Of a DNA stretch of 64,000 bases, positions 1-64,000 are shown in pieces. The notes below the pieces were generated by a model that saw only the letters and a program-made list of their open reading frames with translations, did not search any database and had not been told where the DNA came from. Within the stretch, counting starts at the first letter, position 1. Every line of letters starts with the position of its first letter. Position numbers and translations under genes: made by a program. Origin of the DNA: Acidocella sp. KAb 2-4 (lineage in GTDB: Bacteria; Pseudomonadota; Alphaproteobacteria; Acetobacterales; Acetobacteraceae); contig NZ_JAJDJU010000008.1 of assembly GCF_020567705.1 (NCBI RefSeq), forward strand, positions 1 through 64,000. Direction: 5' to 3'.

Positions 1-171
1 GATTTTAATACCAAAGTGGTGTTCGAGTTCAATTGCGAGCGTGATGTTGGACATTGAATCCCACGCGGGGATGTCCTCTGAGGTCATACTCATTGTGAGT
101 GGCCCGCCGTCATAATTGAATACAAAGGAGAACACGCTGTGTAGTTGGTCCAGAAATTCCTCGTCGGTCAT
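1..171 (-). CDS. acyl carrier protein-like, partial (runs off left edge)
   Basis: This is the first 57 codons of a small acidic protein whose 3' end lies outside the window. The translation starts MTDEEFLDQLHSVFSF and later shows a W-D-S-M-S motif (residues about 37-41), followed by an amphipathic stretch ending ELEHHFGIKI. That is the signature of an acyl or peptidyl carrier domain. In the family, the serine of DSM carries 4'-phosphopantetheine. The start is ATG at 171, with a GGAGGG Shine-Dalgarno just upstream on the minus strand. It diverges from a glycosyltransferase pair, so a role in acylating or building a small modification of a surface glycan is a reasonable inference. A stand-alone fatty-acid ACP is less likely, because no fab genes are seen next to it. 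Confidence 0.7.
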   Translation of the reverse strand, partial: MTDEEFLDQLHSVFSFVFNYDGGPLTMSMTSEDIPAWDSMSNITLAIELEHHFGIKI

Positions 172-403
172 AATGGCCCTCCATTGGAAAGTTTCGGATG
201 GCGGCGGAAGGGCGGGAATTTTCGGGTAATGCCCTCCATAAGTACGTGATTTATTCCTAATGCGTGATTGCAGACAGGAACACTTCGCAATTTGGTTAAG
301 AGCGGCTTTCTGTGCCTTGTGTATGATGTACAAATGGGCAATTGCACGCGTTGGGGGGAGTTTGCCATGAAGGTATTCGTATTAGCCTCGGGGATTGTGG
401 CAG
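172..403. other. divergent intergenic region, no clear gene
   Basis: This spacer of about 230 bases separates the divergent acyl carrier protein and the family 4 glycosyltransferase. It is more A/T-rich than the core genome to the right and should carry the promoters for both directions. I could not fix convincing -35/-10 pairs in it. The short open frames across it have no recognisable protein features. Confidence 0.4.
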
Positions 404-1591
404 ATGACTGGGAGGAGGGTCGCGATTATCCACGAATGGCTTGTGACCTTCGGGGGCTCGGAGAAGGTCCTGGCGTCCTTGTTGTCGATGTTCCCCGACG
501 CTGATTTATTTGCAATCATCGACTTCTTGTCCGACGAAGATCGTTGCAAGTTAAATGGTAAAAGAGCGCGAACCAGTTTTATTCAGAAGTTGCCTTTTGC
601 AGCGCGGCGATACAGATCATACTTGCCGCTGATGCCGCTAGCTGCTGAACAATTCGACCTGTCCAGCTATGATCTGATCATTTCGAGTAGCCATGCAGTG
701 GCAAAAGGGGTTCTAACCGGGCCAGCGCAAATCCATGTTTGCTATTGCCACTCGCCGATCCGATATGCGTGGGATTTGCAACATCAATATTTGCACGAGG
801 CAGGCCTCATGACGGGGCTTAAGAGTGTAATGGCGCGGGTTCTGCTGCATTATATCCGCTTGTGGGATGCTCGAACCGCTGCGGGTGTCGATCTATTTAT
901 TGCGAACTCGTCGTACATAGCGCGAAGGATTAGGAAGGTTTATGGAGCCAAGGCGGTAGTCGTACATCCGCCGGTAAAGATCGATACATTTGGGATGCGG
1001 CGTGATAAAGACGATTTCTATCTAACGGCCTCCCGGATGGTGCCATACAAACGGATCGATATCATTGTTGATGCATTTTCGCGTATGCCCGACCGACGGC
1101 TGGTGGTCATCGGAGACGGCCCCGAGATGACAAAACTTCGCGCGCGCGCAGCCGGCAATGTTGTGTTTTTGGGATATCAGGACGACGCGGTTCTGTGCGA
1201 TTATCTGCAGCGCGCTAGGGCCTTTGTGTTCGCTGCGGAGGAAGATTTCGGGATTCTGCCCGTTGAAGCCCAGGCCTGTGGCACGCCGGTGATTGCCTAT
1301 AGCGCGGGTGGCGCGTTGGAGACTGTCCTGGTGGCGGGAAATCCGGTTGGGCTTCCAGCGACGGGGCTGTTTTTTTCTGAGCAGACACCTGCGGCGGTTT
1401 GCGCGGCGGTGAATAGGTTTGAAGTCTTGCGTTTTGATCCAAGCGACTGCCGAAACTGGGCGGAAAAATTTAGTCATGAGGCCTTCGTCAAGGCCATGTG
1501 GGAGAAGCTGGTGGCGCTCGGTGTCGCGCAGGGCCGGCAGGTAGATAAGGCGGCCGGTGTTGAGAATTTGCCGAGGCGTATGGGATTATGA
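404..1591 (+). CDS. glycosyltransferase family 4 (GT-B fold)
   Basis: Retaining glycosyltransferase expected to add a sugar from a nucleotide-sugar donor to a lipid-linked glycan in the cytoplasm. The N-terminus RVAIIHEWLVTFGGSEKVL is the typical glycine-rich acceptor-side start of this group. The C-terminal half has the donor site: ASRMVPYKRID, then an E-x7-E motif (AEEDFGILPVEAQACGTP, near residues 280-288). Length (395 aa) fits the family. I take ATG 404; an in-frame TTG lies three codons upstream at 395. It overlaps the next gene by four bases (ATGA), so the two are co-transcribed. Base composition is more A/T-rich than the genes after 3.4 kb, which suggests a variable, possibly transferred polysaccharide locus. 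Acceptor and donor cannot be told from sequence. Confidence 0.88.
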   Translation: MTGRRVAIIHEWLVTFGGSEKVLASLLSMFPDADLFAIIDFLSDEDRCKLNGKRARTSFIQKLPFAARRYRSYLPLMPLAAEQFDLSSYDLIISSSHAVAKGVLTGPAQIHVCYCHSPIRYAWDLQHQYLHEAGLMTGLKSVMARVLLHYIRLWDARTAAGVDLFIANSSYIARRIRKVYGAKAVVVHPPVKIDTFGMRRDKDDFYLTASRMVPYKRIDIIVDAFSRMPDRRLVVIGDGPEMTKLRARAAGNVVFLGYQDDAVLCDYLQRARAFVFAAEEDFGILPVEAQACGTPVIAYSAGGALETVLVAGNPVGLPATGLFFSEQTPAAVCAAVNRFEVLRFDPSDCRNWAEKFSHEAFVKAMWEKLVALGVAQGRQVDKAAGVENLPRRMGL

Positions 1592-2493
1592 AGGACAAAC
1601 CTGCGCGCATTGGAGTTATTGTTGCGTCAGTCGGGCGCCCCGAAGAGGTGAGGCAGTTGCTTGAAGCCCTGAGAAAGCAAAGCGTGGAACCAGCAGAGAT
1701 TGTACTATCAATTAATAATACAGGCGATCTGCCAAATGAGCTTAGGTGTAGCATACGGCAGGGGATCAAAATCGTCGAAGGACCAGCCGGATTGCCGGCG
1801 CAGAGAAATCGTGGGCTTGATCTCATACAATCGTCTTGTGATGTTGTCCTGTTTTACGACGATGATTTTCTTCCTGCGCGGGATTCGTTGGAGTGCGTGT
1901 GGAGATTCTTTGAAAAACATGCGGATGTTGTTGGTGTTACGGGCCGTGTGTTGGCGGATGGCGTTAACGGTCCTGGGCTGGATTATCAAGAGGCTTTGGA
2001 TATCCTCATGGATTATGAGAAGAAGCCAAAGCCTGCTCTACTGAATGAGGACTTTCTGTGTGCTTATGGTTGCAACATGGCGTTTCGCTGTGCTGCCATT
2101 GGCACGCGGCGTTTCGATGAACGTTTGCCACGTTATGGATGGCAAGAAGACATGGATTTCGCCGGCCAGCTTGCAAAGGTCGGTAAAGTGATCCGGACGA
2201 ATGCCTTTGCCGGTGTACATCGCGGTGTCAAGAAATCCCGCGGCCGCGGTGAGGATCTTGGGTATTCACAGATCATCAATCCGGTTTACCTGGTTAGGAA
2301 GGGAACGATGACTTGGCGCAAGGCCCTGGTACTGATTGCCCGGAACCTTATCGCAAATCACGTAAAAGTCTTGCGTCCCGAGCCCTACGTTGACCGATGG
2401 GGCCGGCTTTGCGGGAATTGGACCGGTCTTCTTTTTCTCCTGCGCGGTGAGGTGGACCCAATGGCGCTACCCTCGACGCGCTATCAAGGCTGA
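1588..2493 (+). CDS. glycosyltransferase family 2 (GT-A fold)
   Basis: Inverting glycosyltransferase of the GT-A fold. Visible signs are the opening IGVIVASVGRPEEVRQLLEAL, a D-D-D metal/nucleotide motif at residues 91-93 (LFYDDDFLP) and a W-Q-E-D acceptor/base motif near residues 185-188. There is no transmembrane segment, so it should act at the cytoplasmic face of the membrane on a lipid-linked intermediate. The start codon overlaps the stop of the preceding GT4 gene, and the GH16 gene follows after six bases, so the three form one operon. Sugar specificity is not deducible. Composition is A/T-rich like its neighbours. Confidence 0.88.
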   Translation: MKDKPARIGVIVASVGRPEEVRQLLEALRKQSVEPAEIVLSINNTGDLPNELRCSIRQGIKIVEGPAGLPAQRNRGLDLIQSSCDVVLFYDDDFLPARDSLECVWRFFEKHADVVGVTGRVLADGVNGPGLDYQEALDILMDYEKKPKPALLNEDFLCAYGCNMAFRCAAIGTRRFDERLPRYGWQEDMDFAGQLAKVGKVIRTNAFAGVHRGVKKSRGRGEDLGYSQIINPVYLVRKGTMTWRKALVLIARNLIANHVKVLRPEPYVDRWGRLCGNWTGLLFLLRGEVDPMALPSTRYQG

Positions 2494-2499
2494 GCGGCA

Positions 2500-3375
2500 A
2501 TGTGCAAGGGAACAAATGTGCGCAAGATGAACTGCTTTGGAAGACGTGGATTTGTAGAGAGTTTTGTGCGGCTTGGTGCGGTCTTTGGTATAGGTCTTAT
2601 AGCGCCTAGGGTTGCGGCTTTCGCGCAGATAATGCCACCGCCACAGCAAATGGACTTGTCTGGCTATCACGCTACCTTTTCTGACGATTTTTCAAGCCTC
2701 AGTCTTAACGCGCAAGGGGCGGGGGCGCGCTGGATCACGCACACGCCCTGGCATGGCGATTTCGGGGATGCGATATTTGCCGACCCTAGTTCGGGTGTCT
2801 TCAAATCGTCCCCTGATGGTCTGGAGATCATCGCCAGTAAAGGCACAGACGGAAAATGGCGCTCCGGTCTGATCTGCTCGGCCTGGGCGGATAATAATCC
2901 GACAGCCGGCTTTACCCAAAAATATGGGTATTTCGAGATGACGGCCAAGCTGCCCGATGGCATGGGCACATGGCCAGCGTTTTGGCTGATCGGTTCCGAC
3001 AAGCGCACGGCCGCCGCGGAAATTGATGTTGTCGAATATTACGGCGGTTTCCCGCGTTATTTTCACACAACCGAGCATGTCTGGGTGAATGGGCGGAATA
3101 AATATCTTCGCGCCTTCGAATCAGAGGTGCCGTCCGGGCAGCTCTCCGCGGGTTTCAACCAGTTTGGCGTGCTGATCACCCCACAAACGACCAGCTTTTA
3201 TCTCAATCGGCGGGAGTTCTGGTCGACGCCGACGCCGCCCGAGTACCAGCAGCCGATGTATATATTGGCAGATCTTGCTTTGGGTGGCGGATGGCCGATC
3301 GCAGGTTTGAAATCGCCCATTGTCATGCGGATCAGGGATATCACGGTCTGGCAGCGCGACAAGCCGTGGGATTGA
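2500..3375 (+). CDS. secreted glycoside hydrolase family 16
   Basis: Predicted extracytoplasmic endo-beta-glucanase-type hydrolase. It has a signal peptide (hydrophobic stretch about residues 25-42, likely cleavage after AFA) and a single GH16 jelly-roll domain. The catalytic E-x-D-x-x-E is visible as AAEIDVVEYYGG: Glu174 nucleophile, Asp176 and Glu179 acid/base, counted from ATG 2500. It is preceded by YGYFEMTAKLPDGMGTWPAFW, the usual family context. An alternative start, ATG 2527, gives a shorter signal peptide. The gene is third in the glycosyltransferase operon. In rhizobial exopolysaccharide loci, GH16 enzymes such as ExoK trim the polymer they are made with, and that is the likely role here. 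The substrate could be beta-1,3- or beta-1,4-linked. Confidence 0.88.
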   Translation: MCKGTNVRKMNCFGRRGFVESFVRLGAVFGIGLIAPRVAAFAQIMPPPQQMDLSGYHATFSDDFSSLSLNAQGAGARWITHTPWHGDFGDAIFADPSSGVFKSSPDGLEIIASKGTDGKWRSGLICSAWADNNPTAGFTQKYGYFEMTAKLPDGMGTWPAFWLIGSDKRTAAAEIDVVEYYGGFPRYFHTTEHVWVNGRNKYLRAFESEVPSGQLSAGFNQFGVLITPQTTSFYLNRREFWSTPTPPEYQQPMYILADLALGGGWPIAGLKSPIVMRIRDITVWQRDKPWD

Positions 3376-3380
3376 GGCGC

Positions 3381-3428
3381 TTGACACGCCTTTGACTGAA
3401 TAAAAAACATTGCCCCACCCACGGGGCA
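3381..3428 (+). promoter_or_regulatory. candidate promoter element and small hairpin before bkdA
   Basis: A TTGACA hexamer (about 3381-3386) is followed by an A-rich run. A TGCCCC/GGGGCA stem with six-base loop (3411-3428) follows. On the + strand the hairpin lacks a U-tract, so it is not a convincing terminator for the GH16 gene. The position marks the switch from the A/T-rich polysaccharide cluster to the high-GC oxoacid dehydrogenase genes. Function is tentative. Confidence 0.25.
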
Positions 3429-3480
3429 CAGGTCTATGCTGTTGGAAAGGCGAGGAAGCCACCCAACAACGAGGCCAGCC

Positions 3481-4716
3481 ATGCGCAACCAGCCGCCGCT
3501 TAGCCTGCATATCCCGGCCCCTCACGCGCGCCCGGGCGAGAAACCAGATTTCAGCTACCTAACATTCCCGGAGCCAGGCGCGGCACGCCGCCCCCACATC
3601 CTGACGCCCGAGGCTGAAATGCGTGACATGCCCTACAGCCTGATCCGCGTGCTGGCCGAGGATGGCCGCGCCATCGGCCCCTGGGCGCCGCATGTCGCCC
3701 CCGAGACCCTGCGCCGCGGCCTGCGGGCCATGATGCTCACCCGATTTTTTGACGACCGCATGTTCGCGGCTCACCACCAGGGCAAAACGTCGTTTTATAT
3801 GAAATCCACGGGCGAGGAGGCCACCGCCGCCGCGCCCTCGCTGGCGCTGTTGCCGGGCGACATGTGCTTTCCTACCTACCGCATGGTCAGTTTCCTCATG
3901 GCGCGGGACTATCCGCTGGCCAATCTGGTGAACCAGATTTTCTCCAATGCGGCGGATCCGATGCGCGGGCGGCAATTGCCGCTGCTTTATTCGGCGCGCG
4001 ACTATGGGTTCTATTCGCTGGCGGGCAATGTCGGCAGCCGGTTTGGCCATGCGGTGGGGTGGGCGATGGCCTCAGCCTATAAGAATGACGACAAGATCGC
4101 GATGGCGTTTGTCGGCGATGGCACCACCGCCGAGGGCAATTTCCACGAGGCGATGGTGTTCGCTTCGGTCTACCACGCCCCGGTCATTCTATGCGTCACC
4201 AACAACCAATGGGCCATTTCCAGCTATCAGGGCATTGCGGGCGGCGAGGAAACGACCTTCGCGGCGCGCGGCATCGGCTATGGCCTGCCCGGACTGCGTG
4301 TTGACGGCAATGATTTCCTGGCCGTTTACGCCGCCACACAATGGGCCGCGGAGCGCGCCCGCGCCAATCACGGCGCCACGCTCATCGAGTTCGTCACCTA
4401 CCGCGTCGCCGGTCATTCGACCAACGACGATCCCTCTCGCTATCGCCCATCCGATGAAGCTCGCGCCTGGCCGCTGGGCGACCCGATCGAGCGGCTGAAG
4501 GCGCATCTCATCGCGCTGGGCGAATGGTCCGAGGCGCAGCACGAGGCGCTGGCCCGCGCATTGCACGAAGAGGTGCGCGCCGCGGCCAAGGCGGGCGAGG
4601 CGTTGGGCACGCTCGGCCAAAACCCGCCGCCCAAGCGCGAGATGTTCGAGCATGTGTTCAAAACGCCGGATTGGCGGAATCTGGAGCAGCGGCGCGAATG
4701 CGAGGTGGCGCCATGA
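3481..4716 (+). CDS. bkdA1: branched-chain 2-oxoacid dehydrogenase E1 component, alpha subunit
   Basis: ThDP-dependent decarboxylase subunit of the branched-chain oxoacid dehydrogenase complex, which converts valine-, leucine- and isoleucine-derived 2-oxoacids to acyl-CoA. The opening (PLSLHIPAPHARPGEKPDFSYL) and long N-terminal arm match Pseudomonas BkdA1 rather than the shorter pyruvate dehydrogenase alpha. The ThDP motif is AFVGDGTTAEGNFHEAM to NNQWAIS. The phosphorylation-loop region YRVAGHSTNDDPSRYRP is also present. I chose ATG 3481 (411 aa) because it gives the family N-terminus; an in-frame ATG at 3436 would add 15 non-conserved residues. The stop overlaps the next start. No bkdR-like regulator is adjacent. 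Confidence 0.9.
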   Translation: MRNQPPLSLHIPAPHARPGEKPDFSYLTFPEPGAARRPHILTPEAEMRDMPYSLIRVLAEDGRAIGPWAPHVAPETLRRGLRAMMLTRFFDDRMFAAHHQGKTSFYMKSTGEEATAAAPSLALLPGDMCFPTYRMVSFLMARDYPLANLVNQIFSNAADPMRGRQLPLLYSARDYGFYSLAGNVGSRFGHAVGWAMASAYKNDDKIAMAFVGDGTTAEGNFHEAMVFASVYHAPVILCVTNNQWAISSYQGIAGGEETTFAARGIGYGLPGLRVDGNDFLAVYAATQWAAERARANHGATLIEFVTYRVAGHSTNDDPSRYRPSDEARAWPLGDPIERLKAHLIALGEWSEAQHEALARALHEEVRAAAKAGEALGTLGQNPPPKREMFEHVFKTPDWRNLEQRRECEVAP

Positions 4717-5726
4717 GCGAGATGTCGATGATCCAGGCGATCCATTCGGCGCTGGACGTAATGCTGGGGCGCGACCCCAACGTGCTCATCTTCGGCGAGG
4801 ATGTCGGCTATTTTGGCGGTGTGTTCCGTGCCACCGAGGGCTTGCAGGCCAAGCACGGTCCCACGCGCTGTTTCGACACGCCACTCTCCGAGGGCGGCAT
4901 CGTCGCCACCGCCATCGGCATGGGCGCCTATGGCTTACGTCCGGTGGTGGAAATCCAATTCGCCGACTACATCCTGCCCGCCTACGATCAGCTGGTGTCC
5001 GAGGCGGCGCGGCTGCGTTACCGGTCGGGCGGTGAATTCTGGGCGCCGATCACGGTGCGCGCCCCTTATGGCGGCGGCATCTTCGGGGGACAGACGCATA
5101 GCGCCAGCCCGGAGGCGCTGTTCACCCATGTCGCCGGGTTGAAGACCGTGATCCCCGCCACGCCCTACGACGCCAAGGGGCTGCTGATTTCCGCCATCGA
5201 GGATGATGATCCGGTGATCTTCCTGGAACCCAAACGCATTTATAACGGTCCGTTCGATGGCCGCCACGACCAGCCCGCGCGCCCCTGGACCGGGCAGGAG
5301 GGCAGCGAGGTACCCGAGGATTACTACAAGGTGGCGCTGGGCAGCGCCGCCATCCGGCGGCAGGGCAGGGCGGTGAGCGTGCTGGCCTATGGCACGATGG
5401 TGCATGTCGCCCTGCGCGCGGCCGAGGAGAGCGGCATTGATGCCGAGGTGATCGATCTGCGTAGCCTGGTGCCGTTGGATATCGACACCATCACCGCCTC
5501 GGTGAACAAGACTGGCCGGTGCGTGATCGTGCATGAGGCGACGCGCTATTCCGGCTTCGGGGCGGAGCTTTCGGCGCTGGTGCAGGAGCGCTGCTTCTAC
5601 CGGCTGGAAGCGCCGATCACCCGCGTCACCGGTTGGGACACGCCATACCCGCACGCCTTCGAGTGGGATTATTTCCCCGGTCCGCAGCGTGTGGCCGAGG
5701 GGCTGCGCCGAGCGTTGGAGGCTTAG
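4713..5726 (+). CDS. bkdA2: branched-chain 2-oxoacid dehydrogenase E1 component, beta subunit
   Basis: Beta subunit of the E1 heterotetramer, binding the ThDP pyrimidine half and E2. At 337 aa it has the usual length. Visible features are IFGEDVGYFGGVFRATEGL (the glutamate that activates ThDP is in the GED motif), FDTPLSEGGIVATAIGMG, and the C-terminal transketolase-like domain with VIDLRSLVPLD and a terminal FEWDYFPGPQRVAEGLRRAL. The start ATG 4713 overlaps the alpha-subunit stop as ATGA, so the two are translationally coupled. A longer upstream frame beginning at 4524 is only read-through over the alpha gene. The E2 gene starts two bases after this stop. Confidence 0.92.
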   Translation: MSEMSMIQAIHSALDVMLGRDPNVLIFGEDVGYFGGVFRATEGLQAKHGPTRCFDTPLSEGGIVATAIGMGAYGLRPVVEIQFADYILPAYDQLVSEAARLRYRSGGEFWAPITVRAPYGGGIFGGQTHSASPEALFTHVAGLKTVIPATPYDAKGLLISAIEDDDPVIFLEPKRIYNGPFDGRHDQPARPWTGQEGSEVPEDYYKVALGSAAIRRQGRAVSVLAYGTMVHVALRAAEESGIDAEVIDLRSLVPLDIDTITASVNKTGRCVIVHEATRYSGFGAELSALVQERCFYRLEAPITRVTGWDTPYPHAFEWDYFPGPQRVAEGLRRALEA

Positions 5727-5728
5727 CC

Positions 5729-6883
5729 GTGGCGCGCTACGTGTTCCGGCTGCCGGATATTGGCGAGGGCGTGACCCAGGCCGAACTCGTCGCTTGGCAT
5801 GTGGCCGAGGGCGAGCGCCTGGTTGAGGATCAGCTGATGGCCGAGGTGATGACCGACAAGGCCACCGTGGAGATGACGGCCCCCATCGCCGGCGTGGTGC
5901 TGGCGCTGCATGGCGCGCCGGGGGAGAAGATCGCCGTCGGCGCGGCGCTGGTGGAGCTAGAGGTGGAAGCCGCCCCCGCCGAAACGCCGCCCCGGCCACC
6001 CGCGCCAGCCGCCGCGGCTCATTCCCCAAGCCCTCCGGCGGCCGGCGGCGGCGTATTGGCCTCGCCGGCCACCCGCCACCGTGCCCGCGAACACGGGGTG
6101 GATCTGCGCACCGTGCCGGGGACCGGCCCTGGCGGGCGCATCACCGCCGCCGATCTCGATGCCGTCCTGGCCCGCGCGACGCCGGAACCGGGCATGCGCG
6201 AGGTGAGGATCGTCGGTCTGCGCCGCCAGATCGCCGTGCATATGCAGGAGTCCAAGCGCAACATCCCGCATTTCACCTATGTCGAGGAGGTGGACATGAC
6301 GGCGTTGGAGGCGCTGCGGGCTACGCTCAATGCGGGCCGCGCCACGGACAAGCCGAAGCTAACATTGCTGCCTTTCCTGATGCGCGCCCTGGTAAGCGCG
6401 CTGCCGCGTTTCCCGCAGCTCAACGCCCGCTACGACGGTGAAGCCGGCGTGCTGCGCGTGTTTGAGCCGGTGCATATCGGCGTCGCCACGCAAACCCCGG
6501 CTGGGCTGCTGGTGCCGGTGGTGCGCCACGCCGAACGGCTGGACATTTGGGGCGCGGCGGGCGAGGTGGCGCGTTTGGCCGAGGCCGCGCGCGCGGGCCG
6601 CGCCACGCGCGAGGAGCTGACCGGCTCGACCATCACCCTGAGCAGTTTGGGCGCGCTGGGCGGGCTCGCCGCCACCCCGATCATCAACGCGCCTGAGGTC
6701 GCCGTCATCGCCCCGAACAAGCTCGCGCAGCGCCCCGTGGTACGGGGCGGGCAGATCGTCATCCGCACAATGATGAATCTATCGGCATCCTTCGATCACC
6801 GCGTCATTGACGGATTTGAAGCCGCGAGTTTCATCCAATTGTTGCGGGAAATATTGGAACATCCGGAGGCTTTGGCGGCATGA
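5729..6883 (+). CDS. bkdB: branched-chain 2-oxoacid dehydrogenase E2 (dihydrolipoyl acyltransferase)
   Basis: Core acyltransferase of the complex. Domain order: one lipoyl domain (residues 1-80, lipoyl Lys44 in MTDKATVEM); an Ala/Pro linker; a peripheral-subunit-binding domain (ASPATRHRAREHGVDLRTVPGTGPGGRITAADLD); and the CAT catalytic domain ending with SFDHRVIDG, whose His and Asp are catalytic. At 384 aa with a single lipoyl domain it fits BkdB better than multi-lipoyl AceF. The start is GTG 5729, two bases after the E1-beta stop; no ATG lies near the lipoyl domain start. No E3 (lipoamide dehydrogenase) gene follows, so E3 must come from elsewhere on the genome. Confidence 0.92.
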   Translation: MARYVFRLPDIGEGVTQAELVAWHVAEGERLVEDQLMAEVMTDKATVEMTAPIAGVVLALHGAPGEKIAVGAALVELEVEAAPAETPPRPPAPAAAAHSPSPPAAGGGVLASPATRHRAREHGVDLRTVPGTGPGGRITAADLDAVLARATPEPGMREVRIVGLRRQIAVHMQESKRNIPHFTYVEEVDMTALEALRATLNAGRATDKPKLTLLPFLMRALVSALPRFPQLNARYDGEAGVLRVFEPVHIGVATQTPAGLLVPVVRHAERLDIWGAAGEVARLAEAARAGRATREELTGSTITLSSLGALGGLAATPIINAPEVAVIAPNKLAQRPVVRGGQIVIRTMMNLSASFDHRVIDGFEAASFIQLLREILEHPEALAA

Positions 6884-7012
6884 ATCATATCATCCCGTGC
6901 GCGCCCCATGCGCGATCTGCATGCTGGCATGATCTTCCGCTGGCCGACGGCGTTGGCGCCCGCCGCGGCGGTCCAGGATAATATCGAGCCAACTGGCGAG
7001 GTGAATTTTAGA

Positions 7013-8191
7013 ATGGAGAATGGAAGGGAGCGGCGAAAGGCACTGACATTCATTGTTCTGATCGGCTGCGTCAGTCTGTTTGCCGACATGACCTACGAAG
7101 GCGGGCGCAGTGTCGCGGGGCCGTTTCTGGCTGTTCTCGGCGCCCCGGCGGTGGCGGTGGCCACCGTCGCCGGGTTTGGCGAATTTCTTGGCTATAGCGT
7201 GCGCTATCTCTCAGGCCGCGCAGCCGACCGCAGCGGACGTTACTGGCTGTTGATGGGGATGGGTTACGTGGTCAATCTGCTCTCGGTGCCGATGCTGGCG
7301 CTGGTGAACTCTTGGCCCTTGGCGGCGGCTCTGCTGATCGCGGAGCGCACGGGCCGGGCCGTACGGGCACCGATTCGCGGCGCCATGCTTTCTCACGCCG
7401 CCACCCGCACCGGCGTGGGTTGGGGGTTTGGCCTACACACGGCGCTTGACCAGACAGGCGGCATGTCCGGCCCCTTGCTGGTCGCCCTGCTCATCGGCGC
7501 GGGCAGCGGGTTTCACCATGCCTTCGCGTTACTGGCGCTACCCGCGCTCGCCTCGCTGGCGCTGCTGGCCGCCGCCCGGCAGCGCTATCCCGATCCGCGC
7601 AAGCTTGAGCTGGAGGTAGGTGAAGCCGATATCTCAGCCTGGAGCGGTTTCGGCCCTCCCTTCCGGCGGCTGACCATCGCCGCCGCTCTGGTCGCGGCCG
7701 GGTTTGCCGATTTTGCGCTGATCGGGTTTCATTTTGCCAAAGCGCATACTGTGCCGCTCCCCTGGATACCGGCGCTTTACGCTGTGGCCATGGCGGCGGA
7801 CGGCGTTTTTGCGCTCGCGCTGGGCCGGCTGCTCGACCGGTTTGGCATGGCCATTGCCATGCTGGGGGTTTCGTTCGCCACGCTCGCGGTGCCGCTTGTG
7901 TTCCTGGGCGGCGCGGGTTTGGCGGTGGGCGGCGTGCTGCTCTGGGGCATGGGCATGGCGACACAGGATACGATCTTCCAGGCGATCCTCAGCAGCTTCG
8001 TCGCGCCGGCACAACGCGCGACCGCTTACGGTCTTTTTGATGCGATACGTGGGACGGCATGGCTTGCCGGGAGCGTGGTGCTGGGCATGCTGTACGCCAT
8101 CAGCCTCCCCTTGCTGGTGGCGCTCTCCGTGGCGGTGCAGGTGGCGGCGCTTCCCGTATTGTGGCGCGCCTTGCCGCGAGGCCGGGCGTAA
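7013..8191 (+). CDS. MFS transporter
   Basis: Twelve-helix major facilitator with alternating hydrophobic segments over 392 aa. An MFS loop 2-3 type motif is visible as GRAADRSGRYW (about residues 70-80), preceded by SVRYLS, and the protein opens ALTFIVLIGCVSLFADMTYEGGRS. ATG 7013 is chosen because GAGGTGA lies at SD distance; the open frame extends to 6908 but that extension is not membrane-like. It follows the branched-chain dehydrogenase genes on the same strand after about 130 bases. Substrate is unknown; export of a metabolite or drug is as likely as uptake. Confidence 0.8.
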   Translation: MENGRERRKALTFIVLIGCVSLFADMTYEGGRSVAGPFLAVLGAPAVAVATVAGFGEFLGYSVRYLSGRAADRSGRYWLLMGMGYVVNLLSVPMLALVNSWPLAAALLIAERTGRAVRAPIRGAMLSHAATRTGVGWGFGLHTALDQTGGMSGPLLVALLIGAGSGFHHAFALLALPALASLALLAAARQRYPDPRKLELEVGEADISAWSGFGPPFRRLTIAAALVAAGFADFALIGFHFAKAHTVPLPWIPALYAVAMAADGVFALALGRLLDRFGMAIAMLGVSFATLAVPLVFLGGAGLAVGGVLLWGMGMATQDTIFQAILSSFVAPAQRATAYGLFDAIRGTAWLAGSVVLGMLYAISLPLLVALSVAVQVAALPVLWRALPRGRA

Positions 8192-8310
8192 CGCCTTGCT
8201 GGAGGATTGCCCCCGCGCCCTTGGTGGCGCCGGAATTGCCGTCCACGGATTGCATGGAGGGCGATTTGCGTGGAAAATCGGCACCATAGCTGCCGTGGTG
8301 GGTATTTAAC

Positions 8311-9369
8311 GTGACCAAGCGTAAACGGATCATCCTGGCTGCCTTTGTGGTTCTAGCCGGTGGCGCGGCGGCAGGCGCCGCATATCGCGCCTTCTGGCCA
8401 ACCGCGGCGGCGTCGAGCCTGACGCTTTATGGCAATGTCGATATCCGAGAGGTGAATGCGGCCTTTAACGATAGCGGCCGCATAGAGTCGCTTCTGGTCC
8501 AAGAGGGAGACGCGGTGCGCCAGGGCGAATTGATCGCCCAGCTTGATGACCGACGGTTCGCCGACGCTTTAGCGGCCGCCAATGCCCAGGCAGCCAACCA
8601 GAAGCAGGTGCTGGCGGCGCTGTTGGCGGGGTCGCGGCCCGAGCAAATCGCCCAGGCCAAGGCGCAGATGGACGCGCTGGCCATCGTTTACCGCAACGAC
8701 GAGGCGAACTACCAGCGTTACGCAACCCTGGCCCTGAGCGGCGCCGGCACCCTGCAGCAGCGGGACGACGCGGAGGCGGCGTTTTTGAACGCTGAACGCA
8801 ATTACGAGGCGGCGAAGCAGGCTTACATCCTGGCTGTGAAGGGGCCGCGCGCCGAGGATATCGCCGCCGCCCAGGCCGCCTATGACGCCGCCCAGGCCAG
8901 CGCCGCCCTGGCCGCGCAGGAGTATCAGGACACCAAACTCTACGCCCCCGCCGCTGGGATCGTCGAGGAACGGGTGCAGGAGCCGGGCGACATGACGTCG
9001 CCCGCGACACCTGTTTATGTCATCGCGCTCACCAATCCGCTCTGGGTGCGGGCCTATGTGCCGGAGAGCGATCTCGGGCATGTGAAGCTCGGCATGGCGG
9101 CGGAGATCACCACCGATTCTTATCCGGGGAAGGTGTATCACGGCTGGATTGGCTATCTCTCCCCCACCGCCGAATTCACGCCGAAGAATGTGGAGACACC
9201 GGATCTGCGCGCGCAGTTGGTGTACCAGGTGCGCGTATATGCCTGCGCGCCACAAGGCCAGCTCCGGCTGGGCATGCCGGCGACGGTGACGATCGACCTC
9301 GCCCAGCATGACCGCCAGGGGGCGGCGCGGGGGGGCGGAGGGTGCGGCGGCGATGGCGCCGGGACTTGA
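8311..9369 (+). CDS. ybhG: membrane fusion protein of ABC-2 exporter (YbhG-like, HlyD family)
   Basis: Periplasmic adaptor. It has a single N-terminal transmembrane anchor (IILAAFVVLAGGAAAGAAY), then a split biotinyl-lipoyl-like domain (YGNVDIREVNAAFNDSGRI, YAPAAGIVEERVQEPGDMTSPATP) flanking a long Ala/Gln-rich alpha-helical hairpin (about residues 90-200), then a beta-barrel domain. The start is GTG 8311 with a GGTGGG SD. The C-terminus is Gly-rich and overlaps the start of the ATPase gene. Together with the next three genes it makes a tripartite-type ABC exporter like E. coli YbhGFSR, which has been linked to drug and alkali-cation export. Cargo here is unknown. Confidence 0.85.
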   Translation: MTKRKRIILAAFVVLAGGAAAGAAYRAFWPTAAASSLTLYGNVDIREVNAAFNDSGRIESLLVQEGDAVRQGELIAQLDDRRFADALAAANAQAANQKQVLAALLAGSRPEQIAQAKAQMDALAIVYRNDEANYQRYATLALSGAGTLQQRDDAEAAFLNAERNYEAAKQAYILAVKGPRAEDIAAAQAAYDAAQASAALAAQEYQDTKLYAPAAGIVEERVQEPGDMTSPATPVYVIALTNPLWVRAYVPESDLGHVKLGMAAEITTDSYPGKVYHGWIGYLSPTAEFTPKNVETPDLRAQLVYQVRVYACAPQGQLRLGMPATVTIDLAQHDRQGAARGGGGCGGDGAGT

Positions 9370-11128
9370 GCCGGGGGCGGCCATCGGCAAGCCTCTGGTG
9401 ATTGCCGGGCTCACCCGGCGGTTCCGCGCTGGCAAGCGCCTCGTTACCGCGCTTGACGGGGTTAGTGCGGAAACCTCGGCCGGGCTTGTGACCGGGCTGA
9501 TCGGCCCCGATGGCGCGGGCAAGACCACGCTGATGCGCCTGATCGCCGGGCTGCTGCGCGCCGATGCCGGGTCGGTCCGGGTCTTCGGTACCGATGTGCG
9601 CGCCGATCCGCTGGCCGTGCAGGGCATGCTCTCCTACATGCCGCAGCGCTTCGGCCTTTACGAAGATTTGACCGTACAGGAAAACCTCGATCTGTATGCC
9701 GATCTGCAGGGCGTCGCCACCGCGGCGCGGCCTGAGCGATACCGCGAATTGCTGCACATGACCGGGCTTGCCCCGTTCACCGCCCGGCTGGCGGGCCGGC
9801 TTTCGGGCGGCATGAAGCAGAAGCTGGGCCTCGCCTGCACGCTCATTCGCGCGCCCCGGCTGCTGCTGCTCGACGAGCCGACCGTCGGGGTAGATCCGGT
9901 GTCCCGCCGCGAGTTGTGGGAGATCGTCGACCACCTCGTGCGCAAGGCGGGGATGAGCGTGCTGCTCTCCACCGCCTATCTCGACGAGGCGGAGCGCTGC
10001 GACGAGGTGCTGCTGCTGCATGAGGGCCAGTTGATCGGGGCGGGACGGCCAGGCGGGTTCACCCAGGCCATGGCGGGGCGCAGCTTTCATTTCCGCCTGC
10101 CGGGGCGCTCGAAGCGGGCCTTGCAGGCCGCCCTGGCAACGGTCCAGGGGGTGACGGACGCGGTGATTCAGGGCGAGGCGGTGCGTGTGGTGCTGGAGCC
10201 AGGGATGGCGCCTGAGGCGGTGCAGCTCCCAGGTTTTTCGGGGCTCACCATCACCCCGGTGCCCCCCCGCTTCGAGGACCGCTTCGTCGATCTGTTGCGG
10301 GCCAGATCCGGCGCGCGGGGCGGCATCGTCCCCGTGGCGGAGGCCGCGCAGGCGGGAACGGCCGAAACGGTGATCGAGGTCAGCAACCTGGTCAAACGCT
10401 TCGGCGGCTTTGCCGCGGTGGATGGCATCAGCTTCAGCGTGCGCCGGGGCGAGATTTTCGGCCTGCTGGGCGCCAATGGGGCGGGGAAATCCACCACCTT
10501 CCGCATGCTCTGCGGGTTGCTGCCGGCGAGCAGCGGGCGTTTGCAGGTCGACGGCTTCGACCTGCACCATGCCGCCGCCGTGGCGCGCGGGCGGCTGGGC
10601 TACATGGCCCAGAAATTCTCGCTTTATGGTGAACTGAGCGTGGCGCAGAATCTGCGCTTCTTCGCCGCCGCCTATGGACTGACCGGGGCACGCCGCGCGG
10701 CGCGGCTGGATTGGGCGCTGCGCGAGTTCGAACTGGGGCCGCGCGCCGATGTCACCAGCCGCGACCTGCCGCTCGGCTTCAAGCAGCGCATGGCGCTGGC
10801 CTGCGCGCTGATGCACGAACCGGATGTGCTGTTCCTCGACGAGCCGACATCGGGCGTGGACCCTCTGGCGCGGCGCGAATTCTGGCGGCGCATCAACGCC
10901 CTGGCTGAAAGCGGCGTGACCGTGCTGGTGACCACGCATTTCATGGAGGAGGCTGAATATTGTGACCGCCTGGTGATCATGGCGCAGGGCAGGATATTGG
11001 CCACGGGCACCTCGGAAGAACTGAAGGCCGCGACCCGCAGCGCCAGCCTGCCCGAGCCGACCATGGAAGACGCCTTCATCGCCCTGATCATGGCGGATAA
11101 CGCGAAAACCGTGGAGGCGGCGGCATGA
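9353..11128 (+). CDS. ybhF: ABC exporter ATPase with two fused nucleotide-binding domains (YbhF-like)
   Basis: One polypeptide with two ATPase domains. Domain 1 has Walker A GPDGAGKTT, signature LSGGMKQK and Walker B LLLLDEPTVGVDP. Domain 2 has Walker A GANGAGKST, a degenerate signature LPLGFKQRM and Walker B VLFLDEPTSGVDP. The same asymmetry (canonical LSGG in the first half, LPLGFKQ in the second) is typical of YbhF-type proteins, implying that only one composite site hydrolyses normally. I take ATG 9353, which has GGAGG at SD distance, giving 591 aa and a 17-base overlap with ybhG; ATG 9308 is the alternative. The stop overlaps the next ATG (ATGA). A large open frame on the opposite strand is an antisense shadow. 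Confidence 0.9.
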   Translation: MAPGLEPGAAIGKPLVIAGLTRRFRAGKRLVTALDGVSAETSAGLVTGLIGPDGAGKTTLMRLIAGLLRADAGSVRVFGTDVRADPLAVQGMLSYMPQRFGLYEDLTVQENLDLYADLQGVATAARPERYRELLHMTGLAPFTARLAGRLSGGMKQKLGLACTLIRAPRLLLLDEPTVGVDPVSRRELWEIVDHLVRKAGMSVLLSTAYLDEAERCDEVLLLHEGQLIGAGRPGGFTQAMAGRSFHFRLPGRSKRALQAALATVQGVTDAVIQGEAVRVVLEPGMAPEAVQLPGFSGLTITPVPPRFEDRFVDLLRARSGARGGIVPVAEAAQAGTAETVIEVSNLVKRFGGFAAVDGISFSVRRGEIFGLLGANGAGKSTTFRMLCGLLPASSGRLQVDGFDLHHAAAVARGRLGYMAQKFSLYGELSVAQNLRFFAAAYGLTGARRAARLDWALREFELGPRADVTSRDLPLGFKQRMALACALMHEPDVLFLDEPTSGVDPLARREFWRRINALAESGVTVLVTTHFMEEAEYCDRLVIMAQGRILATGTSEELKAATRSASLPEPTMEDAFIALIMADNAKTVEAAA

Positions 11129-12237
11129 ACGAGCGCGCGATGCGGCTGCGCGGACTGATCCGCAAGGAGAGCCTGCAAATCCTGCGGGACCCGTCTTCCA
11201 TTGCCATCGCCTTCATTCTGCCCGCGGTATTGCTGTTGCTGTTCGGTTTCGGCGTCTCGCTCGATGCGCGGCATGTCACGCTTGGCCTGGTGGTTGAGCA
11301 GCCAAGCGCCGCGGCGGCCAGCCTCACCGCGCAATTTCGCCAATCCCCCTATTTCGTGCCGCAGGAATTTTCCAATGCTGGGACGGCGCAAACGGCGCTC
11401 GCGGATGGAAGGATCGAGGGCTTCGTCTGGCTGCGCGCCAATTTCGCCCGCCAACTCAGCGCCGGCCATGATCCGGCCATCGGGCTATTCGTCAATGGCA
11501 CAGATGCCAATAATGCCCGGATCATCGAAAACTACGTGCAACAGAGCTGGACGATCTGGGGCGCGCAGCAGACGGGGAGCGCCAACCCGGCGCCGATCGC
11601 CGTGCAGCCGCGCATCTGGTTCAACCCGGCGGTGCGCAGCCGTGATTACCTGGTTCCGGGGCTCATCGCGGTGATCATGACGCTGACCGGCGCGCTGCTC
11701 ACCGCGCTGGTCATCGCCCGCGAGTGGGAGCGCGGCACGATGGAGGCGCTGATGGTCACGAAGATCAGTATGCATGAGATCCTGATCTCGAAACTCATCC
11801 CTTATTTTCTGCTCGGCATGGGCGGCATGGTGGTGTCCGTATTGATCGCGGTAACATTGTTCGGCGTGCCGTTGCGGGGTTCGCCACTCGTGCTGGGGCT
11901 GGCCGCCTCACTGTTCATGCTCGCCTCGCTCGGCATGGGGCTGGTGATCTCAACCGTCGCCAAAAATCAGTTTGTCGCCGGGCAGATCGCCATCATCACA
12001 ACCTTCCTCCCGGCTTTCATCCTCTCGGGATTCATCTTCGATATTTCCAGCATGCCACCGCCCATCCAGTTGGTGACGCATATCGTCGCGGCACGCTATT
12101 TCGTCTCCATTCTGCAAACGCTATTCCTGGCGGGCACGGTGTGGTCGGTGGTGTTGCCCAATCTGTTCGCCCTGGCTGTCATGGCGGCGGTGTTTCTTGG
12201 GGTCGCCCGTCTGGTGGCGCGCAAGCGGTTGGATTGA
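11125..12237 (+). CDS. ybhS: ABC-2 type permease (YbhS-like)
   Basis: Integral membrane subunit of the exporter. It has one N-terminal helix (about residues 20-42, SIAIAFILPAVLLLLFGFG), a large extracytoplasmic domain (about 45-175) and five C-terminal helices, the standard ABC-2 layout. IRKESLQILRDPSS at the start and ALVIAREWERGTMEALMVTKISMHEILISKLIPYF mid-protein are family hallmarks. The start overlaps the ybhF stop by four bases and the stop is four bases before ybhR, so the subunits are translated in series. With YbhR it probably forms a heterodimeric pore. Confidence 0.9.
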   Translation: MNERAMRLRGLIRKESLQILRDPSSIAIAFILPAVLLLLFGFGVSLDARHVTLGLVVEQPSAAAASLTAQFRQSPYFVPQEFSNAGTAQTALADGRIEGFVWLRANFARQLSAGHDPAIGLFVNGTDANNARIIENYVQQSWTIWGAQQTGSANPAPIAVQPRIWFNPAVRSRDYLVPGLIAVIMTLTGALLTALVIAREWERGTMEALMVTKISMHEILISKLIPYFLLGMGGMVVSVLIAVTLFGVPLRGSPLVLGLAASLFMLASLGMGLVISTVAKNQFVAGQIAIITTFLPAFILSGFIFDISSMPPPIQLVTHIVAARYFVSILQTLFLAGTVWSVVLPNLFALAVMAAVFLGVARLVARKRLD

Positions 12238-12241
12238 TCTG

Positions 12242-13351
12242 ATGCTGGCTCGTCTCCTCGCCCTGGTGATCAAGGAGTTTCTCGCCATTCTGCGCGACGG
12301 TAAAAGCCGCGCGGTGCTGATTGGCCCGCCGCTGATCCAACTCATCGTGTTCGGTTACGCGGCCAGCTTCGACCTCAACCACGTGCCATTCGCCGTGTAT
12401 AACCAGGATCATTCCGCCATCTCGCGCGATCTGGTGGCGGATTTCGCGGGATCACGGGCGTTTCAGGAGGTGGCGGTCCTGCATGGCCCCGAGCGGATCA
12501 GGGCACTGATCGATTCCCGCGAGGTCGAGATGGTGCTCGATATCGATCCGCGCTTCTCGCGCAATCTGCTGACCAACCAGCCCGCGCCCGTGCAGATCAT
12601 CGTCGATGGCCGGAATTCGAACACCGCTTTGCTGATTTTGGGTTATGCCAACAGCGTCATTGCCGATGCCAGTGCGGCCTGGGCGGCCCGACATGGCGCC
12701 GCGGAGCCCCCCGCGCGGCTGGAGCCGCATGCCTTGTTCAACCCGAATCTCGATTCCCATTGGTTCATCATCCCTGGCATTGTTGCCCTGCTGACGCAGA
12801 TCGTGACGCTGCTGGTCGTCGGCCTGTCCGTGGCGCGCGAACGGGAGGCGGGAACCTTCGATCAGATCCTGGTGACGCCCCTGCGCCCGCTCGATATCCT
12901 GCTGGGCAAGAGCCTGCCGGGGTTGATCATCGGCTTGGCGGAAGGCACGGTCATCATCCTCGCCACCGTGTTCTGGTTTGGCGTGCCGCTCAATGGCGGA
13001 TTATTGCAGCTCTACACGGGGTTATTCCTGTTTATCGCCGCGGTCACCGGTATCGGGCTGATGATCTCCTCCCTTGCCACGACACAGCAGCAAGCCCTGC
13101 TCGGCGCGTTCATGTTCATGGTGCCTTCAATCATCCTCTCCGGCTTCGCCACGCCCATCGCCAATATGCCCGCGCCGGTTCAGGCTCTCACCCTGGTCAA
13201 CCCGATGCGATATGTGCTGGTCGTGATCCGCCGCTGCTTTCTGGAGCAGCCGAGTTTTTCGTCTCTTTCACTCGATTACGCCGCCATGGCCGCGCTCGCC
13301 TTGTGCAGCCTAACCGCCGCCGCATGGCTCTTTCGCAAGCGCGTGGTTTGA
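12242..13351 (+). CDS. ybhR: ABC-2 type permease (YbhR-like)
   Basis: Second membrane subunit of the exporter, 369 aa. It has the same architecture as YbhS: an N-terminal helix after VIKEFLAILRDGKSRAVLIGPPLIQLIVFGYA, a periplasmic domain, then a block of five helices beginning HWFIIPGIVALLTQIVTLLVVGLSVARERE. The REREAGTFDQILVTPLRPLDILLGK motif is the coupling region that contacts the ATPase. ATG 12242 is used because the longer frame from 12197 lies inside ybhS. It is the last gene of the four-gene operon. No outer-membrane channel gene accompanies it, so a shared TolC-type protein would be needed. Confidence 0.9.
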   Translation: MLARLLALVIKEFLAILRDGKSRAVLIGPPLIQLIVFGYAASFDLNHVPFAVYNQDHSAISRDLVADFAGSRAFQEVAVLHGPERIRALIDSREVEMVLDIDPRFSRNLLTNQPAPVQIIVDGRNSNTALLILGYANSVIADASAAWAARHGAAEPPARLEPHALFNPNLDSHWFIIPGIVALLTQIVTLLVVGLSVAREREAGTFDQILVTPLRPLDILLGKSLPGLIIGLAEGTVIILATVFWFGVPLNGGLLQLYTGLFLFIAAVTGIGLMISSLATTQQQALLGAFMFMVPSIILSGFATPIANMPAPVQALTLVNPMRYVLVVIRRCFLEQPSFSSLSLDYAAMAALALCSLTAAAWLFRKRVV

Positions 13352-13525
13352 GAAATTGATGGCGCTGGCGGAGTGGCCGCGCGAATCAATAACTATATTG
13401 GATTAGTTTAATAAGAATAATGAATTATTTATGTGCTTAAACCTGCTGTAAGCTCGTTAACGGTAGAAAAGCGCCGCTACGCTCCTGTCCGTCCGGGGCC
13501 GGCGATCAAAGTAAGGAAATGCACA
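13352..13525 (+). promoter_or_regulatory. A/T-rich upstream region of the DoxDA gene set
   Basis: About 170 bases, strongly A/T-rich between 13385 and 13440 against a high-GC background. It should hold the promoter for the next three genes, and possibly the end of the ybh transcript. Several -10-like sequences (TATATT, TTATTTATG) occur but no unique -35/-10 pair can be chosen. AAGGA at 13513-13517 is the SD of the downstream gene. Confidence 0.4.
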
Positions 13526-14347
13526 ATGTCACAGAATGAGACTCATGGCCGGGCCGCAAACCGTCGGGACTTGTTGCGCGGGGCTGGTCTGTCGCTTGGC
13601 GCGGTTGGGCTTGCCGCCGCTTCGGCACGGTCAAGCCAGGCGGCGGAGACGGGCTCTTCCGATCTGATCGCAGGCACAGGGGCCACGTTGGCGGCGCTGA
13701 CCAAACAACTCGCGGCCCTGCCGCGCCGCCGCCAGTTCAGCACCGTGCCGATGATTCTCACCGAGCCGGCGCAGTGGGATAGCGAGGCTTTAAACGCTGT
13801 TCTCGCGTATCGCGGCGGCCCCAAGCAGGTTTGGGACAACACCGATCTCGCCGGTCCCTGGCTCAACCTGATGCGCAATTCGCTCAATGTCGAAATCTAT
13901 GCCTGGAAGCATCCTGACTTTCTAATTGTCTCGGCGACACATGCCACCGCTCATCTCGCGCTTTATCAGCAGGCGATCTGGGACAAATACAAGCTCACCG
14001 CGATCACCGGCGGAAAATTCGCGTCCAATACGCTGATCGATGTTCCGCCAGCCGCCAAGGGCAGCGTGTCGGATATCCAGAATCCGGCCGGCCCGTTCTC
14101 TCCGGCCGCTAACAGCATCACGGTATTGCAGCAGCGAGGCGTGGTGTTCGTCGCTTGCCATAATGCCATATGGGAATTCAGCGGGGCGCTGCTGAAAGCT
14201 GGTAATAATCCGGATGGACTCTCACACGAGGCCCTGGCCGCTGAATTGACCAACAACCTGATTCCGGGCGCTATTCTGAGCCCCGGCACTGTCGGCACGA
14301 TTCCCGAATTACAGCGCGCCGGATTCCATTATGCCGTTGCGGCGTGA
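13526..14347 (+). CDS. Tat-exported DsrE-like protein
   Basis: A 273-aa protein with a twin-arginine signal (NRRDLLRGAGLSLGAVG, about residues 11-27) and Ala-rich cleavage region, so it is exported folded. The C-terminal half looks like the DsrE/DsrF sulfurtransferase-type fold: a conserved-style cysteine in GVVFVACHNAIWEF, followed by IPGAILSPGTVGTIPELQRAGFHYA, close to the family ending (valine-rich strand, pG.g.i.elQ..Gy.Y). In known DsrE proteins that cysteine carries persulfide. ATG 13526 has an AAGGA SD. The stop overlaps the next frame. Placed ahead of a periplasmic binding protein and DoxDA, a role in periplasmic sulfur-compound handling is inferred. Family assignment is by eye only. 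Confidence 0.62.
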   Translation: MSQNETHGRAANRRDLLRGAGLSLGAVGLAAASARSSQAAETGSSDLIAGTGATLAALTKQLAALPRRRQFSTVPMILTEPAQWDSEALNAVLAYRGGPKQVWDNTDLAGPWLNLMRNSLNVEIYAWKHPDFLIVSATHATAHLALYQQAIWDKYKLTAITGGKFASNTLIDVPPAAKGSVSDIQNPAGPFSPAANSITVLQQRGVVFVACHNAIWEFSGALLKAGNNPDGLSHEALAAELTNNLIPGAILSPGTVGTIPELQRAGFHYAVAA

Positions 14348-14370
14348 TTCTCGTTGAAAGATGGCGTTTC

Positions 14371-15363
14371 ATGATCAGGACCTCGATGAAAGGCTTCAGG
14401 GCGCTTCTGGCTCTGGCATTGCTTTCGGCGGTGCCGCTTTCCGCCGGCGCGCAGACCAAAGCGCCCCTCGATAACAGCCAGGTGTTTCCGCCCTGGCAGC
14501 ACGGCGCGAATAATGACGCGCTGAACAAGGGCTTCAACTTCACGGTTCCCGAAGTTGATAACATGGTGGATTTCCACGGCGATTTGTCGAATCCAAAACT
14601 GGTTCTTTATGTCGGTGGCAATTACTATTTTGCCATGGCGCCCCTGGTTGCGGCGTTTGAGGCAGCCAATCCGCAGTACAAGGGGCGTATATTTTATGTG
14701 ACCATCCCGCCTGGAATGTTGGTACAGGTCATGCAGAAAGGCGGGACTTTCACATCCGGCAACATGACTTTCACGGTGAAGCCGGATGCTTATTTCGCCG
14801 GGTTGAAGAAGGTGCAAGCGCTGATCGATAGCGGCGTTTTGAGCGCGCCGGCGGTGCCCTATGTGACCAATGATCTAACCATCATGGTCCCGAAAGGTAA
14901 CCCCGCACACATCCAGAGCTTGGCCGATCTTGGCAAGCCTGGCGTCAGGCTCGTCATGCCCAATCCAGCCTATGAGGGAATCGCCAGACAGATCGAAGCC
15001 GCGCTGCGCAAAGCGGGCGGGGATGCGCTGGAGACTCAGGTTTATCAGACCGGCGTGACGAACGGGACCACGATTTTGACGCATATTCATCACCGGCAAA
15101 CCCCGCTATTTTTGATGCAGGGCTTGGCGGATGCGGGTGTCACCTGGAAATCCGAAGCGATCTTTCAGGAGGAAATCGGCAACCCGATTAGCGATGTTCC
15201 CATTCCCGCGGCCGATAATGCCACAGCTATTTACGCGGGCGCCGTTGTGAAGGGAGCGGCGCATCCTGACGCCGCCAAGGCATGGCTGTCGTTCATACAC
15301 TCGCCCACCGCCCTGGCCATCTTCGAACATTACGGCTTTAAGCCATATACGGGACAGTCTTAA
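14371..15363 (+). CDS. periplasmic solute-binding protein (oxyanion-type)
   Basis: 330-aa exported binding protein. It has an N-terminal signal peptide (ALLALALLSAVPLSAGA, cleavage before QT) and a two-lobed fold with TNDLTIMVPKGNPAHIQSLADLGKPGVRLVMPNPAYEG. That stretch is the hinge pattern of ModA-like binding proteins for tetrahedral oxyanions. ATG 14371 is preferred; GTG 14344 overlaps the previous stop, and ATG 14386 is also possible. No ABC permease or ATPase is adjacent, so it may serve as a receptor or delivery protein instead of an importer subunit. It sits between a DsrE-like protein and DoxDA, so thiosulfate or a related sulfur oxyanion is a candidate ligand; molybdate is the main alternative. 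Confidence 0.7.
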   Translation: MIRTSMKGFRALLALALLSAVPLSAGAQTKAPLDNSQVFPPWQHGANNDALNKGFNFTVPEVDNMVDFHGDLSNPKLVLYVGGNYYFAMAPLVAAFEAANPQYKGRIFYVTIPPGMLVQVMQKGGTFTSGNMTFTVKPDAYFAGLKKVQALIDSGVLSAPAVPYVTNDLTIMVPKGNPAHIQSLADLGKPGVRLVMPNPAYEGIARQIEAALRKAGGDALETQVYQTGVTNGTTILTHIHHRQTPLFLMQGLADAGVTWKSEAIFQEEIGNPISDVPIPAADNATAIYAGAVVKGAAHPDAAKAWLSFIHSPTALAIFEHYGFKPYTGQS

Positions 15364-15396
15364 GCCTGCGCGCTCAACATAAAAAAGGTTAGCTGA

Positions 15397-16500
15397 ATGT
15401 CTACGCCATTCATGGAGCCGGCAGAAGTTGCTCCCTCCAGCAAAAGCGGCTCCATCGACAATTCCGGCTGGCGCAATGCCGCGATCGGGCTGCTCGCGGT
15501 GCGCTTTATCCAGGGGTTCATTTATTGGGGCGGCGGATCACGGCGCTTCATCTACGGCCCGCAGAAACTCAACCCGCATGGGCACTGGATGGCCTATAAA
15601 TTCCAGACGGCCATGCCCGGCGCGCTGCTCGGCACAGACCATGTCATCGCTTATCTGCTCAACCATTTCGTGCTGCTCTACGCCAGCGTGATCATCTTCA
15701 GCGCCGTTGAACTGATCTCGGGGATGATGCTGATCTCGGGCTTGTTCACGCGGGCGGCGGCTGTGGTGACAATCGGGCTTTCCATCTCCCTGATGCTGAT
15801 GTTTGGCTGGCAAGGGGCAACCTGTATCGACGAATGGACGATGGCGGCGGCCAATCTTGGCATGGGCGCCGCGCTCGCTTTGGTCGGCAGCGGCGCTTAT
15901 TCGCTGGACAACGCCCTGCTGCGGGCCAACCCCGCACTTGCCGACAAGGCGTGGTTCCGCTGGCTCGGCGGCAGCTTGCCGCTCCCGCTCCAGGCGGGCG
16001 CGTACCGCAATCTGGCCCTTGCCTTGTTCGCGTTCACGGTGGCGTTCAATGTCGGCACCTACAGTTACTATCGCGGCTCGGTGGTGACCCCATTCCATAG
16101 CGGCCCGACCAGCCCCACCATTCACAGCTATGCGCTGAGCAACGGCGTGTTGACGCCGGATGGCAGGATCAGCTTCCATGCCTATCTTAACGCAGGAACA
16201 CCGGAGGAGCCTGCCCACATCGTAGAGGCAGCGCTGCTGCAAAATGGCAATCTCGTGGAAAGCTGGGATACCGCGGCGCTGACCAACCTTCCGAAAACCG
16301 CCTTCAAGAACGATTTCCCCTATCAGCAATTCCGGGCGGGGCCATATGGAATCGTCAGCGGCATGGGCGCGGCGGCCACCATCGCCCTGCCATCGGTTCT
16401 GTCAAACCATCCGGCACTGACCGGCAATGGCTACAGCCTGAGGCTCACATCGGTGAATGGACGGGTCTTCACCATGCCGCTTACGCTCACCACGCCATAA
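15397..16500 (+). CDS. doxDA: thiosulfate:quinone oxidoreductase, fused DoxD-DoxA
   Basis: Membrane enzyme that oxidises thiosulfate to tetrathionate and passes electrons to quinone. The N-terminal part (about residues 25-175) is a DoxD-type four-helix domain: AAIGLLAVRFIQGFIYWGGGSRR, YASVIIFSAVELISGMMLISGLF and MLMFGWQGATCIDEWTMAAANLGMG. A further helix (about 205-222) leads into a periplasmic DoxA-like beta domain (about 230-367). In Acidianus the two are separate subunits; a fused DoxDA is described in Acidithiobacillus, as here. At 367 aa the length fits the fusion. SD is AAAAAAGG-type upstream of ATG 15397. It is the last gene of the three-gene set and a sign of an acidophilic sulfur-oxidising lifestyle. 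Confidence 0.85.
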   Translation: MSTPFMEPAEVAPSSKSGSIDNSGWRNAAIGLLAVRFIQGFIYWGGGSRRFIYGPQKLNPHGHWMAYKFQTAMPGALLGTDHVIAYLLNHFVLLYASVIIFSAVELISGMMLISGLFTRAAAVVTIGLSISLMLMFGWQGATCIDEWTMAAANLGMGAALALVGSGAYSLDNALLRANPALADKAWFRWLGGSLPLPLQAGAYRNLALALFAFTVAFNVGTYSYYRGSVVTPFHSGPTSPTIHSYALSNGVLTPDGRISFHAYLNAGTPEEPAHIVEAALLQNGNLVESWDTAALTNLPKTAFKNDFPYQQFRAGPYGIVSGMGAAATIALPSVLSNHPALTGNGYSLRLTSVNGRVFTMPLTLTTP

Positions 16501-16559
16501 GGTGAAAACACGATAAGAAATGGAGCATGGCTGCGGCGCAAGATGTGCAAAACCTAAAT

Positions 16560-16672
16560 CAGGCTGTTTGTGGATGAGGCTGTCAGCAGCAAGCAGGAAA
16601 CAAGCTCTCGGGCCCCAAAGCCCTGCTGGCCCGCGCCGCGCTGAGCGACCTGCCCAGCATACCGGCTTAAGT
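16560..16672 (+). pseudogene. possible gene remnant beside tRNA-Glu
   Basis: Between doxDA and tRNA-Glu the + strand carries a protein-like tail, LSGPKALLARAALSDLPS, ending at a TAA near 16672. A second coding-looking piece (LFVDEAVSS) sits just upstream in another frame. No start or SD serves either piece. A tRNA 3' end is a common integration point, so this may be the eroded end of an inserted gene. It could equally be chance coding potential in high-GC DNA. Confidence 0.2.
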
Positions 16673-16691
16673 TATTACTTATGTTCGAGAA

Positions 16692-16767
16692 TGGCGTCCC
16701 GTAGGGGATTCGAACCCCTGTTACCGCCGTGAGAGGGCAGCGTCCTAGGCCTCTAGACGAACGGGAC
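16692..16767 (-). tRNA. tRNA-Glu (CTC)
   Basis: 76 bases on the minus strand including an encoded CCA. The acceptor stem GTCCCGT pairs with ACGGGAC, the discriminator is G, and the D-loop is TCGTCTAGAGGCC. The anticodon loop is CTCTCAC with anticodon CTC, and the T-arm is AGGGGTTCGAATCCCCT. It reads GAG codons. The 5' end is at 16767. Confidence 0.95.
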
Positions 16768-16805
16768 TAAAGGTGGGCGTCTGCTACGATGCTTGGCGCT
16801 TCTCG

Positions 16806-18575
16806 TCAAGCGGGGGCGGCGTCGGTAATGAAAAAACCTGCGGATACCCGGCCCTGCCAGCTTTCAGCGCGCAGATAGCCGGCCAGATGCAGCGGCGCGC
16901 CACCTACGCGGCTCAGGGCCTCGGCCAGCGGTCCTTCCTTGGCGCGGAACAGTAGAGCCTTCAGCCGCCCGCCGCCTTCGCCCTCGACCATGGCGCGAAT
17001 TGTGCCGCCATCCTTGCCGATGCGGTCTGCCTTCACCACGCGCGCGCGCGGCAGCACGAAGAGCGGCTCGGCATTGCCGGTGCCAAAAGGCCCGAGCTTG
17101 GCCACCATCTGGGCCAGCGTGGCGTCGGCTCCCGCCACACCCAGCACGCCATCCAGCATCAGCTCGGCCGTGGCGGGCAGGTCCGTCGCCTGGGCCAGCC
17201 TTGTGCCCAGAAATTCATGCAGCGCCGGCAGGGCCGCTTCGGGCGCCGAGAATCCCGCCGCCATGGCGTGGCCCCCACCTGTGGCAAGCAGCCCGCTCTG
17301 GCGCGCCGCGATCACCGCCGCGCCCAGATCGATACCCGGTACCGACCGGCCAGAGCCCTTGGCCATGCCATCGGTGATGCCGGCGACGAGGGCAGGGCGG
17401 TTAAACTTCTCCTTCACCCGTCCGGCGACGATTCCGACCACGCCGGGATGCCATCCTTCCTGCGCGAGCAGGATCACGCCATGCCCCGCCTCTACCTGCG
17501 TCTGAGCCTGGGCCATGGCGTCAGAGGTGATGGCCGCCTCCACCGCTTGGCGCTGCCGGTTCACGGCGTCCAACGCCTGGGCCAGCTCGGCGGCGAGCGC
17601 CGCATCATCGGCCAGCAGCAGGCGCAACCCCATATCAGCCTCGGCAATGCGGCCCGAGGCGTTGATGCGCGGCCCCAGGGCGAAGCCGCAATGCATGGCG
17701 TTGGGCGCCTCGGTGAGCTTGGCGACATCCATCAGCGCCGCGATGCCGGGCCGTGCGCGCCGCGCCATCACCCGCAGCCCCTGCGTCACGAAGGCGCGGT
17801 TGAGCCCAGTCAGCGGCATCACGTCGCAGATTGTGGCCAGGGCCACGAGGTCGAGAAATTCGCGCAGATCCGGCTCCGGCCGGTTGCTGAAGAAGCCGCG
17901 CTTGCGCAACGTGCGCAGCAGCGCCACGCAGGCGACGAAGGTGACGGCGGCGGCGCAGATATTGGTGAGGCCGGAGGTGCAGTCGAGCCGGTTGGGGTTG
18001 ACCAGGGCGCGGATCGGCGGTGGCGGGCCCTCCGATTTATGGTGGTCGAACACCACGACATCGGCGGCGTTGTGCAGCGGCGCGAAGGCCGCATGCGCCG
18101 CTGTCCCGCAATCCACGCAAACCAGCAGCCGCGCCCCGCGCTCGACCATGCCGCGCAGGGCGTTGGCGTTCGGCCCGTAGCCTTCCAGCATACGGTCCGG
18201 CACATGATACACCACATTGCTGCCCAGCAGGCGCAGCAGGGTGACGAGCAGCGCCGCGCTGCATGCGCCATCCACGTCGTAATCGCCAAACACGCCGACG
18301 GTTTCGCCATCCATCACCGCGTCAGCCAGGCGCGCGGCGGCGGCATCCATATCCACGATGCTGGAGGGGTCGGGCAGCAAGGCGCGCAAGGTCGGGTCGA
18401 GGAAATCGGATACATGCTCCGGGCGCACACCGCGCGCGGCGAGCAGGCGGCCCATTAGCTCCGGCATGCCGTGCTGCTGCGCGAGAAGCTGGCCCAGCCG
18501 GTCCTGAACATTCGTGCGCCACACCCAGCGCCGCCCGGTGAGACTTTGTTCTATCCCAAACGCGTGATCATCCAT
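16806..18575 (-). CDS. recJ: single-stranded-DNA-specific exonuclease RecJ
   Basis: 5'-3' ssDNA exonuclease of recombination and mismatch repair. DHH-superfamily motifs are clear: VFGDYDVDGACSAALL (motif I), CVDCGTAAH, VFDHHKSEGPPPP (DHH motif III), and the C-terminal DHHA1 domain with GGGHAMAAGFS. At 589 aa the length is normal. I place the start at ATG 18575 (MDDHAFGIEQSLTGRRWVWR), which has GGTGG upstream and matches RecJ N-termini; the frame extends to 18611, almost touching the TonB-like gene. It is downstream of, and probably co-transcribed with, that gene. An antisense open frame covers much of it and is a shadow. Confidence 0.93.
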   Translation of the reverse strand: MDDHAFGIEQSLTGRRWVWRTNVQDRLGQLLAQQHGMPELMGRLLAARGVRPEHVSDFLDPTLRALLPDPSSIVDMDAAAARLADAVMDGETVGVFGDYDVDGACSAALLVTLLRLLGSNVVYHVPDRMLEGYGPNANALRGMVERGARLLVCVDCGTAAHAAFAPLHNAADVVVFDHHKSEGPPPPIRALVNPNRLDCTSGLTNICAAAVTFVACVALLRTLRKRGFFSNRPEPDLREFLDLVALATICDVMPLTGLNRAFVTQGLRVMARRARPGIAALMDVAKLTEAPNAMHCGFALGPRINASGRIAEADMGLRLLLADDAALAAELAQALDAVNRQRQAVEAAITSDAMAQAQTQVEAGHGVILLAQEGWHPGVVGIVAGRVKEKFNRPALVAGITDGMAKGSGRSVPGIDLGAAVIAARQSGLLATGGGHAMAAGFSAPEAALPALHEFLGTRLAQATDLPATAELMLDGVLGVAGADATLAQMVAKLGPFGTGNAEPLFVLPRARVVKADRIGKDGGTIRAMVEGEGGGRLKALLFRAKEGPLAEALSRVGGAPLHLAGYLRAESWQGRVSAGFFITDAAPA

Positions 18576-18614
18576 CCACCCCGTTGAACCGGGGAATGCG
18601 AGTCGAGGCAAGCG

Positions 18615-19445
18615 TTACGGGATCAGCTGGTAGTGCACCGTGTAGTCCACGGTCACGTGATCGTCCTTGGCGTCGGGCGGGAAGGGGGGCAGCGTGTTCT
18701 CGCTGAACAGCAGCTCCCAGGCCTGATCCAGAAACGGCGAATCGGCTGAGCGCAGCAACCGCAGCCCGGTCACATGGCCCTGGCGGTCCACGGTGAATTC
18801 CACCTCCGCCGTGCCCTGCTGCCCCTGCTCCGCCGCCGCCTGCGGATAATAGGCGTGTTCATTCACCCATTTGGTCAGGGCGGCGTCCCAGTCAGCCCCG
18901 GCATTGCCGTGCACCGCGAAATCCGAGCCGGTTACGGCCTGGGCGTCGTTTTGCGGCAAGGCGAGGTTCAGCGCCTTGCCATGCGTCGGTGCGGGCGTAG
19001 CCGTGGCTGTGCCGCTGCCATACGACATGTCGTTCATCACCATATACCGACGCGCCGGGGCGTGGCGCGGCTGCACGGGCGCGTGCCGCGCTTTCGGCGG
19101 CTGCGGCAGCGCGGCCAGCGGGCTTTGCGGCACATTCAGGTTGACCTCGGCTTGTGCCTGGGGCGGCGGAGGTGGCGGCGGGGCAGGAGGGGGCGCTTCG
19201 GCCTGCTGTGGCGGCCCCTGGCGCGGGGCGGGCGGTGCGGTTGCCTCCGGGCTGCCACCATTGTCGAACACCACGGAGATGCCTGGCGGGCTCTGGGCTG
19301 CCTGCACCGGCGGGCGCATGCGCACAAACAGCACCACCGCCAGAGCCAGGACGTGCAGCAGCAACGCCGTCCCCCAGGCCCAGGGGTGCCAGCGCGGCCG
19401 CCCTTCCGGTGCGGCCAAGCGCTCGCCGGCCGTGAAATCGGCCAC
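18615..19445 (-). CDS. TonB-like energy transducer
   Basis: Inner-membrane anchored periplasmic protein that would link proton-motive force (through ExbBD) to outer-membrane receptors. It has one N-terminal helix (ALLLHVLALAVVLFV), a long Pro-rich spacer (PPPAPPPPPPPQ), and a C-terminal TonB domain (about the last 80 residues: YYPQAAAEQGQQGTAEVEFTVDRQGHVTGLRLLRSA). The start is uncertain. GTG 19445 gives a short cytoplasmic tail typical of TonB; ATG 19544 has a better SD but would overlap the upstream lipoprotein gene by about 70 bases. No exbB/exbD or TonB-dependent receptor lies in the window, so the partner is unknown. Confidence 0.8.
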   Translation of the reverse strand: MADFTAGERLAAPEGRPRWHPWAWGTALLLHVLALAVVLFVRMRPPVQAAQSPPGISVVFDNGGSPEATAPPAPRQGPPQQAEAPPPAPPPPPPPQAQAEVNLNVPQSPLAALPQPPKARHAPVQPRHAPARRYMVMNDMSYGSGTATATPAPTHGKALNLALPQNDAQAVTGSDFAVHGNAGADWDAALTKWVNEHAYYPQAAAEQGQQGTAEVEFTVDRQGHVTGLRLLRSADSPFLDQAWELLFSENTLPPFPPDAKDDHVTVDYTVHYQLIP

Positions 19446-19473
19446 GCCGCCGGGAAGCCCGGCAGCGGCCTCA

Positions 19474-20004
19474 TCAAGGGTATGGCGCGTAGTAAACGGG
19501 CGGAGGCGGGGGAGCGTAGTAATATCCCGAGGAGGCCGGAGCATAGCCCATCGCTCCCGGACCTTGTTGAATCGTCTCGCCATGACCCACCATGCACTGC
19601 GCGTAGGCCACGTCATAGCGGCCTTGGAGGGAATCCGCAGTAGCCTGGGTGTTATTGCTTGCCACGGCGGCGCCGCCGAGCAAACCGGCGCCGGCGCCCA
19701 CCGCGGCGCCGGCGCCGACATTGCCGCTCAGCGAGCCGAGCGCGGCACCCGCGGCGGCGCCAATCAGCGTGCCCACCACTGCGGTATTCGCCGAATTGTT
19801 TTGTGCGTCCGCCGCCACACGCCCGGCATTGCCAACCTGCGACTGCGCATAGGCGCGGCAGTCGTAATCATCCTGCTGGAATTGCGGCCAGCTCTTGCCT
19901 TGGCCGGGCATGGCCACCACTGTCGGCCCGCTGGGCGGCGCCACCGTGCAGGCGCCGAGCGTCAGCAGGGGTAGCATGGCGAGGCCCAGAACATGTTTTC
20001 TCAT
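19474..20004 (-). CDS. glycine-zipper lipoprotein
   Basis: 176-aa lipoprotein. A signal peptide with lipobox LTLGAC ends at Cys19, so it is lipid-anchored in the envelope. The middle is a glycine zipper (LIGAAAGAALGSLSGNVGAGAAVGAGAGLLGGAAVAS, given here as two adjoining helices), the pattern of SlyB/OmpA-associated glycine-zipper proteins that insert in or cap membranes. The C-terminus is Tyr/Pro-rich (YYYAPPPPPVYYAPYP). ATG 20004 is chosen so that the signal peptide is N-terminal; the frame extends to 20085. It is first in a minus-strand run with the TonB-like gene and recJ. Exact role unknown. Confidence 0.8.
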   Translation of the reverse strand: MRKHVLGLAMLPLLTLGACTVAPPSGPTVVAMPGQGKSWPQFQQDDYDCRAYAQSQVGNAGRVAADAQNNSANTAVVGTLIGAAAGAALGSLSGNVGAGAAVGAGAGLLGGAAVASNNTQATADSLQGRYDVAYAQCMVGHGETIQQGPGAMGYAPASSGYYYAPPPPPVYYAPYP

Positions 20005-20152
20005 CGTTGGTACTCCCGCGTGAGGGCACAGTATCTTCCCGCTCCCGAATTTAGGCCCCCGGACGGCATGCCGCAACGCAAACAATCCAGGTGCTTACAA
20101 TTCGTAGCGAAACCTCGATTAACGGCCGAATGCGGCAACAAGATGCCGCGCT

Positions 20153-21283
20153 TCAGCCGCGCCCCTCGAAGAATTCCTTCACCTTGGCGAAGAAGCCCTC
20201 ATGCTCGGGGCTGCCGGCCTTGTGGCCATTCGCCTCGCGCGCGAATTCCTCCAGCAGCTCGCGCTGGCGCCGGGTGAGGTTCTGCGGGGTCTCCACCGCC
20301 ACCTGGATATACATGTCGCCGCGCTGGGTGGAGCGCAGCACCGAGAACCCCTTGCCGCGCAACCGGAACTGATCGCCCGATTGCGTCCCGGCCGGAATCT
20401 TCACCTTGGCGGCGGTGCCGTCGATGGTCGGCACCTCGATCTCGCCGCCCAGCGCCGCCTGCGTCATCAGCAGTGGCACGCGGCAGAAAATATTGGCGCC
20501 GTCGCGCTGGAAGATGGGGTGCGGGCGCACTGCGACATGCACATAGAGATCGCCCGGCGGCGCGCCACGCGCGCCAGCCTCGCCCTCGCCCGATAGGCGG
20601 ATGCGCGTACCATCCTCGACACCGGCGGGGATCTGCACGGAGAGCGTCTTTTCGCGCGGCACCGTGCCGGCGCCGCTGCACACCCGGCAGGGGTTGCGCA
20701 CCACGCGCCCCGAGCCGCCGCAGGTGGGGCAGGTGCGTTCGACCAGGAAGAAGCCCTGCTGCGCGCGGATGCGCCCAGCGCCGCCGCAGGTGCCGCAGGT
20801 CTCCGAGCCGCTCTTATCGGCTGAGCCGGAGCCCGAGCAGGCATCGCAGGTCATGCGCGTGGTGACGCGCACATTCACCTTGGTGCCGCTGAAGGCTTCC
20901 TTCAGGTCGATCTCGACCGCAGCCTTGATGTCCGCCCCGGTCTGGGCTCCGCCGCCGCGCCGCCCGCCGCCGCCAAACATCTGCTCGAAGATATCGCCGA
21001 GCCCGCCCTCGAAGCCGAAGCCGCCGCCCATGCCGCCGCCAGCGCCCATGCCGCCGTTTTCAAAGGCCGCATGGCCGTAGCGGTCATACGCGGAGCGCTT
21101 CTGATCATCCTTGAGGACGTCGTAGGCCTCGTTGATTTCCTTGAATTTTTCTTCCGCTTTCGCATCGCCTGGATTGCGGTCCGGGTGATATTGCATGGCC
21201 AGCTTACGGTAAGCCTTTTTCAGCTCATCGGCGCTGGCGCCGCGCTCCACCCCCAGCGTGGCGTAATAATCCTGTTTGGCCAT
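20153..21283 (-). CDS. dnaJ: chaperone DnaJ (Hsp40)
   Basis: Co-chaperone stimulating DnaK ATPase. All type I domains are present: J domain with HPD ([12 protein letters not shown], about residues 32-34), Gly/Phe-rich linker (about 75-105), and a zinc-binding domain with four C-x-x-C-x-G-x-G repeats ([32 protein letters not shown]). The C-terminal substrate-binding domains follow. At 376 aa the length is standard. It lies 86 bases downstream of dnaK with a strong hairpin terminator between, so dnaJ is expressed by partial read-through or from its own promoter. Confidence 0.96.
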
Positions 21284-21313
21284 GGCGGCGCTGTGTTCCT
21301 AAACCTGCTGCTC

Positions 21314-21344
21314 GAAAAAAATCCCGGGGCGAACCCCGGGATTT
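21314..21344 (-). terminator. intrinsic terminator between dnaK and dnaJ
   Basis: A perfect 11-bp stem, AAATCCCGGGG/CCCCGGGATTT (arms 21319-21329 and 21334-21344), with a four-base loop. On the minus strand it is followed by a run of seven T. It lies directly after the dnaK stop and would lower dnaJ expression relative to dnaK. Confidence 0.88.
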
Positions 21345-21369
21345 CCATGCGTTGATTTTAAACCCGGGA

Positions 21370-23277
21370 TCAAGCGGATTTATTCTTGTCGTCGACATCC
21401 TCGAAATCGGCATCGACCACCTTCTCGCCGCCAGCGGGACCGGCTTCGGCTCCCGGCGCGGCGCCAGCCTCGGCCTGCGCTTTATACATCGCCTCGCCGA
21501 TCTTCATCGCCGCCTGGGTCAGCTTCTCGGAGGCCGCCTTGATGGCCTCCACATTGCCGCCCTCGAGCGCGCTCTTGGCTTCGGCTACGGCCGCTTCGGC
21601 CTCGGTCTTGTCGGCGGGCGCTACCTTGTCCCCAGCATCCTTCAGGGTCTTCTCAACCTGGTTGATCAGCCCCTCGGTATGGTTGCGGGTTTCCACAGCC
21701 TCGCGCCGGGCCTTGTCAGCCGCCGCGTTTTCCTCGGCCTCGCGCACCATGCGCTCGATGTCCTGCTCCGAGAGACCGCCCGAGGCCTGGATGCGGATCT
21801 GCTGCTCCTTGCCGGTGGCCTTGTCCTTGGCGGAGACCGAGACGATGCCATTGGCGTCGATGTCGAAGGTCACCTCGATCTGCGGCACGCCACGCGGCGC
21901 GGCGGGGATGCCGGTGAGGTCGAAATTGCCGAGCAGCTTGTTATCCGCCGCCATCTCGCGCTCGCCCTGGAAGACCTTGATGGTCACGGCCGTCTGGCCG
22001 TCCTCGGCGGTTGAGAAGGTCTGGCCCTTCTTGGTCGGGATGGTGGTATTGCGGTCGATCAGGCGGGTGAACACGCCGCCCAGCGTCTCGATGCCGAGCG
22101 AGAGCGGGGTCACGTCGAGCAGCAGCACGTCCTTCACGTCGCCGCGCAGCACCGCGCCCTGAATCGCCGCGCCGATGGCCACGACCTCATCCGGGTTCAC
22201 GTTGCGGGCCGGCTCCTTGCCGAAGAAAGTCTTCACCGCCTCGATGACCTTCGGCATGCGGGTCATACCGCCGACCAGGATCACCTCATTGATCTCGCCG
22301 GCCGTCACGCCGGCATCCTTCAGCGCGGCGCGGCAGGGCCCGAGCGTGCGTTCGATCAGGTCGTCCACCAGGCTCTCCAGCTTGGCGCGGGTCAGCTTCA
22401 GCACCAGATGCTTCGGCCCGGAGGCGTCGGCGGTGATGAAGGGCAGGTTGATCTCGGTCTCCTTGGAGGAAGACAGCTCGATCTTCGCCTTCTCCGCGGC
22501 TTCCTTCAGGCGCTGCAGTGCCAGCTTGTCCTTGCGCAGGTCGATGCCCTGGTCCTTCTTGAACTCATCGGCCAGGTAATCGATCACGCGCTGATCGAAA
22601 TCCTCGCCGCCCAAGAAGGTGTCGCCGTTGGTAGACTTTACCTCGAACACACCGTCGCCCAGCTCCAGAATGGAGATATCGAACGTGCCGCCGCCGAGGT
22701 CATACACTGCGATGGTGCCGGCGTTCTTCTTGTCCATGCCGTAGGCGAGCGCGGCCGCCGTCGGCTCGTTGATGATGCGCAGCACCTCTAGGCCCGCGAT
22801 CTTGCCGGCATCCTTGGTCGCCTGGCGCTGGGCGTCGTTGAAATAGGCCGGCACCGTGATCACCGCCTGTGTGACGGTCTCGCCCAGATAAGCCTCGGCG
22901 GTCTCCTTCATCTTGGTGAGGATGTGAGAGGAGATCTGCGACGGCGAATATTTCTGCCCCTTGGCCTCAACCCAGGCATCGCCATTGTCACCCTTGGCGA
23001 TGGTGTAGGGAACCAGCCCCTTATCCTTGGTCACGGTCGGGTCGTCGTAGCGGCGGCCGATCAGGCGCTTGACGGCGAACAGCGTGTTGGTGGGGTTGGT
23101 CACGGCCTGGCGCTTGGCGCTCTGGCCGACGAGACGCTCACCGGAATCGGAAAACGCCACCATGGACGGGGTAGTGCGCGCGCCTTCCGCGTTCTCGATC
23201 ACGCGGACATCCTTGCCTTCCATGACGGCGACGCAGGAATTCGTGGTACCAAGGTCGATACCAATAACTTTGCTCAT
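21370..23277 (-). CDS. dnaK: molecular chaperone DnaK (Hsp70)
   Basis: ATP-dependent chaperone, 635 aa. The nucleotide-binding domain starts [21 protein letters not shown] and includes [16 protein letters not shown] and the adenosine motif [13 protein letters not shown]. The linker [19 protein letters not shown] leads to the beta-sandwich substrate domain and helical lid. The C-terminus ends in an acidic [14 protein letters not shown] tail. The SD is AGGAG just before ATG 23277. It is upstream of dnaJ, with a terminator in between. grpE is not adjacent; hrcA is about 28 kb away. Confidence 0.98.
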
Positions 23278-23347
23278 TGAATGCTCCTATGCAGCGGATC
23301 GCGCCAGCCCGAAGCACCGGGGCGATCCCTTTGAACCAACGGCCAGA

Positions 23348-23376
23348 ATGTAATCAAACCACCCGCCGGACACAAG
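23348..23376 (-). promoter_or_regulatory. candidate dnaK promoter
   Basis: Minus-strand CTTGTG (23371-23376), 17 bases, then TTACAT (23348-23353), about 70 bases before the dnaK ATG. The CTTG start of the -35 resembles alphaproteobacterial heat-shock (RpoH) promoters; the -10 is closer to the housekeeping type. The -35 overlaps the last bases of the leuA terminator hairpin. No CIRCE element was seen here. Confidence 0.4.
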
Positions 23377-23397
23377 GGGAATATGCTGTCCGGCGGG
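23362..23397 (-). terminator. terminator hairpin after leuA
   Basis: An 11-bp perfect inverted repeat CCCGCCGGACA/TGTCCGGCGGG (23362-23372 and 23387-23397) with a 14-base loop, 14 bases past the leuA stop. On the minus strand it is followed by GGTTTGATTA, a weak U-tract. It separates leuA from dnaK. Confidence 0.6.
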
Positions 23398-23410
23398 CGG
23401 GGTGGAGGTG

Positions 23411-24988
23411 TCAGGCGGTCATCGCCTCGGGCGCGGTGCGGGCGCGCTTGGTGATCAGCTTGTTCAGCGCGTGGATATAGGCGCGCACGGCGGCGACGAT
23501 GGTGTCGGTATCCGCGCCCTGGCCGTCCACGCTCTTGCCGTCCTCGGCCAGACGCACGGTGCATTTCGCCTGGGCATCGGTGCCCTCGGTCACGGCGCCA
23601 ACGGAGAATAGCTGCAACTCGGCCTGATGCGGGAAGATCGCCCGGATGGCGTTGAAGGCGGCGTCCACCGGGCCGTCGCCGCGCTCATCGGCCTGCTTGG
23701 GCTCGCCATCCACCTCCAGCTCCAGCAGCGCGCGGGGCTTGGCCTTCGACCCGGCCCAGACTTCCAGCGAGACGAACTTGATGCGCTGATTGCCGCGCAC
23801 CACCTCGTCATCGACCAGGGCCACGATGTCCTCGTCGTACACGATCTTCTTGCGGTCGGCCAAATCCTTGAACCGCTTGAAGGCATCGTTCAGCGCGTTG
23901 TCGCCGATATCGCCATAACCCAGGCTGGTCAGCTTGTCGCGGAAGGCGGCGCGGCCGGAATGCTTGCCCATCACCAGCGAGGTCTTCTGCCAGCCCACCG
24001 ATTCGGGGGTCATGATCTCATAAGTGGCGGCGTTCTTCAGCATCCCGTCCTGGTGGATGCCCGATTCGTGCGCGAAGGCGTTGCGCCCGACGATGGCCTT
24101 GTTCGGCTGCACGTCGAACCCGGTGACGGTGGCCAGCAGCTTCGAGGTGCGCAGGATGCGCGTGGTCTCAATATTATGGTGGTAAGGGTTGGCGTCCGGC
24201 CGGGTGCGGATCGCCATCACGATCTCCTCCAGCGCGGCGTTGCCGGCGCGCTCGCCAATGCCGTTGATCGTGCATTCGATCTGCCGCGCCCCGCCGCGCA
24301 CCGCCGCCAGGGTGTTGGCCACGGCCAGGCCTAGATCATTATGGTTATGCGCCGACAGGATCACCTGATCCGCCCCCGGCACGCGCGTGCGCACGGTGGA
24401 GAAGATGCGGAACATGTCCTCGGGCACGGCGTAGCCCACCGTGTCGGGGATGTTGATGGTGGTTGCCCCGGCCTTGATCGCGGCTTCCACGCAGCGGCAC
24501 AGGAAATCGATATCCGTGCGCGTGCCGTCCTCGGCCGACCATTCCACGTCGTCGGTGAAGTTGCGGGCCAGGGTAACCGAGGTGGTGACATGCTCCAGCA
24601 CCTGCTCCGGCTCCATGCGCAGCTTGTACTTCATGTGCAGCGGGCTGGTGGAGATGAAGGTATGGATGCGCTTGCGCTCGGCCGGCTTGATCGCTTCGCC
24701 GGCACGGGTGATGTCGTTCACCGCGGCGCGGGCCAGCGAGGTGACGACCGGCCCCCTGATCTCGCGGGCAATCCGGTTCACCGATTCGAAATCGCCGGGC
24801 GAAGCGGCGGCGAACCCGGCCTCCATCACATCCACCCCCAGCTCCGCCAGCGCCTGGGCCATGCGGATCTTCTCGTCGATATTCATCGAGAAGCCGGGGG
24901 ATTGCTCGCCATCGCGCAGCGTCGTGTCGAAGATGATGACGCGCTTATCGTCGATGGTGCCGAAATTCGGGTGGTTGATCGTACTCAT
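23411..24988 (-). CDS. leuA: 2-isopropylmalate synthase
   Basis: First committed enzyme of leucine synthesis: condenses 2-oxoisovalerate and acetyl-CoA. The TIM barrel carries [13 protein letters not shown] (about residues 17-29), [15 protein letters not shown], and the metal-site [14 protein letters not shown]-terminal allosteric LeuA domain follows (about residues 400-520, [33 protein letters not shown], read as two strands) and would bind leucine for feedback. At 525 aa it is the long LeuA type. ATG 24988 is preceded by GGAAGAG. The upstream 200 bases hold a leucine-rich leader peptide and competing stem-loops, so transcription or translation is probably attenuated by leucine supply. Confidence 0.96.
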
Positions 24989-25008
24989 GTCTGTGCTCTT
25001 CCGCTGCA

Positions 25009-25092
25009 AATGCCGTGAGATGGATGGTTAGGCATTCCCCTGAGCGATGACGCGGCGCCAGGCGCACGCGAACAGACCTCCCCGCTCAGGGG
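25009..25092 (-). promoter_or_regulatory. leuA leader stem-loops (attenuator-like)
   Basis: Two mutually exclusive structures can form on the minus-strand RNA. One is a perfect 10-bp stem CCCCTGAGCG/CGCTCAGGGG (arms 25083-25092 and 25037-25046), whose 5' arm includes the leader-peptide stop codon. The other is AATGCC/GGCATT (25031-25036 with 25009-25014), directly adjoining and close to the leuA SD. Ribosome position on the leader peptide would decide which forms. There is no long U-tract, so control might be translational or Rho-dependent in place of simple termination. Confidence 0.6.
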
Positions 25093-25139
25093 CGGATAAG
25101 TCGAAGAAGCAGCCCGGACAGGGTGGGGGCGTTAGCCAT
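25086..25139 (-). CDS. leuL: leucine-rich leader peptide of leuA
   Basis: A 17-codon open frame on the minus strand, MANAPTLSGLLLRLIRP then TGA. Five of 17 residues are leucine, four of them at positions 10, 11, 12 and 14. It lies about 100 bases before leuA and its stop codon sits in the 5' arm of a perfect 10-bp inverted repeat. This is the classical layout of a leucine attenuator. The SD is weak (CGGGGC directly before ATG). A candidate promoter places the transcription start at or next to the ATG, so the peptide may be translated as a leaderless message. Confidence 0.65.
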   Translation of the reverse strand: MANAPTLSGLLLRLIRP

Positions 25140-25145
25140 GCCCCG

Positions 25146-25174
25146 GAAATAGGAGAAATTCTCACCCGGTGCAA
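25146..25174 (-). promoter_or_regulatory. candidate promoter of the leuA leader
   Basis: Minus-strand TTGCAC (25169-25174), exactly 17 bases, then TATTTC (25146-25151). The -10 ends seven bases before the leader-peptide ATG, so the transcript should begin at or within a base or two of that ATG. Good spacing; hexamers are moderate matches. Confidence 0.5.
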
Positions 25175-25196
25175 GCTGTTTGCCCGCTTCAGCCCC

Positions 25197-26144
25197 TCAC
25201 GGCGTGCGGGTCAGCTCATACAGCGCCACGGCCCCGGCGGCGGAGACGTTCAGGCTCTCCATGCCGCCAGGCATCGCCAAGGCGCAGACCTCGTCGCAGG
25301 TTTCGCGCGTCAGCCGGCGCATGCCCTCGCCCTCGCTGCCCAGCACCAGCGCCACGCGCCGCCCGGCGAAACTCTCGCCGCGCAGCCGGGTGGTGGCGTG
25401 GCCATCCAGCCCCACCACCCACACATCGGCGGATTTCAGCACGATCAGCGCGCGCGAGATGTTGACGATTCGCAGCAGCGGAATCGTCTCCAGCGCGCCG
25501 GAGGCGGCTTTCGCCAGCGCCCCGGTCTCCTCCGGGGCGTTGCGGTCCTGGGCGATCACGGCGCAGGCGCCGAAGGCCTGGGCCGTGCGCATCAGCGCGC
25601 CGACATTGCGCGGGTCGAAAATCTGGTCGAGCACCAGCACCGGGCCGGGGCGCTTGAGCGCGTCCAGCAGAGCCGGGGCGGCGAGTTGGTCAGCCAGCAG
25701 CGCGATGCCCTGGTGCACGATGCCCGAACCCGGTCGTGCGCCGAGGATCTGATCGATTCGCTCGCGCGGCAAGATCTCGGGCTGGATCGGCCAGGGCAGG
25801 GGGCATTCGGCGGCCAGCGCCGCCTGCGCCTCATCGGTCACGACGAGTCGGCGCAGCCGCCGCTGCGGATTTTTCAGCGCCGCGCCGACCGCATGGGTGC
25901 CATAGAGCCACACGGCCCCGGCCGGTGCGCTATCCTGGCGCCCGCGCCCGTGCTCGCCCCGGCCATGCTCACCCCGCCCGTGTTCGCGCGGCGGGCGCGG
26001 CCCCTGCGGGCGTTCCGGCTTGCTCTCATCGCGCCCGCCCAGGTTCAGGCGGGCCTCGCCGCCTTGCGCGGAGCGGCCGGAAAACGGTCGGTTCTTGTCG
26101 CCCTGGCGGGCGGGTTTGCCACGGGGCGGGCGGTGCTGCGTCAT
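25197..26144 (-). CDS. rlmB: 23S rRNA 2'-O-methyltransferase RlmB-like (SpoU family)
   Basis: SPOUT-class methyltransferase, probably methylating G2251 of 23S rRNA with SAM. The substrate-binding N-domain starts at WLYGTHAVGAALKNP. The three SpoU motifs are visible: DPRNVGALMRTAQAFGA, VALVLGSEGEGMRRLT and LAMPGGMESLNVSAAGAVALYEL. Before them is an 85-residue basic, disordered-looking extension with a triple EHGRG repeat (near residues 68-82). ATG 26144 is the start; the frame continues to 26459 only by reading antisense through tRNA-Tyr and tRNA-Gly, which is spurious. Gene order rlmB next to divergent tRNA-Tyr is common in alphaproteobacteria. TrmH-type specificity cannot be fully excluded. 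Confidence 0.9.
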   Translation of the reverse strand: MTQHRPPRGKPARQGDKNRPFSGRSAQGGEARLNLGGRDESKPERPQGPRPPREHGRGEHGRGEHGRGRQDSAPAGAVWLYGTHAVGAALKNPQRRLRRLVVTDEAQAALAAECPLPWPIQPEILPRERIDQILGARPGSGIVHQGIALLADQLAAPALLDALKRPGPVLVLDQIFDPRNVGALMRTAQAFGACAVIAQDRNAPEETGALAKAASGALETIPLLRIVNISRALIVLKSADVWVVGLDGHATTRLRGESFAGRRVALVLGSEGEGMRRLTRETCDEVCALAMPGGMESLNVSAAGAVALYELTRTP

Positions 26145-26214
26145 GGATTGTCCACTATCGCGCACAACTTGCGTTGACAACCGAGCTGGTTTCGGTGAAA
26201 GGAGCACCCCATAC

Positions 26215-26300
26215 GGAAGGGTGCCCGAGTGGCTAAAGGGGACGGACTGTAAATCCGTTGGCGTGCGCCTACGTTGGTTCGAATCCAACCCCTTCCACCA
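26215..26300 (+). tRNA. tRNA-Tyr (GTA)
   Basis: 86 bases with encoded CCA and a long class II variable arm. Acceptor GGAAGGG pairs with CCCTTCC, discriminator A. The anticodon loop is CTGTAAA with anticodon GTA, and the T-arm is GGTTCGAATCC. A TTGACA hexamer at 26174-26179 is a plausible -35 for the tRNA transcript. Confidence 0.96.
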
Positions 26301-26384
26301 TTTCTTGAAAATTCGCGGTCTTGCCGGGTTGTGCGGCGCACGGGGTTTACTCATACCCGGCTCTTGCCCTAACGGTAGCGGCAC

Positions 26385-26458
26385 GCGGGTGTAGCTCAAC
26401 GGTAGAGTCCCAGCCTTCCAAGCTGGTTGTGCGGGTTCGATTCCCGTCACCCGCTCCA
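26385..26458 (+). tRNA. tRNA-Gly (TCC)
   Basis: 74 bases with encoded CCA. Acceptor GCGGGTG pairs with CACCCGC, discriminator T. The anticodon loop is CTTCCAA with anticodon TCC, and the T-arm is GGGTTCGATTCCC. It lies 84 bases after tRNA-Tyr and is probably co-transcribed with it. Confidence 0.96.
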
Positions 26459-26580
26459 TAACCGGGCGTTCCGGGCTTGCAGGTTCCGGCCTGCTGGCGC
26501 AAAACGCGGGTTATGGCGCGCCGAGACTTGACATTGGACGCGCCAGAGTGTGGAAGGCAGCTTCCCATGCTGGTACGGAT

Positions 26581-26657
26581 AGGGGCGTAGCTCAATTGGT
26601 TAGAGCGCCGGTCTCCAAAACCGGAGGTTGAGAGTTCGAGACCCTCCGCCCCTGCCA
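26581..26657 (+). tRNA. tRNA-Trp (CCA)
   Basis: 77 bases with encoded CCA. Acceptor AGGGGCG pairs with CGCCCCT, discriminator G. The anticodon loop is TCTCCAAAA-centred with anticodon CCA, and the T-arm is AGAGTTCGAGACCCT. It lies just before secE, as is usual; the tRNA-Thr and tuf genes that often come between tRNA-Gly and tRNA-Trp are absent here. Confidence 0.96.
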
Positions 26658-26699
26658 TCCCTTCCCAGCACCTCAATCGCGGTTTGTCGGAGTTCGGTT

Positions 26700-26894
26700 T
26701 TGGCGTTCAACCTGGTGAAATTTTCGCGCGACGTGCGTGCCGAGGCGGATAAGACCACCTGGCCCTCGCGCAAGGAGACCCTGCAGACCACGGGGCTCGT
26801 GCTTGCCATGGTGATCGTCACGGCCCTGTTTTTCCTGACCGTCGATCAGATCATCGGCGCGGTCATGCGCTTGCTGTTCGGCGTCGGAAGCTAA
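26700..26894 (+). CDS. secE: preprotein translocase subunit SecE
   Basis: Small clamp subunit of the SecYEG channel. 64 aa with the conserved amphipathic segment FSRDVRAEADKTTWPSRKETLQTT followed by one transmembrane helix (LVLAMVIVTALFFLTVDQIIG). The start is taken as TTG 26700 (MAFNLVKFSRD), with CGGAG at SD distance; GTG 26715 is an alternative, and the open frame to 26628 runs back into tRNA-Trp. nusG begins 11 bases after the stop. Confidence 0.94.
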   Translation: MAFNLVKFSRDVRAEADKTTWPSRKETLQTTGLVLAMVIVTALFFLTVDQIIGAVMRLLFGVGS

Positions 26895-26905
26895 GGATTT
26901 TTTTG

Positions 26906-27436
26906 ATGGCCAAGCGCTGGTACGTTCTGCACGTCTATTCCGGGTTCGAGAAGAAGATCGCGACCCAGATCAAAGAGCAGGCTGAGCTCAAGGGCCTCGC
27001 CGATCATATCGGCGAGATCGTGGTGCCAACCGAGGAAGTGACCGAGGTTCGCCGCGCGCAGAAGGTGAACACCGAGCGCAAGTTCTTCCCCGGCTATGTC
27101 CTGATCAACATGGACATGACCGACGACGCTTGGCATCTCGTGAAGGATGTGCCGAAGGTGACCGGCTTCCTGGGCAGCCGCAACAAGCCGAGCCCGATCA
27201 GCGATTCCGAGGCCGAGCGGATCATGAAGCAGCAGCAGGAAGGCGCTGAGCAGCGCCGTCCGGCCGTGATCTTCGAGGTTGGCGAGCAGGTGCGCGTGGC
27301 CGATGGCCCGTTCACCAGCTTCAACGGTGTGGTCGAGGAAGTGGACGAGGAGAAGGGCCGCGTGAAGGTCATGGTCTCCATCTTCGGCCGCCCCACCCCG
27401 GTCGATCTGGAATATGCCCAGGTGGAGAAGCTCTGA
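26906..27436 (+). CDS. nusG: transcription termination/antitermination protein NusG
   Basis: RNA-polymerase-binding factor coupling transcription to translation and Rho. 176 aa: an N-terminal NGN domain (RWYVLHVYSGFEKKIATQIKEQ to VTGFLGSRNKPSPI) and a C-terminal KOW domain (EVGEQVRVADGPFTSFNGVVEEVDEEKGRVKVMVSIFGRPTPVDL). ATG 26906 has AAGGA upstream. In most bacteria rplK-rplA follow; here a multidrug exporter pair follows after 60 bases. Only short hairpins without a U-tract lie in that gap (TGACGG/CCGTCA over the stop; CTTCAG/CTGAAG at 27468-27483), so read-through into emrA is possible. Confidence 0.97.
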   Translation: MAKRWYVLHVYSGFEKKIATQIKEQAELKGLADHIGEIVVPTEEVTEVRRAQKVNTERKFFPGYVLINMDMTDDAWHLVKDVPKVTGFLGSRNKPSPISDSEAERIMKQQQEGAEQRRPAVIFEVGEQVRVADGPFTSFNGVVEEVDEEKGRVKVMVSIFGRPTPVDLEYAQVEKL

Positions 27437-27496
27437 CGGGGTTGTAATTTCCGTCACGGCTCCCAATCTTCAGGCTTCTGAAGCAAGAGGGACAAG

Positions 27497-28510
27497 GTGT
27501 CTGACGCGAACCCTTCCAAGCCGCTGCCGCGCTGGGCTCTGTTCAGCGCGGTTTTTATTGTCATTATCGCCCTGCTGGGCTGGCTCGCGCATTACCTGTT
27601 GGTCGGCCAGTACATCGTCAGCACCGACGATGCCTACCTGGCCGCCGATTCCAGCCTGATCGCGGCCAAGGTCAGCGGTTATGTCACCAAGGTCGCGGTG
27701 AATGACGGCGATACGGTGGCGCAGGGGCAGTTGCTCGCCGTCATCGACCCGCGCGACTATGAAAACGCCCTGGCCGCGGCCAGGGCCGAGGTGGCGAATG
27801 AGCAAGCGGCGCTGACCTTGCAGCAATCCAAGATCGCCGCCGCCGCCGCGACCCTGGCCGGCGACCAGGCGCGTCTCGCCTTCGCCGTGCGCAACCAGGC
27901 GCGCTACGCCAAGCTCTCGGCCAAGGGCGCGAGCCCCGAGCAGGCGGCGGAGCAGGCGAATACCGACCTCGCCACCATGCGCGCCCAGATCGATGCCGAC
28001 ACCGCCGGGTTGCAAGCCGCGCAGACGCAGGTGAAGCTGCTCGACGCCACCCTGGCCCGCGCCAAGGCGCAGGCGGCGCAGGCGGAACTCGACCTCGCTC
28101 ACACGCAGATCCGCGCGCCGGTGGCCGGTGTGGTGGGCAACAAGACCGTCTCCCAGGGCGACTATCTGCAACCCGGCACACAGATCATGGCCGTGGTGCC
28201 GCTCGATCAGGTCTATGTTCTGGCCAATTATAAAGAGACGCAGATCACCAATCTCCGCCCCGGCCAAGCCGTGAGCGTCCATGTCGACGCTTTCCCCGAT
28301 CTCGACGTGAAAGGTCATGTCGACAGCGTGTTCCCTGCCTCGGGCCAGACCTTTGCGCTGCTGCCGCCCGACAATGCCACCGGCAATTTCACCAAGATCG
28401 TGCAGCGCGTGCCGGTGAAGATCCTGCTCGACCTGACACCGGATGAGATCGGCAAGCTCCGCCCTGGCCTGTCGGTGGAGCCAGATATCGACACGCGCAA
28501 CCAGCCGTGA
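27497..28510 (+). CDS. emrA: membrane fusion protein, EmrA/HlyD family
   Basis: Periplasmic adaptor for an MFS multidrug exporter. It has a short cytoplasmic tail, one transmembrane helix (ALFSAVFIVIIALLGWLAHYLLV), then the lipoyl-like half-motif YIVSTDDAYLAADSSLIAAKVSGYV that is typical of EmrA. A long coiled-coil hairpin rich in Ala/Gln (about residues 95-205) is followed by the second lipoyl half (IRAPVAGVVGNKTVSQGDYLQPG) and a beta-barrel. The start is GTG 27497 with AGAGGG upstream. The stop overlaps the next GTG (GTGA), so it is translationally coupled to emrB. A TolC-type partner is not in the window. Confidence 0.9.
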   Translation: MSDANPSKPLPRWALFSAVFIVIIALLGWLAHYLLVGQYIVSTDDAYLAADSSLIAAKVSGYVTKVAVNDGDTVAQGQLLAVIDPRDYENALAAARAEVANEQAALTLQQSKIAAAAATLAGDQARLAFAVRNQARYAKLSAKGASPEQAAEQANTDLATMRAQIDADTAGLQAAQTQVKLLDATLARAKAQAAQAELDLAHTQIRAPVAGVVGNKTVSQGDYLQPGTQIMAVVPLDQVYVLANYKETQITNLRPGQAVSVHVDAFPDLDVKGHVDSVFPASGQTFALLPPDNATGNFTKIVQRVPVKILLDLTPDEIGKLRPGLSVEPDIDTRNQP

Positions 28511-30069
28511 CGGAGCGTCAAAAAGTCCCGCTGCGCAACAAGATCGCCGTGGCGGGCGGGCTGATCGGCGCCTTCATGGCGGTGCTGAACATCCAGGTGG
28601 TCAACACCTCGCTGCCCGATATCCAGGGCGGCATCGGCGCCGGGCTGGATGATGGCGGCTGGATCTCCACCGCTTATCTGATCGGCGAGATCATCGTGAT
28701 CCCGCTCTCCAGCTGGCTTGCCTCGGTGTTTTCGCTGCGCCGCTATCTCATCACCAACACGGTGCTGTTCCTGGCGTTTTCCGCCGCGTGCGGGCTGGCG
28801 GGCAATTTTCCCGAAATGGTCGCGCTACGCGCCTTGCAGGGATTCGCCGGCGGCGTGCTTATTCCGCTGGGGCTGTTCTGCGTGATCACATTGCTCCCGG
28901 AGCGCTCGCGCCCGGTCGGCTTCGCGGCCTTTGCACTCACCGCCACCTTTGCCCCGGCCATCGGCCCCACAGTCGGCGGCATCATCACCGATCTCTATGG
29001 CTGGCGGTACATCTTCTTCCTCAACCTGATCCCCGGCGCGCTGATGCTGAGCGCTTTGACCTGGGGCTTGCAGTCCGCCCCGATGCAGCTTGAGAAGCTC
29101 CGCCAGGGGGATTGGCTCGGCATCATGACCATGGCGGTCGGCCTAGGCACGCTGCAAGTGGTGCTGGAGGAGGGCAACAAGGATGACTGGTTCGGTTCGC
29201 CGCTCATCACCAAGCTGGCGGTCATTTCGGGCCTCGCCCTGATAGCATTTCTCGTCCAAGAGCTGCGCCCCGGCAACCGCGCGCCGCTGCTCAATCTGCG
29301 CTTGTTCGCCCGGCGCAATTTCGCGCTGTCCAGCATCGCCAACACGATTCTCGGCTTTGTGCTCTATGGCGCGGTATACCTTATCCCGCTTTATCTCGCG
29401 GTGGCGCATGGCTACAGCGCGCGGCAGGCCGGTGAGGTGATGGCCTGGATTGGCTTGCCGCAGTTGTTCATCATCCCGCTCAGCCCCTACCTGATGCGCC
29501 GGTTCGACCCGCGCCTGCTGCTGGGGCTCGGCCTCGCCTTGTTCTCGATCAGTTCGTTCATGAACATGAATCTCGGCCCCGACGATTCCGGACCGCAAAT
29601 GCTCATACCGAATCTGATCCGTGCCGTCGGCCAGGCGCTGGTGTTCCCGTCGCTCACCTTCATCGCCACCGCCGGAATCCCGCTGAAGGATGCGGGCTCG
29701 GCGACCGTGCTGTTCAACATGCTGCGCAATCTCGGCGGCGCGATCGGCATCGCGGTGGTGCAGACATTTCTCACCAACCGCGAAAAATTCCATTCCGCCA
29801 TCATCACACCCGATGTCAGTCTGCTCAGCCCCGCCACGCAGGCGCGGCTAAACGGGCTGCGTGAATATTTCATGACGCATGGCCTGAGCGATCCCGGCTT
29901 GGCGCAGGCCGAGGCGGTGCAAATGCTCGGCCGGTTGATCCGCTTGCAAGCAAATTATTTCGCCTATGGCGATGCCTTCGCGCTGCTCGGCGCGGCCATG
30001 GTGATCGCGGTGATCGCCACCGCCTGTCTGCGCCGCCCAGCCGGCGCCAGCGCCCCGGGCGGGCACTAA
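28507..30069 (+). CDS. emrB: MFS multidrug exporter, EmrB/QacA (DHA2) family
   Basis: Fourteen-helix proton-driven exporter of 520 aa. DHA2 signatures are visible: LIGAFMAVLNIQVVNTSLPDIQGGIGAGLDDGGWISTAYLIGE (helix 1 and motif D1, read as adjoining pieces), LRALQGFAGGVLIPLG, and motif C near FAPAIGPTVGGIITDLYGWR. It overlaps emrA by four bases. With emrA it should pump hydrophobic toxins, uncouplers or weak acids across both membranes, useful for an acid-living cell. Regulation is unclear: no MarR-type gene is adjacent, and it may be read from the secE-nusG promoter. Confidence 0.92.
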   Translation: MTERQKVPLRNKIAVAGGLIGAFMAVLNIQVVNTSLPDIQGGIGAGLDDGGWISTAYLIGEIIVIPLSSWLASVFSLRRYLITNTVLFLAFSAACGLAGNFPEMVALRALQGFAGGVLIPLGLFCVITLLPERSRPVGFAAFALTATFAPAIGPTVGGIITDLYGWRYIFFLNLIPGALMLSALTWGLQSAPMQLEKLRQGDWLGIMTMAVGLGTLQVVLEEGNKDDWFGSPLITKLAVISGLALIAFLVQELRPGNRAPLLNLRLFARRNFALSSIANTILGFVLYGAVYLIPLYLAVAHGYSARQAGEVMAWIGLPQLFIIPLSPYLMRRFDPRLLLGLGLALFSISSFMNMNLGPDDSGPQMLIPNLIRAVGQALVFPSLTFIATAGIPLKDAGSATVLFNMLRNLGGAIGIAVVQTFLTNREKFHSAIITPDVSLLSPATQARLNGLREYFMTHGLSDPGLAQAEAVQMLGRLIRLQANYFAYGDAFALLGAAMVIAVIATACLRRPAGASAPGGH

Positions 30070-30230
30070 CCTGCCGCGCGGTTGTTTGACTTATGTCATG
30101 TTCTCTGACGGGATTGCCTGTAAAACCAAGCCACTAGATTAGTCGCGCGATATGCGGCTAAGCTGCACTTGGCGGCTGCGCATTGGCTGCGAAGTGGTCT
30201 AGCGTTTTGAAAACCTTGGAGGAAACGGAC
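30070..30230 (+). promoter_or_regulatory. upstream region of the acetoacetyl-CoA reductase gene
   Basis: 161 bases between emrB and the reductase gene. A TTGACT hexamer near 30087, TTGCCT with 18-base spacing to ATTAGT, and a TTGGAGGA SD (30215-30222) are visible. A promoter is expected because the spacing from emrB is large, but the hexamers are only moderate. No terminator for emrB was seen. Confidence 0.3.
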
Positions 30231-30953
30231 ATGTCTCGCGTAGCATTGGTCACCGGCGGCACTCGTGGAATTGGCGCGGCCATCAGCTTGGCGCTCAAGC
30301 AGCAAGGGCGCAATGTCATTGCCAGCTATGCCGGCAACGACGCTGCGGCCGAAGCCTTCACCAAGGAGACGGGCATCGAGGCGATCAAGTTTGACGCCGG
30401 CAATTATGACGCCAGCATCGCCGCTGTGAAGGCGATCGAGGCCAAGCACGGCACCGTCGAGATCCTGGTGAACAATGCCGGCATCACGCGCGATGCCGTG
30501 ATGGGCAAGCTCACGCGTGACATGTGGGATGCGGTGATCGACACTAATCTCGGCTCCTGCTTCAACCTCTGCAAGGCGACGTTCGATGGCATGAAGGCCA
30601 AGAAGTTTGGCCGCGTGGTCAATATCGGCTCCATCAATGGTCAGGCCGGTCAGTACGGCCAGGTGAACTATGCCGCCGCCAAATCCGGCATCCACGGTTT
30701 TACCAAGGCTCTGGCGCAGGAAGGCGCGCGCAACAATATCACCGTCAATGCCGTGGCGCCGGGTTATGTCGATACCGATATGGTACGCGCTGTCCCGCCT
30801 GACGTGCTGGAGAAGATCATCGCCAAGATCCCCCGCGGCCGCCTGGGCAGGGCCGAGGATATCGCCCGCGGCGTCGCCTTCCTCACCGCCGACGATGCCG
30901 ACTTCATCACCGGCGCCACCCTGTCCATCAATGGCGGTCAGCATATGTACTGA
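30231..30953 (+). CDS. phbB: acetoacetyl-CoA reductase-like SDR (PhbB)
   Basis: NADPH-dependent short-chain dehydrogenase, 240 aa, probably reducing acetoacetyl-CoA to (R)-3-hydroxybutyryl-CoA for polyhydroxybutyrate. It has the Rossmann motif TGGTRGIGAA, NNAG (LVNNAGITRDA), catalytic Ser in NIGSINGQAGQYGQVNYAAAKSG with the Y-x-x-x-K, and the C-terminal GGQHMY typical of PhbB and not FabG. ATG 30231 has a near-perfect GGAGGA SD; the frame upstream to 30183 is not needed. No phaA or phaC is adjacent. A FabG function in fatty acid synthesis remains possible. Confidence 0.85.
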   Translation: MSRVALVTGGTRGIGAAISLALKQQGRNVIASYAGNDAAAEAFTKETGIEAIKFDAGNYDASIAAVKAIEAKHGTVEILVNNAGITRDAVMGKLTRDMWDAVIDTNLGSCFNLCKATFDGMKAKKFGRVVNIGSINGQAGQYGQVNYAAAKSGIHGFTKALAQEGARNNITVNAVAPGYVDTDMVRAVPPDVLEKIIAKIPRGRLGRAEDIARGVAFLTADDADFITGATLSINGGQHMY

Positions 30954-30980
30954 GTGGGGGACAGCCACTCATTCCATTCC

Positions 30981-31006
30981 AAGGGGGGCTCACAGCCTCC
31001 CTTTTT
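30981..31006 (+). terminator. intrinsic terminator after phbB
   Basis: AAGGGGGGCT/AGCCTCCCTT stem (arms 30981-30990 and about 30994-31003, one G-U pair) with a three-base loop and a run of T. It ends the phbB transcript on the + strand just before the convergent helicase gene. Confidence 0.85.
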
Positions 31007-31010
31007 CGTT

Positions 31011-33728
31011 TCACTCTGGCGTTTCCAAAAACCGCCTGATGCCGTCTATGGCCTCGGCCAAGCCGGAGCGGATGATTGGCGCGGCGTCGGGGAAAGCGGA
31101 GAACAGGCGCGACGGCACTTGCTTGTCCAGCAGCACAAACACGCCGCGGTCATCCGCCCGGCGGATCAGCCGCCCGAAAGCCTGCCGCAGGCGCAGGCGC
31201 ACGATGGCATCGTCATAATCCTTGGGGGCGCCATGCGAGAGATGCGTGCGCCTCGTCCGGTGCAGAATATCCGGCCGCGGCCAGGGCGTGCGCTCGAACA
31301 CCACGAGGCGCAGCGCGTTGCCCGGCACATCCACGCCGTCGCGCATGGCGTCGGTGCCAAGCAGGCAGGAATGTTCCTCGGCGCGGAAGATATCGACCAG
31401 CGTGGCGTTATCCATCGCGTCCACGTGCTGGGCGTAGAGCGGGATGCCCGCCTCCTCCAGCCGGGGCGCGATGCGCGCCTGCACCGCCTTCAGCCGCGAG
31501 ATGGCGGTGAACAACCCCAGCCCGCCGCCGCCCGCCGCCTGAAACAGCGCCTGATACGCCCCCGCCAACGCGCCGATATCCTGGGTATTCACGTCCGAGA
31601 TCAGCACGATACGCGTGCGCTCGGCATAGTCGAAGGGCGATTCGAAAGCGGCGCGAATAGCGGGGGCTGCCAGATGCGCCGCCCCGGTGCGGGCTTCGGC
31701 ATTCTCCCAGGCAGTTTCGGTGTCAGAACCATCGCGCAGCGTGGCGGAGGTGATCAGCAGCCCATGCGCGGGCGTGGCAATGCTCTGGATGAAGGCTTCC
31801 GTCGGGTCGAGCATGTGTGAGAGCAGGGCGATATCGCGGTCGGTCCCGGCCTCGCGGTCCAGGCGCAGGAATTCGATTCGCGTTGGGCGCTCGCCGGGGG
31901 CGGGTTCGTTGCCCAGCCCGTCCAGAATCCGCCGCCAGGCCGAGAGCGGGTCGATGCCCCGGCGTTGCAGGCCGCGGGCGATGCCCTCCAGCCGCTGGCG
32001 CGCGGTTTCCTCCAGCTCCGGCTCAGTCTCCAGCCGCTCCAGCAGATGCGTGCGCAGCGCCGCCAGGGGCACGCGCAGAGCTTCCAGCGCGGCGGAGAGC
32101 GTCTGCGCGGCGGGCCAGATGTCCGGGTTCAGCGGATGCAGATCGGTCTCGAACCCCGCCGCGCCTTGTAATTCGTTTTCGGTGGAGCGGGCGCGGGCCT
32201 GGGCGCGCAGCGCGCGCAGCAGCGCCTCGGCCGGGTTGTTGTCGGGTTCCAGCTCGGGGTCGAGCCGCATCGAGAACATGGGCGCGGGCAGCGCCTTGGC
32301 CGTTTTCAGCGCGGTCTCCACCAGCGCTTTGGTTTTGTCGTCGGTGGCGGAGATATCCTCCAGCCGCCGCGCCAGCCCGCGGGCGCGCGAGCGCGTGCCT
32401 TCGGCGCCCAGCAGCCAGCGCCGCAGCTCCGCCATCGCCGCACCGGAGAGTTCCACGGCGAAGGCGCTATCGGCGGCGTCGAAGATATGATGGCCTTCGT
32501 CAAACACGTAGCGTGTGGGCACGTAGTCATCATCCAGCCCGCCCCATACCGCCTGCGCCATCACCAGCGCGTGGTTGGCGATCACCAGATCCGCCTGGCG
32601 GGCGTTGCGCACCACGCGCTCGATCACGCAGGTGGAAAAATGCGGGCAGGCGGCATGGATACATTCGCCGCGCCGGTCAGCGATCTGCGCCAGCAGCCCG
32701 GCGCCGAACAACTCGGCGAACCAGCCGGGCAAATCGCCCCCGAACAGATCGCCATCGGCGCTTGCCACCGCCCAGCGCGCGACCAGCCCAAGCGGCACAG
32801 CGTAACGCTCGACACCGCTCGCATCCTCGAAGTTCAGCAGGCAAAGATAATTCTCGCGCCCCTTGCGCAGCGCCACCCTGGTGCCGGCGGGCAGGCGGCT
32901 CGCCTCCTGCTCGATCTGCCGCTGCAAATGCCTTGTATAGGTGGAGATCCACACCGCGCCCTTGTTCTGCTCGGCCCAGAGGGAGGCCGGGGCGAGATAG
33001 CCCATCGTCTTGCCAGTGCCGGTCCCGGCTTCGGCGATGACGACATGCGGCGCGCCTTCGGCTTGGCGCGGGGCAAAGGCTTCCGTGGCGGCTGAGGCAT
33101 AATCCGCCTGGGCCGGGCGCTGCTCGGCGCCGGGGCCGAGCAGGCTGGCCAGCCGGGCGCGGGCCTGGGCGGGGGTAACGGGAAACGAGGATGGCGGCGG
33201 GCGCGGCGCCACCTCCTCCCATTTCGGCAAACGCTTGCCCAGGCGCATGGCCATGCCATCGGCGCGCGCCGCGGGCTGGCCGAGCGCGGCCAGCACATAA
33301 GGCGCCCAGCCCCAGCCGGCATCCCCCATGCGCGCGGCCAGGCCCGGCGCGTCGCGGTTGGCGGGGGTGCCGCGGCCGGCGGCCAGCCGTGCGAGCAGCG
33401 CCTCGGCCATCTCCGCCAGCGCCAGCGCCGCCGATTCCAGGCTGTGCGGTACGTCCATCTCCAGCGCGCGGGCGAGGCCCGCCGGGGTGGGGGCCAAGGT
33501 CTGCGCCGGGCAGATGAAGGCGAACAGCTCCAGCAGGTCCAGCACTTCGATGGCCGGATTGCCCAGGCGCCGCAGCGTCGCCGGGCCATGCACCACTAGC
33601 GCGCGCGCGGTGCCGAGCTGGCGGGCGACTCCGCCCGGCCGCACCGGCGCGGCCACGCCATCCGCGCCCAGAATCACGGCGCGGCCGTGACCGGCCACCA
33701 GAGCGGGCAGGGAGGGCAGAATCGTCAT
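31011..33728 (-). CDS. dinG: DinG-like ATP-dependent DNA helicase (XPD family)
   Basis: Superfamily 2 Fe-S helicase acting 5'-3' on damaged or structured DNA. It has Walker A EAGTGTGKTMGYLAP, then a four-cysteine cluster candidate (YLCLLNF, then GECIHAACPHFSTC), and the DEAH-box variant FDEGHHIF. The C-terminal motor has LGTDAMRDGVDVPGNALRLVVFERTPWPRPD and the terminal LRLRQAFGRLIRRADDRGVFVLLD. At 905 aa it carries a roughly 200-residue N-terminal extension (AVILGADGVAAPVRPGGVA) seen in alphaproteobacterial DinG-like proteins. It converges on phbB and diverges from lysS. A 971-aa frame in the other minus frame is a shadow. Confidence 0.9.
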   Translation of the reverse strand: MTILPSLPALVAGHGRAVILGADGVAAPVRPGGVARQLGTARALVVHGPATLRRLGNPAIEVLDLLELFAFICPAQTLAPTPAGLARALEMDVPHSLESAALALAEMAEALLARLAAGRGTPANRDAPGLAARMGDAGWGWAPYVLAALGQPAARADGMAMRLGKRLPKWEEVAPRPPPSSFPVTPAQARARLASLLGPGAEQRPAQADYASAATEAFAPRQAEGAPHVVIAEAGTGTGKTMGYLAPASLWAEQNKGAVWISTYTRHLQRQIEQEASRLPAGTRVALRKGRENYLCLLNFEDASGVERYAVPLGLVARWAVASADGDLFGGDLPGWFAELFGAGLLAQIADRRGECIHAACPHFSTCVIERVVRNARQADLVIANHALVMAQAVWGGLDDDYVPTRYVFDEGHHIFDAADSAFAVELSGAAMAELRRWLLGAEGTRSRARGLARRLEDISATDDKTKALVETALKTAKALPAPMFSMRLDPELEPDNNPAEALLRALRAQARARSTENELQGAAGFETDLHPLNPDIWPAAQTLSAALEALRVPLAALRTHLLERLETEPELEETARQRLEGIARGLQRRGIDPLSAWRRILDGLGNEPAPGERPTRIEFLRLDREAGTDRDIALLSHMLDPTEAFIQSIATPAHGLLITSATLRDGSDTETAWENAEARTGAAHLAAPAIRAAFESPFDYAERTRIVLISDVNTQDIGALAGAYQALFQAAGGGGLGLFTAISRLKAVQARIAPRLEEAGIPLYAQHVDAMDNATLVDIFRAEEHSCLLGTDAMRDGVDVPGNALRLVVFERTPWPRPDILHRTRRTHLSHGAPKDYDDAIVRLRLRQAFGRLIRRADDRGVFVLLDKQVPSRLFSAFPDAAPIIRSGLAEAIDGIRRFLETPE

Positions 33729-33813
33729 TCCGCTCAGTTATACGGCGCTGTTCACGGTTTGTCTCGCCCGCCCTGTTGCGGGCGCGTAAAACCGGCTCTA
33801 GAGCAGGCGCATC

Positions 33814-35385
33814 ATGAGCGAAAACACACAAACCTCTCTGTCCTGGCCCTTCCGTGAAGCTGAACGCATTGCCGAGCGCCTGAAACAGAAAGGCAAGGAT
33901 CACGCCTTGTTCGAGACCGGCTACGGTCCCTCCGGCTTGCCGCATATCGGCACCTTCGGCGAGGTGGCGCGCACCTCCTGGGTCCGCAAGGCGTTCACCG
34001 ATCTCACCGGGCTGCCCTCGCGCCTGCTCGCCTTCTCCGACGACATGGACGGGTTGCGCAAGGTGCCCGACAACGTACCCAATAAGGACATGCTGCGCCA
34101 GCATTTGGGCAAGCCGCTCACCCGTATCCCCGATCCGTTCGGCAAGTTCGAGAGCTTCGGCGAGCATAACAACAACATGCTGCAGGACTTCTTGCGCGCT
34201 TTCGATTTCGAGTTCGAATTCGCCTCCGCTTCCGATTATTACGCCTCCGGCCGGTTCGATGCCGCGCTGCTGCATGTGCTCGCGCATCACGACGCGATCG
34301 TGAACATCATCTTGCCGACGCTGGGCAGCGAGCGCGCCGCCACCTATTCGCCCATCCTGCCGATCCACCCGCGCACCGGCGTGGTCATGCAGGTGCCCAT
34401 CGACAAGGTGGACGTTGACCACGGCACCGTGTTCTGGACCGACCCCGAGACCGGCACGAAATATGAGACCTCGGTGCTGGGCGGCAACGCCAAGCTGCAA
34501 TGGAAGGCTGACTGGGCGATGCGCTGGTACGCGCTGGACGTGGATTACGAGATGTCCGGCAAGGACCTCATCCCCAGCGTCAAGCTCTCCTCCGACATCG
34601 TCCGCGCCCTCGGCAAGGAACCGCCGGTCACGCTCACCTATGAGCTGTTCCTCGACGATAAGGGGCAGAAGATCTCTAAATCGAAGGGCAATGGCCTGTC
34701 CATCGAGCAATGGCTGACCTATGCGCCCAAGGAGTCGCTGGCGCAGTTCATGTATCACGCGCCCCAGCGCGCCAAGCGCCTGTTCTTCGACGTAATCCCC
34801 CGCGCCACCGACGACTACATCAACAACGTCGCCGCCCTGCCCACGGCCGAGAAGCCGCATGACAATCCGGCTTGGCACATCCACGGCGGCAAGCTGCCCG
34901 AGCATGCGGGCTCGCCGATCGGCTTCGGCATGCTGCTCAACCTGGCCTCGGTTATCAATGCCGACAGCCCGGAGATGCTCTGGGGCTTCATCCGCGCCTA
35001 TTTGCCGGGTGCCGATGCCGAGAGCTATCCGTTCCTGGCCAAGCTGGTGCACCACGCCATCGCCTATAACCGCGATTTCGTGGCCCCGGCCAAGCAATAC
35101 CGTGCGCCGACCGAGGTGGAACGCGGCGCCTTGCTGGACCTCGCGGAGAGCCTGAAAGCGGGCGAGCAGGCCACCCATAAGGGCGACACCCCGGCCGAAA
35201 AGTTGCAAAACCTCGTTTACGAGGTCGGCAAGCGCCACCCCTTCGCCCCGCTCAAGGCATGGTTCGACTGTCTCTACCAGGTGTTGCTCGGTACCTCCGA
35301 GGGGCCGCGCTTCGGCGGCTTCATCGCGCTTTATGGCGTGGAGCGCACGGTGGCGCTGATCGAAACCGCGCTGGCGCGGGGCTGA
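33814..35385 (+). CDS. lysS: lysyl-tRNA synthetase, class I
   Basis: Charges tRNA-Lys. Unlike the class II enzyme of most bacteria, this is the class I type found in archaea and alphaproteobacteria. The HIGH motif appears as PSGLPHIGTFGE (about residues 33-44) and KMSKS as KISKSKGNG (near 288), and the C-terminus is the helix-rich LysRS-I anticodon domain. At 523 aa the length is normal. ATG 33814 follows a short divergent spacer with dinG that contains a CGCCCGC/GCGGGCG hairpin (33765-33784). A flippase-like membrane gene starts 19 bases after the stop. Confidence 0.96.
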   Translation: MSENTQTSLSWPFREAERIAERLKQKGKDHALFETGYGPSGLPHIGTFGEVARTSWVRKAFTDLTGLPSRLLAFSDDMDGLRKVPDNVPNKDMLRQHLGKPLTRIPDPFGKFESFGEHNNNMLQDFLRAFDFEFEFASASDYYASGRFDAALLHVLAHHDAIVNIILPTLGSERAATYSPILPIHPRTGVVMQVPIDKVDVDHGTVFWTDPETGTKYETSVLGGNAKLQWKADWAMRWYALDVDYEMSGKDLIPSVKLSSDIVRALGKEPPVTLTYELFLDDKGQKISKSKGNGLSIEQWLTYAPKESLAQFMYHAPQRAKRLFFDVIPRATDDYINNVAALPTAEKPHDNPAWHIHGGKLPEHAGSPIGFGMLLNLASVINADSPEMLWGFIRAYLPGADAESYPFLAKLVHHAIAYNRDFVAPAKQYRAPTEVERGALLDLAESLKAGEQATHKGDTPAEKLQNLVYEVGKRHPFAPLKAWFDCLYQVLLGTSEGPRFGGFIALYGVERTVALIETALARG

Positions 35386-35404
35386 GCCCGCCCAAAGCCC
35401 CGCC

Positions 35405-36364
35405 ATGCGGCGCAAGGCGCTAAAATATCTGCCGCCCGTGCTCGGCCTGCTGGTGCTGGCCGGGGTGGTGGCGGGGCTGCACGGCGCCCTCGGCAAGATC
35501 AGCCCCGGCGATATTCTGGCCGCGCTGGAGGCGACCCCGCGCCTGCATATCCTGCGCGCGCTGGTGCTGCTGGGGGCCAGCTGCTGCATCATGTGCGCCT
35601 ATGACCTGCCGGGCGTGCTGTTCGCGCGGCGGGTGGCGGCGTTTCCGCCCATCGGGCTGCGCCGGGTCGGGCTGGCCTCGTTCTGCGCGTACACGCTGAG
35701 CCATGTGTTGGGCGCGCCCGCCCTGTCGGCGGCGGCCATCCGCCTGCGGCTTTACGCGCAATGGGGAGTTCCAGCGGCGGGCATCACCCGCATCATCGCG
35801 CTCTCGGGCACCAATTTCACCCTTGGGCTGAGCACGCTGCTGGGGTTGCTGCTGCTGTTCAACCCCGCCGCCCTCCCGGTCTTTGGCGGTGCGGCGCCGG
35901 GCTTGCTGCGGCTGATCGGGCTGGTGCTGGCCGGGATTCCCGCCGCCTATGTGGTGGCGGCGCGCGGGCGGGATTCGGTGCGGCTGTTCGGGCGCGAGAT
36001 CGCGCTGCCCGGCGCGCGCCTCGCCGCGGCGCAGATCATCCTGGCCTGCGCCGACATCGCCACCACCAGCGCCGTGTTTTACGCCGTGCTGCCCGCCGCC
36101 GCCGGGCTGACCTACCCGGTCGCCCTCAGCCTCTATCTCGCGGCTTTCGCCTCGGGCGCCTATTCCGGTCTGCCGGGTGGGGTGGGCGTGTTCGACTCCC
36201 TGCTGCTGCTTGGTCTTTCGGCCTATTTGCCGGCCGCCGACGCGCTGGGGGCTATTTTGTTGTTCAGGGTCATGTATTTTCTGCTGCCGGCGTGTTTAGG
36301 CGGAATTTGCTACGCCGGGCATGAATTATGGGCGCACACGCAGGCGCCGGGAGAGAAAAAATGA
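35405..36364 (+). CDS. flippase-like membrane protein (UPF0104/YbhN family)
   Basis: 319-aa polytopic protein with about eight hydrophobic segments. It resembles the transmembrane half of lysylphosphatidylglycerol synthase (YbhN/UPF0104): KYLPPVLGLLVLAGVVAGLHGALG at the start, then SFCAYTLSHVLGAPALSAAAIRLRLYAQWGV and AAFASGAYSGLPGGVGVFDSLLLLGL. No soluble aminoacyltransferase domain is attached, so it is more likely a lipid transport or flippase-type protein than a synthase. It lies between lysS and an aldehyde dehydrogenase and overlaps the latter's start by four bases (ATGA). The lysS neighbour is suggestive of lysyl-lipid biology but not proof. Confidence 0.78.
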   Translation: MRRKALKYLPPVLGLLVLAGVVAGLHGALGKISPGDILAALEATPRLHILRALVLLGASCCIMCAYDLPGVLFARRVAAFPPIGLRRVGLASFCAYTLSHVLGAPALSAAAIRLRLYAQWGVPAAGITRIIALSGTNFTLGLSTLLGLLLLFNPAALPVFGGAAPGLLRLIGLVLAGIPAAYVVAARGRDSVRLFGREIALPGARLAAAQIILACADIATTSAVFYAVLPAAAGLTYPVALSLYLAAFASGAYSGLPGGVGVFDSLLLLGLSAYLPAADALGAILLFRVMYFLLPACLGGICYAGHELWAHTQAPGEKK

Positions 36365-37752
36365 GCATGCAACAGACAATCACGCCGGTGGACGGGCGGG
36401 TCTATGCCGAGCGTCCGTTCGCCGGGGCCAACCATATCAACGCCGTGCTGGACAATGTGGTGAAGGCGCAGCAAGCCTGGGCGCTGACCACGGTGGAGCA
36501 GCGCGCCGCCTATTGCTCCCGATTCTGCGACGCGCTGCTGGCGCATATCGACGAGATTGCCCTCGAACTGGCTTGGCAGATGGGCCGCCCGGTTTCGCAG
36601 GCGCCCAACGAGGTGCGCACCTGCGTGGACCGCGCGCGCTATATGATCGCCGAGGCCCCGGCCGGGCTGGCGCCGCTCGACCCCGGCGCCAAGGAGGGCT
36701 TCAAGCGCTATGTGAAGCGCACGCCGCTGGGCGTGGTGTTCGTGATCGCGCCGTGGAACTATCCGTTCCTCACCGCGGTGAACTCCATCGTACCCGCGAT
36801 TATGGCCGGCAACGCGGTGGTGCTGAAGCACGCGGCCCAAACGCAGCTCGTGGCCGAGCGCTTCCAGCAGGCTTTCGACGAGGCCGGGCTGCCCGCCGGC
36901 GTGTTCCAGCACATTCATGTCCCCGGCGCGGTGGCCGAGCAGTTGGTCAAGGATACGCGCATCGCGCATGTGAATTTCACCGGCTCGGTGCCGGTGGGCC
37001 ATGCGGTCTCCCGCGCGGCGGCGGACCGGTTCATTTCCGTCGGTCTGGAGCTGGGCGGCAAGGACCCCGCCTATGTCCGCGCCGATGCTGATATCGGCTT
37101 CGCGGTGGATAATCTGGTCGATGGCGCTTTCTTCAATTCCGGCCAGTCCTGCTGCGGCATTGAGCGCATTTACGTGCATGAGAGCGTGTTCAACGACTTC
37201 GTCGAGCGCGCCGTGGAGCTCACCAAAACCTACCGCCTGGGTGACCCGACCAAGCCGGAGACCAATATCGGCCCGGTGGTGTCGGGCAAGGCCGCGGCCT
37301 TCATCCGCGACCAGGTGGGCGAGGCGGTGCGCCAGGGCGCCAAGGCGCTGATCGACCCCGCCAGCTTCGCCGCCGACCAGCCTGGCACGCCCTATATGGC
37401 GCCGCAGATCGTGGTCGATGTCGATCACTCGATGCGGGTGATGACCGAGGAGACCTTCGGTCCGGTGGTCGGCATCATGAAGGTGAGGAATGACGATGAA
37501 GCCGTCCGCCTGATGAACGACTCCGAGTATGGTCTCACCGCTGCCATCTTCACCCGCGACCTCGCCGCCGCCGAGGCGATCGGTGACTGCGTCGAGACCG
37601 GCACCGTGTTTCTCAACCGCTGCGATGCCCTCGACCCCGCGTTGCCCTGGGTGGGCGTGAAGGATACCGGGCGCGGCTACACGCTCTCGCGCTGGGGCTA
37701 TGAGACGCTGACCCGGCCAAAGAGCTACCATTTGCGCCTGCCAGCGGGCTGA
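36361..37752 (+). CDS. aldehyde dehydrogenase family protein
   Basis: NAD(P)-dependent oxidation of an aldehyde to an acid. 463 aa with the N-site VFVIAPWNYPFLTAVNSIVPAIMAGNAVVLKHA, FTGSVPVGHAV, catalytic Glu in LELGGKDPAYV and catalytic Cys in FFNSGQSCCGIERIYV (the second or third Cys-like position). The C-terminal motif is MTEETFGPVVGIMKV. ATG 36361 overlaps the upstream stop. The polyamine genes puuA and puuB lie 5 kb away on the other strand, so it could serve as the gamma-glutamyl-aminobutyraldehyde dehydrogenase step, but that is inference. Specificity is not readable. Confidence 0.87.
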   Translation: MSMQQTITPVDGRVYAERPFAGANHINAVLDNVVKAQQAWALTTVEQRAAYCSRFCDALLAHIDEIALELAWQMGRPVSQAPNEVRTCVDRARYMIAEAPAGLAPLDPGAKEGFKRYVKRTPLGVVFVIAPWNYPFLTAVNSIVPAIMAGNAVVLKHAAQTQLVAERFQQAFDEAGLPAGVFQHIHVPGAVAEQLVKDTRIAHVNFTGSVPVGHAVSRAAADRFISVGLELGGKDPAYVRADADIGFAVDNLVDGAFFNSGQSCCGIERIYVHESVFNDFVERAVELTKTYRLGDPTKPETNIGPVVSGKAAAFIRDQVGEAVRQGAKALIDPASFAADQPGTPYMAPQIVVDVDHSMRVMTEETFGPVVGIMKVRNDDEAVRLMNDSEYGLTAAIFTRDLAAAEAIGDCVETGTVFLNRCDALDPALPWVGVKDTGRGYTLSRWGYETLTRPKSYHLRLPAG

Positions 37753-37755
37753 CAC

Positions 37756-37787
37756 AAAAAAGGCCGGGGAATTTCCCCGGCCTTTTT
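37756..37787. terminator. bidirectional terminator between aldehyde dehydrogenase and degP
   Basis: AAAAA-AGGCCGGGGA/TCCCCGGCCT-TTTTT (arms 37761-37770 and 37774-37783, three-base loop). A-tract on one side and T-tract on the other make it work for both convergent genes. Confidence 0.9.
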
Positions 37788-37806
37788 CTTGGCTACGTTG
37801 TCGGAC

Positions 37807-39351
37807 CTAGTTGCCGCTGTCCTGGTTGCTGGTCGAGATGCCGACAAACAGCGCCTGGCCCTGGCGGATGATGCGCAGCGCCAGCGCGCCATTGCCGCTC
37901 TTGCGCGCCGCCTTGATCGCCGCCACCGCGTCGTCCGGGTTGGTGACATCGGTGTTGCCCACCCCCACCAACAGATCGCCCGGCTGCAGCCCGGCCATGT
38001 CGGCCAGCGAGTTTGGCTTCACCGCGGTGATCACGGCACCGGTGGCGCTATCGGGCAGGTTGAGCTGGCTGCGCGCGTCGGGGGTCAGCGGCGCCAGGGT
38101 CAGCCCCAGCGCGCCCTGTTGCGTGGCGGCGCCATTGCCGCTGCCGTTTTGCTGGAACCCGGCATCGGGATTGGCCGGCATGACCGTGACCGCCACCGAG
38201 ACGGTGTTTTGCTTGCCGTTGCGCAGATACACGATATCCGCCTTGTGCTGTGGGTCGACATTGGCGATGTCGCTCGCCAGATCGCTGGGGTTGGTCACGG
38301 TCTGGCCGTTGACGCTGATGATCACGTCGCCTGGCTTCAGCCCCGCCTTCTCCGCCGGGCTGCCGGACGAAACGGCGGCGATCAGCGCGCCGTCCTTGGT
38401 CGGGTCGGCGGTGGGCAGACCCAGCGCCTGCGCCATCTGCGGCGTGATTTGTTGCGCGGCGACGCCGAGATAGCCGCGCACAACCTTGCCGGTTGTCACC
38501 AGTTGGGTGACGATGCGCTTGATCATGTCCGATGGAATGGCGAAGCCGATGCCGACCGAGCCGCCGGACGGCGAGAGGATGGCGGTGTTGACGCCGATCA
38601 CCTGGCCCTTCTGGTTGAACAGCGGCCCGCCGGAATTACCCTCGTTGATCGGCGCGTCGATCTGGATGAACTTATCATACGGCCCATCGCCGATATCGCG
38701 GCCCAGGGCGGAGACGATACCCGCCGTCACCGTATTGTCGAGCCCGAACGGGTTGCCCATGGCCACCACCCATTCGCCCGGCTCCACCGCCGAGGACGGC
38801 CCGAGTTCGACATAAGGCAGTGGCTTGCCGGCATTGATCTTGAGCACCGCGAGATCGGTCTTGGCGTCGGTGCCGATGATCTTGGCCGGATAGGTGTCGC
38901 CGTCAGAGAGCGTCACCGTCACCGTGCGCGCATCCTTCACCACATGGTTGTTGGTGACGATGGTGCCGTTCTGGTCGATGATGAAGCCCGAGCCCTTGGC
39001 CTCCACTGCCTGGGGCTGCTGCGGCGTGCCGAAGCTGAAGGGGAAGCCGGGGATCTGCGGGAAGCCCGGCGGGAGCCCATTTTGTCCCTGGGCGCCGTTG
39101 TCGCTGCCATCATCCTGGCTGTCGGCGGCCTGGTTCAGCTTCAGATGCACATCCACCGACACCACGGCCGGCGACACATGCTTCACCAGCCCGGTGAAAT
39201 CCGGCACCGGGTTGAAGCCCTGCTGCACGGCGGCGGTTTCATCGAGCGAGGTATCGGCGGCGAAGGCCGGGGCGGCGGGCAGGCCGGCCAGGGCGGTGGC
39301 GCCGAGCAGGGCGAGCGAGAGCGCCGTGCCGCGAGTTAAGGTCTTGCGCAT
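37807..39351 (-). CDS. degP: periplasmic serine protease Do/DegP-like
   Basis: Envelope quality-control protease/chaperone. It has a signal peptide (cleavage after APAFA, residue 31) and a trypsin-like domain with catalytic triad His136 (TNNHVVKDA), Asp166 (KTDLAVLK) and Ser240 (NEGNSGGPLF). Two PDZ domains follow (first about 295-385, second about 425-510). At 514 aa it is full length. The Q/N/G-rich loop at about residues 75-115 is the LA loop. Two palindromes upstream (39382-39426) are candidate operator sites for envelope stress control. It converges with the aldehyde dehydrogenase across a shared terminator. Confidence 0.94.
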   Translation of the reverse strand: MRKTLTRGTALSLALLGATALAGLPAAPAFAADTSLDETAAVQQGFNPVPDFTGLVKHVSPAVVSVDVHLKLNQAADSQDDGSDNGAQGQNGLPPGFPQIPGFPFSFGTPQQPQAVEAKGSGFIIDQNGTIVTNNHVVKDARTVTVTLSDGDTYPAKIIGTDAKTDLAVLKINAGKPLPYVELGPSSAVEPGEWVVAMGNPFGLDNTVTAGIVSALGRDIGDGPYDKFIQIDAPINEGNSGGPLFNQKGQVIGVNTAILSPSGGSVGIGFAIPSDMIKRIVTQLVTTGKVVRGYLGVAAQQITPQMAQALGLPTADPTKDGALIAAVSSGSPAEKAGLKPGDVIISVNGQTVTNPSDLASDIANVDPQHKADIVYLRNGKQNTVSVAVTVMPANPDAGFQQNGSGNGAATQQGALGLTLAPLTPDARSQLNLPDSATGAVITAVKPNSLADMAGLQPGDLLVGVGNTDVTNPDDAVAAIKAARKSGNGALALRIIRQGQALFVGISTSNQDSGN

Positions 39352-39381
39352 ATCTTGTCTGATCTCCTGCGGATATGTCCC

Positions 39382-39426
39382 GGTCTTACCGCGGTAAAAC
39401 CATTCAGCTGTGGCATAAATGCCACA
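39382..39426 (-). promoter_or_regulatory. twin palindromes upstream of degP
   Basis: Two dyads in the degP upstream region. GGTCTTACCGCGGTAAAACC (39382-39401) is near-palindromic, and TGTGGCATAAATGCCACA (39409-39426) is a perfect palindrome with AA centre. Fifteen bases of the second (39412-39426) recur exactly upstream of the second ompA gene (55771-55785). They look like binding sites for a dimeric regulator. They also lie just past the pirin stop, so a hairpin role for that transcript is possible. Confidence 0.5.
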
Positions 39427-39486
39427 AGCGACTCACCCCCTCAACGGCTGATGCCAAGGGGTTACACTTCTTCACCGGTGGCAAAA

Positions 39487-40194
39487 TTAGGCGGCGCCCG
39501 CATCTACCAGCACGATCTCGGCGCCGCTGCGGGCGGTGATGGCGATCTCGGCCTCGTCGGCGATGGCCACGCCGTCGCGCGTGCCAGCCTCGTGGCCGTT
39601 TACGGCGATCTCCCCGCTGGGAGCCACGAGATAGGCCACCCGCCCGGCGCCGAGCGCGTAGCTCACCTGCTCACCCGGCGCGAGCTTCGCGGCCATCACC
39701 GCGGCGTCGGCATAGAGCGGCAGCGCCCCCAGCCCGGCATGGCTGGCGCGGCCAGAGGCCAGCACCTGCAGCCCCTGGCCGGTTTCGCGTGGAAACTCCC
39801 GCGTGCCCCAGCCGGGCTGCACGTTATGCTGGTTCGGCAAAATCCAGATCTGGAACAGCCGGGTCGGCACGCTTTCATGGTTCATCTCGGAATGCACGAT
39901 GCCGCTGCCCGCATGCATCACCTGCACATCTCCGGCGCGGGTGACGCCCTCATGCCCCAGCGAGTCGCGATGCGTGATCGCGCCTTCACGCAGGAAGGTG
40001 ATGATCTCCATGTTATCGTGCGGGTGCGGGGCGAAGCCGGTATGCGGCGCCACCTCGTCGTCATTCCACACCAGCAGCCGCCCGAGCCCCATGCGCTTGG
40101 GGTCGCGGTAGCGGGCGAAGCTGAAATGATAGCGGGCGTTGAGCCATTCATTGCGGAAGCTGCCAAGGGAGGCGAAGGGGCGGATTTCAATCAT
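39487..40194 (-). CDS. pirin-family bicupin
   Basis: Cupin protein of 235 aa. The N-terminal cupin has the metal-binding set H-x-H...H...E (GFAPHPHDNMEIITFL and HAGSGIVHSEMN), the arrangement used for iron in YhhW-type pirins, several of which act as quercetin dioxygenases. The C-terminal cupin is degenerate, as usual. It begins MIEIRPFASLGSF at ATG 40194. It lies between degP and a universal stress protein on the same strand, suggesting stress-related expression. A redox or regulatory role is as likely as quercetinase. Confidence 0.87.
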   Translation of the reverse strand: MIEIRPFASLGSFRNEWLNARYHFSFARYRDPKRMGLGRLLVWNDDEVAPHTGFAPHPHDNMEIITFLREGAITHRDSLGHEGVTRAGDVQVMHAGSGIVHSEMNHESVPTRLFQIWILPNQHNVQPGWGTREFPRETGQGLQVLASGRASHAGLGALPLYADAAVMAAKLAPGEQVSYALGAGRVAYLVAPSGEIAVNGHEAGTRDGVAIADEAEIAITARSGAEIVLVDAGAA

Positions 40195-40234
40195 GGTGTC
40201 TCCCAGATAGGCATGGCGGGGCGGAAAGAGAAGG

Positions 40235-41104
40235 TCAGCGGTTCATCAGCACGGGCAGTTGCGCGTGCTCCAGCACATGCCGCGTGGTGCCGCCCAGGAT
40301 GAGCTGGCGCAGCCGCGAGGCGGTGGAATAGGCGCCCATCGACATCAGATCCGCCCCGAAGGCCGCCGCCGCCGCCAGCAGCCCGGCGCCGGTGACGCGG
40401 TTAATGGCGCGGAAGCGTACGACCTCGGCGCTGATGCCATGGTGCGAGATGTATTCCGCCACCTCCGCGCCGCTCGGGCCGGGCTTGGCGTAATCCTCCG
40501 AGACCAGCACGCACACGGCCTCCGCTTGGCGCACGAAGGGCATCACCGAACCCAGGGCCGAGGCGGCGTTGGCGGTGCCATTCCAGGCGATGGCGATGCG
40601 CCGGCCAATGCTCTCCGGCGGCTCCACCGGCGCCAGCAGCACCGGGCGGCCGGAATCGAACAGTACCGCGTGCAGCGCGTCGGCTGTCGCCACATCCTCG
40701 CCCGCCTGCGGGTGCGGCACGATGGTGAGGTCGGCGAGCCGCGCCTGATAGGCCACCACCTGCTCCTCGCGCCCGGTGAGGGTGGTGAAGCTGGCGCTTG
40801 GCTCATCGCGCCCGCGCAGCGCATCGCCCACTGGTACCTGGGCCGCCTCTGTCGCCGCCTCGAATAATTCGCGCAAATGCCGCGCCCGCGCGCCGCCCTC
40901 GCGCTCCGAGGCATTCAGCATGTCCTCGATCAACGCGCCGGACAGCCCCTCGCCGGTGAACGAGGTGATGTCGCGCGCATCGGCCTGCACATGCAGCACC
41001 TGCAGATGCGCATGCCACATCCTGGCCAGCATCAGCCCGGTTTGCAGCGCACCGCTGGCCGAGGCCGAACTGCTCACCGGCATCAGGAATTTGCGCACGG
41101 ACAT
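40235..41104 (-). CDS. universal stress protein, tandem UspA domains
   Basis: 289-aa protein with two UspA-like domains. The first is degenerate (KFLMPVSSSASASGALQTGLMLARMWHAHLQVLHVQAD). The second starts IGRRIAIAWNGTANAASALGSVMPFV and ends in an ATP-site-like GAYSTASRLRQLILGGTTRHVLEHAQLPVLM, a close match to the G-2x-G-9x-G(S/T) pattern. ATG 41104 is preceded by AAGGAGG; the longer frame to 41272 runs into the puuB end. Likely a cytoplasmic stress-survival factor. The position between pirin and the putrescine genes gives no specific pathway. Confidence 0.88.
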   Translation of the reverse strand: MSVRKFLMPVSSSASASGALQTGLMLARMWHAHLQVLHVQADARDITSFTGEGLSGALIEDMLNASEREGGARARHLRELFEAATEAAQVPVGDALRGRDEPSASFTTLTGREEQVVAYQARLADLTIVPHPQAGEDVATADALHAVLFDSGRPVLLAPVEPPESIGRRIAIAWNGTANAASALGSVMPFVRQAEAVCVLVSEDYAKPGPSGAEVAEYISHHGISAEVVRFRAINRVTGAGLLAAAAAFGADLMSMGAYSTASRLRQLILGGTTRHVLEHAQLPVLMNR

Positions 41105-41165
41105 GGTTGCCGCCTCCTTGTTGCGATGCCTGATATTGGCCCTGGGCGGGCCGTGAATGCAACGG

Positions 41166-42422
41166 TTACAGCAAATCGCGGAGGCGGAACCAGCTGGTGG
41201 CGAGCAGCAGGGCAGGGGTGCGCAGCGCCCGCCCGCCGGGGAAGCGCGCATGCGGGATGCGGGTGAACACATCGAACCGCTCGGCCTGCCCGGCGATCAC
41301 CTCGGCCGCCAGCTTGCCGGCGAGCCCGGTGAGCGCCACGCCATGGCCCGAGAAGCCGTGCGCAAACAGGATGTTTGGCGCCAGCCGCCCGAAATGCGGG
41401 GCGCGGTTCACCGTGATGTCCACATTCCCGCCCCACAGGAATTCCACCTTGGCGTCCTTGAGTTGCGGGAACACCCTTACCGCGCGGCGCAGCATCGAGG
41501 GGCCAAGGCTGGGCGGCGGCAACGTGGAATAGGAGACTCGCCCGCCAAACAACATGCGGTCATCCGCCGAGCGCCGGAAATAATCGAGCACGAAATTAAG
41601 ATCGGCCACCGCCTCGTTGCCGGGGATCAGCCCGCGCACATCGGCGCGCGGCTCGGTGGCCATGATGTAGGTGCCCACGGGCATGATGTAGCCCGCGATG
41701 CCACGCATCAGCCCGCCGAGATACGCGCCACCCGCGACCAGCAGGAATTTGCTGCGCAGCTTATGCGCCCCGGCATGCAGGGTGAGGGTGGTCCCTTCCT
41801 CGACATGGCTGATCCGGGCGCCCGCATAGAGCTTCGCCCCTGCCGCCTGCGCCGCTTTGGCCAAGCCGAGCACGTAGTTATACGGGTGGATATGGCCGGA
41901 GATTTTATCCTCCAGCGCCGCCAGATAGCGCGGGCTGTCCAGCCGCGCGCGCATCTCCGCCCCCTCCAGCAGCCGCCCTGCCGGGGCGCCGAGGCTGGCC
42001 AGCTCCTCTTGCTCCAGCTTCAGATCGCGCACATGGCGCGGCTTGATCGCGGCGTGCAGATAGCCGCGCACCGGATCGGCGGGGATGGCGAAGCGGGCGA
42101 TCTGCGCGTGCAGCAGCTCCACCGCTTCCACCGACATTTCCCAGAGCTGCCTTGTGGCCTCGCCGCCCACCAGCGCGTGCAGCTTGTGCAGCGAGCAGCC
42201 GAAGCCCGGCAGCGCCTGCCCGCCATTGCGGCCCGAGGCGCCCCAGCCGATGTCATGCGCCTCCAGCAGCGCCACGCTGTAGCCGCGTTCGGCCAGATGC
42301 AGCGCCGCGGAAACGCCGGTGATACCGCCGCCGATAATGGCGACATCGGCGCTCACATCGCCCGCCAGCGTGTCGCCGACGAAATCCACACGCCGCGTGG
42401 CGTGGTAATAGTTGTTCAGCAT
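41166..42422 (-). CDS. puuB: gamma-glutamylputrescine oxidase-like FAD oxidoreductase
   Basis: DAO-family flavoenzyme of 418 aa. The N-terminal dinucleotide motif is VAIIGGGITGVSAALHLAERG (residues about 27-47), followed by EAHDIGWGASGRNGGQ, typical of the PuuB/OrdL group. The C-terminus has NILFAHGFSGHGVALTGLAGKLAAEVI, the flavin-contact end. It begins MLNNYYHATRR, an N-terminus common in PuuB. In the Puu pathway it oxidises gamma-glutamylputrescine to the aldehyde, releasing H2O2 and ammonia. It is 15 bases downstream of puuA in the same operon, which supports the assignment over sarcosine or glycine oxidase. Confidence 0.88.
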   Translation of the reverse strand: MLNNYYHATRRVDFVGDTLAGDVSADVAIIGGGITGVSAALHLAERGYSVALLEAHDIGWGASGRNGGQALPGFGCSLHKLHALVGGEATRQLWEMSVEAVELLHAQIARFAIPADPVRGYLHAAIKPRHVRDLKLEQEELASLGAPAGRLLEGAEMRARLDSPRYLAALEDKISGHIHPYNYVLGLAKAAQAAGAKLYAGARISHVEEGTTLTLHAGAHKLRSKFLLVAGGAYLGGLMRGIAGYIMPVGTYIMATEPRADVRGLIPGNEAVADLNFVLDYFRRSADDRMLFGGRVSYSTLPPPSLGPSMLRRAVRVFPQLKDAKVEFLWGGNVDITVNRAPHFGRLAPNILFAHGFSGHGVALTGLAGKLAAEVIAGQAERFDVFTRIPHARFPGGRALRTPALLLATSWFRLRDLL

Positions 42423-42437
42423 GTTCGCGGCTCGCGG

Positions 42438-43790
42438 CTAAACGTTGAGCAGCAGATGCTCGCGCTCCCAGGAGGAGATGACGCGCAGATAAGTGTCGTA
42501 TTCCGAGCGCTTCACCGCCACCAGCACGTCCACGAGTTTTTCGCCCAGCACATCGCGCATCGGCTGGCTTTCGGCCATCAGGTCGAGCGCGTGGGAGAGT
42601 TCGCGCGGCAGCGTGTATTCGCCCGAATAGGCCGAGCCGTGCTGTTCCGGCGTCGGCTCCAGCCCCTCGACCATGCCGAGATAGCCGCAGGCCAGCGTCG
42701 CCGCGAAGGCGAGATACGGGTTGGCATCCGCGCCCGGCACGCGGTTTTCCACGCGCATGGCCGAGGGTTCGCCAAACGGCACGCGTAGGCCGCAGGTGCG
42801 GTTGTCATAGCCCCATTGCAGGTTGATCGGCGCGTTGGAGAAGCGCATCAACCGCCGGTAGGAATTCACGTTCGGCGCGAAGATCGGCATCACCGCAGGG
42901 ATGTATTTCTGCAAGCCCGCCAGATAGCTCTTGAACAGGCGGCTGGCCTTGCCATCCTCGCCCGCGAACAGGTTCTTGCCAGTGCGCGGGTCCACGATGC
43001 TCTGATGCACATGCATGGCGCTGCCCGGCTCGTTGCCCATCGGCTTGGCCATGAAGGTGGCGTAGATGTTGTGGCGTAGCGCCACCTCGCGCACCGTGCG
43101 CTTGAACAGGAACACCTGATCCGCGAGGCTCAGCGGGTCGCCATGCAGGAAGTTGATCTCCACCTGCGCCGCGCCTTCCTCGTGGATCAGCGTGTCGAGG
43201 TCCATCTCCTGCAAATCGCAGAAATCATACATCTCCTCGAAGAGCGGATCGAATTCGTTGACCGCGTCGATCGAGTAGCTCTGCCGCCCGCTCTCCTGGC
43301 GGCCAGAGCGGCCGACGGGCGGCACCAGCGGGTAGTCCGGGTCGGTGTTGCGGGCCACGAGATAAAATTCCAGCTCCGGCGCCAGCACCGGCTTCCAGCC
43401 TTTCTCATCGTAGAGCTTGAGGATGCGCTGCAGCACTTGCCGAGGCGCGATCGGCACCGGTGTGCCGTTCGCGTATTGGCAATCATGGATGATCTGCGCG
43501 GTCGGCTCATGCGCCCAGGGCACCAAGCGGACGGTGGAGGCGTCGGGGATCAGCTTGATATCGATGATCGCCGGATCGGTGAGCTTGTCTTCCGGGTCTT
43601 CGGGATATTCGCCGGTTACCGACTGGATGAAGATCGCCTCTGGCAACCGCGGTGCGCCGCCTTGGAAGAATTTCTGCGCCGGCATGATCTTGCCGCGCGG
43701 AATGCCGGTGATGTCGGGCACCATACATTCCACCTCGGTAATCCGGTGCTCGTTAAACCACTCTTTTAAATCGATCGTGTCATTACTCAT
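42438..43790 (-). CDS. puuA: gamma-glutamylputrescine synthetase-like (glutamine synthetase family)
   Basis: Glutamine-synthetase-fold ligase, 450 aa. It has the beta-grasp N-domain (ECMVPDITGIPRGKIMPAQKFF) and catalytic domain with PELEFYL, EEGAAQVEINFLHGDP, GNEPGSAMHVHQS, NSYRRLMRFSNAPINLQWGYDNR and the metal/ATP site RVENRVPGADANPYLAFAA. Length and sequence are of the GlnT/PuuA group, not the GlnA type with an adenylylation tyrosine. In the pathway it joins glutamate to putrescine using ATP. Operon: potGHIF, then this gene 52 bases on, then puuB. A hairpin (43809-43833) sits in the potF-puuA gap. Confidence 0.88.
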   Translation of the reverse strand: MSNDTIDLKEWFNEHRITEVECMVPDITGIPRGKIMPAQKFFQGGAPRLPEAIFIQSVTGEYPEDPEDKLTDPAIIDIKLIPDASTVRLVPWAHEPTAQIIHDCQYANGTPVPIAPRQVLQRILKLYDEKGWKPVLAPELEFYLVARNTDPDYPLVPPVGRSGRQESGRQSYSIDAVNEFDPLFEEMYDFCDLQEMDLDTLIHEEGAAQVEINFLHGDPLSLADQVFLFKRTVREVALRHNIYATFMAKPMGNEPGSAMHVHQSIVDPRTGKNLFAGEDGKASRLFKSYLAGLQKYIPAVMPIFAPNVNSYRRLMRFSNAPINLQWGYDNRTCGLRVPFGEPSAMRVENRVPGADANPYLAFAATLACGYLGMVEGLEPTPEQHGSAYSGEYTLPRELSHALDLMAESQPMRDVLGEKLVDVLVAVKRSEYDTYLRVISSWEREHLLLNV

Positions 43791-43808
43791 GTTATCCCCA
43801 CAATGGCG

Positions 43809-43833
43809 GGCGGCGCCCGGGATGAGCGCCGCC
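43809..43833 (-). promoter_or_regulatory. intercistronic hairpin between potF and puuA
   Basis: GGCGGCGC/GCGCCGCC 8-bp stem (43809-43816 and 43826-43833), nine-base loop, no U-tract. In operons with an abundant binding protein such hairpins commonly stabilise the upstream message and lower downstream expression; that is the likely use here. Confidence 0.5.
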
Positions 43834-43842
43834 TTGCCCGGT

Positions 43843-44904
43843 TTACTGGAGCACGCTGGTCCAGATCTGGTTGAAAAGTTTGTATTTCGCGCCGCGCAGC
43901 GGGGCGAGGAAGACGAGATTCTTCATCTCGGCATCAGACGGATTGATGAGATCCGAGGCCATGATGCCGGTGAGTTGCTTCTGCGAAGCCGCGTTCGGGC
44001 TGGCATATTGGTTGAAGTTGGAGAGATCGGCGCCGTTATTGGCGTCCAGGATGAAGTTGATGAATTCCAGCCCCAGTTCAGGGTGCGGCGCCTTGGCCGG
44101 GATGGCCATCGTATCCACCCAGATCTCAGAACCTTCCTTTGGCAGGTAGAATTTCAGCTTGGTGCAGGAGCCATCGGCGACGCACTGGCCGACATCGCCG
44201 TTATACGCCATGCCGGCGGCGACGAGGCCGCTCTTCTCCTGGTCGCGGGTCGGGGTCTCATCGACGAAGCCGGCGAAATTGGGACGCTTCTTGGTCTGCT
44301 CGATCAGCTTGGCCGCCGCGATCCATTGGCTCTTCTCGGCGCAGTTGAAGCCATAGCCGAGATAAGCGCAGGCCGCGCCGATCTGGTCGCGTCCCTCGCC
44401 CTTGGGGATCACGAACGGATAGTTGGGGTTCTCCTTCGGGTCGAACAGCAGGCCCCAGCCATCAGGATTGCCTTTGATCTTGGCGGGATCATACAAAATG
44501 CCGGTGGTGCCCCATTGATAGGGGATGGAGTATTTGTCACCCGGATCATAGGTCGGGTTCTGGAAGCGCGCCGCCAGATTGCTGAAATTGGTCAGCTTGC
44601 CATGATCCAGTGGCTGGATCAGCCCTTCATCCTCCAACTCGGGCACATAGTAGGAGGACGGCACGACCACGTCATATTGCGCATCGCCGCCGGCGCGCAG
44701 CTTCGCCTCCATTTCGGCGTTGCTTTCGTAGTCGGTCTCGACCACCTTGCAGTTGCACTGCTTCTCAAACTTGGTGATGAGCGCCGGGTCGATGTAATCC
44801 GACCAGATGAACAGGTTCAGTGTCGGCGTTTCGGCGCGGGCGATTTGTGGTGCGCCCAGCCCCAGGGCTAGCGCCCCGACGGCAAGACAAGACAAGAGCT
44901 TCAT
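43843..44904 (-). CDS. potF: putrescine/polyamine periplasmic binding protein (PotF-like)
   Basis: Exported binding protein of 353 aa. The signal peptide (KLLSCLAVGALALGLGAPQIARA) is followed by LNLFIWSDYIDPALITKFEKQ, the standard polyamine-binding protein opening. VVVPSSYYVPELEDEGLIQPLDHGKLTN, IPYQWGTTGILYD and WVDTMAIPAKAPHPELGLEFINF are also family features. ATG 44904 has GGGGGA upstream; the longer frame to 45486 is read-through over potI. It overlaps the potI stop by four bases. Its place with puuA/puuB indicates putrescine as the main ligand, with spermidine possible. Confidence 0.92.
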   Translation of the reverse strand: MKLLSCLAVGALALGLGAPQIARAETPTLNLFIWSDYIDPALITKFEKQCNCKVVETDYESNAEMEAKLRAGGDAQYDVVVPSSYYVPELEDEGLIQPLDHGKLTNFSNLAARFQNPTYDPGDKYSIPYQWGTTGILYDPAKIKGNPDGWGLLFDPKENPNYPFVIPKGEGRDQIGAACAYLGYGFNCAEKSQWIAAAKLIEQTKKRPNFAGFVDETPTRDQEKSGLVAAGMAYNGDVGQCVADGSCTKLKFYLPKEGSEIWVDTMAIPAKAPHPELGLEFINFILDANNGADLSNFNQYASPNAASQKQLTGIMASDLINPSDAEMKNLVFLAPLRGAKYKLFNQIWTSVLQ

Positions 44905-45740
44905 GCGATATTCCCCCTTGCTGCAAATTGGCCCGCGCGTTCGCGATGCCTGGTGATGAAGAAATGGACCAGCGCCAGCACAACAATGGTGCCGATCATC
45001 AGCGTGCCGATGGCGTTCACCTCGGGGGTGATACCTTTGCGCGCGATCGCTGAGTAGATGTAGATTGGCAGCGTCACGCTGCCCGGCCCGGCGGTGAAGA
45101 AGCTGATCGTGAAATCGTCGATCGACAAGGTGATGCCGAGCAGAAACCCGCCGATGATGGCCGGCTGCACGACCGGAATGATCAGATAGAGAAAGCTCTT
45201 GATGCCATCGGCATAGAGGTCTTGTGCGGCGTCGAACAGATAGGGGTCGAGCCCGGCGAGGCGCGCATACACGGTGAGCGCGACATAAGGCACCTGAAAG
45301 GTGATATGCGCGATGATCATCGTCTGCAGCCCCGCGCCGAGAAAGCCGGTGGCGCTGTGCACGAAGTTGAAGAAGATTAGCTCCGAGATGCCGAACACCA
45401 GGCTCGGCATGATGATCGGCGTGTAGATGATCAGGCTCGGGATATTGGCCAGTACGCCCGTTGCGTTCCGCGCGCGGAACCGGCACAGCCCATAGCCGAG
45501 CAGCGTACCCAGTGCAGTGGATGTGGCGGCTGAGCCGAGCGCCAGGATCAACGAACGGCGCAGCGCCGTGAACACGGCCGCGTCGTGCATCAACTGGCCA
45601 TAAGCGTAGAGCGAGTGCCCCGTCTGGTTCGGCGCGGGTGAAAAGGAATAATACGCTACCAGCGCCAGCGGCGTGTAGAGCAGCGCATAAACCGGCCAGG
45701 AAATGCCCGAGAGGGCGTAGCGGACGCCGCGCGGGATCAT
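44901..45740 (-). CDS. potI: polyamine ABC transporter permease (PotI-like)
   Basis: Inner-membrane permease of 279 aa with six predicted helices. The EAA-type coupling loop is visible as LDPYLFDAAQDLYADGIKSFLYLIIPVVQPAIIGGFLLG (cytoplasmic, about residues 160-198, given as one region). It opens PVYALLYTPLALVAYYSFS. It overlaps potF and potH by four bases each, so the transporter is one translationally coupled unit. It corresponds to the second permease of the PotFGHI system. Confidence 0.92.
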   Translation of the reverse strand: MIPRGVRYALSGISWPVYALLYTPLALVAYYSFSPAPNQTGHSLYAYGQLMHDAAVFTALRRSLILALGSAATSTALGTLLGYGLCRFRARNATGVLANIPSLIIYTPIIMPSLVFGISELIFFNFVHSATGFLGAGLQTMIIAHITFQVPYVALTVYARLAGLDPYLFDAAQDLYADGIKSFLYLIIPVVQPAIIGGFLLGITLSIDDFTISFFTAGPGSVTLPIYIYSAIARKGITPEVNAIGTLMIGTIVVLALVHFFITRHRERAGQFAARGNIA

Positions 45741-46654
45741 ATCGTCGCCTCCTCGGCGCCGCCGAGCTTGCGCGTGAGCACCCGGAAGCCGACCAGCCCG
45801 AGCCCGGTGAACACTAGCATGATGATGGTCAGCGCCGCGCCATAGGGCCAGTCTGGTGTTTCTGTGAACTGGTTGGCGATCAGCGAGCCGATCATCAGCG
45901 CCTTGTCGCCGCCGAGCAACTGCGGCACCACGTAATCCCCGAAGGCCGGGATGGCCACGAAGATGATGCCCGAGAGCAGCCCCGGCAGGGTTTGCGGAAA
46001 CACCGTGTGCCAGAACAGCCGCAGCCCAGCGGCATAGAGGTCGCGCCCCGCCTCCACCAGCGTCCAGTCCAGCTTCTCGGCCGAGGCGTAGAGCGGCACG
46101 ATCATATAGGGCAAATAGTTATAAGCGAGCCCCGTGGTCACCGCGAACCGCCCCGGCGCCAAACCAAGATCAGGCGGCACCGCATGCAGGATGTGCGCGA
46201 CCCAGCTCACCGGCGCGGCGGGGCCGAGCAGCTCCATCCACGCATAAGTGCGCACCACCTGGTTGGTCCATGAGGGCAGCACGATGAACAGCAGCAGCAG
46301 CGGGCGGATGCTGGCCGGACGCGAGAGGATGAAGAACACTAGCGGATAGGAGAGCAGCGCCGAAACCAGCGTGGCGATGCCCGCCTGTTCCAGCGAGCGC
46401 AGAACGATGATGATATTGCCAGGGTCCCAGCCGAGCAACGAATACCCGGCCACCTGCTGGAAGGGCTGCACCGAGAGCGGCAGTACCGGGCTGCCATAAT
46501 CATCGGCCGAGAAAAAGGCGATGCCGAGAAGCACGGCGCTGGGCAGCAGCAGGAACAGCATGATCCAGACCAGACCGGGTCCGGATGTCACCCAGAGCCG
46601 CAAACGCTGGCGTCCGGATTCGATTTCCTGTTCGGTTTTCACGGCGGCGCTCAT
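45737..46654 (-). CDS. potH: polyamine ABC transporter permease (PotH-like)
   Basis: Permease of 305 aa, six helices, starting after a cytoplasmic tail at LVWIMLFLLLPSAVLLGIAFFS. The EAA loop is LDWTLVEAGRDLYAAGLRLFWHTVFPQTLPGLLSG, with a downstream IPAFGDYVVPQLLGGDKALMIG typical of PotB/PotH. Both ends overlap neighbouring genes by four bases. With PotI it forms the heterodimeric channel. Confidence 0.92.
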   Translation of the reverse strand: MSAAVKTEQEIESGRQRLRLWVTSGPGLVWIMLFLLLPSAVLLGIAFFSADDYGSPVLPLSVQPFQQVAGYSLLGWDPGNIIIVLRSLEQAGIATLVSALLSYPLVFFILSRPASIRPLLLLFIVLPSWTNQVVRTYAWMELLGPAAPVSWVAHILHAVPPDLGLAPGRFAVTTGLAYNYLPYMIVPLYASAEKLDWTLVEAGRDLYAAGLRLFWHTVFPQTLPGLLSGIIFVAIPAFGDYVVPQLLGGDKALMIGSLIANQFTETPDWPYGAALTIIMLVFTGLGLVGFRVLTRKLGGAEEATI

Positions 46655-47766
46655 GGCGAGACCAGCATGATGTTTTCAGGCTTCAGCTCCACCGCCACCG
46701 GCTCGCCCGGCCGCCAGCTGCGCTCGGCGGCCTGGTTGTTGGTGTCGATCGCCAGCACCGATTGTCCGCCCGCCAGTTCGATGCGGTATTGCGTCGAGGC
46801 GCCCATATAAATAGCTTCGCGCACCGTGCCGAAGAACAGGTTGGGGCGGTCCTTCGGCGCCGCGCTGTCGTTGTAGATCCAGATTTTTTCCGGCCGGATC
46901 ATCGCCATGCCATCGCCGCTCAGCGGCGCGGTGATGCTGATTTCGCCGATCGGCGCCCGCGCGCTGTGCTCGCCAGTGGGGGTGATTGGCCAGATATTCG
47001 ACAGGCCCAGGAATTCCGCCACGAATACGTTGCGCGGCTTCTCATACACATCCAGCACCGGGCCGACCTGCTCCAGCTTGCCCCGGCTCATCACCCCGAT
47101 CCGGTCCGACATCACCAGCGCCTCGTGCTGGTCATGGGTGACGAAGATGAAGGTCATGCCCAGACGCTTTTGCATCCGCAGCAATTCGATCTGCAATTCC
47201 GCGCGCAGCTTGGCATCCAGCGCGGAAAGCGGTTCGTCCAGCAGCACCACGTCCGGCTCGTTCACCAGCGCCCGCGCCAAGGCCACGCGCTGGCGCTGCC
47301 CGCCCGAGAGCTGGGCGGCGCTGCGGGTGGCGAACTGGCCGATCTGCAGCAATTCCATGATGGAATCGACGCGCTTTTTACGGTCTGCCGGTTTCATCCC
47401 GCGCATCCGCAGGCCGAAGCCGATATTGTCCTGCACGTTGAGGTGCGGGAACAGCGCGTAGGATTGGAACACCGTATTCACCGCCCTCTTGTGCGCCGGC
47501 ACGTCCTGCATCTCTTTGCCTGAGATCAGGATGCGCCCCTTATCCGGTGTCTCAAACCCGGCAATCATGCGCAGCAGCGTCGTCTTGCCGCAGCCCGAAG
47601 GGCCGAGCAGCGTGAAGAATTCCCCGGCATTGATTTCAAGGTCGACATGGTCGACCGCGGCCACTGAGCCGGCGAAAATGCGGGTGATTCCGCGAATGGA
47701 AATGGCGCCGCGCTTGGCGGAAATAGCAGGCCCGGAATCGGCCTGCGCGGATGTCGCGGACATCAT
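46651..47766 (-). CDS. potG: polyamine ABC transporter ATPase (PotG/PotA-like)
   Basis: ATPase of 371 aa. Walker A GPSGCGKTT, Q-loop VFQSYALFPHLNV, signature LSGGQRQRVALARAL, Walker B VVLLDEPLSALD and H-loop FVTHDQHEAL are all intact. The C-terminal TOBE domain is present (about residues 290-371). It is the first gene of the potGHIF-puuA-puuB run and diverges from the puuR-like regulator across a 222-base spacer. Start ATG 47766; a second ATG follows immediately. Confidence 0.93.
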   Translation of the reverse strand: MMSATSAQADSGPAISAKRGAISIRGITRIFAGSVAAVDHVDLEINAGEFFTLLGPSGCGKTTLLRMIAGFETPDKGRILISGKEMQDVPAHKRAVNTVFQSYALFPHLNVQDNIGFGLRMRGMKPADRKKRVDSIMELLQIGQFATRSAAQLSGGQRQRVALARALVNEPDVVLLDEPLSALDAKLRAELQIELLRMQKRLGMTFIFVTHDQHEALVMSDRIGVMSRGKLEQVGPVLDVYEKPRNVFVAEFLGLSNIWPITPTGEHSARAPIGEISITAPLSGDGMAMIRPEKIWIYNDSAAPKDRPNLFFGTVREAIYMGASTQYRIELAGGQSVLAIDTNNQAAERSWRPGEPVAVELKPENIMLVSP

Positions 47767-47988
47767 GCGCCCGCCCGTCCGGCTGAGTAGTGGAGGTCTG
47801 TTTTAGTTGTTGTGATTGTCCACGGCACGCAACACCCATTTGTTGTTATGGTGTGAGTGTGGCGCAGTCCACGGGGGGGCGTCAAGAATAATTGGAATCC
47901 ATGCCGCCTTGGCATGTTTCCCGTTGCGTATTTGGGGGGTGGCCGCGTAAGATTGTCAAAAATCCTAAACGTGAGACCCAAGGAGAGT
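47767..47988. promoter_or_regulatory. divergent control region potG / puuR-like
   Basis: 222-base spacer with internal repeats. GTCCACGG occurs at 47818-47825 and 47867-47874, 49 bases apart, and GTTGTTGTGATTG and GTTGTTATGGTG are related T/G-rich elements flanking the first copy. Such repeats next to a divergent regulator gene are natural candidates for its operator. The E. coli PuuR box was not recognised. AGGAG at 47981 is the regulator's SD. Confidence 0.45.
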
Positions 47989-48567
47989 ATGTCCGCCGCA
48001 GTGCAAAACGATGAACTGGCAGAGGACATAGGCACCCGGCTGAAGCTGGTGCGGCAGATGTTCGGGCTGACACAGCGCGAACTCGCCCGCCGCGCGGGGG
48101 TGACAAATGGCGCGATCTCCCTGATCGAACAGAACCGGGTCAGCCCGTCGATCTCCTCGCTGAAGAAGATCCTCGACGGCATCCCCCTCTCGCTCGCCGA
48201 TTTCTTCACTCTGAATTTCTCGTCCTCCGACAGCGTGTTTTTCGCGGGTGAGGAGCTGACTGAGATTTCGTACGACCCCGCGATCTCGATGCGGATGGTC
48301 GGGCGCAAGGTGAAGGGCCGGGCCATGCAGATGCTGCGCGAGGTCTATCAGCCCGGCGCCGATACCGGAGACGCCATGCTGCGCCATGATGGCGAGGAAT
48401 GCGGCCTCGTCATCTCCGGCTCGATCATCATTACGGTCGGGGTGCAGGAGCGCCTGCTCAACCCCGGCGATGCCTATTATTTTCGCTCCGACATTCCGCA
48501 CCGCTTCCGCAACCCGGGGCCGGAGCCCTGCGTGCTGGTCAGCGCGAATTCCCCGCCCTCATTCTAG
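47989..48567 (+). CDS. puuR: PuuR-like XRE/cupin transcriptional regulator
   Basis: 192-aa regulator: an N-terminal helix-turn-helix of the XRE type (LKLVRQMFGLTQRELARRAGVTNGAISLIEQNRVSPSISSLKKIL) and a C-terminal cupin (GEECGLVISGSIIITVGVQERLLNPGDAYYFRSDIPHRFRNP). In E. coli PuuR represses putrescine-use genes and is released by putrescine. ATG 47989 has AGGAGAG upstream. It is divergent from the transporter operon, the expected place for its regulator. Its 3' end overlaps the convergent GH17 gene by 29 bases. Confidence 0.88.
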   Translation: MSAAVQNDELAEDIGTRLKLVRQMFGLTQRELARRAGVTNGAISLIEQNRVSPSISSLKKILDGIPLSLADFFTLNFSSSDSVFFAGEELTEISYDPAISMRMVGRKVKGRAMQMLREVYQPGADTGDAMLRHDGEECGLVISGSIIITVGVQERLLNPGDAYYFRSDIPHRFRNPGPEPCVLVSANSPPSF

Positions 48568-50179
48568 CGGGCAGGCTGGCCAGCAGCACTGGCGCGGCCA
48601 GCACCAGCGCCTGGATGTTCCAGGTGATGAAGTCGAGATTCTGCGCCCCCTCATATACCATGTCCGCCAGCGCCAGTGCCGCGAGCGCCCAGCCGGCCAG
48701 CAACTCCTCCCAGCCCTGCTGGCGGGGGGTGTCGCGGCTCCAGGCCCGCAGCACGGCGGCGATGGCGGGGATGATGAACACCGGCGTCGGCGCGTCGCGG
48801 TAGCGGCCATCGGCGAGCAGCAGCACCTCGAACACCGCCGCCGCGGCCAGGAAGATGAACCACAACCCGTCATAGCTGAGCGGCAGCCGCCCCCGGCGCA
48901 GCGCCGCCAGCACGCCAGCACCGGTCAGCGGCGCGGGCAGGGGGGCGCCAGCGGCGAGCCCCCCCAGCCGCCGGATGGCGTAGAGCGCGAATAATGCCTG
49001 GAGCGGCAGGTTTACCAGCGCGTCGAGCAGCAGCCAGGTGTTGTAGGGCAGGTTGAAATCAGTGGCGGTGATCAGCATGCCCAAGTGGTGCGGATTGAAA
49101 TACAGCATCGGTAGCGTGCCCAGCCCGGCCAGCGCCAGCCCGTTGCCGAGCCCGAAGGCGGGCAACGCCAGGCGCGCATCGCGCAGACCCGCCGCGGCGA
49201 ACAGCAGCCAGCCCGCGAGAACCGCGAAGCCTGCGTACCAGGGCCAGTCCGGATGCTCCACCACCGGCCCGTTGAGCGGAAATTTGAGCTGGCGATAGGC
49301 GTTCCAGATGCCCCAATTCGCTCCGGCCACGCCCTCATCCTGCGCCTTCCAATCCTGGTCGAAGGCCTCGATCAGGTTGTAATCCACCCCCTCCTGGTTC
49401 GCGAGGGTGACGAACCGGCGCAGAAACACCGCCTCGTTCACGCGCGAGGGCGCCGCCGGGCCGCGCCAGCGCCCCGCGCTCGGCCATCCGGTCTCCCCGA
49501 TGGAGATCTGCTTGCCCGGGAACATCTTCTTAAATTTCTCGGTGGTGGACTGGATCTCGGCCAGCGCGTCATCCACCGAGAGCGGCGTGTTCTCCCAATA
49601 GGGCAGGAAGTGGATCATCACCACATCCACATGCGGCGCCACCTGCGGGAATTGTTCCCAGAAATCGGTGACATCGGCATAGGCCACAGGTTGTTTCACG
49701 CGGGCGCGCACATAATCGATATCGGCGATGAGATCGTCCACCGAGAGATCGCGGCGCAGCAGCACCTCATTGCCGACGATCACGCGGGTGATGGTGTCGG
49801 GGTGCGCGTTGGCCTCGGCGATGCCGGCAGCCATTTCTTTGGCGTTATCCTGGGGGTTGCCGCTCAGCCAGATGCCCAGCCACACTTTCAGCCCCGCCTG
49901 CTTGGCCAGCGCGCCGATGTCGTAATCCCCCTCGATGGCGGAATAGGTGCGGATGCCATTGGCCTGGGTCGCCACCAGGGCGAGATCCTTGGCGACCTCG
50001 GCGCCCGTGGGGTAATCCTTGGAGAGCGGGCTCTGCCATGCCTGGTAGGGTGCGTAGGAGAGGCTGTTGAACTTACCCGCCGGCATGGTCACGTCGCCGG
50101 CCTCGGGCCGGTTGGGTGCGGCCCACATGGCGAAAGTGAGCAGACTCAGCAACACGCAGGCGAGAATGGCTTTGATCAT
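48539..50179 (-). CDS. membrane-anchored GH17-type beta-1,3-glucan enzyme
   Basis: 546-aa protein. An N-terminal signal/anchor helix precedes a GH17 (beta/alpha)8 domain (about residues 35-310) with acid/base Glu in IVGNEVLLRRD and nucleophile Glu in ISIGETGWPSAGRW. A C-terminal block of about seven hydrophobic helices follows (from WYAGFAVLAGWLLFAA). Related bacterial proteins act on or remodel beta-1,3-glucans, often near NdvB-like synthases; no synthase lies nearby. Start ATG 50179. It converges on puuR with a 29-base coding overlap. Hydrolase versus transglycosylase activity cannot be told. Confidence 0.83.
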   Translation of the reverse strand: MIKAILACVLLSLLTFAMWAAPNRPEAGDVTMPAGKFNSLSYAPYQAWQSPLSKDYPTGAEVAKDLALVATQANGIRTYSAIEGDYDIGALAKQAGLKVWLGIWLSGNPQDNAKEMAAGIAEANAHPDTITRVIVGNEVLLRRDLSVDDLIADIDYVRARVKQPVAYADVTDFWEQFPQVAPHVDVVMIHFLPYWENTPLSVDDALAEIQSTTEKFKKMFPGKQISIGETGWPSAGRWRGPAAPSRVNEAVFLRRFVTLANQEGVDYNLIEAFDQDWKAQDEGVAGANWGIWNAYRQLKFPLNGPVVEHPDWPWYAGFAVLAGWLLFAAAGLRDARLALPAFGLGNGLALAGLGTLPMLYFNPHHLGMLITATDFNLPYNTWLLLDALVNLPLQALFALYAIRRLGGLAAGAPLPAPLTGAGVLAALRRGRLPLSYDGLWFIFLAAAAVFEVLLLADGRYRDAPTPVFIIPAIAAVLRAWSRDTPRQQGWEELLAGWALAALALADMVYEGAQNLDFITWNIQALVLAAPVLLASLPARMRAGNSR

Positions 50180-50220
50180 GGCCGCAGGCTTAGCCGGGTC
50201 GCAATTTTTGGGGAAGAGAC

Positions 50221-50625
50221 ATGAATGACAACGAACTGCGCCGGATCCTGACTGAAACCAAGCGCATCGCCCTGGTCGGCGCCTCCAACAAGCCGGAGCG
50301 CCCGTCCTATCACGTGCTGGAATATCTGCTGGAGAAGGGGTTCGACGTGACCCCGGTCAATCCCGGTCTGGCGGGGCAGGAGATCCTGGGCCGCAAGGTG
50401 GTGGCCAGCGTGGCCGAGGCCGCGCCACTCGATATGGTCGAGCTGTTCCGCCGCTCGGAGGATGTCGGTCGGCCGGTCGACGAGGCGATTCGCTTCGGCG
50501 CGAAAACGATTTGGATGCAGCTCGGCGTGATCAATGAGGCGGCGGCGGCCAGGGCCCGCGCGGCGGGGCTGGCGGTGGTCATGGACCGCTGCCCCGCCAT
50601 CGACATGCCCCGGCTGGGGCTTTAG
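50221..50625 (+). CDS. CoA-binding domain protein (YccU-like)
   Basis: Small 134-aa Rossmann protein made only of a CoA-binding domain: IALVGASNKPERPSYHVLEYLLEKGFDVTPVNPGLAGQEILGRKV, then DMVELFRRSEDVGRPVDEAIRFGAKTIWMQLGVINEAA and MDRCPAIDMPRL. These are the YccU family marks, related to the succinyl-CoA synthetase alpha N-domain. It starts 41 bases from the divergent GH17 gene and ends 10 bases from the convergent rph. The cellular role is unknown. Confidence 0.88.
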   Translation: MNDNELRRILTETKRIALVGASNKPERPSYHVLEYLLEKGFDVTPVNPGLAGQEILGRKVVASVAEAAPLDMVELFRRSEDVGRPVDEAIRFGAKTIWMQLGVINEAAAARARAAGLAVVMDRCPAIDMPRLGL

Positions 50626-50635
50626 CGGCTTCGCG

Positions 50636-51349
50636 TCAGCCCAGCGCCGCCTTCTGCGCCGCGAATAACTCCGCCGTGCCCTTGCGCGCGAGCGCCAGCA
50701 AGGCCTGGAATGAGGCGTCGTCGAAGGTGGATTTCTCCGCCGTGGCCTGGATCTCGACGATGCCGCCGCCCTGGGTGAGGATGAAATTGGCATCCGCGTC
50801 GGCCGAGGAGTCCTCGGCATAATCCAGGTCCAGCACCGGGTTGCCCTGGTAGATGCCGCAAGACACCGCCGCCACCTGCCCGGTCACGGGGAAGGCCTTC
50901 AGCACGTTGTTCGCTTGCAGCTTCCGGAAGGCCAGGCACATCGCCACATAGGCGCCGGTGATGCTGGCGCAGCGTGTGCCGCCATCGGCGTTCAGCACGT
51001 CGCAATCCAGGGTGACGGTGATCTCGCCCATCGCCTTGCGGTCGACCACGGCGCGCAGCGAGCGCCCGATCAGGCGCTGGATCTCCTGCGTGCGGCCCGA
51101 TTGCTTGCCGCGCGCCGCCTCGCGGTCGCCGCGGGTATGCGTGGCGCGGGGCAGCATGCCGTATTCGGCCGTCACCCAGCCCTCGCCCTGGCCGCGCATG
51201 AAGCCCGGCACCTTGCCCTCGACGCTGGCGGTGCATAACACTTCGGTACCCCCCATGCGGATGAGCGCCGAGCCCTCGGCATGGTGGGAAAACCCGGTCT
51301 CGATCGAGACCGTCCGGAGTTCGTTGAAATTTCTGCCTGAGGGCCGCAT
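50636..51349 (-). CDS. rph: ribonuclease PH
   Basis: Phosphorolytic 3'-5' exoribonuclease trimming tRNA 3' ends. 237 aa with [20 protein letters not shown], the [19 protein letters not shown] strand, [34 protein letters not shown] (phosphate-site arginines) and [22 protein letters not shown]. Full length. It is divergent from hrcA across 48 bases, an arrangement conserved among alphaproteobacteria. Confidence 0.96.
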
Positions 51350-51397
51350 CTTGTCTCTCCTGATAACGATGAGGTGCTATTATCCGAGACTGTGACG

Positions 51398-52465
51398 ATG
51401 GACCATAGAGGCAAACCCGCCCTGCCCCGCCTGCCGCCGGGGCTTGATATCCGCTCCGCCGCCGTGCTGCGCGAGATCGTGGAGCAATATGTGGAGACCG
51501 GAGAGCCCGTGGGCAGCCGCACGCTCTCGCGCCTGCTGCCGCAGCGGCTCTCGCCCGCCACCATCCGCAACGTGATGGCCGACCTCACCGATGCCGGGCT
51601 GCTGTTTTCGCCCCACACCTCGGCCGGGCGCCTGCCAACCGAGCGCGGCTTGCGCCTGTTCGTCGATGGCCTGCTGCAATTTGGCGAACTGTCGGAGGAT
51701 GAGCGCGCCACCATCAACACCACCCTGGCCGGGTCCGGGCGCTCGCTGCAAGATACGCTGGCCCAGGCCAGCTCCATGCTCTCAGGCCTCTCCGCCGCGG
51801 CGGGGCTGGTGCTGGCGCCGAAGGGCGAGGGTGCGGTGCGGCATATCGAGTTCGTGCCGCTCTCGCCCGGCCGGGCGCTGGTGGTGTTGGTTTCCGCCGA
51901 CGGCCAAGTGGAGAACCGCATCATCGAGACCCCGCCCGGCCTGCCGCCTAGCGCCCTGCAACAGGCCAGCAACTACCTCAACGCCCGGCTCTCGGGGCTG
52001 ACCATCGCCGAGCTGCGCCGCCGCGTGGGCGATGAGCTGACCGCCAACCGCACCGCGCTGGATGAACTAACCAGCGCCGTGGTTGAGGCCGGGCTGGCCG
52101 ATTGGGGCAGCGAGGGGCGGGGCGGCTCGCTGATCCTGCGCGGGCAGGGGCGGCTGCTGGAGGATGTGGACCAGCTGGAGAAACTCGCCACCATCCAGGC
52201 GCTGTTTGAGCGGCTGGAGGCCGAGGAGACCATGCTCAAGCTGCTCGAACTCGCCGAGACCTCGGACGGCGTACGCATCTTCATTGGCGCCGAGTCGGGG
52301 CTGTTTGGGGCGGCGGGCGTCTCCATGGTGGTGGCCCCGGCCCGCAACGCGCAGGACCGCATCGTCGGCGCCATCGGCGTGATCGGCCCGACCCGGATCA
52401 ATTACGGCCGGATCATCCCGGTGGTGGACTATACCGCCCGGGTGATCGGGCGGTTGCTGGGCTGA
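51398..52465 (+). CDS. hrcA: heat-inducible transcription repressor HrcA
   Basis: Repressor of CIRCE-controlled chaperone genes, 355 aa from ATG 51398. The N-terminal winged helix includes VLREIVEQYVETGEPVGSRTLSRLL and SPATIRNVMADLTDAGLLFSPHTSAGRLPTERGLRLFVD; the C-terminal GAF-like domain ends VSMVVAPARNAQDRIVGAIGVIGPTRINYGRIIPVVDYTARVI. An in-frame GTG at 51374 adds eight residues and is possible. grpE, which often follows, is absent. I found no CIRCE element (TTAGCACTC-N9-GAGTGCTAA) near hrcA or dnaK, so the target is likely groESL elsewhere. Confidence 0.93.
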   Translation: MDHRGKPALPRLPPGLDIRSAAVLREIVEQYVETGEPVGSRTLSRLLPQRLSPATIRNVMADLTDAGLLFSPHTSAGRLPTERGLRLFVDGLLQFGELSEDERATINTTLAGSGRSLQDTLAQASSMLSGLSAAAGLVLAPKGEGAVRHIEFVPLSPGRALVVLVSADGQVENRIIETPPGLPPSALQQASNYLNARLSGLTIAELRRRVGDELTANRTALDELTSAVVEAGLADWGSEGRGGSLILRGQGRLLEDVDQLEKLATIQALFERLEAEETMLKLLELAETSDGVRIFIGAESGLFGAAGVSMVVAPARNAQDRIVGAIGVIGPTRINYGRIIPVVDYTARVIGRLLG

Positions 52466-52541
52466 ACCGGGGCGAAGAATGCGCGCCGGAGTGTTGCAGC
52501 GGGGCGCGCGGTCCGATATAGGCGCAGCAACGCCTCGGCAA

Positions 52542-52616
<75 letters not shown>

Positions 52617-52692
52617 GGAAAGCCAGCAAGGTTTACCTTATGGGGCCGAGGCAACGGTGGGTGGGGCGCGCTTAACCTGGGAGGCTGTGGCC

Positions 52693-53445
52693 TTGAGTGA
52701 TTTCCGCCGCCGCATTGTTACCTTTTATTGGGACAATATTGACCGCCGCCTCGTTGAAGGCCAGCGTGCCGTATTCACCCATCTGGGATACGAAATTGAG
52801 CAGGTCTGCCGCACCGGCATGAGCCATGGGGATTTTCTCGACGAGGTGTTCGCCAGCCTGGCCGGCGACGAGGTGCTGCTGACCGTGGATATCGACTGCA
52901 TTCCCCTCAACCGGGAGATCGTCGAGCACGCCTTTGCTGTCGCCGAGGCGGGTGGGCTCATCGGTGGGGCGCAGGTCAGTTCCCATATCGACAGCACCCG
53001 TATCTTCACAGCACCGCTGTTTCTCGCCATTTCGCAGAAGACATGGGCCGGGCTGGGGCGTCCCTCATTCGCCCCCAACCCGACCTGCGATGTCGCCCAG
53101 CACATGCACGATCTCGCCGTGGGTCAGGGCGTGGCCGTCGAGTACATTATGCCCTGGGCGTGCCTGATCCCGCGCTGGAATCTGGCCGGACAAGTCTTGT
53201 ACGGAACGGGAACATTTTATCGTGACGGCTTGTTCCATCTCTACGAATCGCGCAATTCGCCATACGCTTTTGCCTTTCATGAAGTCGCTGCCGACGTTCT
53301 GGCCGGCCGGGAAACTGACATCTTGGCATTGTGCAGCCGAACCATGAGGCTGTTCGCGTTTGAAAGGCCCATGAAAAAATGGGCGCGGTTTAAGAAATTC
53401 AGGAAAATTCGGCGGTTTGTCGAAAAGCTTCGCGGCGCTCGTTAA
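52693..53445 (+). CDS. putative DxD-motif (glycosyltransferase-like) protein of unknown function
   Basis: 250-aa cytoplasmic-looking protein not assigned to a known family. VLLTVDIDCIPLNREIVEHAF contains a D-x-D flanked by hydrophobic strands, as in GT-A glycosyltransferases, followed by EAGGLIGGAQVSS. The C-terminus is very basic (PMKKWARFKKFRKIRRFVEKLRGAR, shown in two overlapping pieces in the protein), suggesting membrane or nucleic-acid contact. I choose TTG 52693, which has a perfect GGGAGG eight bases before it; GTG 52687 is too close to that SD. It stands alone after tRNA-Thr and is followed by A/T-rich DNA, so recent arrival by transfer is possible. Confidence 0.55.
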   Translation: MSDFRRRIVTFYWDNIDRRLVEGQRAVFTHLGYEIEQVCRTGMSHGDFLDEVFASLAGDEVLLTVDIDCIPLNREIVEHAFAVAEAGGLIGGAQVSSHIDSTRIFTAPLFLAISQKTWAGLGRPSFAPNPTCDVAQHMHDLAVGQGVAVEYIMPWACLIPRWNLAGQVLYGTGTFYRDGLFHLYESRNSPYAFAFHEVAADVLAGRETDILALCSRTMRLFAFERPMKKWARFKKFRKIRRFVEKLRGAR

Positions 53446-53790
53446 GCCGCGGAGGCGGCGTCCTGTTTAATCATCTCTTTATCAAAATAAAGATCTTCCG
53501 ATAAAACCACGGAGATGATACGAAATTTCTGCGGCAAAGAGCCCTTTTTTCTGAAGGGTAAAGGTATTTTCAACTTATTTATTCTTTGGCTGGAAGTCGG
53601 CCATGTCCGGCCCATGAATTGGCCGCCATAAAATTGTTTTATCAAAATAAGTTAGGCCGCATTGAGTTGCGAGATTTTTCTCTTTTCGTTCTCGTTTTTT
53701 GAATTTCGAAAATTCGAAGCGTGCTTCCTGTCTATGTCATCAGGAACATAGACTGCGGGGCGACGCAGCGCGTCGCCCCATCCTGCCAAA
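53446..53790. other. A/T-rich intergenic stretch with direct repeats and hairpins
   Basis: About 345 bases without a convincing gene, clearly more A/T-rich than its surroundings. A 13-base direct repeat TTTATCAAAATAA occurs at 53478-53490 and 53638-53650. A 67-codon minus frame between the repeats (TTG start, no SD) is not protein-like. Toward the right are two hairpins: GTCTATGT/ACATAGAC (53730-53753) and GGGGCGACGC/GCGTCGCCCC (53757-53779), the latter a likely end signal for the fasciclin gene. Confidence 0.5.
53757..53779 (-). terminator. hairpin after fasciclin gene
   Basis: Perfect 10-bp GC-rich stem GGGGCGACGC/GCGTCGCCCC with three-base loop, 12 bases past the fasciclin stop. No U-tract follows directly; a second hairpin (53730-53753) comes next. 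Probably a transcript end or stabiliser. Confidence 0.5.
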
Positions 53791-54363
53791 TTACGGCATC
53801 AACACTTTATTGACGACCTGAATCTCGCCGTTCGACTGGTTCACATCCGCGACCGTGATGTTCGCGATATTCCCCTTGTCATCGGCCACGTTCACGCCGC
53901 CATTGCTGGCCAGGGTGAAGGTCAGGTCCGGCCCAGCCACGGTCGGCAGCATGGCAATCCCGTTATGCGCCGCGATCAGCGCCTTCAGCTTCGTGGTGGT
54001 GTAGTTGCCCGCCACCACGTGATAGGTCAGAATCTTCGTCAGCTCCGCCTTGTTCTCGGGTTTCAGCAGCGTATCCACCGTGCCCGCGGGCAGCGCGGCG
54101 AAGGCCTCGTTGGTCGGCGCGAACACGGTGAACGGCCCGGGGCCCTCCAGCGTCTGCACCAGCCCGGCGGCCTTCACCGCCGCCACCAGCGTGGTGTGGT
54201 CTTTCGAGTTCACGGCGTTTTGAATGATGTTGCGCGACGGATACATCGCCGCCCCGCCCACCATCGGGTCGGTGCCGGACATCATGCTCTGCGCGAACCC
54301 GCTCATCGGCATGGCCGAGAACACGGCAGCCGCCATCAGCGCGCGAAGATGCTTGGTTTGCAT
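53791..54363 (-). CDS. secreted fasciclin (FAS1) domain protein
   Basis: 190-aa exported protein. A signal peptide (ALMAAAVFSAMPMSGFAQ, cleavage after FAQ or FA) precedes one FAS1 domain (about residues 50-190): HTTLVAAVKAAGLVQTLEGPGPFTVFAPTNEAFAALPAG (H1 region, seen as adjoining pieces), ILTYHVVAGNYTT and the C-terminal NGEIQVVNKVLMP, close to the classical H2 pattern. FAS1 domains mediate adhesion and surface interactions. ATG 54363 has AGAGGAG upstream; the frame extends to 54513 without a signal peptide. It diverges from the first ompA gene, so the two surface proteins may share a control region. Confidence 0.9.
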   Translation of the reverse strand: MQTKHLRALMAAAVFSAMPMSGFAQSMMSGTDPMVGGAAMYPSRNIIQNAVNSKDHTTLVAAVKAAGLVQTLEGPGPFTVFAPTNEAFAALPAGTVDTLLKPENKAELTKILTYHVVAGNYTTTKLKALIAAHNGIAMLPTVAGPDLTFTLASNGGVNVADDKGNIANITVADVNQSNGEIQVVNKVLMP

Positions 54364-54606
54364 GGATACACTCCTCTTTATTGTCACTGCCCGCGAAGCG
54401 TCGTGGGATGCAGGAGATACGCAGCCGCCGCCCGCTTGGATGGCCCCGGCGCCAAATATTTCCCGGCGAGGGGGTGTGCCTAAAATGTGACAGGTGGAGC
54501 AATTTGTCGCCACGGCCCCCGAAAAGGGTATTTTCCAGTTTATGAGTAGGTTACATGATTTTCATACAGGAACTCTCAACTGAGATTACCAAGGAAGAAA
54601 CCGTAC
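54364..54606. promoter_or_regulatory. divergent upstream region fasciclin / ompA-1
   Basis: 243-base spacer holding promoters for both surface-protein genes. The ompA side is A/T-rich from 54520 on and carries an AAGGAAG SD (54590-54596). A TTGTCG with TATTTT about 19 bases on is the best, still weak, -35/-10 candidate. No repeat shared with the second ompA upstream region was seen. Confidence 0.35.
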
Positions 54607-55710
54607 ATGAAACTCCGTCTCGCCCTCGCCGCCGCGACCTGCATGGCCCTGCCGTTGATGGCCCAGGCTCAGCCCGTCACCGGCCCGTATGTCAGCCTGG
54701 AGGCCGGCACCAGCATCCAGAGCTCGGTCCCCTTCTTGTACACGCATGGTCAGGGGCCGTCTGGTCGTTACAATACCCGCCCCTCTTACGCGGGGGTTGC
54801 AGGTGTGGGTTACGGGTTCGGCAACGGTTTCCGCGTAGAGCTGGACGGTAATTTCGAACGCAATACGGTGCACTCTGCAACTGAAGATTACTTTGGCGGC
54901 AGTTACCATGGTCGTGACTTTGGGGGTGTCGATACTTACGGCCCGATGGTCAACGTATTGTATGATATGAATGTTGGTTTGCCTGTTTTCCCATATGTCG
55001 GCGCTGGCGTTGGCTACCAATGGATGGGCTATAATAAGCGTTTATATGATGGTTCGTTCTGGGGCGACTACATCAGTGGCACCCGGGGCAGCTTTGCCTA
55101 TGATCTGATCGCGGGTCTGTCTTACCCGCTGCCGATGGTCCCGGGGCTATCGCTCACCGCCGAATACCGTTTCAAGCAGCAGGTACAGAGCCGCAACTAC
55201 TATGCTTCTTGCTGCGGTCCGGTACCGCCGGTTGGTGGCGCCGAGAATCCGTTCCATATCGGGCAGGTGTCCAGCCACTCCTTCCTACTCGGCCTGCGCT
55301 ATCAGCTGTTCAACGCCCCTGCGGCGGCCCCGGCTCCGGCGCCCGCTCCGGCCCCGATGGCGGCTCCGGCTCCGGCCCCGGCCAAGACCTACCTCGTGTT
55401 CTTCGACTGGGATAAGTACAACCTGACCCCGCGCGCGACGCAGATCATCGCTCAGGCCGCCTCCGACTCGAAGACCCAGAACGTCACCACGCTGGACGTG
55501 TCCGGCTACACCGACACCTCGGGCACCGCCGTGTACAACCAGGGCCTGTCCGAGCGCCGTGCGAAGGCGGTGGCCGCGCAGTTGGTCACCGATGGCGTCC
55601 CGGCCTCCGAGATCGAGATCCACGCCTATGGCGAGACGCATCTGCTGGTGCCGACTGGTCCGAATGTGCGTGAGCCGCAGAACCGCCGCGTCGAGATCGT
55701 GCTGCACTAA
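54607..55710 (+). CDS. OmpA-like outer-membrane protein, copy 1
   Basis: 367 aa: signal peptide (LALAAATCMALPLMAQA, cleavage before QP), an N-terminal eight-strand barrel domain (about residues 22-235, with YGPMVNVLYDMNVGLPVFPYVGAGVGYQW), and an Ala/Pro linker ([18 protein letters not shown]). A C-terminal OmpA peptidoglycan-binding domain (last 109 residues) includes DVSGYTDTSGTAVYNQGLSERRAKAV and NRRVEIVL. It tethers the outer membrane to the wall. The peptidoglycan domain is identical to that of the next gene, whereas the barrels differ, including an insertion with a CC pair (YYASCCGPV) here. It is followed by its own terminator. Confidence 0.94.
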   Translation: MKLRLALAAATCMALPLMAQAQPVTGPYVSLEAGTSIQSSVPFLYTHGQGPSGRYNTRPSYAGVAGVGYGFGNGFRVELDGNFERNTVHSATEDYFGGSYHGRDFGGVDTYGPMVNVLYDMNVGLPVFPYVGAGVGYQWMGYNKRLYDGSFWGDYISGTRGSFAYDLIAGLSYPLPMVPGLSLTAEYRFKQQVQSRNYYASCCGPVPPVGGAENPFHIGQVSSHSFLLGLRYQLFNAPAAAPAPAPAPAPMAAPAPAPAKTYLVFFDWDKYNLTPRATQIIAQAASDSKTQNVTTLDVSGYTDTSGTAVYNQGLSERRAKAVAAQLVTDGVPASEIEIHAYGETHLLVPTGPNVREPQNRRVEIVLH

Positions 55711-55735
55711 GCCGCGCAGTCTCGCTCAAAACACG

Positions 55736-55763
55736 AACCCCGGCCCAAAAGGCCGGGGTTTTT
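55736..55763 (+). terminator. terminator of ompA copy 1
   Basis: AACCCCGGCC-CAAAA-GGCCGGGGTT stem-loop (55736-55760) followed by T's. The same sequence with its flank recurs after copy 2. Confidence 0.92.
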
Positions 55764-55770
55764 GCGGCGC

Positions 55771-55785
55771 GGCATAAATGCCACA
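55771..55785 (+). promoter_or_regulatory. GGCATAAATGCCACA motif upstream of ompA copy 2
   Basis: Fifteen bases identical to part of the palindrome upstream of degP (39412-39426). The central GGCAT-AA-ATGCC dyad is intact, while the outer left half-site differs. It lies about 93 bases before the ompA-2 ATG and just past the ompA-1 terminator. Candidate operator. Confidence 0.4.
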
Positions 55786-55877
55786 CCTCGCCAAAACCTT
55801 CCGCCAAGCCTGGGGGAGGGGTAGAAAAATGTAGTCTTCGCCAGTAGGTTGCCGCCTGTTGTTGTAAGGAGACTGCA

Positions 55878-56915
55878 ATGAAGCTTCGTATCGCCCTCGC
55901 CGCCGCGACCTGCCTGGCCCTGCCGCTCGTCGCGCATGCCCAGCCGGTCACCGGCCCCTATGTCAGCCTCGGCCTCGGCACCAACCTTGCCAGCCCGGTG
56001 AACGCCGATGGGGAAGGCACGGCTTATAGCGGCAAGCTGCTGACCCGCCCGTCATATGCAGGCCTCGCCGCGATCGGTTATGGCTTTGGCAATGGGCTCC
56101 GCGTTGAACTGAGCGGCAACTACTACCGCAACACCGCGCATGAAGTGGATGTCAACGGCGTGGGGCATATGCGCGCAACCGGTGGCGTGAACACCTACGG
56201 CCCGATGGTTGATGCCCTTTATGATATTAACGCCGGCCTTCCGATCTTCCCCTATGTCGGCGCTGGCGTTGGCTACCAGTGGCAGCAGCTTTCCCGGCAC
56301 GTGACCTCCAGCGGCGTCTCCGTTGGCGGCGCCGCGGGCAGCTTCGCCTATAATCTGATCGCTGGCGTGTCCTATCCGCTGCCGATGGTGCCGGGTCTGT
56401 CCGCCACCGCCGAGTACCGCTTCATGCAGCTGGTCGAAAGCCACAAGTATGGTAACGTGAAGGTCGGTCAGCAGTCTGACAACACCTTCCTGCTCGGTCT
56501 GCGCTATCAGCTGTTCAACGCCCCGGTCGCGGCCCCGGCTCCGGCGCCCGCGCCGGCCCCGGTGGCGGCTCCGGCCCCGGCTCCGGCCAAGACGTATCTG
56601 GTGTTCTTCGACTGGGATAAGTACAATCTGACCCCGCGCGCGACGCAGATCATCGCCCAGGCGGCCTCCGACTCCAAGACCCAGAACGTCACCACGCTGG
56701 ATGTCTCGGGCTACACCGACACCTCGGGCACCGCCGTGTACAACCAGGGCCTGTCCGAGCGCCGCGCCAAGGCTGTCGCTGCGCAGTTGGTCACCGATGG
56801 CGTCCCGGCCTCCGAGATCGAGATCCACGCCTATGGCGAGACGCACCTGCTGGTGCCGACCGGCCCGAATGTGCGCGAGCCGCAGAACCGCCGCGTCGAA
56901 ATCGTGCTGCACTAA
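55878..56915 (+). CDS. OmpA-like outer-membrane protein, copy 2
   Basis: 345 aa: signal peptide (IALAAATCLALPLVAHA), eight-strand barrel (about residues 22-213) related to but clearly diverged from copy 1, an Ala/Pro linker ([18 protein letters not shown]), then the OmpA peptidoglycan domain. The last 109 residues, from AKTYLVFFDWDKYNL to the end, are identical to copy 1 although the DNA carries synonymous differences. ATG 55878 has AAGGAG upstream. The two genes are in tandem with separate terminators and an extra regulatory motif between them, so they can be expressed independently, perhaps as alternative surface proteins. Confidence 0.94.
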   Translation: MKLRIALAAATCLALPLVAHAQPVTGPYVSLGLGTNLASPVNADGEGTAYSGKLLTRPSYAGLAAIGYGFGNGLRVELSGNYYRNTAHEVDVNGVGHMRATGGVNTYGPMVDALYDINAGLPIFPYVGAGVGYQWQQLSRHVTSSGVSVGGAAGSFAYNLIAGVSYPLPMVPGLSATAEYRFMQLVESHKYGNVKVGQQSDNTFLLGLRYQLFNAPVAAPAPAPAPAPVAAPAPAPAKTYLVFFDWDKYNLTPRATQIIAQAASDSKTQNVTTLDVSGYTDTSGTAVYNQGLSERRAKAVAAQLVTDGVPASEIEIHAYGETHLLVPTGPNVREPQNRRVEIVLH

Positions 56916-56940
56916 GCGGCACGCGATCGTCCAAAACACG

Positions 56941-56969
56941 AACCCCGGCCCAAAAGGCCGGGGTTTTTT
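56941..56969 (+). terminator. terminator of ompA copy 2
   Basis: AACCCCGGCC-CAAAA-GGCCGGGGTT stem-loop (56941-56965) and a T run, identical in stem and loop to the terminator of copy 1. It also ends two bases before the convergent permease gene. Confidence 0.92.
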
Positions 56970-56970
56970 G

Positions 56971-57702
56971 TTACCCGCCCGGCGCCCAGCGCAGCAGGCG
57001 GCGCAAGATCCGGTCGATGCCGACATAAAGCGAGATGGCAATTACCATCAGCAACACCAGCGCCGCGAACATCAGATCCGGCTCGATGCGCGCATTGGCG
57101 TTCAGCATCACGTAACCCAGCCCCGAGGACGCGCCGACCCATTCGCCCAGAATCGCCCCGATCGGCGCCACCGCTGCCGCCACGCGCAGCCCCGAGGCCA
57201 GTGCGGGCAGCGCTGCGGGCAGGCGCAGGCGCAGCAGCACATGCAGAGGTTTCGCGTTCATCGTGCGTGCCAGATCCAGCCAGCCCGGCTCGGTGCGGCG
57301 CAGGCCGTCGAGAAAATTCGCGGTGACGGGGAAGAAGATCACCAGCATCGCCATCGCCACCTTCGAGGCGAGGCCGAAGCCCAGCCACAGCACTGCCAGC
57401 GGGGCCAGGGCGAAAACCGGAATCGCCTGGCTGAGCACTAGCACCGGCAGCAGCCAGCGCTGCAGCAGCGGCGAGGCCGCCACCGCCAGCGCCGCGAGCG
57501 CGCCCAGCAGCGCCCCGCCCGCCAGCCCCAGCCCGATTTCCGCCAGCGTCACCCCCGCATTGGCGGCGAGATAGGCGCGCTGCGTCCACAGCGCCGCGCC
57601 CACGGCCTGCGGGCTGGGCAGCATGTAAGGCGGGATCGTGCCATAGGCTGAGATGCCCCACCACAGCGCCAGGAACCCGGCCAGCGTCACCAGTGGACGC
57701 AT
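56971..57702 (-). CDS. thiX: thiamine-precursor ABC transporter permease (ThiX-like)
   Basis: Inner-membrane permease of 243 aa with six hydrophobic helices. It has TIPPYMLPSPQAVGAAL near the start (SsuC/ThiX-type) and the EAA loop LDLARTMNAKPLHVLLRLRLPAALPALASGLRVAA. ATG 57702 overlaps the ATPase stop; GTG 57705 immediately before it is an alternative. It is last in the thiY-thiZ-thiX run behind a TPP riboswitch, which gives the specificity: a thiamine or pyrimidine (HMP-type) precursor. Without the riboswitch it could not be told from sulfonate or nitrate permeases. Confidence 0.88.
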   Translation of the reverse strand: MRPLVTLAGFLALWWGISAYGTIPPYMLPSPQAVGAALWTQRAYLAANAGVTLAEIGLGLAGGALLGALAALAVAASPLLQRWLLPVLVLSQAIPVFALAPLAVLWLGFGLASKVAMAMLVIFFPVTANFLDGLRRTEPGWLDLARTMNAKPLHVLLRLRLPAALPALASGLRVAAAVAPIGAILGEWVGASSGLGYVMLNANARIEPDLMFAALVLLMVIAISLYVGIDRILRRLLRWAPGG

Positions 57703-58433
57703 CACGCGGGCCTCAGCCCGGTCAACCGGCGCAGCAGCTCGCCCTGCCTGTGCAGCATCGCATCGTCATCCGGGGCGCGCGGCGGCGTGCCCGGCACCGT
57801 GAGCGGCGGCCCCAGCGCGGCGGGGCTGCCCGCCAGCACCCAGAGATGATGCCCCAAGCGGCAGGCCTCCAGCGGATCATGCGTGATCAGCAACACTGTG
57901 CGCCCGCCCAGCAACTCCGCCGCCAAATCCTGGATCCGCGCCCGGCTGATCGCATCCAGCGCCGAGAACGGTTCGTCCATCAGCACCACTGGCCGGTTTT
58001 CATACAGCGTGCGGGCCAGGGCCACGCGCTGGCGCTCGCCGCCCGAGAGTGTGGCGGGCAGGGCGCGCAGCCGGTGCGACAGCCCGACGCTATGCAACAG
58101 CGCCTCGGCCCGGGCGCGATCGCGAGTCTCTCCCCGCAGCGCCGCGCCGAGCATCACATTTTCCCGTGCCTCGGCCCAGGGTAGCAGCAGATCCTGCTGC
58201 GCCATATAGGCCACGCGACCGGCCAGCGGCGCGCCGTCATCCGCGCACACCTGGCCAGCCGAGGGCGCCTCCAGCCCGGCGATGATGCGCAGCAGGCTGG
58301 TCTTACCCACGCCGCTCGGGCCCAGCAGCACCGAGAATTCCCCGGCCGGCAGCGTGAGGTTGAGGTCCTCGAACAGGCTCTCCCCGGCGAAACGCAGCCC
58401 GAGGCCCGCGATGACGATGCCGGGCGGGGTCAT
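57702..58433 (-). CDS. thiZ: thiamine-precursor ABC transporter ATPase (ThiZ-like)
   Basis: 243-aa ATPase with Walker A GPSGVGKTS, Q-loop YMAQQDLLLPWAEARENV, signature LSGGERQRVALARTL, Walker B VVLMDEPFSALD and H-loop LLITHDPLEA. The SsuB/ThiZ/TauB group fits, with a short C-terminus and no TOBE domain. I take ATG 58433 (MTPPGIVIAGLGL), which overlaps the binding-protein stop region by a couple of bases; the frame extends to 58463. Co-transcribed with thiY and thiX. Confidence 0.9.
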   Translation of the reverse strand: MTPPGIVIAGLGLRFAGESLFEDLNLTLPAGEFSVLLGPSGVGKTSLLRIIAGLEAPSAGQVCADDGAPLAGRVAYMAQQDLLLPWAEARENVMLGAALRGETRDRARAEALLHSVGLSHRLRALPATLSGGERQRVALARTLYENRPVVLMDEPFSALDAISRARIQDLAAELLGGRTVLLITHDPLEACRLGHHLWVLAGSPAALGPPLTVPGTPPRAPDDDAMLHRQGELLRRLTGLRPA

Positions 58434-58434
58434 T

Positions 58435-59385
58435 TTATATGGCGATCTGCACCGCGTAGGCATCGAGCGGCAGGGCCTGCTTGATCAGCCCGGCCTGGCG
58501 CATGAAGTCGCGATAGGTGGTGTAGCGCGCCGTATCCAGCGCCGCCGGATCAGCCGCGAAATAGGGCGGCAGCGCGTGCCAGGAAGCGAGGTCCAGCTTG
58601 TCGTTGAGGCTGGGATTATCCTTCAGGAACAGCGCCAGCATCTTCTCCGGCTCGGCCCGCAGTGCCGCCGCGCCCGCACGCAGCGCCGCCAGGAAGCGCG
58701 CCAGCGCCGGATCCTTCAGCTCCGCTGTGCGCGAAAGCAGGATCAACTCGTCCGACATCGGCACGCCGTAATCCTCGGGGCGGAAGATCACCGGATTCAG
58801 CCCCGCTTGGGCGAGCTGAATATCTTCATAGGTGCGGAAGGTCCCGATCACGGCGTCGACCTCGCGCGCTTGCAGGGCGGTGACGAGGTTGAAGTTCACG
58901 TTCACCAGCGTCACATCGGCCAGCGTCAGCCCGGCGGATTTCAGCATGGTGCCGATCAGCACGGTCTCCACTCCGGCCACCGAGTAGCCGATCTTGCGGC
59001 CCGTGAGATCGGCGATTTTGCTGATGCCGCTTTCCTTCAGCGCGGTCAGCGTGTTCAGCGGCTTGTCGATCAGCGTGCCGGTGCGGCGTAGGGGCAGGCC
59101 CTGGTCCACCAACAGGTAGAGCTGTGGCTGGTAGCTCAGGCAGGCATCGGCCTGCCCGGCGGCGACCAGCCGGGGCGGCAGGTCGGGGTCGGTGGGGGCG
59201 ATCAGTTTTACATCCAGCCCGGCGCGGGCGAAGGCGCCGCAATATTTCGCGGCGAAGAGCGGCGCGTGGTCCGGATTGATGAACCAATCCAGGATCAGCG
59301 TGAAGCTCTGCCCGGCGCTGGCGCGGGCAATGGCGGGGGCCGCCAGAGTGGCGGCGGCGGACGAGATAAATTGGCGGCGTTGCAT
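58435..59385 (-). CDS. thiY: thiamine-precursor periplasmic binding protein (ThiY/NMT1-like)
   Basis: 316 aa NMT1/THI5-type binding protein. A twin-arginine-like signal (RRQFISSAAATLAAPAIARA) is followed by FTLILDWFINPDHAPLFAAKYCGAF, the family opening where the D-W-x-x-N-P residues contact the pyrimidine. IGYSVAGVETVLIGTMLKSAGL and DAVIGTFRTYEDIQLAQAGLNPVIF follow. It is first in the operon and its SD (GGGAG) lies at the 3' end of a TPP riboswitch, so it is turned off by thiamine pyrophosphate. Ligand is most likely an HMP-type pyrimidine or its formyl-amino precursor. Confidence 0.9.
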   Translation of the reverse strand: MQRRQFISSAAATLAAPAIARASAGQSFTLILDWFINPDHAPLFAAKYCGAFARAGLDVKLIAPTDPDLPPRLVAAGQADACLSYQPQLYLLVDQGLPLRRTGTLIDKPLNTLTALKESGISKIADLTGRKIGYSVAGVETVLIGTMLKSAGLTLADVTLVNVNFNLVTALQAREVDAVIGTFRTYEDIQLAQAGLNPVIFRPEDYGVPMSDELILLSRTAELKDPALARFLAALRAGAAALRAEPEKMLALFLKDNPSLNDKLDLASWHALPPYFAADPAALDTARYTTYRDFMRQAGLIKQALPLDAYAVQIAI

Positions 59386-59391
59386 GGCATC

Positions 59392-59463
59392 GCTCCCTTC
59401 GCTGGCATTACCCAGACAGGTTCAACGGGTATGATCTCAGCCCGCACCGCGCGGGCACCCCGG
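59392..59463 (-). promoter_or_regulatory. TPP riboswitch (THI element)
   Basis: On the minus strand the conserved THI-box parts appear in order: GGGGTGCCCGC, then GCTGAGATCATACCCGTTGAACC, read as GCTGAGA and ACCCGTTGAACCTG, then GGTAATGCCAGCGAAGGGA. It ends about eight bases before the thiY ATG, and the GGGAG at the end is the thiY SD, so TPP binding should block translation initiation. There is no separate terminator between aptamer and gene. Confidence 0.95.
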
Positions 59464-59512
59464 ATACGCCGATTGTGTTGCGGAATGTTCTTCCGCCGTC
59501 AAGCGCTCCCGC

Positions 59513-60412
59513 TCAGAGCCGCCCGACGAGCATCGCCAGCGCCACCGCCAGCCCGACCTCGCGGTTGAGCTTGAACAAGGCGAGGCAGCGGGCCTGATTA
59601 TCGATGTCCAGCGTGATTACCTGCCACGCCAGCAGCCCGGCGGGGAGCAGCATAAGCACATAGCCCCAGAAATGCAGCCCGGCCGCGGCCATGGCGAGCA
59701 GCAGCAGCAGCAGCGTGCCGCTATAGCAAACCGCCGCCATCTCGCGCGTGCGCGCTCCGAACAGCCGCGCGGTGGATTTCACCCCCACCATCGAGTCGTC
59801 TTCGCGGTCCTGATGCGCGTAGATGGTGTCATAGGCCAGGATCCACAGAATGGTCCCGGCATAAAGCGGCAGCGCTGGCCATCCGAGATGCCCGGCGGCG
59901 GCGGCGTAACCCATCGGCGCGCCCCAGCCAAAGGTGAAGCCCAGCATCACCTGCGGCCACCACGTCACTCGCTTGGCCGCCGGATAGAGCGCCACCAGCA
60001 GCAGCGAGGCCACGCCCAGCAGCTCCGCCGTGCGGTCGAGCAGTAGCAGGATCGCCAGACCGATCAGGCAGAGCAGGGCCAGGAACAGTAGCGCCTGCGT
60101 CACGCTCACCGCGCCCGAAGCCAGCGGGCGCCCGCGCGTGCGCTCCACCTTGGCGTCCAGGTCGCGGTCCCACAGATCATTCACCACGCAGCCCGCGCCG
60201 CGCATCACCACCGCGCCCAGAGCGAATAGCAGCGCCAGCCACAGCCCCTGCCACACGCCGCGCGCGCCGAGACAGATCGCCCACAGCCCCGGCAGGAAGA
60301 GCAGCCACACGCCAATTGGGCGGTCCAGCCGGGCCAGCAGGATGTAGGGGCGCAGGGCCGGGGGCACATGCGCCACCCAGCCGGAAAGACGTATATCGGT
60401 GAATCCGCTCAT
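59513..60412 (-). CDS. ubiA: 4-hydroxybenzoate polyprenyltransferase
   Basis: Membrane prenyltransferase of ubiquinone synthesis, 299 aa with about eight or nine helices. The two aspartate-rich motifs are clear: CVVNDLWDRDLDAKVERTRGRPLASG (N-D-x-x-D-x-x-x-D, near residues 78-86) and YDTIYAHQDREDDSMVGVKSTA (second motif). It adds a polyprenyl chain to 4-hydroxybenzoate. Start ATG 60412; the gap to the divergent rsmE start is only 19 bases, so promoters for one or both must overlap coding sequence. Confidence 0.93.
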   Translation of the reverse strand: MSGFTDIRLSGWVAHVPPALRPYILLARLDRPIGVWLLFLPGLWAICLGARGVWQGLWLALLFALGAVVMRGAGCVVNDLWDRDLDAKVERTRGRPLASGAVSVTQALLFLALLCLIGLAILLLLDRTAELLGVASLLLVALYPAAKRVTWWPQVMLGFTFGWGAPMGYAAAAGHLGWPALPLYAGTILWILAYDTIYAHQDREDDSMVGVKSTARLFGARTREMAAVCYSGTLLLLLLAMAAAGLHFWGYVLMLLPAGLLAWQVITLDIDNQARCLALFKLNREVGLAVALAMLVGRL

Positions 60413-60431
60413 GGGTGCTATTCACCCCCGC

Positions 60432-61136
60432 ATGAGTGCCGCGTCAATTCGCCTTTACGTGCCCGGGCCGCTGGCGGCCGGGGCTGAACTCGCCCTCTCC
60501 GAGGCGCAATCGCATTATCTGGCCAACGTCATGCGCGCCGGGCCGGGCGATACGCTGCGCGTGTTCGATGGCGCCAGCGGCGAATGGCGCGCTAGTGTCG
60601 CCAAAGTTTCACGCAAGGCGGTGGTCTTGACGCTCACTGCGCAAACCCGCCCGCAAGCTCCTGAGCCCGATGCCTGGCTGTGCTTCGCCCTGCTCAAGCG
60701 CGCCAAGACCGATCTCGTGGTGGAGAAGGCGACGGAGCTGGGCGCTGCCGTGATCCAGCCGGTGATCACCGCGCGCACCAATGCCGACCATGTGAATCTC
60801 GACCGGCTGCGCGCCATCGCCATTGAGGCGGCGGAACAATGCGAGCGTCTGGCGGTGCCGGAAATCCGCCCGCCGGTGGCGCTGCCCAAGCTGATCGCGC
60901 ACTGGCCCGCCCGCCCGCTCTTCGTCGCGGATGAGCGCCGCACCAGCGCGCTGCTCGGTCCGGCGGCGGAGCCGTCGGCGCTGCTCATCGGCCCCGAGGG
61001 CGGCTTTACCGAGGCGGAACTTGAAGCTATCGCTCGCACACCCCAGGTATCGCGCGTGTCCCTGGGAGCCCGCATCCTGCGGGCCGAAACCGCCGCCATT
61101 GCCGGGTTGGCGCTGCTCCTCGCAGCCCAACCCTGA
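60432..61136 (+). CDS. rsmE: 16S rRNA m3U1498 methyltransferase RsmE
   Basis: SPOUT methyltransferase for U1498 of 16S rRNA. 234 aa with the N-terminal PUA-like domain (IRLYVPGPLAAGAELALSEAQSHYLANVMRAGPGD) and a C-terminal knot domain with FALLKRAKTDLVVEKATELGAAVIQPV, EAAEQCERLAVPEI and LLIGPEGGFTEAELEA, then LGARILRAETAAIAGLALL. ATG 60432 is the start; the open frame to 60399 overlaps ubiA. gshA begins 15 bases after the stop, so they are likely co-transcribed. Confidence 0.94.
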   Translation: MSAASIRLYVPGPLAAGAELALSEAQSHYLANVMRAGPGDTLRVFDGASGEWRASVAKVSRKAVVLTLTAQTRPQAPEPDAWLCFALLKRAKTDLVVEKATELGAAVIQPVITARTNADHVNLDRLRAIAIEAAEQCERLAVPEIRPPVALPKLIAHWPARPLFVADERRTSALLGPAAEPSALLIGPEGGFTEAELEAIARTPQVSRVSLGARILRAETAAIAGLALLLAAQP

Positions 61137-61151
61137 ACAGGGAGTAAAAGC

Positions 61152-62519
61152 TTGTCCAACCCCGGAGACGCCGATTCGCGGATCGTCGAGGATGTGCGCG
61201 ACCTTGCCGCCTATCTGGAATCCGGCTGCAAGCCGGCGGATGCCTTCCAGATCGGCACGGAACACGAGGCGTTTGGCTTCCACCTGGCCGACCTGATGCC
61301 GCCGAGCTACGAAGAGCCGGGTGGTATCGGTGCGCTGCTGCGCGCGGTGCAGGCGCGGGAAAACTGGGCGCCGATCCTCGACCATGACAACATCATCGGG
61401 CTGAAGGGCGAGGCCGCGTCGCTGTCGCTGGAGCCTGGCGGGCAGTTTGAGCTTTCCGGTGCGCCGCTGGCGGATCTGCACGCGACCAAGGCGGAGCTGG
61501 ACACGCATATCGCCCGGCTGCACGATGCCGCGCCAGGGTTGGGGCTGGGCTTCGCGCCGTTGGGCTTCCACCCGCTGGCGACGCGGGCCGAGATGCCGAT
61601 GATGCCCAAGGGCCGCTACAAGCTGATGCGCGACTATATGCCCAAGGTCGGCACGCGCGGGCTGGATATGATGTTCCGCACCTGCACCGTGCAGGTGAAC
61701 CTTGATTTCGCCTCCGAGGCCGACATGGTGAAGAAGATGCGGGTGGCCTCGGCGTTGCAGCCTCTGGCCACGGCGCTGTTCGCCAACTCGCCCTTCTGCG
61801 AGGGGCGGCCGAATGGCTACCTCTCCAACCGCGCCCTGGCCTGGACGGACACGGATAACCGCCGCTCCGGCATCCCCGCCTGCATCTTCGAGGATGGCTT
61901 CGGCTTCGAAGCCTATGCCAACTGGCTGCTCGATGTGCCGATGTATTTCGTCTACCGCGATGGCACGTATTACGACGCCACCGGCGCCTCGTTCCGCGAT
62001 TTCATGGCGGGCAGGCTCGCCGCGCTGCCCGGTGCGCGCGCCACCATGGGCGATTTCGCCGATCACGCGACCACCGCCTTCCCCGATGCGCGGCTGAAGA
62101 AATACATCGAGACACGCGGCGCCGATTCCGGCCGGCCGGAGATGATGCTGGCGCAATCGGCGCTGTGGACGGGGATTTTCTACGATCAGGCGGCGCTGGA
62201 CGCGGCGGCGGCGCTCATCCGCCAATTTTCTTATGCCGATATTCTGGCGATGCGCGCTGCGGTACCGGTGGGCGGTGTGGCCACCAAATTTGGCACGGGC
62301 ACGCTGCGCGACCTGGCGCGCGAGGTGGTGGCGATCAGCGCCGATGGTCTGCGCGCACGGGCGCGCCGCAATGCGGCCGGTGAGGATGAGCGCATTTACC
62401 TGGCGCCATTGCAGGATATCGCGGCCGGTGGCCCAACCCAGGCCGAGCATTGGCTCGCCCGCTATCACGGCGCCTGGGGCGGGGATGTGCGGAAGATTTT
62501 CGCCGAGGCCGCGTTTTGA
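61152..62519 (+). CDS. gshA: glutamate-cysteine ligase (plant/alphaproteobacterial type)
   Basis: First enzyme of glutathione synthesis, joining glutamate and cysteine. 455 aa of the plant-type GshA group: FQIGTEHEAFGF near residues 35-45, LEPGGQFELSGAPLADLHATKAEL, RYKLMRDYMPKVGTRGLDMMFRTCTVQVNLDFASE, and the C-terminal WLARYHGAWGGDVRKIF. The start is TTG 61152 with GGGAG upstream. It is downstream of rsmE on the same strand, a common alphaproteobacterial pairing. Confidence 0.94.
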   Translation: MSNPGDADSRIVEDVRDLAAYLESGCKPADAFQIGTEHEAFGFHLADLMPPSYEEPGGIGALLRAVQARENWAPILDHDNIIGLKGEAASLSLEPGGQFELSGAPLADLHATKAELDTHIARLHDAAPGLGLGFAPLGFHPLATRAEMPMMPKGRYKLMRDYMPKVGTRGLDMMFRTCTVQVNLDFASEADMVKKMRVASALQPLATALFANSPFCEGRPNGYLSNRALAWTDTDNRRSGIPACIFEDGFGFEAYANWLLDVPMYFVYRDGTYYDATGASFRDFMAGRLAALPGARATMGDFADHATTAFPDARLKKYIETRGADSGRPEMMLAQSALWTGIFYDQAALDAAAALIRQFSYADILAMRAAVPVGGVATKFGTGTLRDLAREVVAISADGLRARARRNAAGEDERIYLAPLQDIAAGGPTQAEHWLARYHGAWGGDVRKIFAEAAF

Positions 62520-62546
62520 GCGGCGGCCCCGGCGCTCAGCCGGGGC

Positions 62547-63137
62547 TTATTGCACCGGCGCGTTGCTCGCCACCTGCGCGGCCTGGGCCGGGGGCTGATT
62601 GGTCACGAAATGGTCGAGATCATCGGACGAGCGCAGCGCCAGCACGGCCTTGAACTCGGCCTGATTGTTCAGGCAGAAGGCTGAACCCTGCGCCATGCCT
62701 GCCATGGTCTGGTTGTTGGCGAGCTGGGTGACGAATTCATCCTCCATCTTCTGCCCGCTATAGCGGCCGCTGGCCTTGTGGAAATAGGAATCCATCGTGT
62801 GCTGCGCCGCCAGCACATGCGGCTGGAAGCTGTGCATGAAGGCGTCATACTGGTCCTGCTCGCCGCAGGTCAGGGCGGCGACCATCAGCGCCGATTTCAG
62901 CCCGATCACATTGAACGCTTGCTGCACCTGCTCGGATTGCGAGGCGGTGAAGCGGATCTTCGGCGACACCGGGGGCGGCACATCCACCGCCACCGGATAA
63001 AGATGGCCAGACGGCGCGGGAGGCGGCGCATAGGCCGTCTTGGGCGCATGGTTGGCGCAGCCCGTGACGAGGAGAGCGGTGAGTCCGAGGCTCAGCAGAG
63101 CCGTGCCGCGCAGAATGGCCGAAGACGGGGTTCGCAA
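62547..63137 (-). CDS. lipoprotein of unknown function
   Basis: 196-aa predicted lipoprotein. The signal peptide GTALLSLGLTALLVTGC ends in a lipobox (LVTGC). After a Pro-rich linker (YAPPPAPSGHLYP) comes a helical domain of about 120 residues with two further cysteines (LTCGEQDQYDAF and GSAFCLNNQAEF) that could form a disulfide. I pick TTG 63137 (MRTPSSAILRG), which has AAGGAT at SD distance; the frame extends to 63221 but would bury the signal. It stands alone between gshA and pyk. No family recognised. Confidence 0.7.
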   Translation of the reverse strand: MRTPSSAILRGTALLSLGLTALLVTGCANHAPKTAYAPPPAPSGHLYPVAVDVPPPVSPKIRFTASQSEQVQQAFNVIGLKSALMVAALTCGEQDQYDAFMHSFQPHVLAAQHTMDSYFHKASGRYSGQKMEDEFVTQLANNQTMAGMAQGSAFCLNNQAEFKAVLALRSSDDLDHFVTNQPPAQAAQVASNAPVQ

Positions 63138-63287
63138 TGGTCGATCCTTAAAGTAACGGAAGCCTGAATTATACTCGATTAGATACAAACAAAACGGCGT
63201 CGCGCCAAGGCGGAAAACCACCCAACGCGTGCCGTTAGAAATATGAAATTAAAGGATTCCCGGCTGGGCTGCGAATTTGTAATCCAG

Positions 63288-64000
63288 CTAGATCCGGGCC
63301 ACCCTGAGCGCGTTGGTGGTGCCGGCCTGGCCAAATGGCACGCCCGCCACCACCACGATCTCCTCGCCCTTGCCGGCGAAACCCTCCAGCCGCGCTTGCT
63401 GGCGGGCCTGTTCCACCGCCTGGGTCATTGAATGGCTGGCCTGGGTGGTGATGGCATGCACCCCCCAAACCGCCGCCAGCCGCCGCGCCACGGCGAGGCT
63501 GGTGGTCAGGCCCAGCACCGGGCAGTCGGGCCGCTCGCGCGCCACGCGCAGCGCCGTGGCACCCGACTCGGTGAGCGCCACGATCGCCTGCGCCCCGATC
63601 GTATGCGCCACCTGCACCGCGGCGGCGGCGATCGCGTCGGGTGAGGATTTCTCCGGCGCCGGGCGTTTGGCATCCAGCGCCAGGCGCCAATCCTCGTCGC
63701 GTTCCACCCGTGTCACGATGCGATCCATCATGTTCACCGCCTCGCGCGGATATTGCCCGGCGGCGCTCTCGGCCGAGAGCATCACCGCGTCGGCGCCGTC
63801 AAACACGGCGGTCGCCACGTCCGAGGCTTCGGCGCGGGTGGGGGCGGGGGCGGAGATCATGCTTTCCAGCATTTGGGTGGCCACCACCACGGGTTTGCCG
63901 CGCAGCTGGGCGGCGCGGATGATGCGCTTCTGCGCGATCGGCACTTCCTCGGGCGGCAACTCCACGCCGAGATCCCCGCGCGCCACCATCACGGCGTCAG
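63288..64000 (-). CDS. pyk: pyruvate kinase, 3' part (runs off right edge)
   Basis: C-terminal 236 residues or so of pyruvate kinase, the enzyme making pyruvate and ATP from phosphoenolpyruvate. It enters the window at [20 protein letters not shown], then has [50 protein letters not shown] (catalytic domain end, read as adjoining pieces), and the C-terminal allosteric domain with [19 protein letters not shown]. It ends [17 protein letters not shown]. The N-terminal half, with the catalytic Lys, lies beyond 64000. The stop is at 63288; no strong terminator is seen beyond it. Confidence 0.95.

Follow-up and report, generated by a model that had tools for sequence, protein, structure and literature searches.

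The window (the whole 64,000-nucleotide stretch of DNA analysed here) carries three adjacent genes, tsd, sbp and doxDA, which are the tsd-sbp-doxDA cluster previously described in bacteria that oxidise iron and sulfur. Their products probably form a periplasmic module in which thiosulfate is oxidised to tetrathionate and quinone receives the electrons, with a binding protein and a DsrE-fold thiosulfate dehydrogenase (TSD) presenting thiosulfate to an oxidase that is quinone-linked here and may be cytochrome-linked elsewhere. The fold and the gene partners were computed; the chemistry we infer.

The cluster and its known counterpart

The three genes are real and all lie on the + strand. tsd (13526..14347, stop included; 273 aa, ATG at 13526) encodes a Tat-exported thiosulfate dehydrogenase with a predicted DsrE fold (NF052225, AF2 model, VIA), sbp (14371..15363; 330 aa, ATG at 14371) an oxyanion-type binding protein of the SBP_bac_11 family (Pfam, gene adjacency), and doxDA (15397..16500; 367 aa, ATG at 15397) a fused DoxD (membrane) + DoxA protein, the putative thiosulfate:quinone oxidoreductase (TQO) of the cluster (Pfam, structure model, motif FGWQGATCIDEWTM). 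Gaps of 23 and 33 bases in the ORF list bear out the close spacing on one strand described in the initial annotation, and the A/T-rich region that it placed upstream of the operon is also present (13352..13525, + strand; composition windows and promoter scan), with a G+C content of 0.43-0.45 in scan windows 13325-13549 and ~0.6 around them. No sigma-70-like site was found by scanning the + strand of 13352-13525, and the promoter and terminator scans gave results no better than shuffles. The flanking genes are MFS, HlyD, ABC-2 efflux genes, tRNA-Glu, RecJ and TonB, and the seven flanking proteins scanned include no rhodanese.

The trio had been thought undescribed, which proved incorrect. In Acidithiobacillus ferrooxidans, the consecutive genes AFE_0042-0044 are reported to encode a Tat protein, a solute-binding protein of putative periplasmic location and DoxDA, and their log2 ratios (-1.5, -2.2 and -2.3, in this order) point towards higher expression on sulfur (PMC2754497), and the legend to Fig. 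6 of Wang et al. 2019 names tsd, sbp and doxDA in one cluster (PMC6335251). The first protein of the window trio falls in the family of AFE_0042. Acidithiobacillus ferruginosus (L082) carries tsd-sbp-doxDA twice, the two copies facing each other, with gene order and strand as in the window.

The tsd product matches NF052225 (NCBIfam thiosulfate dehydrogenase) at 398 bits (cut-off 300) over model positions 1-258 of 259, and on this sequence match is assigned to that family. It is the only TSD copy in the window genome, and its nearest TSDs are those of Acidocella aromatica and an Acidocella MAG. The source cited for the thiosulfate dehydrogenase TSD is reportedly Kikumoto 2013. Purified AFE_0042 is reported to form tetrathionate from thiosulfate while reducing neither ubiquinone nor horse cytochrome c (PMC6335251).

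Export signal, cysteine and fold of TSD

Tat export of the first protein, as originally proposed, agrees with the twin-arginine motif RRDLL, found by motif and not by a signal-peptide predictor. Among 116 TSD relatives, 104 carry RRx(hydrophobic)(hydrophobic) in the 60 aa that precede the domain, and RR is still present in 11 of the 12 misses. The GVVFVACHNA motif pointed out in the initial annotation is also there, and its C211 (codon 14156-14158), with His212 and Asn213 immediately after it, is the sole cysteine of the protein. The cysteine is conserved across TSDs (C 117/117, H 117/117, N 116/117), and is the only cysteine of the aligned part in 72 of 117. TSD alignment A1 took in the window protein plus 85 of the 92 remaining non-redundant sequences.

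Pfam profiles gave no match of PF02635 (DsrE) or PF13686 (DrsE_2) to TSD up to E 1. A search of the window genome with the same two profiles had no match while its controls matched, and phmmer and profile searches against the PDB, also with the C-terminal 78 aa, returned no DsrE match. TSD is therefore classed by fold, and not as a Pfam DsrE member. For the AF2 model (pLDDT 93.8), Foldseek lists ST0148 (2pd2) first at E 1.5e-3, with no row reaching E 0.001; the DsrE fold was then made clear by VIA, which aligns 106 of the 108 residues of 2pd2 at 1.3 Å (Z 13.0). The best 10 of 50 VIA rows listed span Z 13.0-8.4 and the next row has Z 5.3. Of these ten entries, five carry the names DsrE, DsrE/DsrF-like, DsrEFH or TusBCD (those named DsrE, DsrEFH or TusBCD at Z 8.4-8.8), and the other five (ST0148, a designed cage, MTH1491, YchN and BT1422) we take to be DsrE-like. 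The model suggests that TSD has a DsrE fold, with an alpha/beta core as in DsrE, TusD and YchN, so the DsrE-like nature first proposed for the 273-aa protein is supported by structure prediction and not by sequence profiles. In the accessible text of the open-licence literature searched, PMC6335251, PMC2754497, PMC4175335, PMC10859504 and PMC10427800 among it, we found no mention of a DsrE fold for TSD.

The closest biochemical precedent for the chemistry is DsrE3A of Metallosphaera cuprina, which is reported to react with tetrathionate, forming Cys-S-thiosulfonate, and not with thiosulfate itself (PMC4175335). This inertness towards thiosulfate counts against the proposed module, and would fit TSD acting after the oxidase: tetrathionate produced by DoxDA or TsdA would react with TSD, which as a sulfur carrier would accept its thiosulfate group and pass it on. 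The predicted fold is compatible with such a role, as is locus L189, where another exported protein, distinct from TSD, stands between DoxDA and the binding protein; its DsrE match stays below threshold (PF02635, 22.2 bits against a cut-off of 22.7). Against it, AFE_0042 itself is reported to make tetrathionate (PMC6335251), and we regard this role as unlikely.

The binding protein and its oxidase partners

The sbp product belongs to SBP_bac_11 (171 bits, over the Pfam cut-off), with a leader peptide recognised by eye and no cysteine; alignment A3 comprises the window protein and 42 of 64 listed binding proteins. Its earlier description as ModA-like was loose, since the NCBIfam models for sulfate binding (49.4 bits, cut-off 155.5) and thiosulfate CysP (39.3 bits, cut-off 308) both score above ModA (32.4 bits, cut-off 62.5), all of them below their cut-offs. 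The reported lack of an ABC permease or ATPase is confirmed among the seven flanking proteins scanned; the ABC genes upstream of the trio are an ABC-2 efflux set, so that no importer adjoins sbp.

The doxDA product combines DoxD (PF04173, 86.2 bits, cut-off 22.7) and DoxA (PF07680, 31.4 bits, cut-off 27) in one chain, and is thus a fused DoxDA as originally annotated. It scores 70.6 bits with NF041179 (TQO large subunit DoxD), below the cut-off of 300, and for this reason only the broader name DoxDA is used. Its sole cysteine C143 (codon 15823-15825) is kept in 22 of 22 DoxDA (alignment A2, the window and all 21 listed DoxDA), and motif FGWQGATCIDEWTM recurs in 13/13 further DoxDA stretches. 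The model (pLDDT 81.5, pTM 0.72) puts Cys143 on a loop that connects two hydrophobic helices and has a pLDDT below 50. The DoxA half is a beta-sandwich (best VIA Z 9.5) that resembles common beta-sandwiches and has no Foldseek row at E 0.001, so the model says little about it. Tetrathionate formation by TQO has been reported by others. The archaeal TQO reportedly faces the cytoplasm (PMC4175335), which, like the low pLDDT of the loop, counts against a periplasmic Cys143.

Related loci were listed using stretches of the window protein as query (at most 80 loci), a procedure that biases them to near relatives; loci L001-L030, too short for partner counts, were mostly swapped for longer stretches. 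Partners were sought on either strand, within 4.6 kb in the count of 117 TSDs and within 4.0 and 4.5 kb in the 80-locus count. The genome samples, unaffected by this listing, hold TSD in 38/299 genomes of the family and 6/398 of the phylum, the window being counted in both.

The binding protein stands beside TSD at 87 of 110 assessable loci and is absent at 23, which bears out the conserved co-occurrence expected of the trio. The electron-outlet neighbour of the 117 TSDs is DoxDA in 20, a TsdA-type cytochrome in 51, neither in 29 and both in 0 (100 assessable), the remaining 17 having no state because too little sequence follows. DoxDA as the partner enzyme thus stands for one fifth of the assessable loci and not as the sole partner, TsdA being the commoner one. 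One representative cytochrome matches 5lo9 at 305 bits and 4wqc at 195 bits, and two CxxCH motifs, an extra Cys and a Met are present in 53/53 aligned TsdA-like cytochromes (matches below 200 bits and two duplicate loci left out); the extra cysteine is presumably a haem ligand. The binding protein and TsdA share one ORF at 16 of the 80 loci listed. A long planctomycete protein considered as two fused binding proteins was rejected, its second half being TsdA-like. On the TSD tree (duplicate, short and TSD-less rows left out), partner exchange requires at least 11 changes, or 7 after collapsing branches with support below 95. This exchange was not found described in the accessible text of the open-licence literature searched.

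Genome-wide, DoxDA occurs in 12 of 43 TSD genomes, a TsdA homologue (E up to 1e-15) in 22, both in 1 and neither in 10, an exclusivity with Fisher p 6e-4 in a test that ignores shared ancestry. DoxDA is found in 11/38 TSD genomes and 12/261 others (Fisher p 1.5e-5, again ignoring shared ancestry), and of the 12 TSD-less genomes with DoxDA, 8 retain the binding protein next to it. The genome with both partners (G169) has DoxDA beside TSD and TsdA ~16 kb away. In the window genome, a TsdA protein query gave only a 23-bit broken match; PF21342 had no match, and is uninformative since its control also matched nowhere.

These gene orders tie the binding protein to DoxDA and the DsrE-fold protein and not to an importer, as the initial annotation held. 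Its nearest named relatives, the sulfate, thiosulfate and molybdate binding proteins, would suit an ordinary importer component that landed in the operon, but the lack of importer genes among the seven flanking proteins scanned, the adjacency to TSD, the fusion to TsdA and the retention with DoxDA in TSD-less genomes all argue against this, and we consider it highly improbable.

In the periplasmic module that we favour, the exported binding protein would capture thiosulfate, or another sulfur oxyanion related to it, and present it; TSD would hold the thiosulfate covalently on Cys211 as Cys-S-S-SO3 until a second thiosulfate displaces the bound group to give tetrathionate. The membrane protein DoxDA would draw the electrons into the quinone pool, with a possible role for Cys143 on the periplasmic side; where related bacteria have the dihaem cytochrome TsdA in place of DoxDA, the electrons would pass to c-type cytochromes. 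Contact between the binding protein, TSD and DoxDA we infer. More tentatively, and at somewhat less than even odds, TSD would be no stand-alone dehydrogenase: exported and with a DsrE fold, it would carry thiosulfate or serve as a condensing subunit, and would form with the binding protein a plug-in module that docks on DoxDA (quinone-reducing) or TsdA (cytochrome-reducing). On this view these two oxidases, hitherto seen as alternatives to TSD, would be its electron outlets.

Alternatively, TSD and DoxDA (or TsdA) may be independent thiosulfate oxidases that serve different acceptors from one operon, the binding protein merely concentrating thiosulfate, with neither complex nor relay. Binding proteins with DoxDA but without TSD are consistent with this, as are the TSDs of L111-L116, which have no binding protein, DoxDA or TsdA at the locus and no DoxDA or TsdA in their six genomes. 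AFE_0042 is reported to oxidise thiosulfate alone when purified, so partners may not be needed, which counts against the module. The purified enzyme is also reported to reduce neither of the two acceptors offered (PMC6335251), and this speaks against independent oxidases, as does the fusion of the binding protein to TsdA; redundancy alone does not predict that no TSD locus out of 117 has both partners. Such a parallel arrangement appears to us a lesser, though real, possibility.

Several further observations weigh against the module: the 29 assessable loci with neither partner within 4.6 kb, the 10 genomes with neither anywhere at E 1e-15, the genome holding both, the 23 TSDs without an adjoining binding protein, and the TSD-less genomes that pair the binding protein with DoxDA. 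L085 and L056 lack the binding protein at this place, TSD directly adjoining DoxDA in the former and TsdA in the latter. At loci with TSD and the binding protein and no nearby partner (e.g. L042-L045, L072, L098 and L099), ORFs with haem motifs are found near.

The DsrE fold, the one invariant cysteine and the choice of DoxDA or TsdA as neighbour give TSD a concrete mechanism and acceptor that can be tested. If correct, the module would extend DsrE-fold sulfur proteins to the periplasm, and the orphan binding protein would belong to an oxidase instead of a transporter.

Comparison with known systems

With DsrEFH, TusBCD and DsrE3A, TSD shares the fold (in the model), a strand-end cysteine before a helix and a sulfur-oxyanion context. 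It differs from them in its predicted Tat export, ~60 extra N-terminal residues, a core insertion (106 aligned of 174 spanned) and the lack of a PF02635 or PF13686 match; the DsrE-TusA-Rhd relays are described as cytoplasmic. Compared with the published TSD (NF052225), the window protein matches nearly the full model, its putative activity being the one reported for AFE_0042. Sbp, CysP and SubI are the best named sequence relatives of the sbp product, which scores far under their family cut-offs, has no adjoining importer and is tied to oxidoreductases.

AFE_0042-0044 of At. ferrooxidans are the same three kinds of genes, numbered consecutively there, whereas the window comes from an Acidocella-like genome that has one TSD, and the seven flanking proteins scanned here lack a rhodanese. 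The dihaem thiosulfate dehydrogenase TsdA, not found in the window genome beyond the broken match, is reported to form tetrathionate (PMC4175335, PMC6335251), the same product as TSD, and stands in for DoxDA as the neighbour of TSD and the binding protein.

A tsd-sbp-doxDA cluster in Acidocella

Behind an A/T-rich upstream region (gap of 174 bases), three + strand ORFs lie at spacings of 23 and 33 bases: tsd (13526-14347, 273 aa), sbp (14371-15363, 330 aa) and doxDA (15397-16500, 367 aa), confirming the arrangement described in the initial annotation. The first product carries both the twin-arginine leader and the motif GVVFVACHNA noted there, and is a thiosulfate dehydrogenase (TSD) by NCBIfam NF052225 (398 bits against a cut-off of 300), a family already known under another name. 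The second is a binding protein of Pfam family SBP_bac_11, and the third, as annotated, is a DoxD-DoxA fusion by its Pfam domains (thiosulfate:quinone oxidoreductase, TQO). The binding protein indeed has no adjoining importer, since the trio is preceded by MFS, HlyD and ABC-2 efflux genes and followed by tRNA-Glu, recJ and a TonB-like gene. The efflux set directly upstream of the trio (8311-13351; HlyD, a doubled ATPase and two ABC2 permeases) is ordinary. Two more SBP_bac_11 proteins are encoded elsewhere in the genome (G000:C34:96552-97208 and G000:C14:46160-46879).

The genome contains one TSD and one DoxD, and a query with the dihaem cytochrome thiosulfate dehydrogenase TsdA gave only a broken 23-bit match. 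The closest TSDs are those of Acidocella aromatica and an Acidocella MAG, making the genome Acidocella-like.

Predicted fold and conserved cysteine of TSD

The proposal that the 273-aa protein is DsrE-like found no support in profile search (no match to Pfam DsrE; nothing relevant in PDB sequence searches) but was borne out by structure prediction. With 86 sequences as input, AlphaFold2 gave a confident model (pLDDT 93.8, pTM 0.91), whose best VIA-align match is 2pd2 (106/108 residues at 1.3 Å, 26% identity, Z 13.0). This match covers model residues 60-233, behind an N-terminal extension; the 106 aligned residues across this range therefore imply an insertion in the TSD core. Ten chains lead the VIA-align listing (Z 13.0 to 8.4, with the row after them at 5.3), of which five are named DsrE, DsrE/DsrF-like, DsrEFH or TusBCD, and the remaining five are presumably DsrE-like. 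Cys211 (model residue 172) is placed by the model at the end of a strand with a helix right after; in DsrE proteins a cysteine likewise stands at a strand end just before a helix. Across 117 distinct TSDs (the listed loci described below together with stretches from family and phylum samples), Cys211 and His212 are conserved in 117/117 each and Asn213 in 116/117. Cys211 is the sole cysteine of the window TSD, and 72/117 TSDs similarly lack any other cysteine in the aligned part. Given the match to DsrE-type structures and the position and conservation of Cys211, the predicted fold of TSD is the DsrE fold, as the initial annotation held.

Genes accompanying TSD

With the window TSD as query, 80 loci were listed. 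The same binding protein follows on the same strand in 66 of the 76 whose downstream sequence reaches 500 bases or more. Among the 59 that extend for 4 kb or more, the partner is DoxDA in 8, a TsdA-type cytochrome in 38, neither in 13 and both in none. Genome neighbourhoods of the 117 TSDs likewise bear out conserved co-occurrence, the binding protein adjoining TSD in 87 of 110 assessable loci; the partner is DoxDA at 20 loci, TsdA at 51, neither at 29 and both at 0 (17 have no state assigned). That DoxDA and TsdA exclude each other at TSD loci points to a single function with two outlets. Formation of tetrathionate from thiosulfate is reported for both DoxDA-type TQO and TsdA, with different acceptors (PMC4175335, PMC6335251). 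A tree of the 71 TSDs with a partner requires at least 11 partner changes (200 shuffles: mean 17.5, lowest 13), or at least 7 once branches with support <95 are collapsed. DoxDA adjoins TSD directly, without the binding protein, in one locus (L085), as does TsdA in another (L056).

TSD is carried by 38/299 family-sample (Acetobacteraceae) and 6/398 phylum-sample genomes (the window's own counted in each). Genome-wide, DoxDA occurs in 12 of 43 TSD-bearing genomes, a TsdA homologue in 22, both in one (G169) and neither in 10; in the family sample, DoxDA is present in 11/38 TSD genomes vs 12/261 others. Six of the ten genomes with neither form one distant clade (L111-L116; one genus, 39-45% identity to the window TSD), which lacks binding protein, DoxDA and TsdA at the locus and whose TSD perhaps has another function. 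Two genomes, G153 and G039, contain two TSD copies, one of which in each (L137 and L150, respectively) has none of these three genes nearby.

The cytochrome beside TSD resembles TsdA in sequence. A representative matches 5lo9 (305 bits) and 4wqc (195 bits), titled thiosulfate dehydrogenase, and 53/53 aligned cytochromes combine a pair of CxxCH motifs with one more cysteine and a methionine. In 16/80 listed loci, binding protein and TsdA are fused, beside TSD, into a single chain of about 600-650 aa (e.g. L067:8605-10482); together with L048, cut by a contig end, these make up the starred clade of the tree (17 rows, planctomycete record titles). Another cytochrome c gene (cluster c3, PdsA-like in the two members scanned) is present in 16/80 listed loci, and a gene of COX1 type (cluster c6, scanned in one member) in 8/80.

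Among the 12 family genomes that have DoxDA but no TSD, the same binding protein accompanies DoxDA in 8, seven of them represented by L181-L187; of these seven loci, L181, L182 and L185 were scanned and have a DUF3576 protein upstream. In L189, also among the eight, DoxDA and the binding protein flank a leader-peptide protein other than TSD (6387-7046, - strand), which scores 22.2 bits to Pfam DsrE (PF02635), just below the cut-off of 22.7; TSD is perhaps replaced here by another DsrE protein. No binding protein was seen in L190-L193, where the L191 stretch is only 3 kb and the L193 frame is broken. Adjoining TsdA or DoxDA at TSD loci and kept with DoxDA without TSD, the binding protein thus goes with both terminal oxidases, and the DsrE-type protein usually goes with it.

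Possible mechanism and comparison with known systems

Only two cysteines occur in the window trio, Cys211 in TSD and Cys143 in DoxDA, the latter invariant in 22/22 DoxDA examined, and a DsrE-type protein of Metallosphaera cuprina, DsrE3A, is reported to form a Cys-S-thiosulfonate (PMC4175335). In view of the two invariant cysteines and this precedent, the trio is most simply read as a periplasmic, thiol-based relay of thiosulfate, in which the binding protein would deliver thiosulfate to TSD, Cys211 would hold it, and transfer would follow to the oxidase, with Cys143 of DoxDA on the putative periplasmic side. Against this oxidase step counts the cytoplasm-facing orientation described for archaeal TQO (PMC4175335), beside a pLDDT of <50 for the Cys143 loop in the DoxDA model. 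TSD may instead act after the oxidase, as DsrE3A reacts with tetrathionate and not thiosulfate in the account of PMC4175335, or the two may be merely parallel enzymes, as purified TSD is reported to be active by itself (PMC6335251). The initial observation is confirmed, and its interpretation is in part supported.

No account of a DsrE fold in TSD, or of DoxDA and TsdA replacing one another next to the TSD-binding protein core, was found in the open-licence literature searched. The adjacency of TSD and TsdA in 51/100 assessable loci suggests that the two are partners, not alternatives, and opens the mechanism of TSD to testing.

The trio itself, initially taken for an undescribed system, has a known counterpart. 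In Acidithiobacillus ferrooxidans, the consecutive genes AFE_0042, AFE_0043 and AFE_0044 are listed as coding for a Tat protein, a putative periplasmic solute-binding protein and DoxDA; their log2 ratios (-1.5, -2.2 and -2.3) have the sign that denotes higher expression on sulfur (PMC2754497). Wang et al. 2019 refer to tsd, sbp and doxDA as genes of this cluster, cite an earlier identification of AFE_0042 as thiosulfate dehydrogenase, and describe its protein as reducing neither ubiquinone nor horse cytochrome c (PMC6335251). Acidithiobacillus ferruginosus has two such trios, facing each other (L082:8001-16783). Because of its NF052225 match and the same gene set as AFE_0042-0044, the window trio is a further example of the already described tsd-sbp-doxDA cluster.
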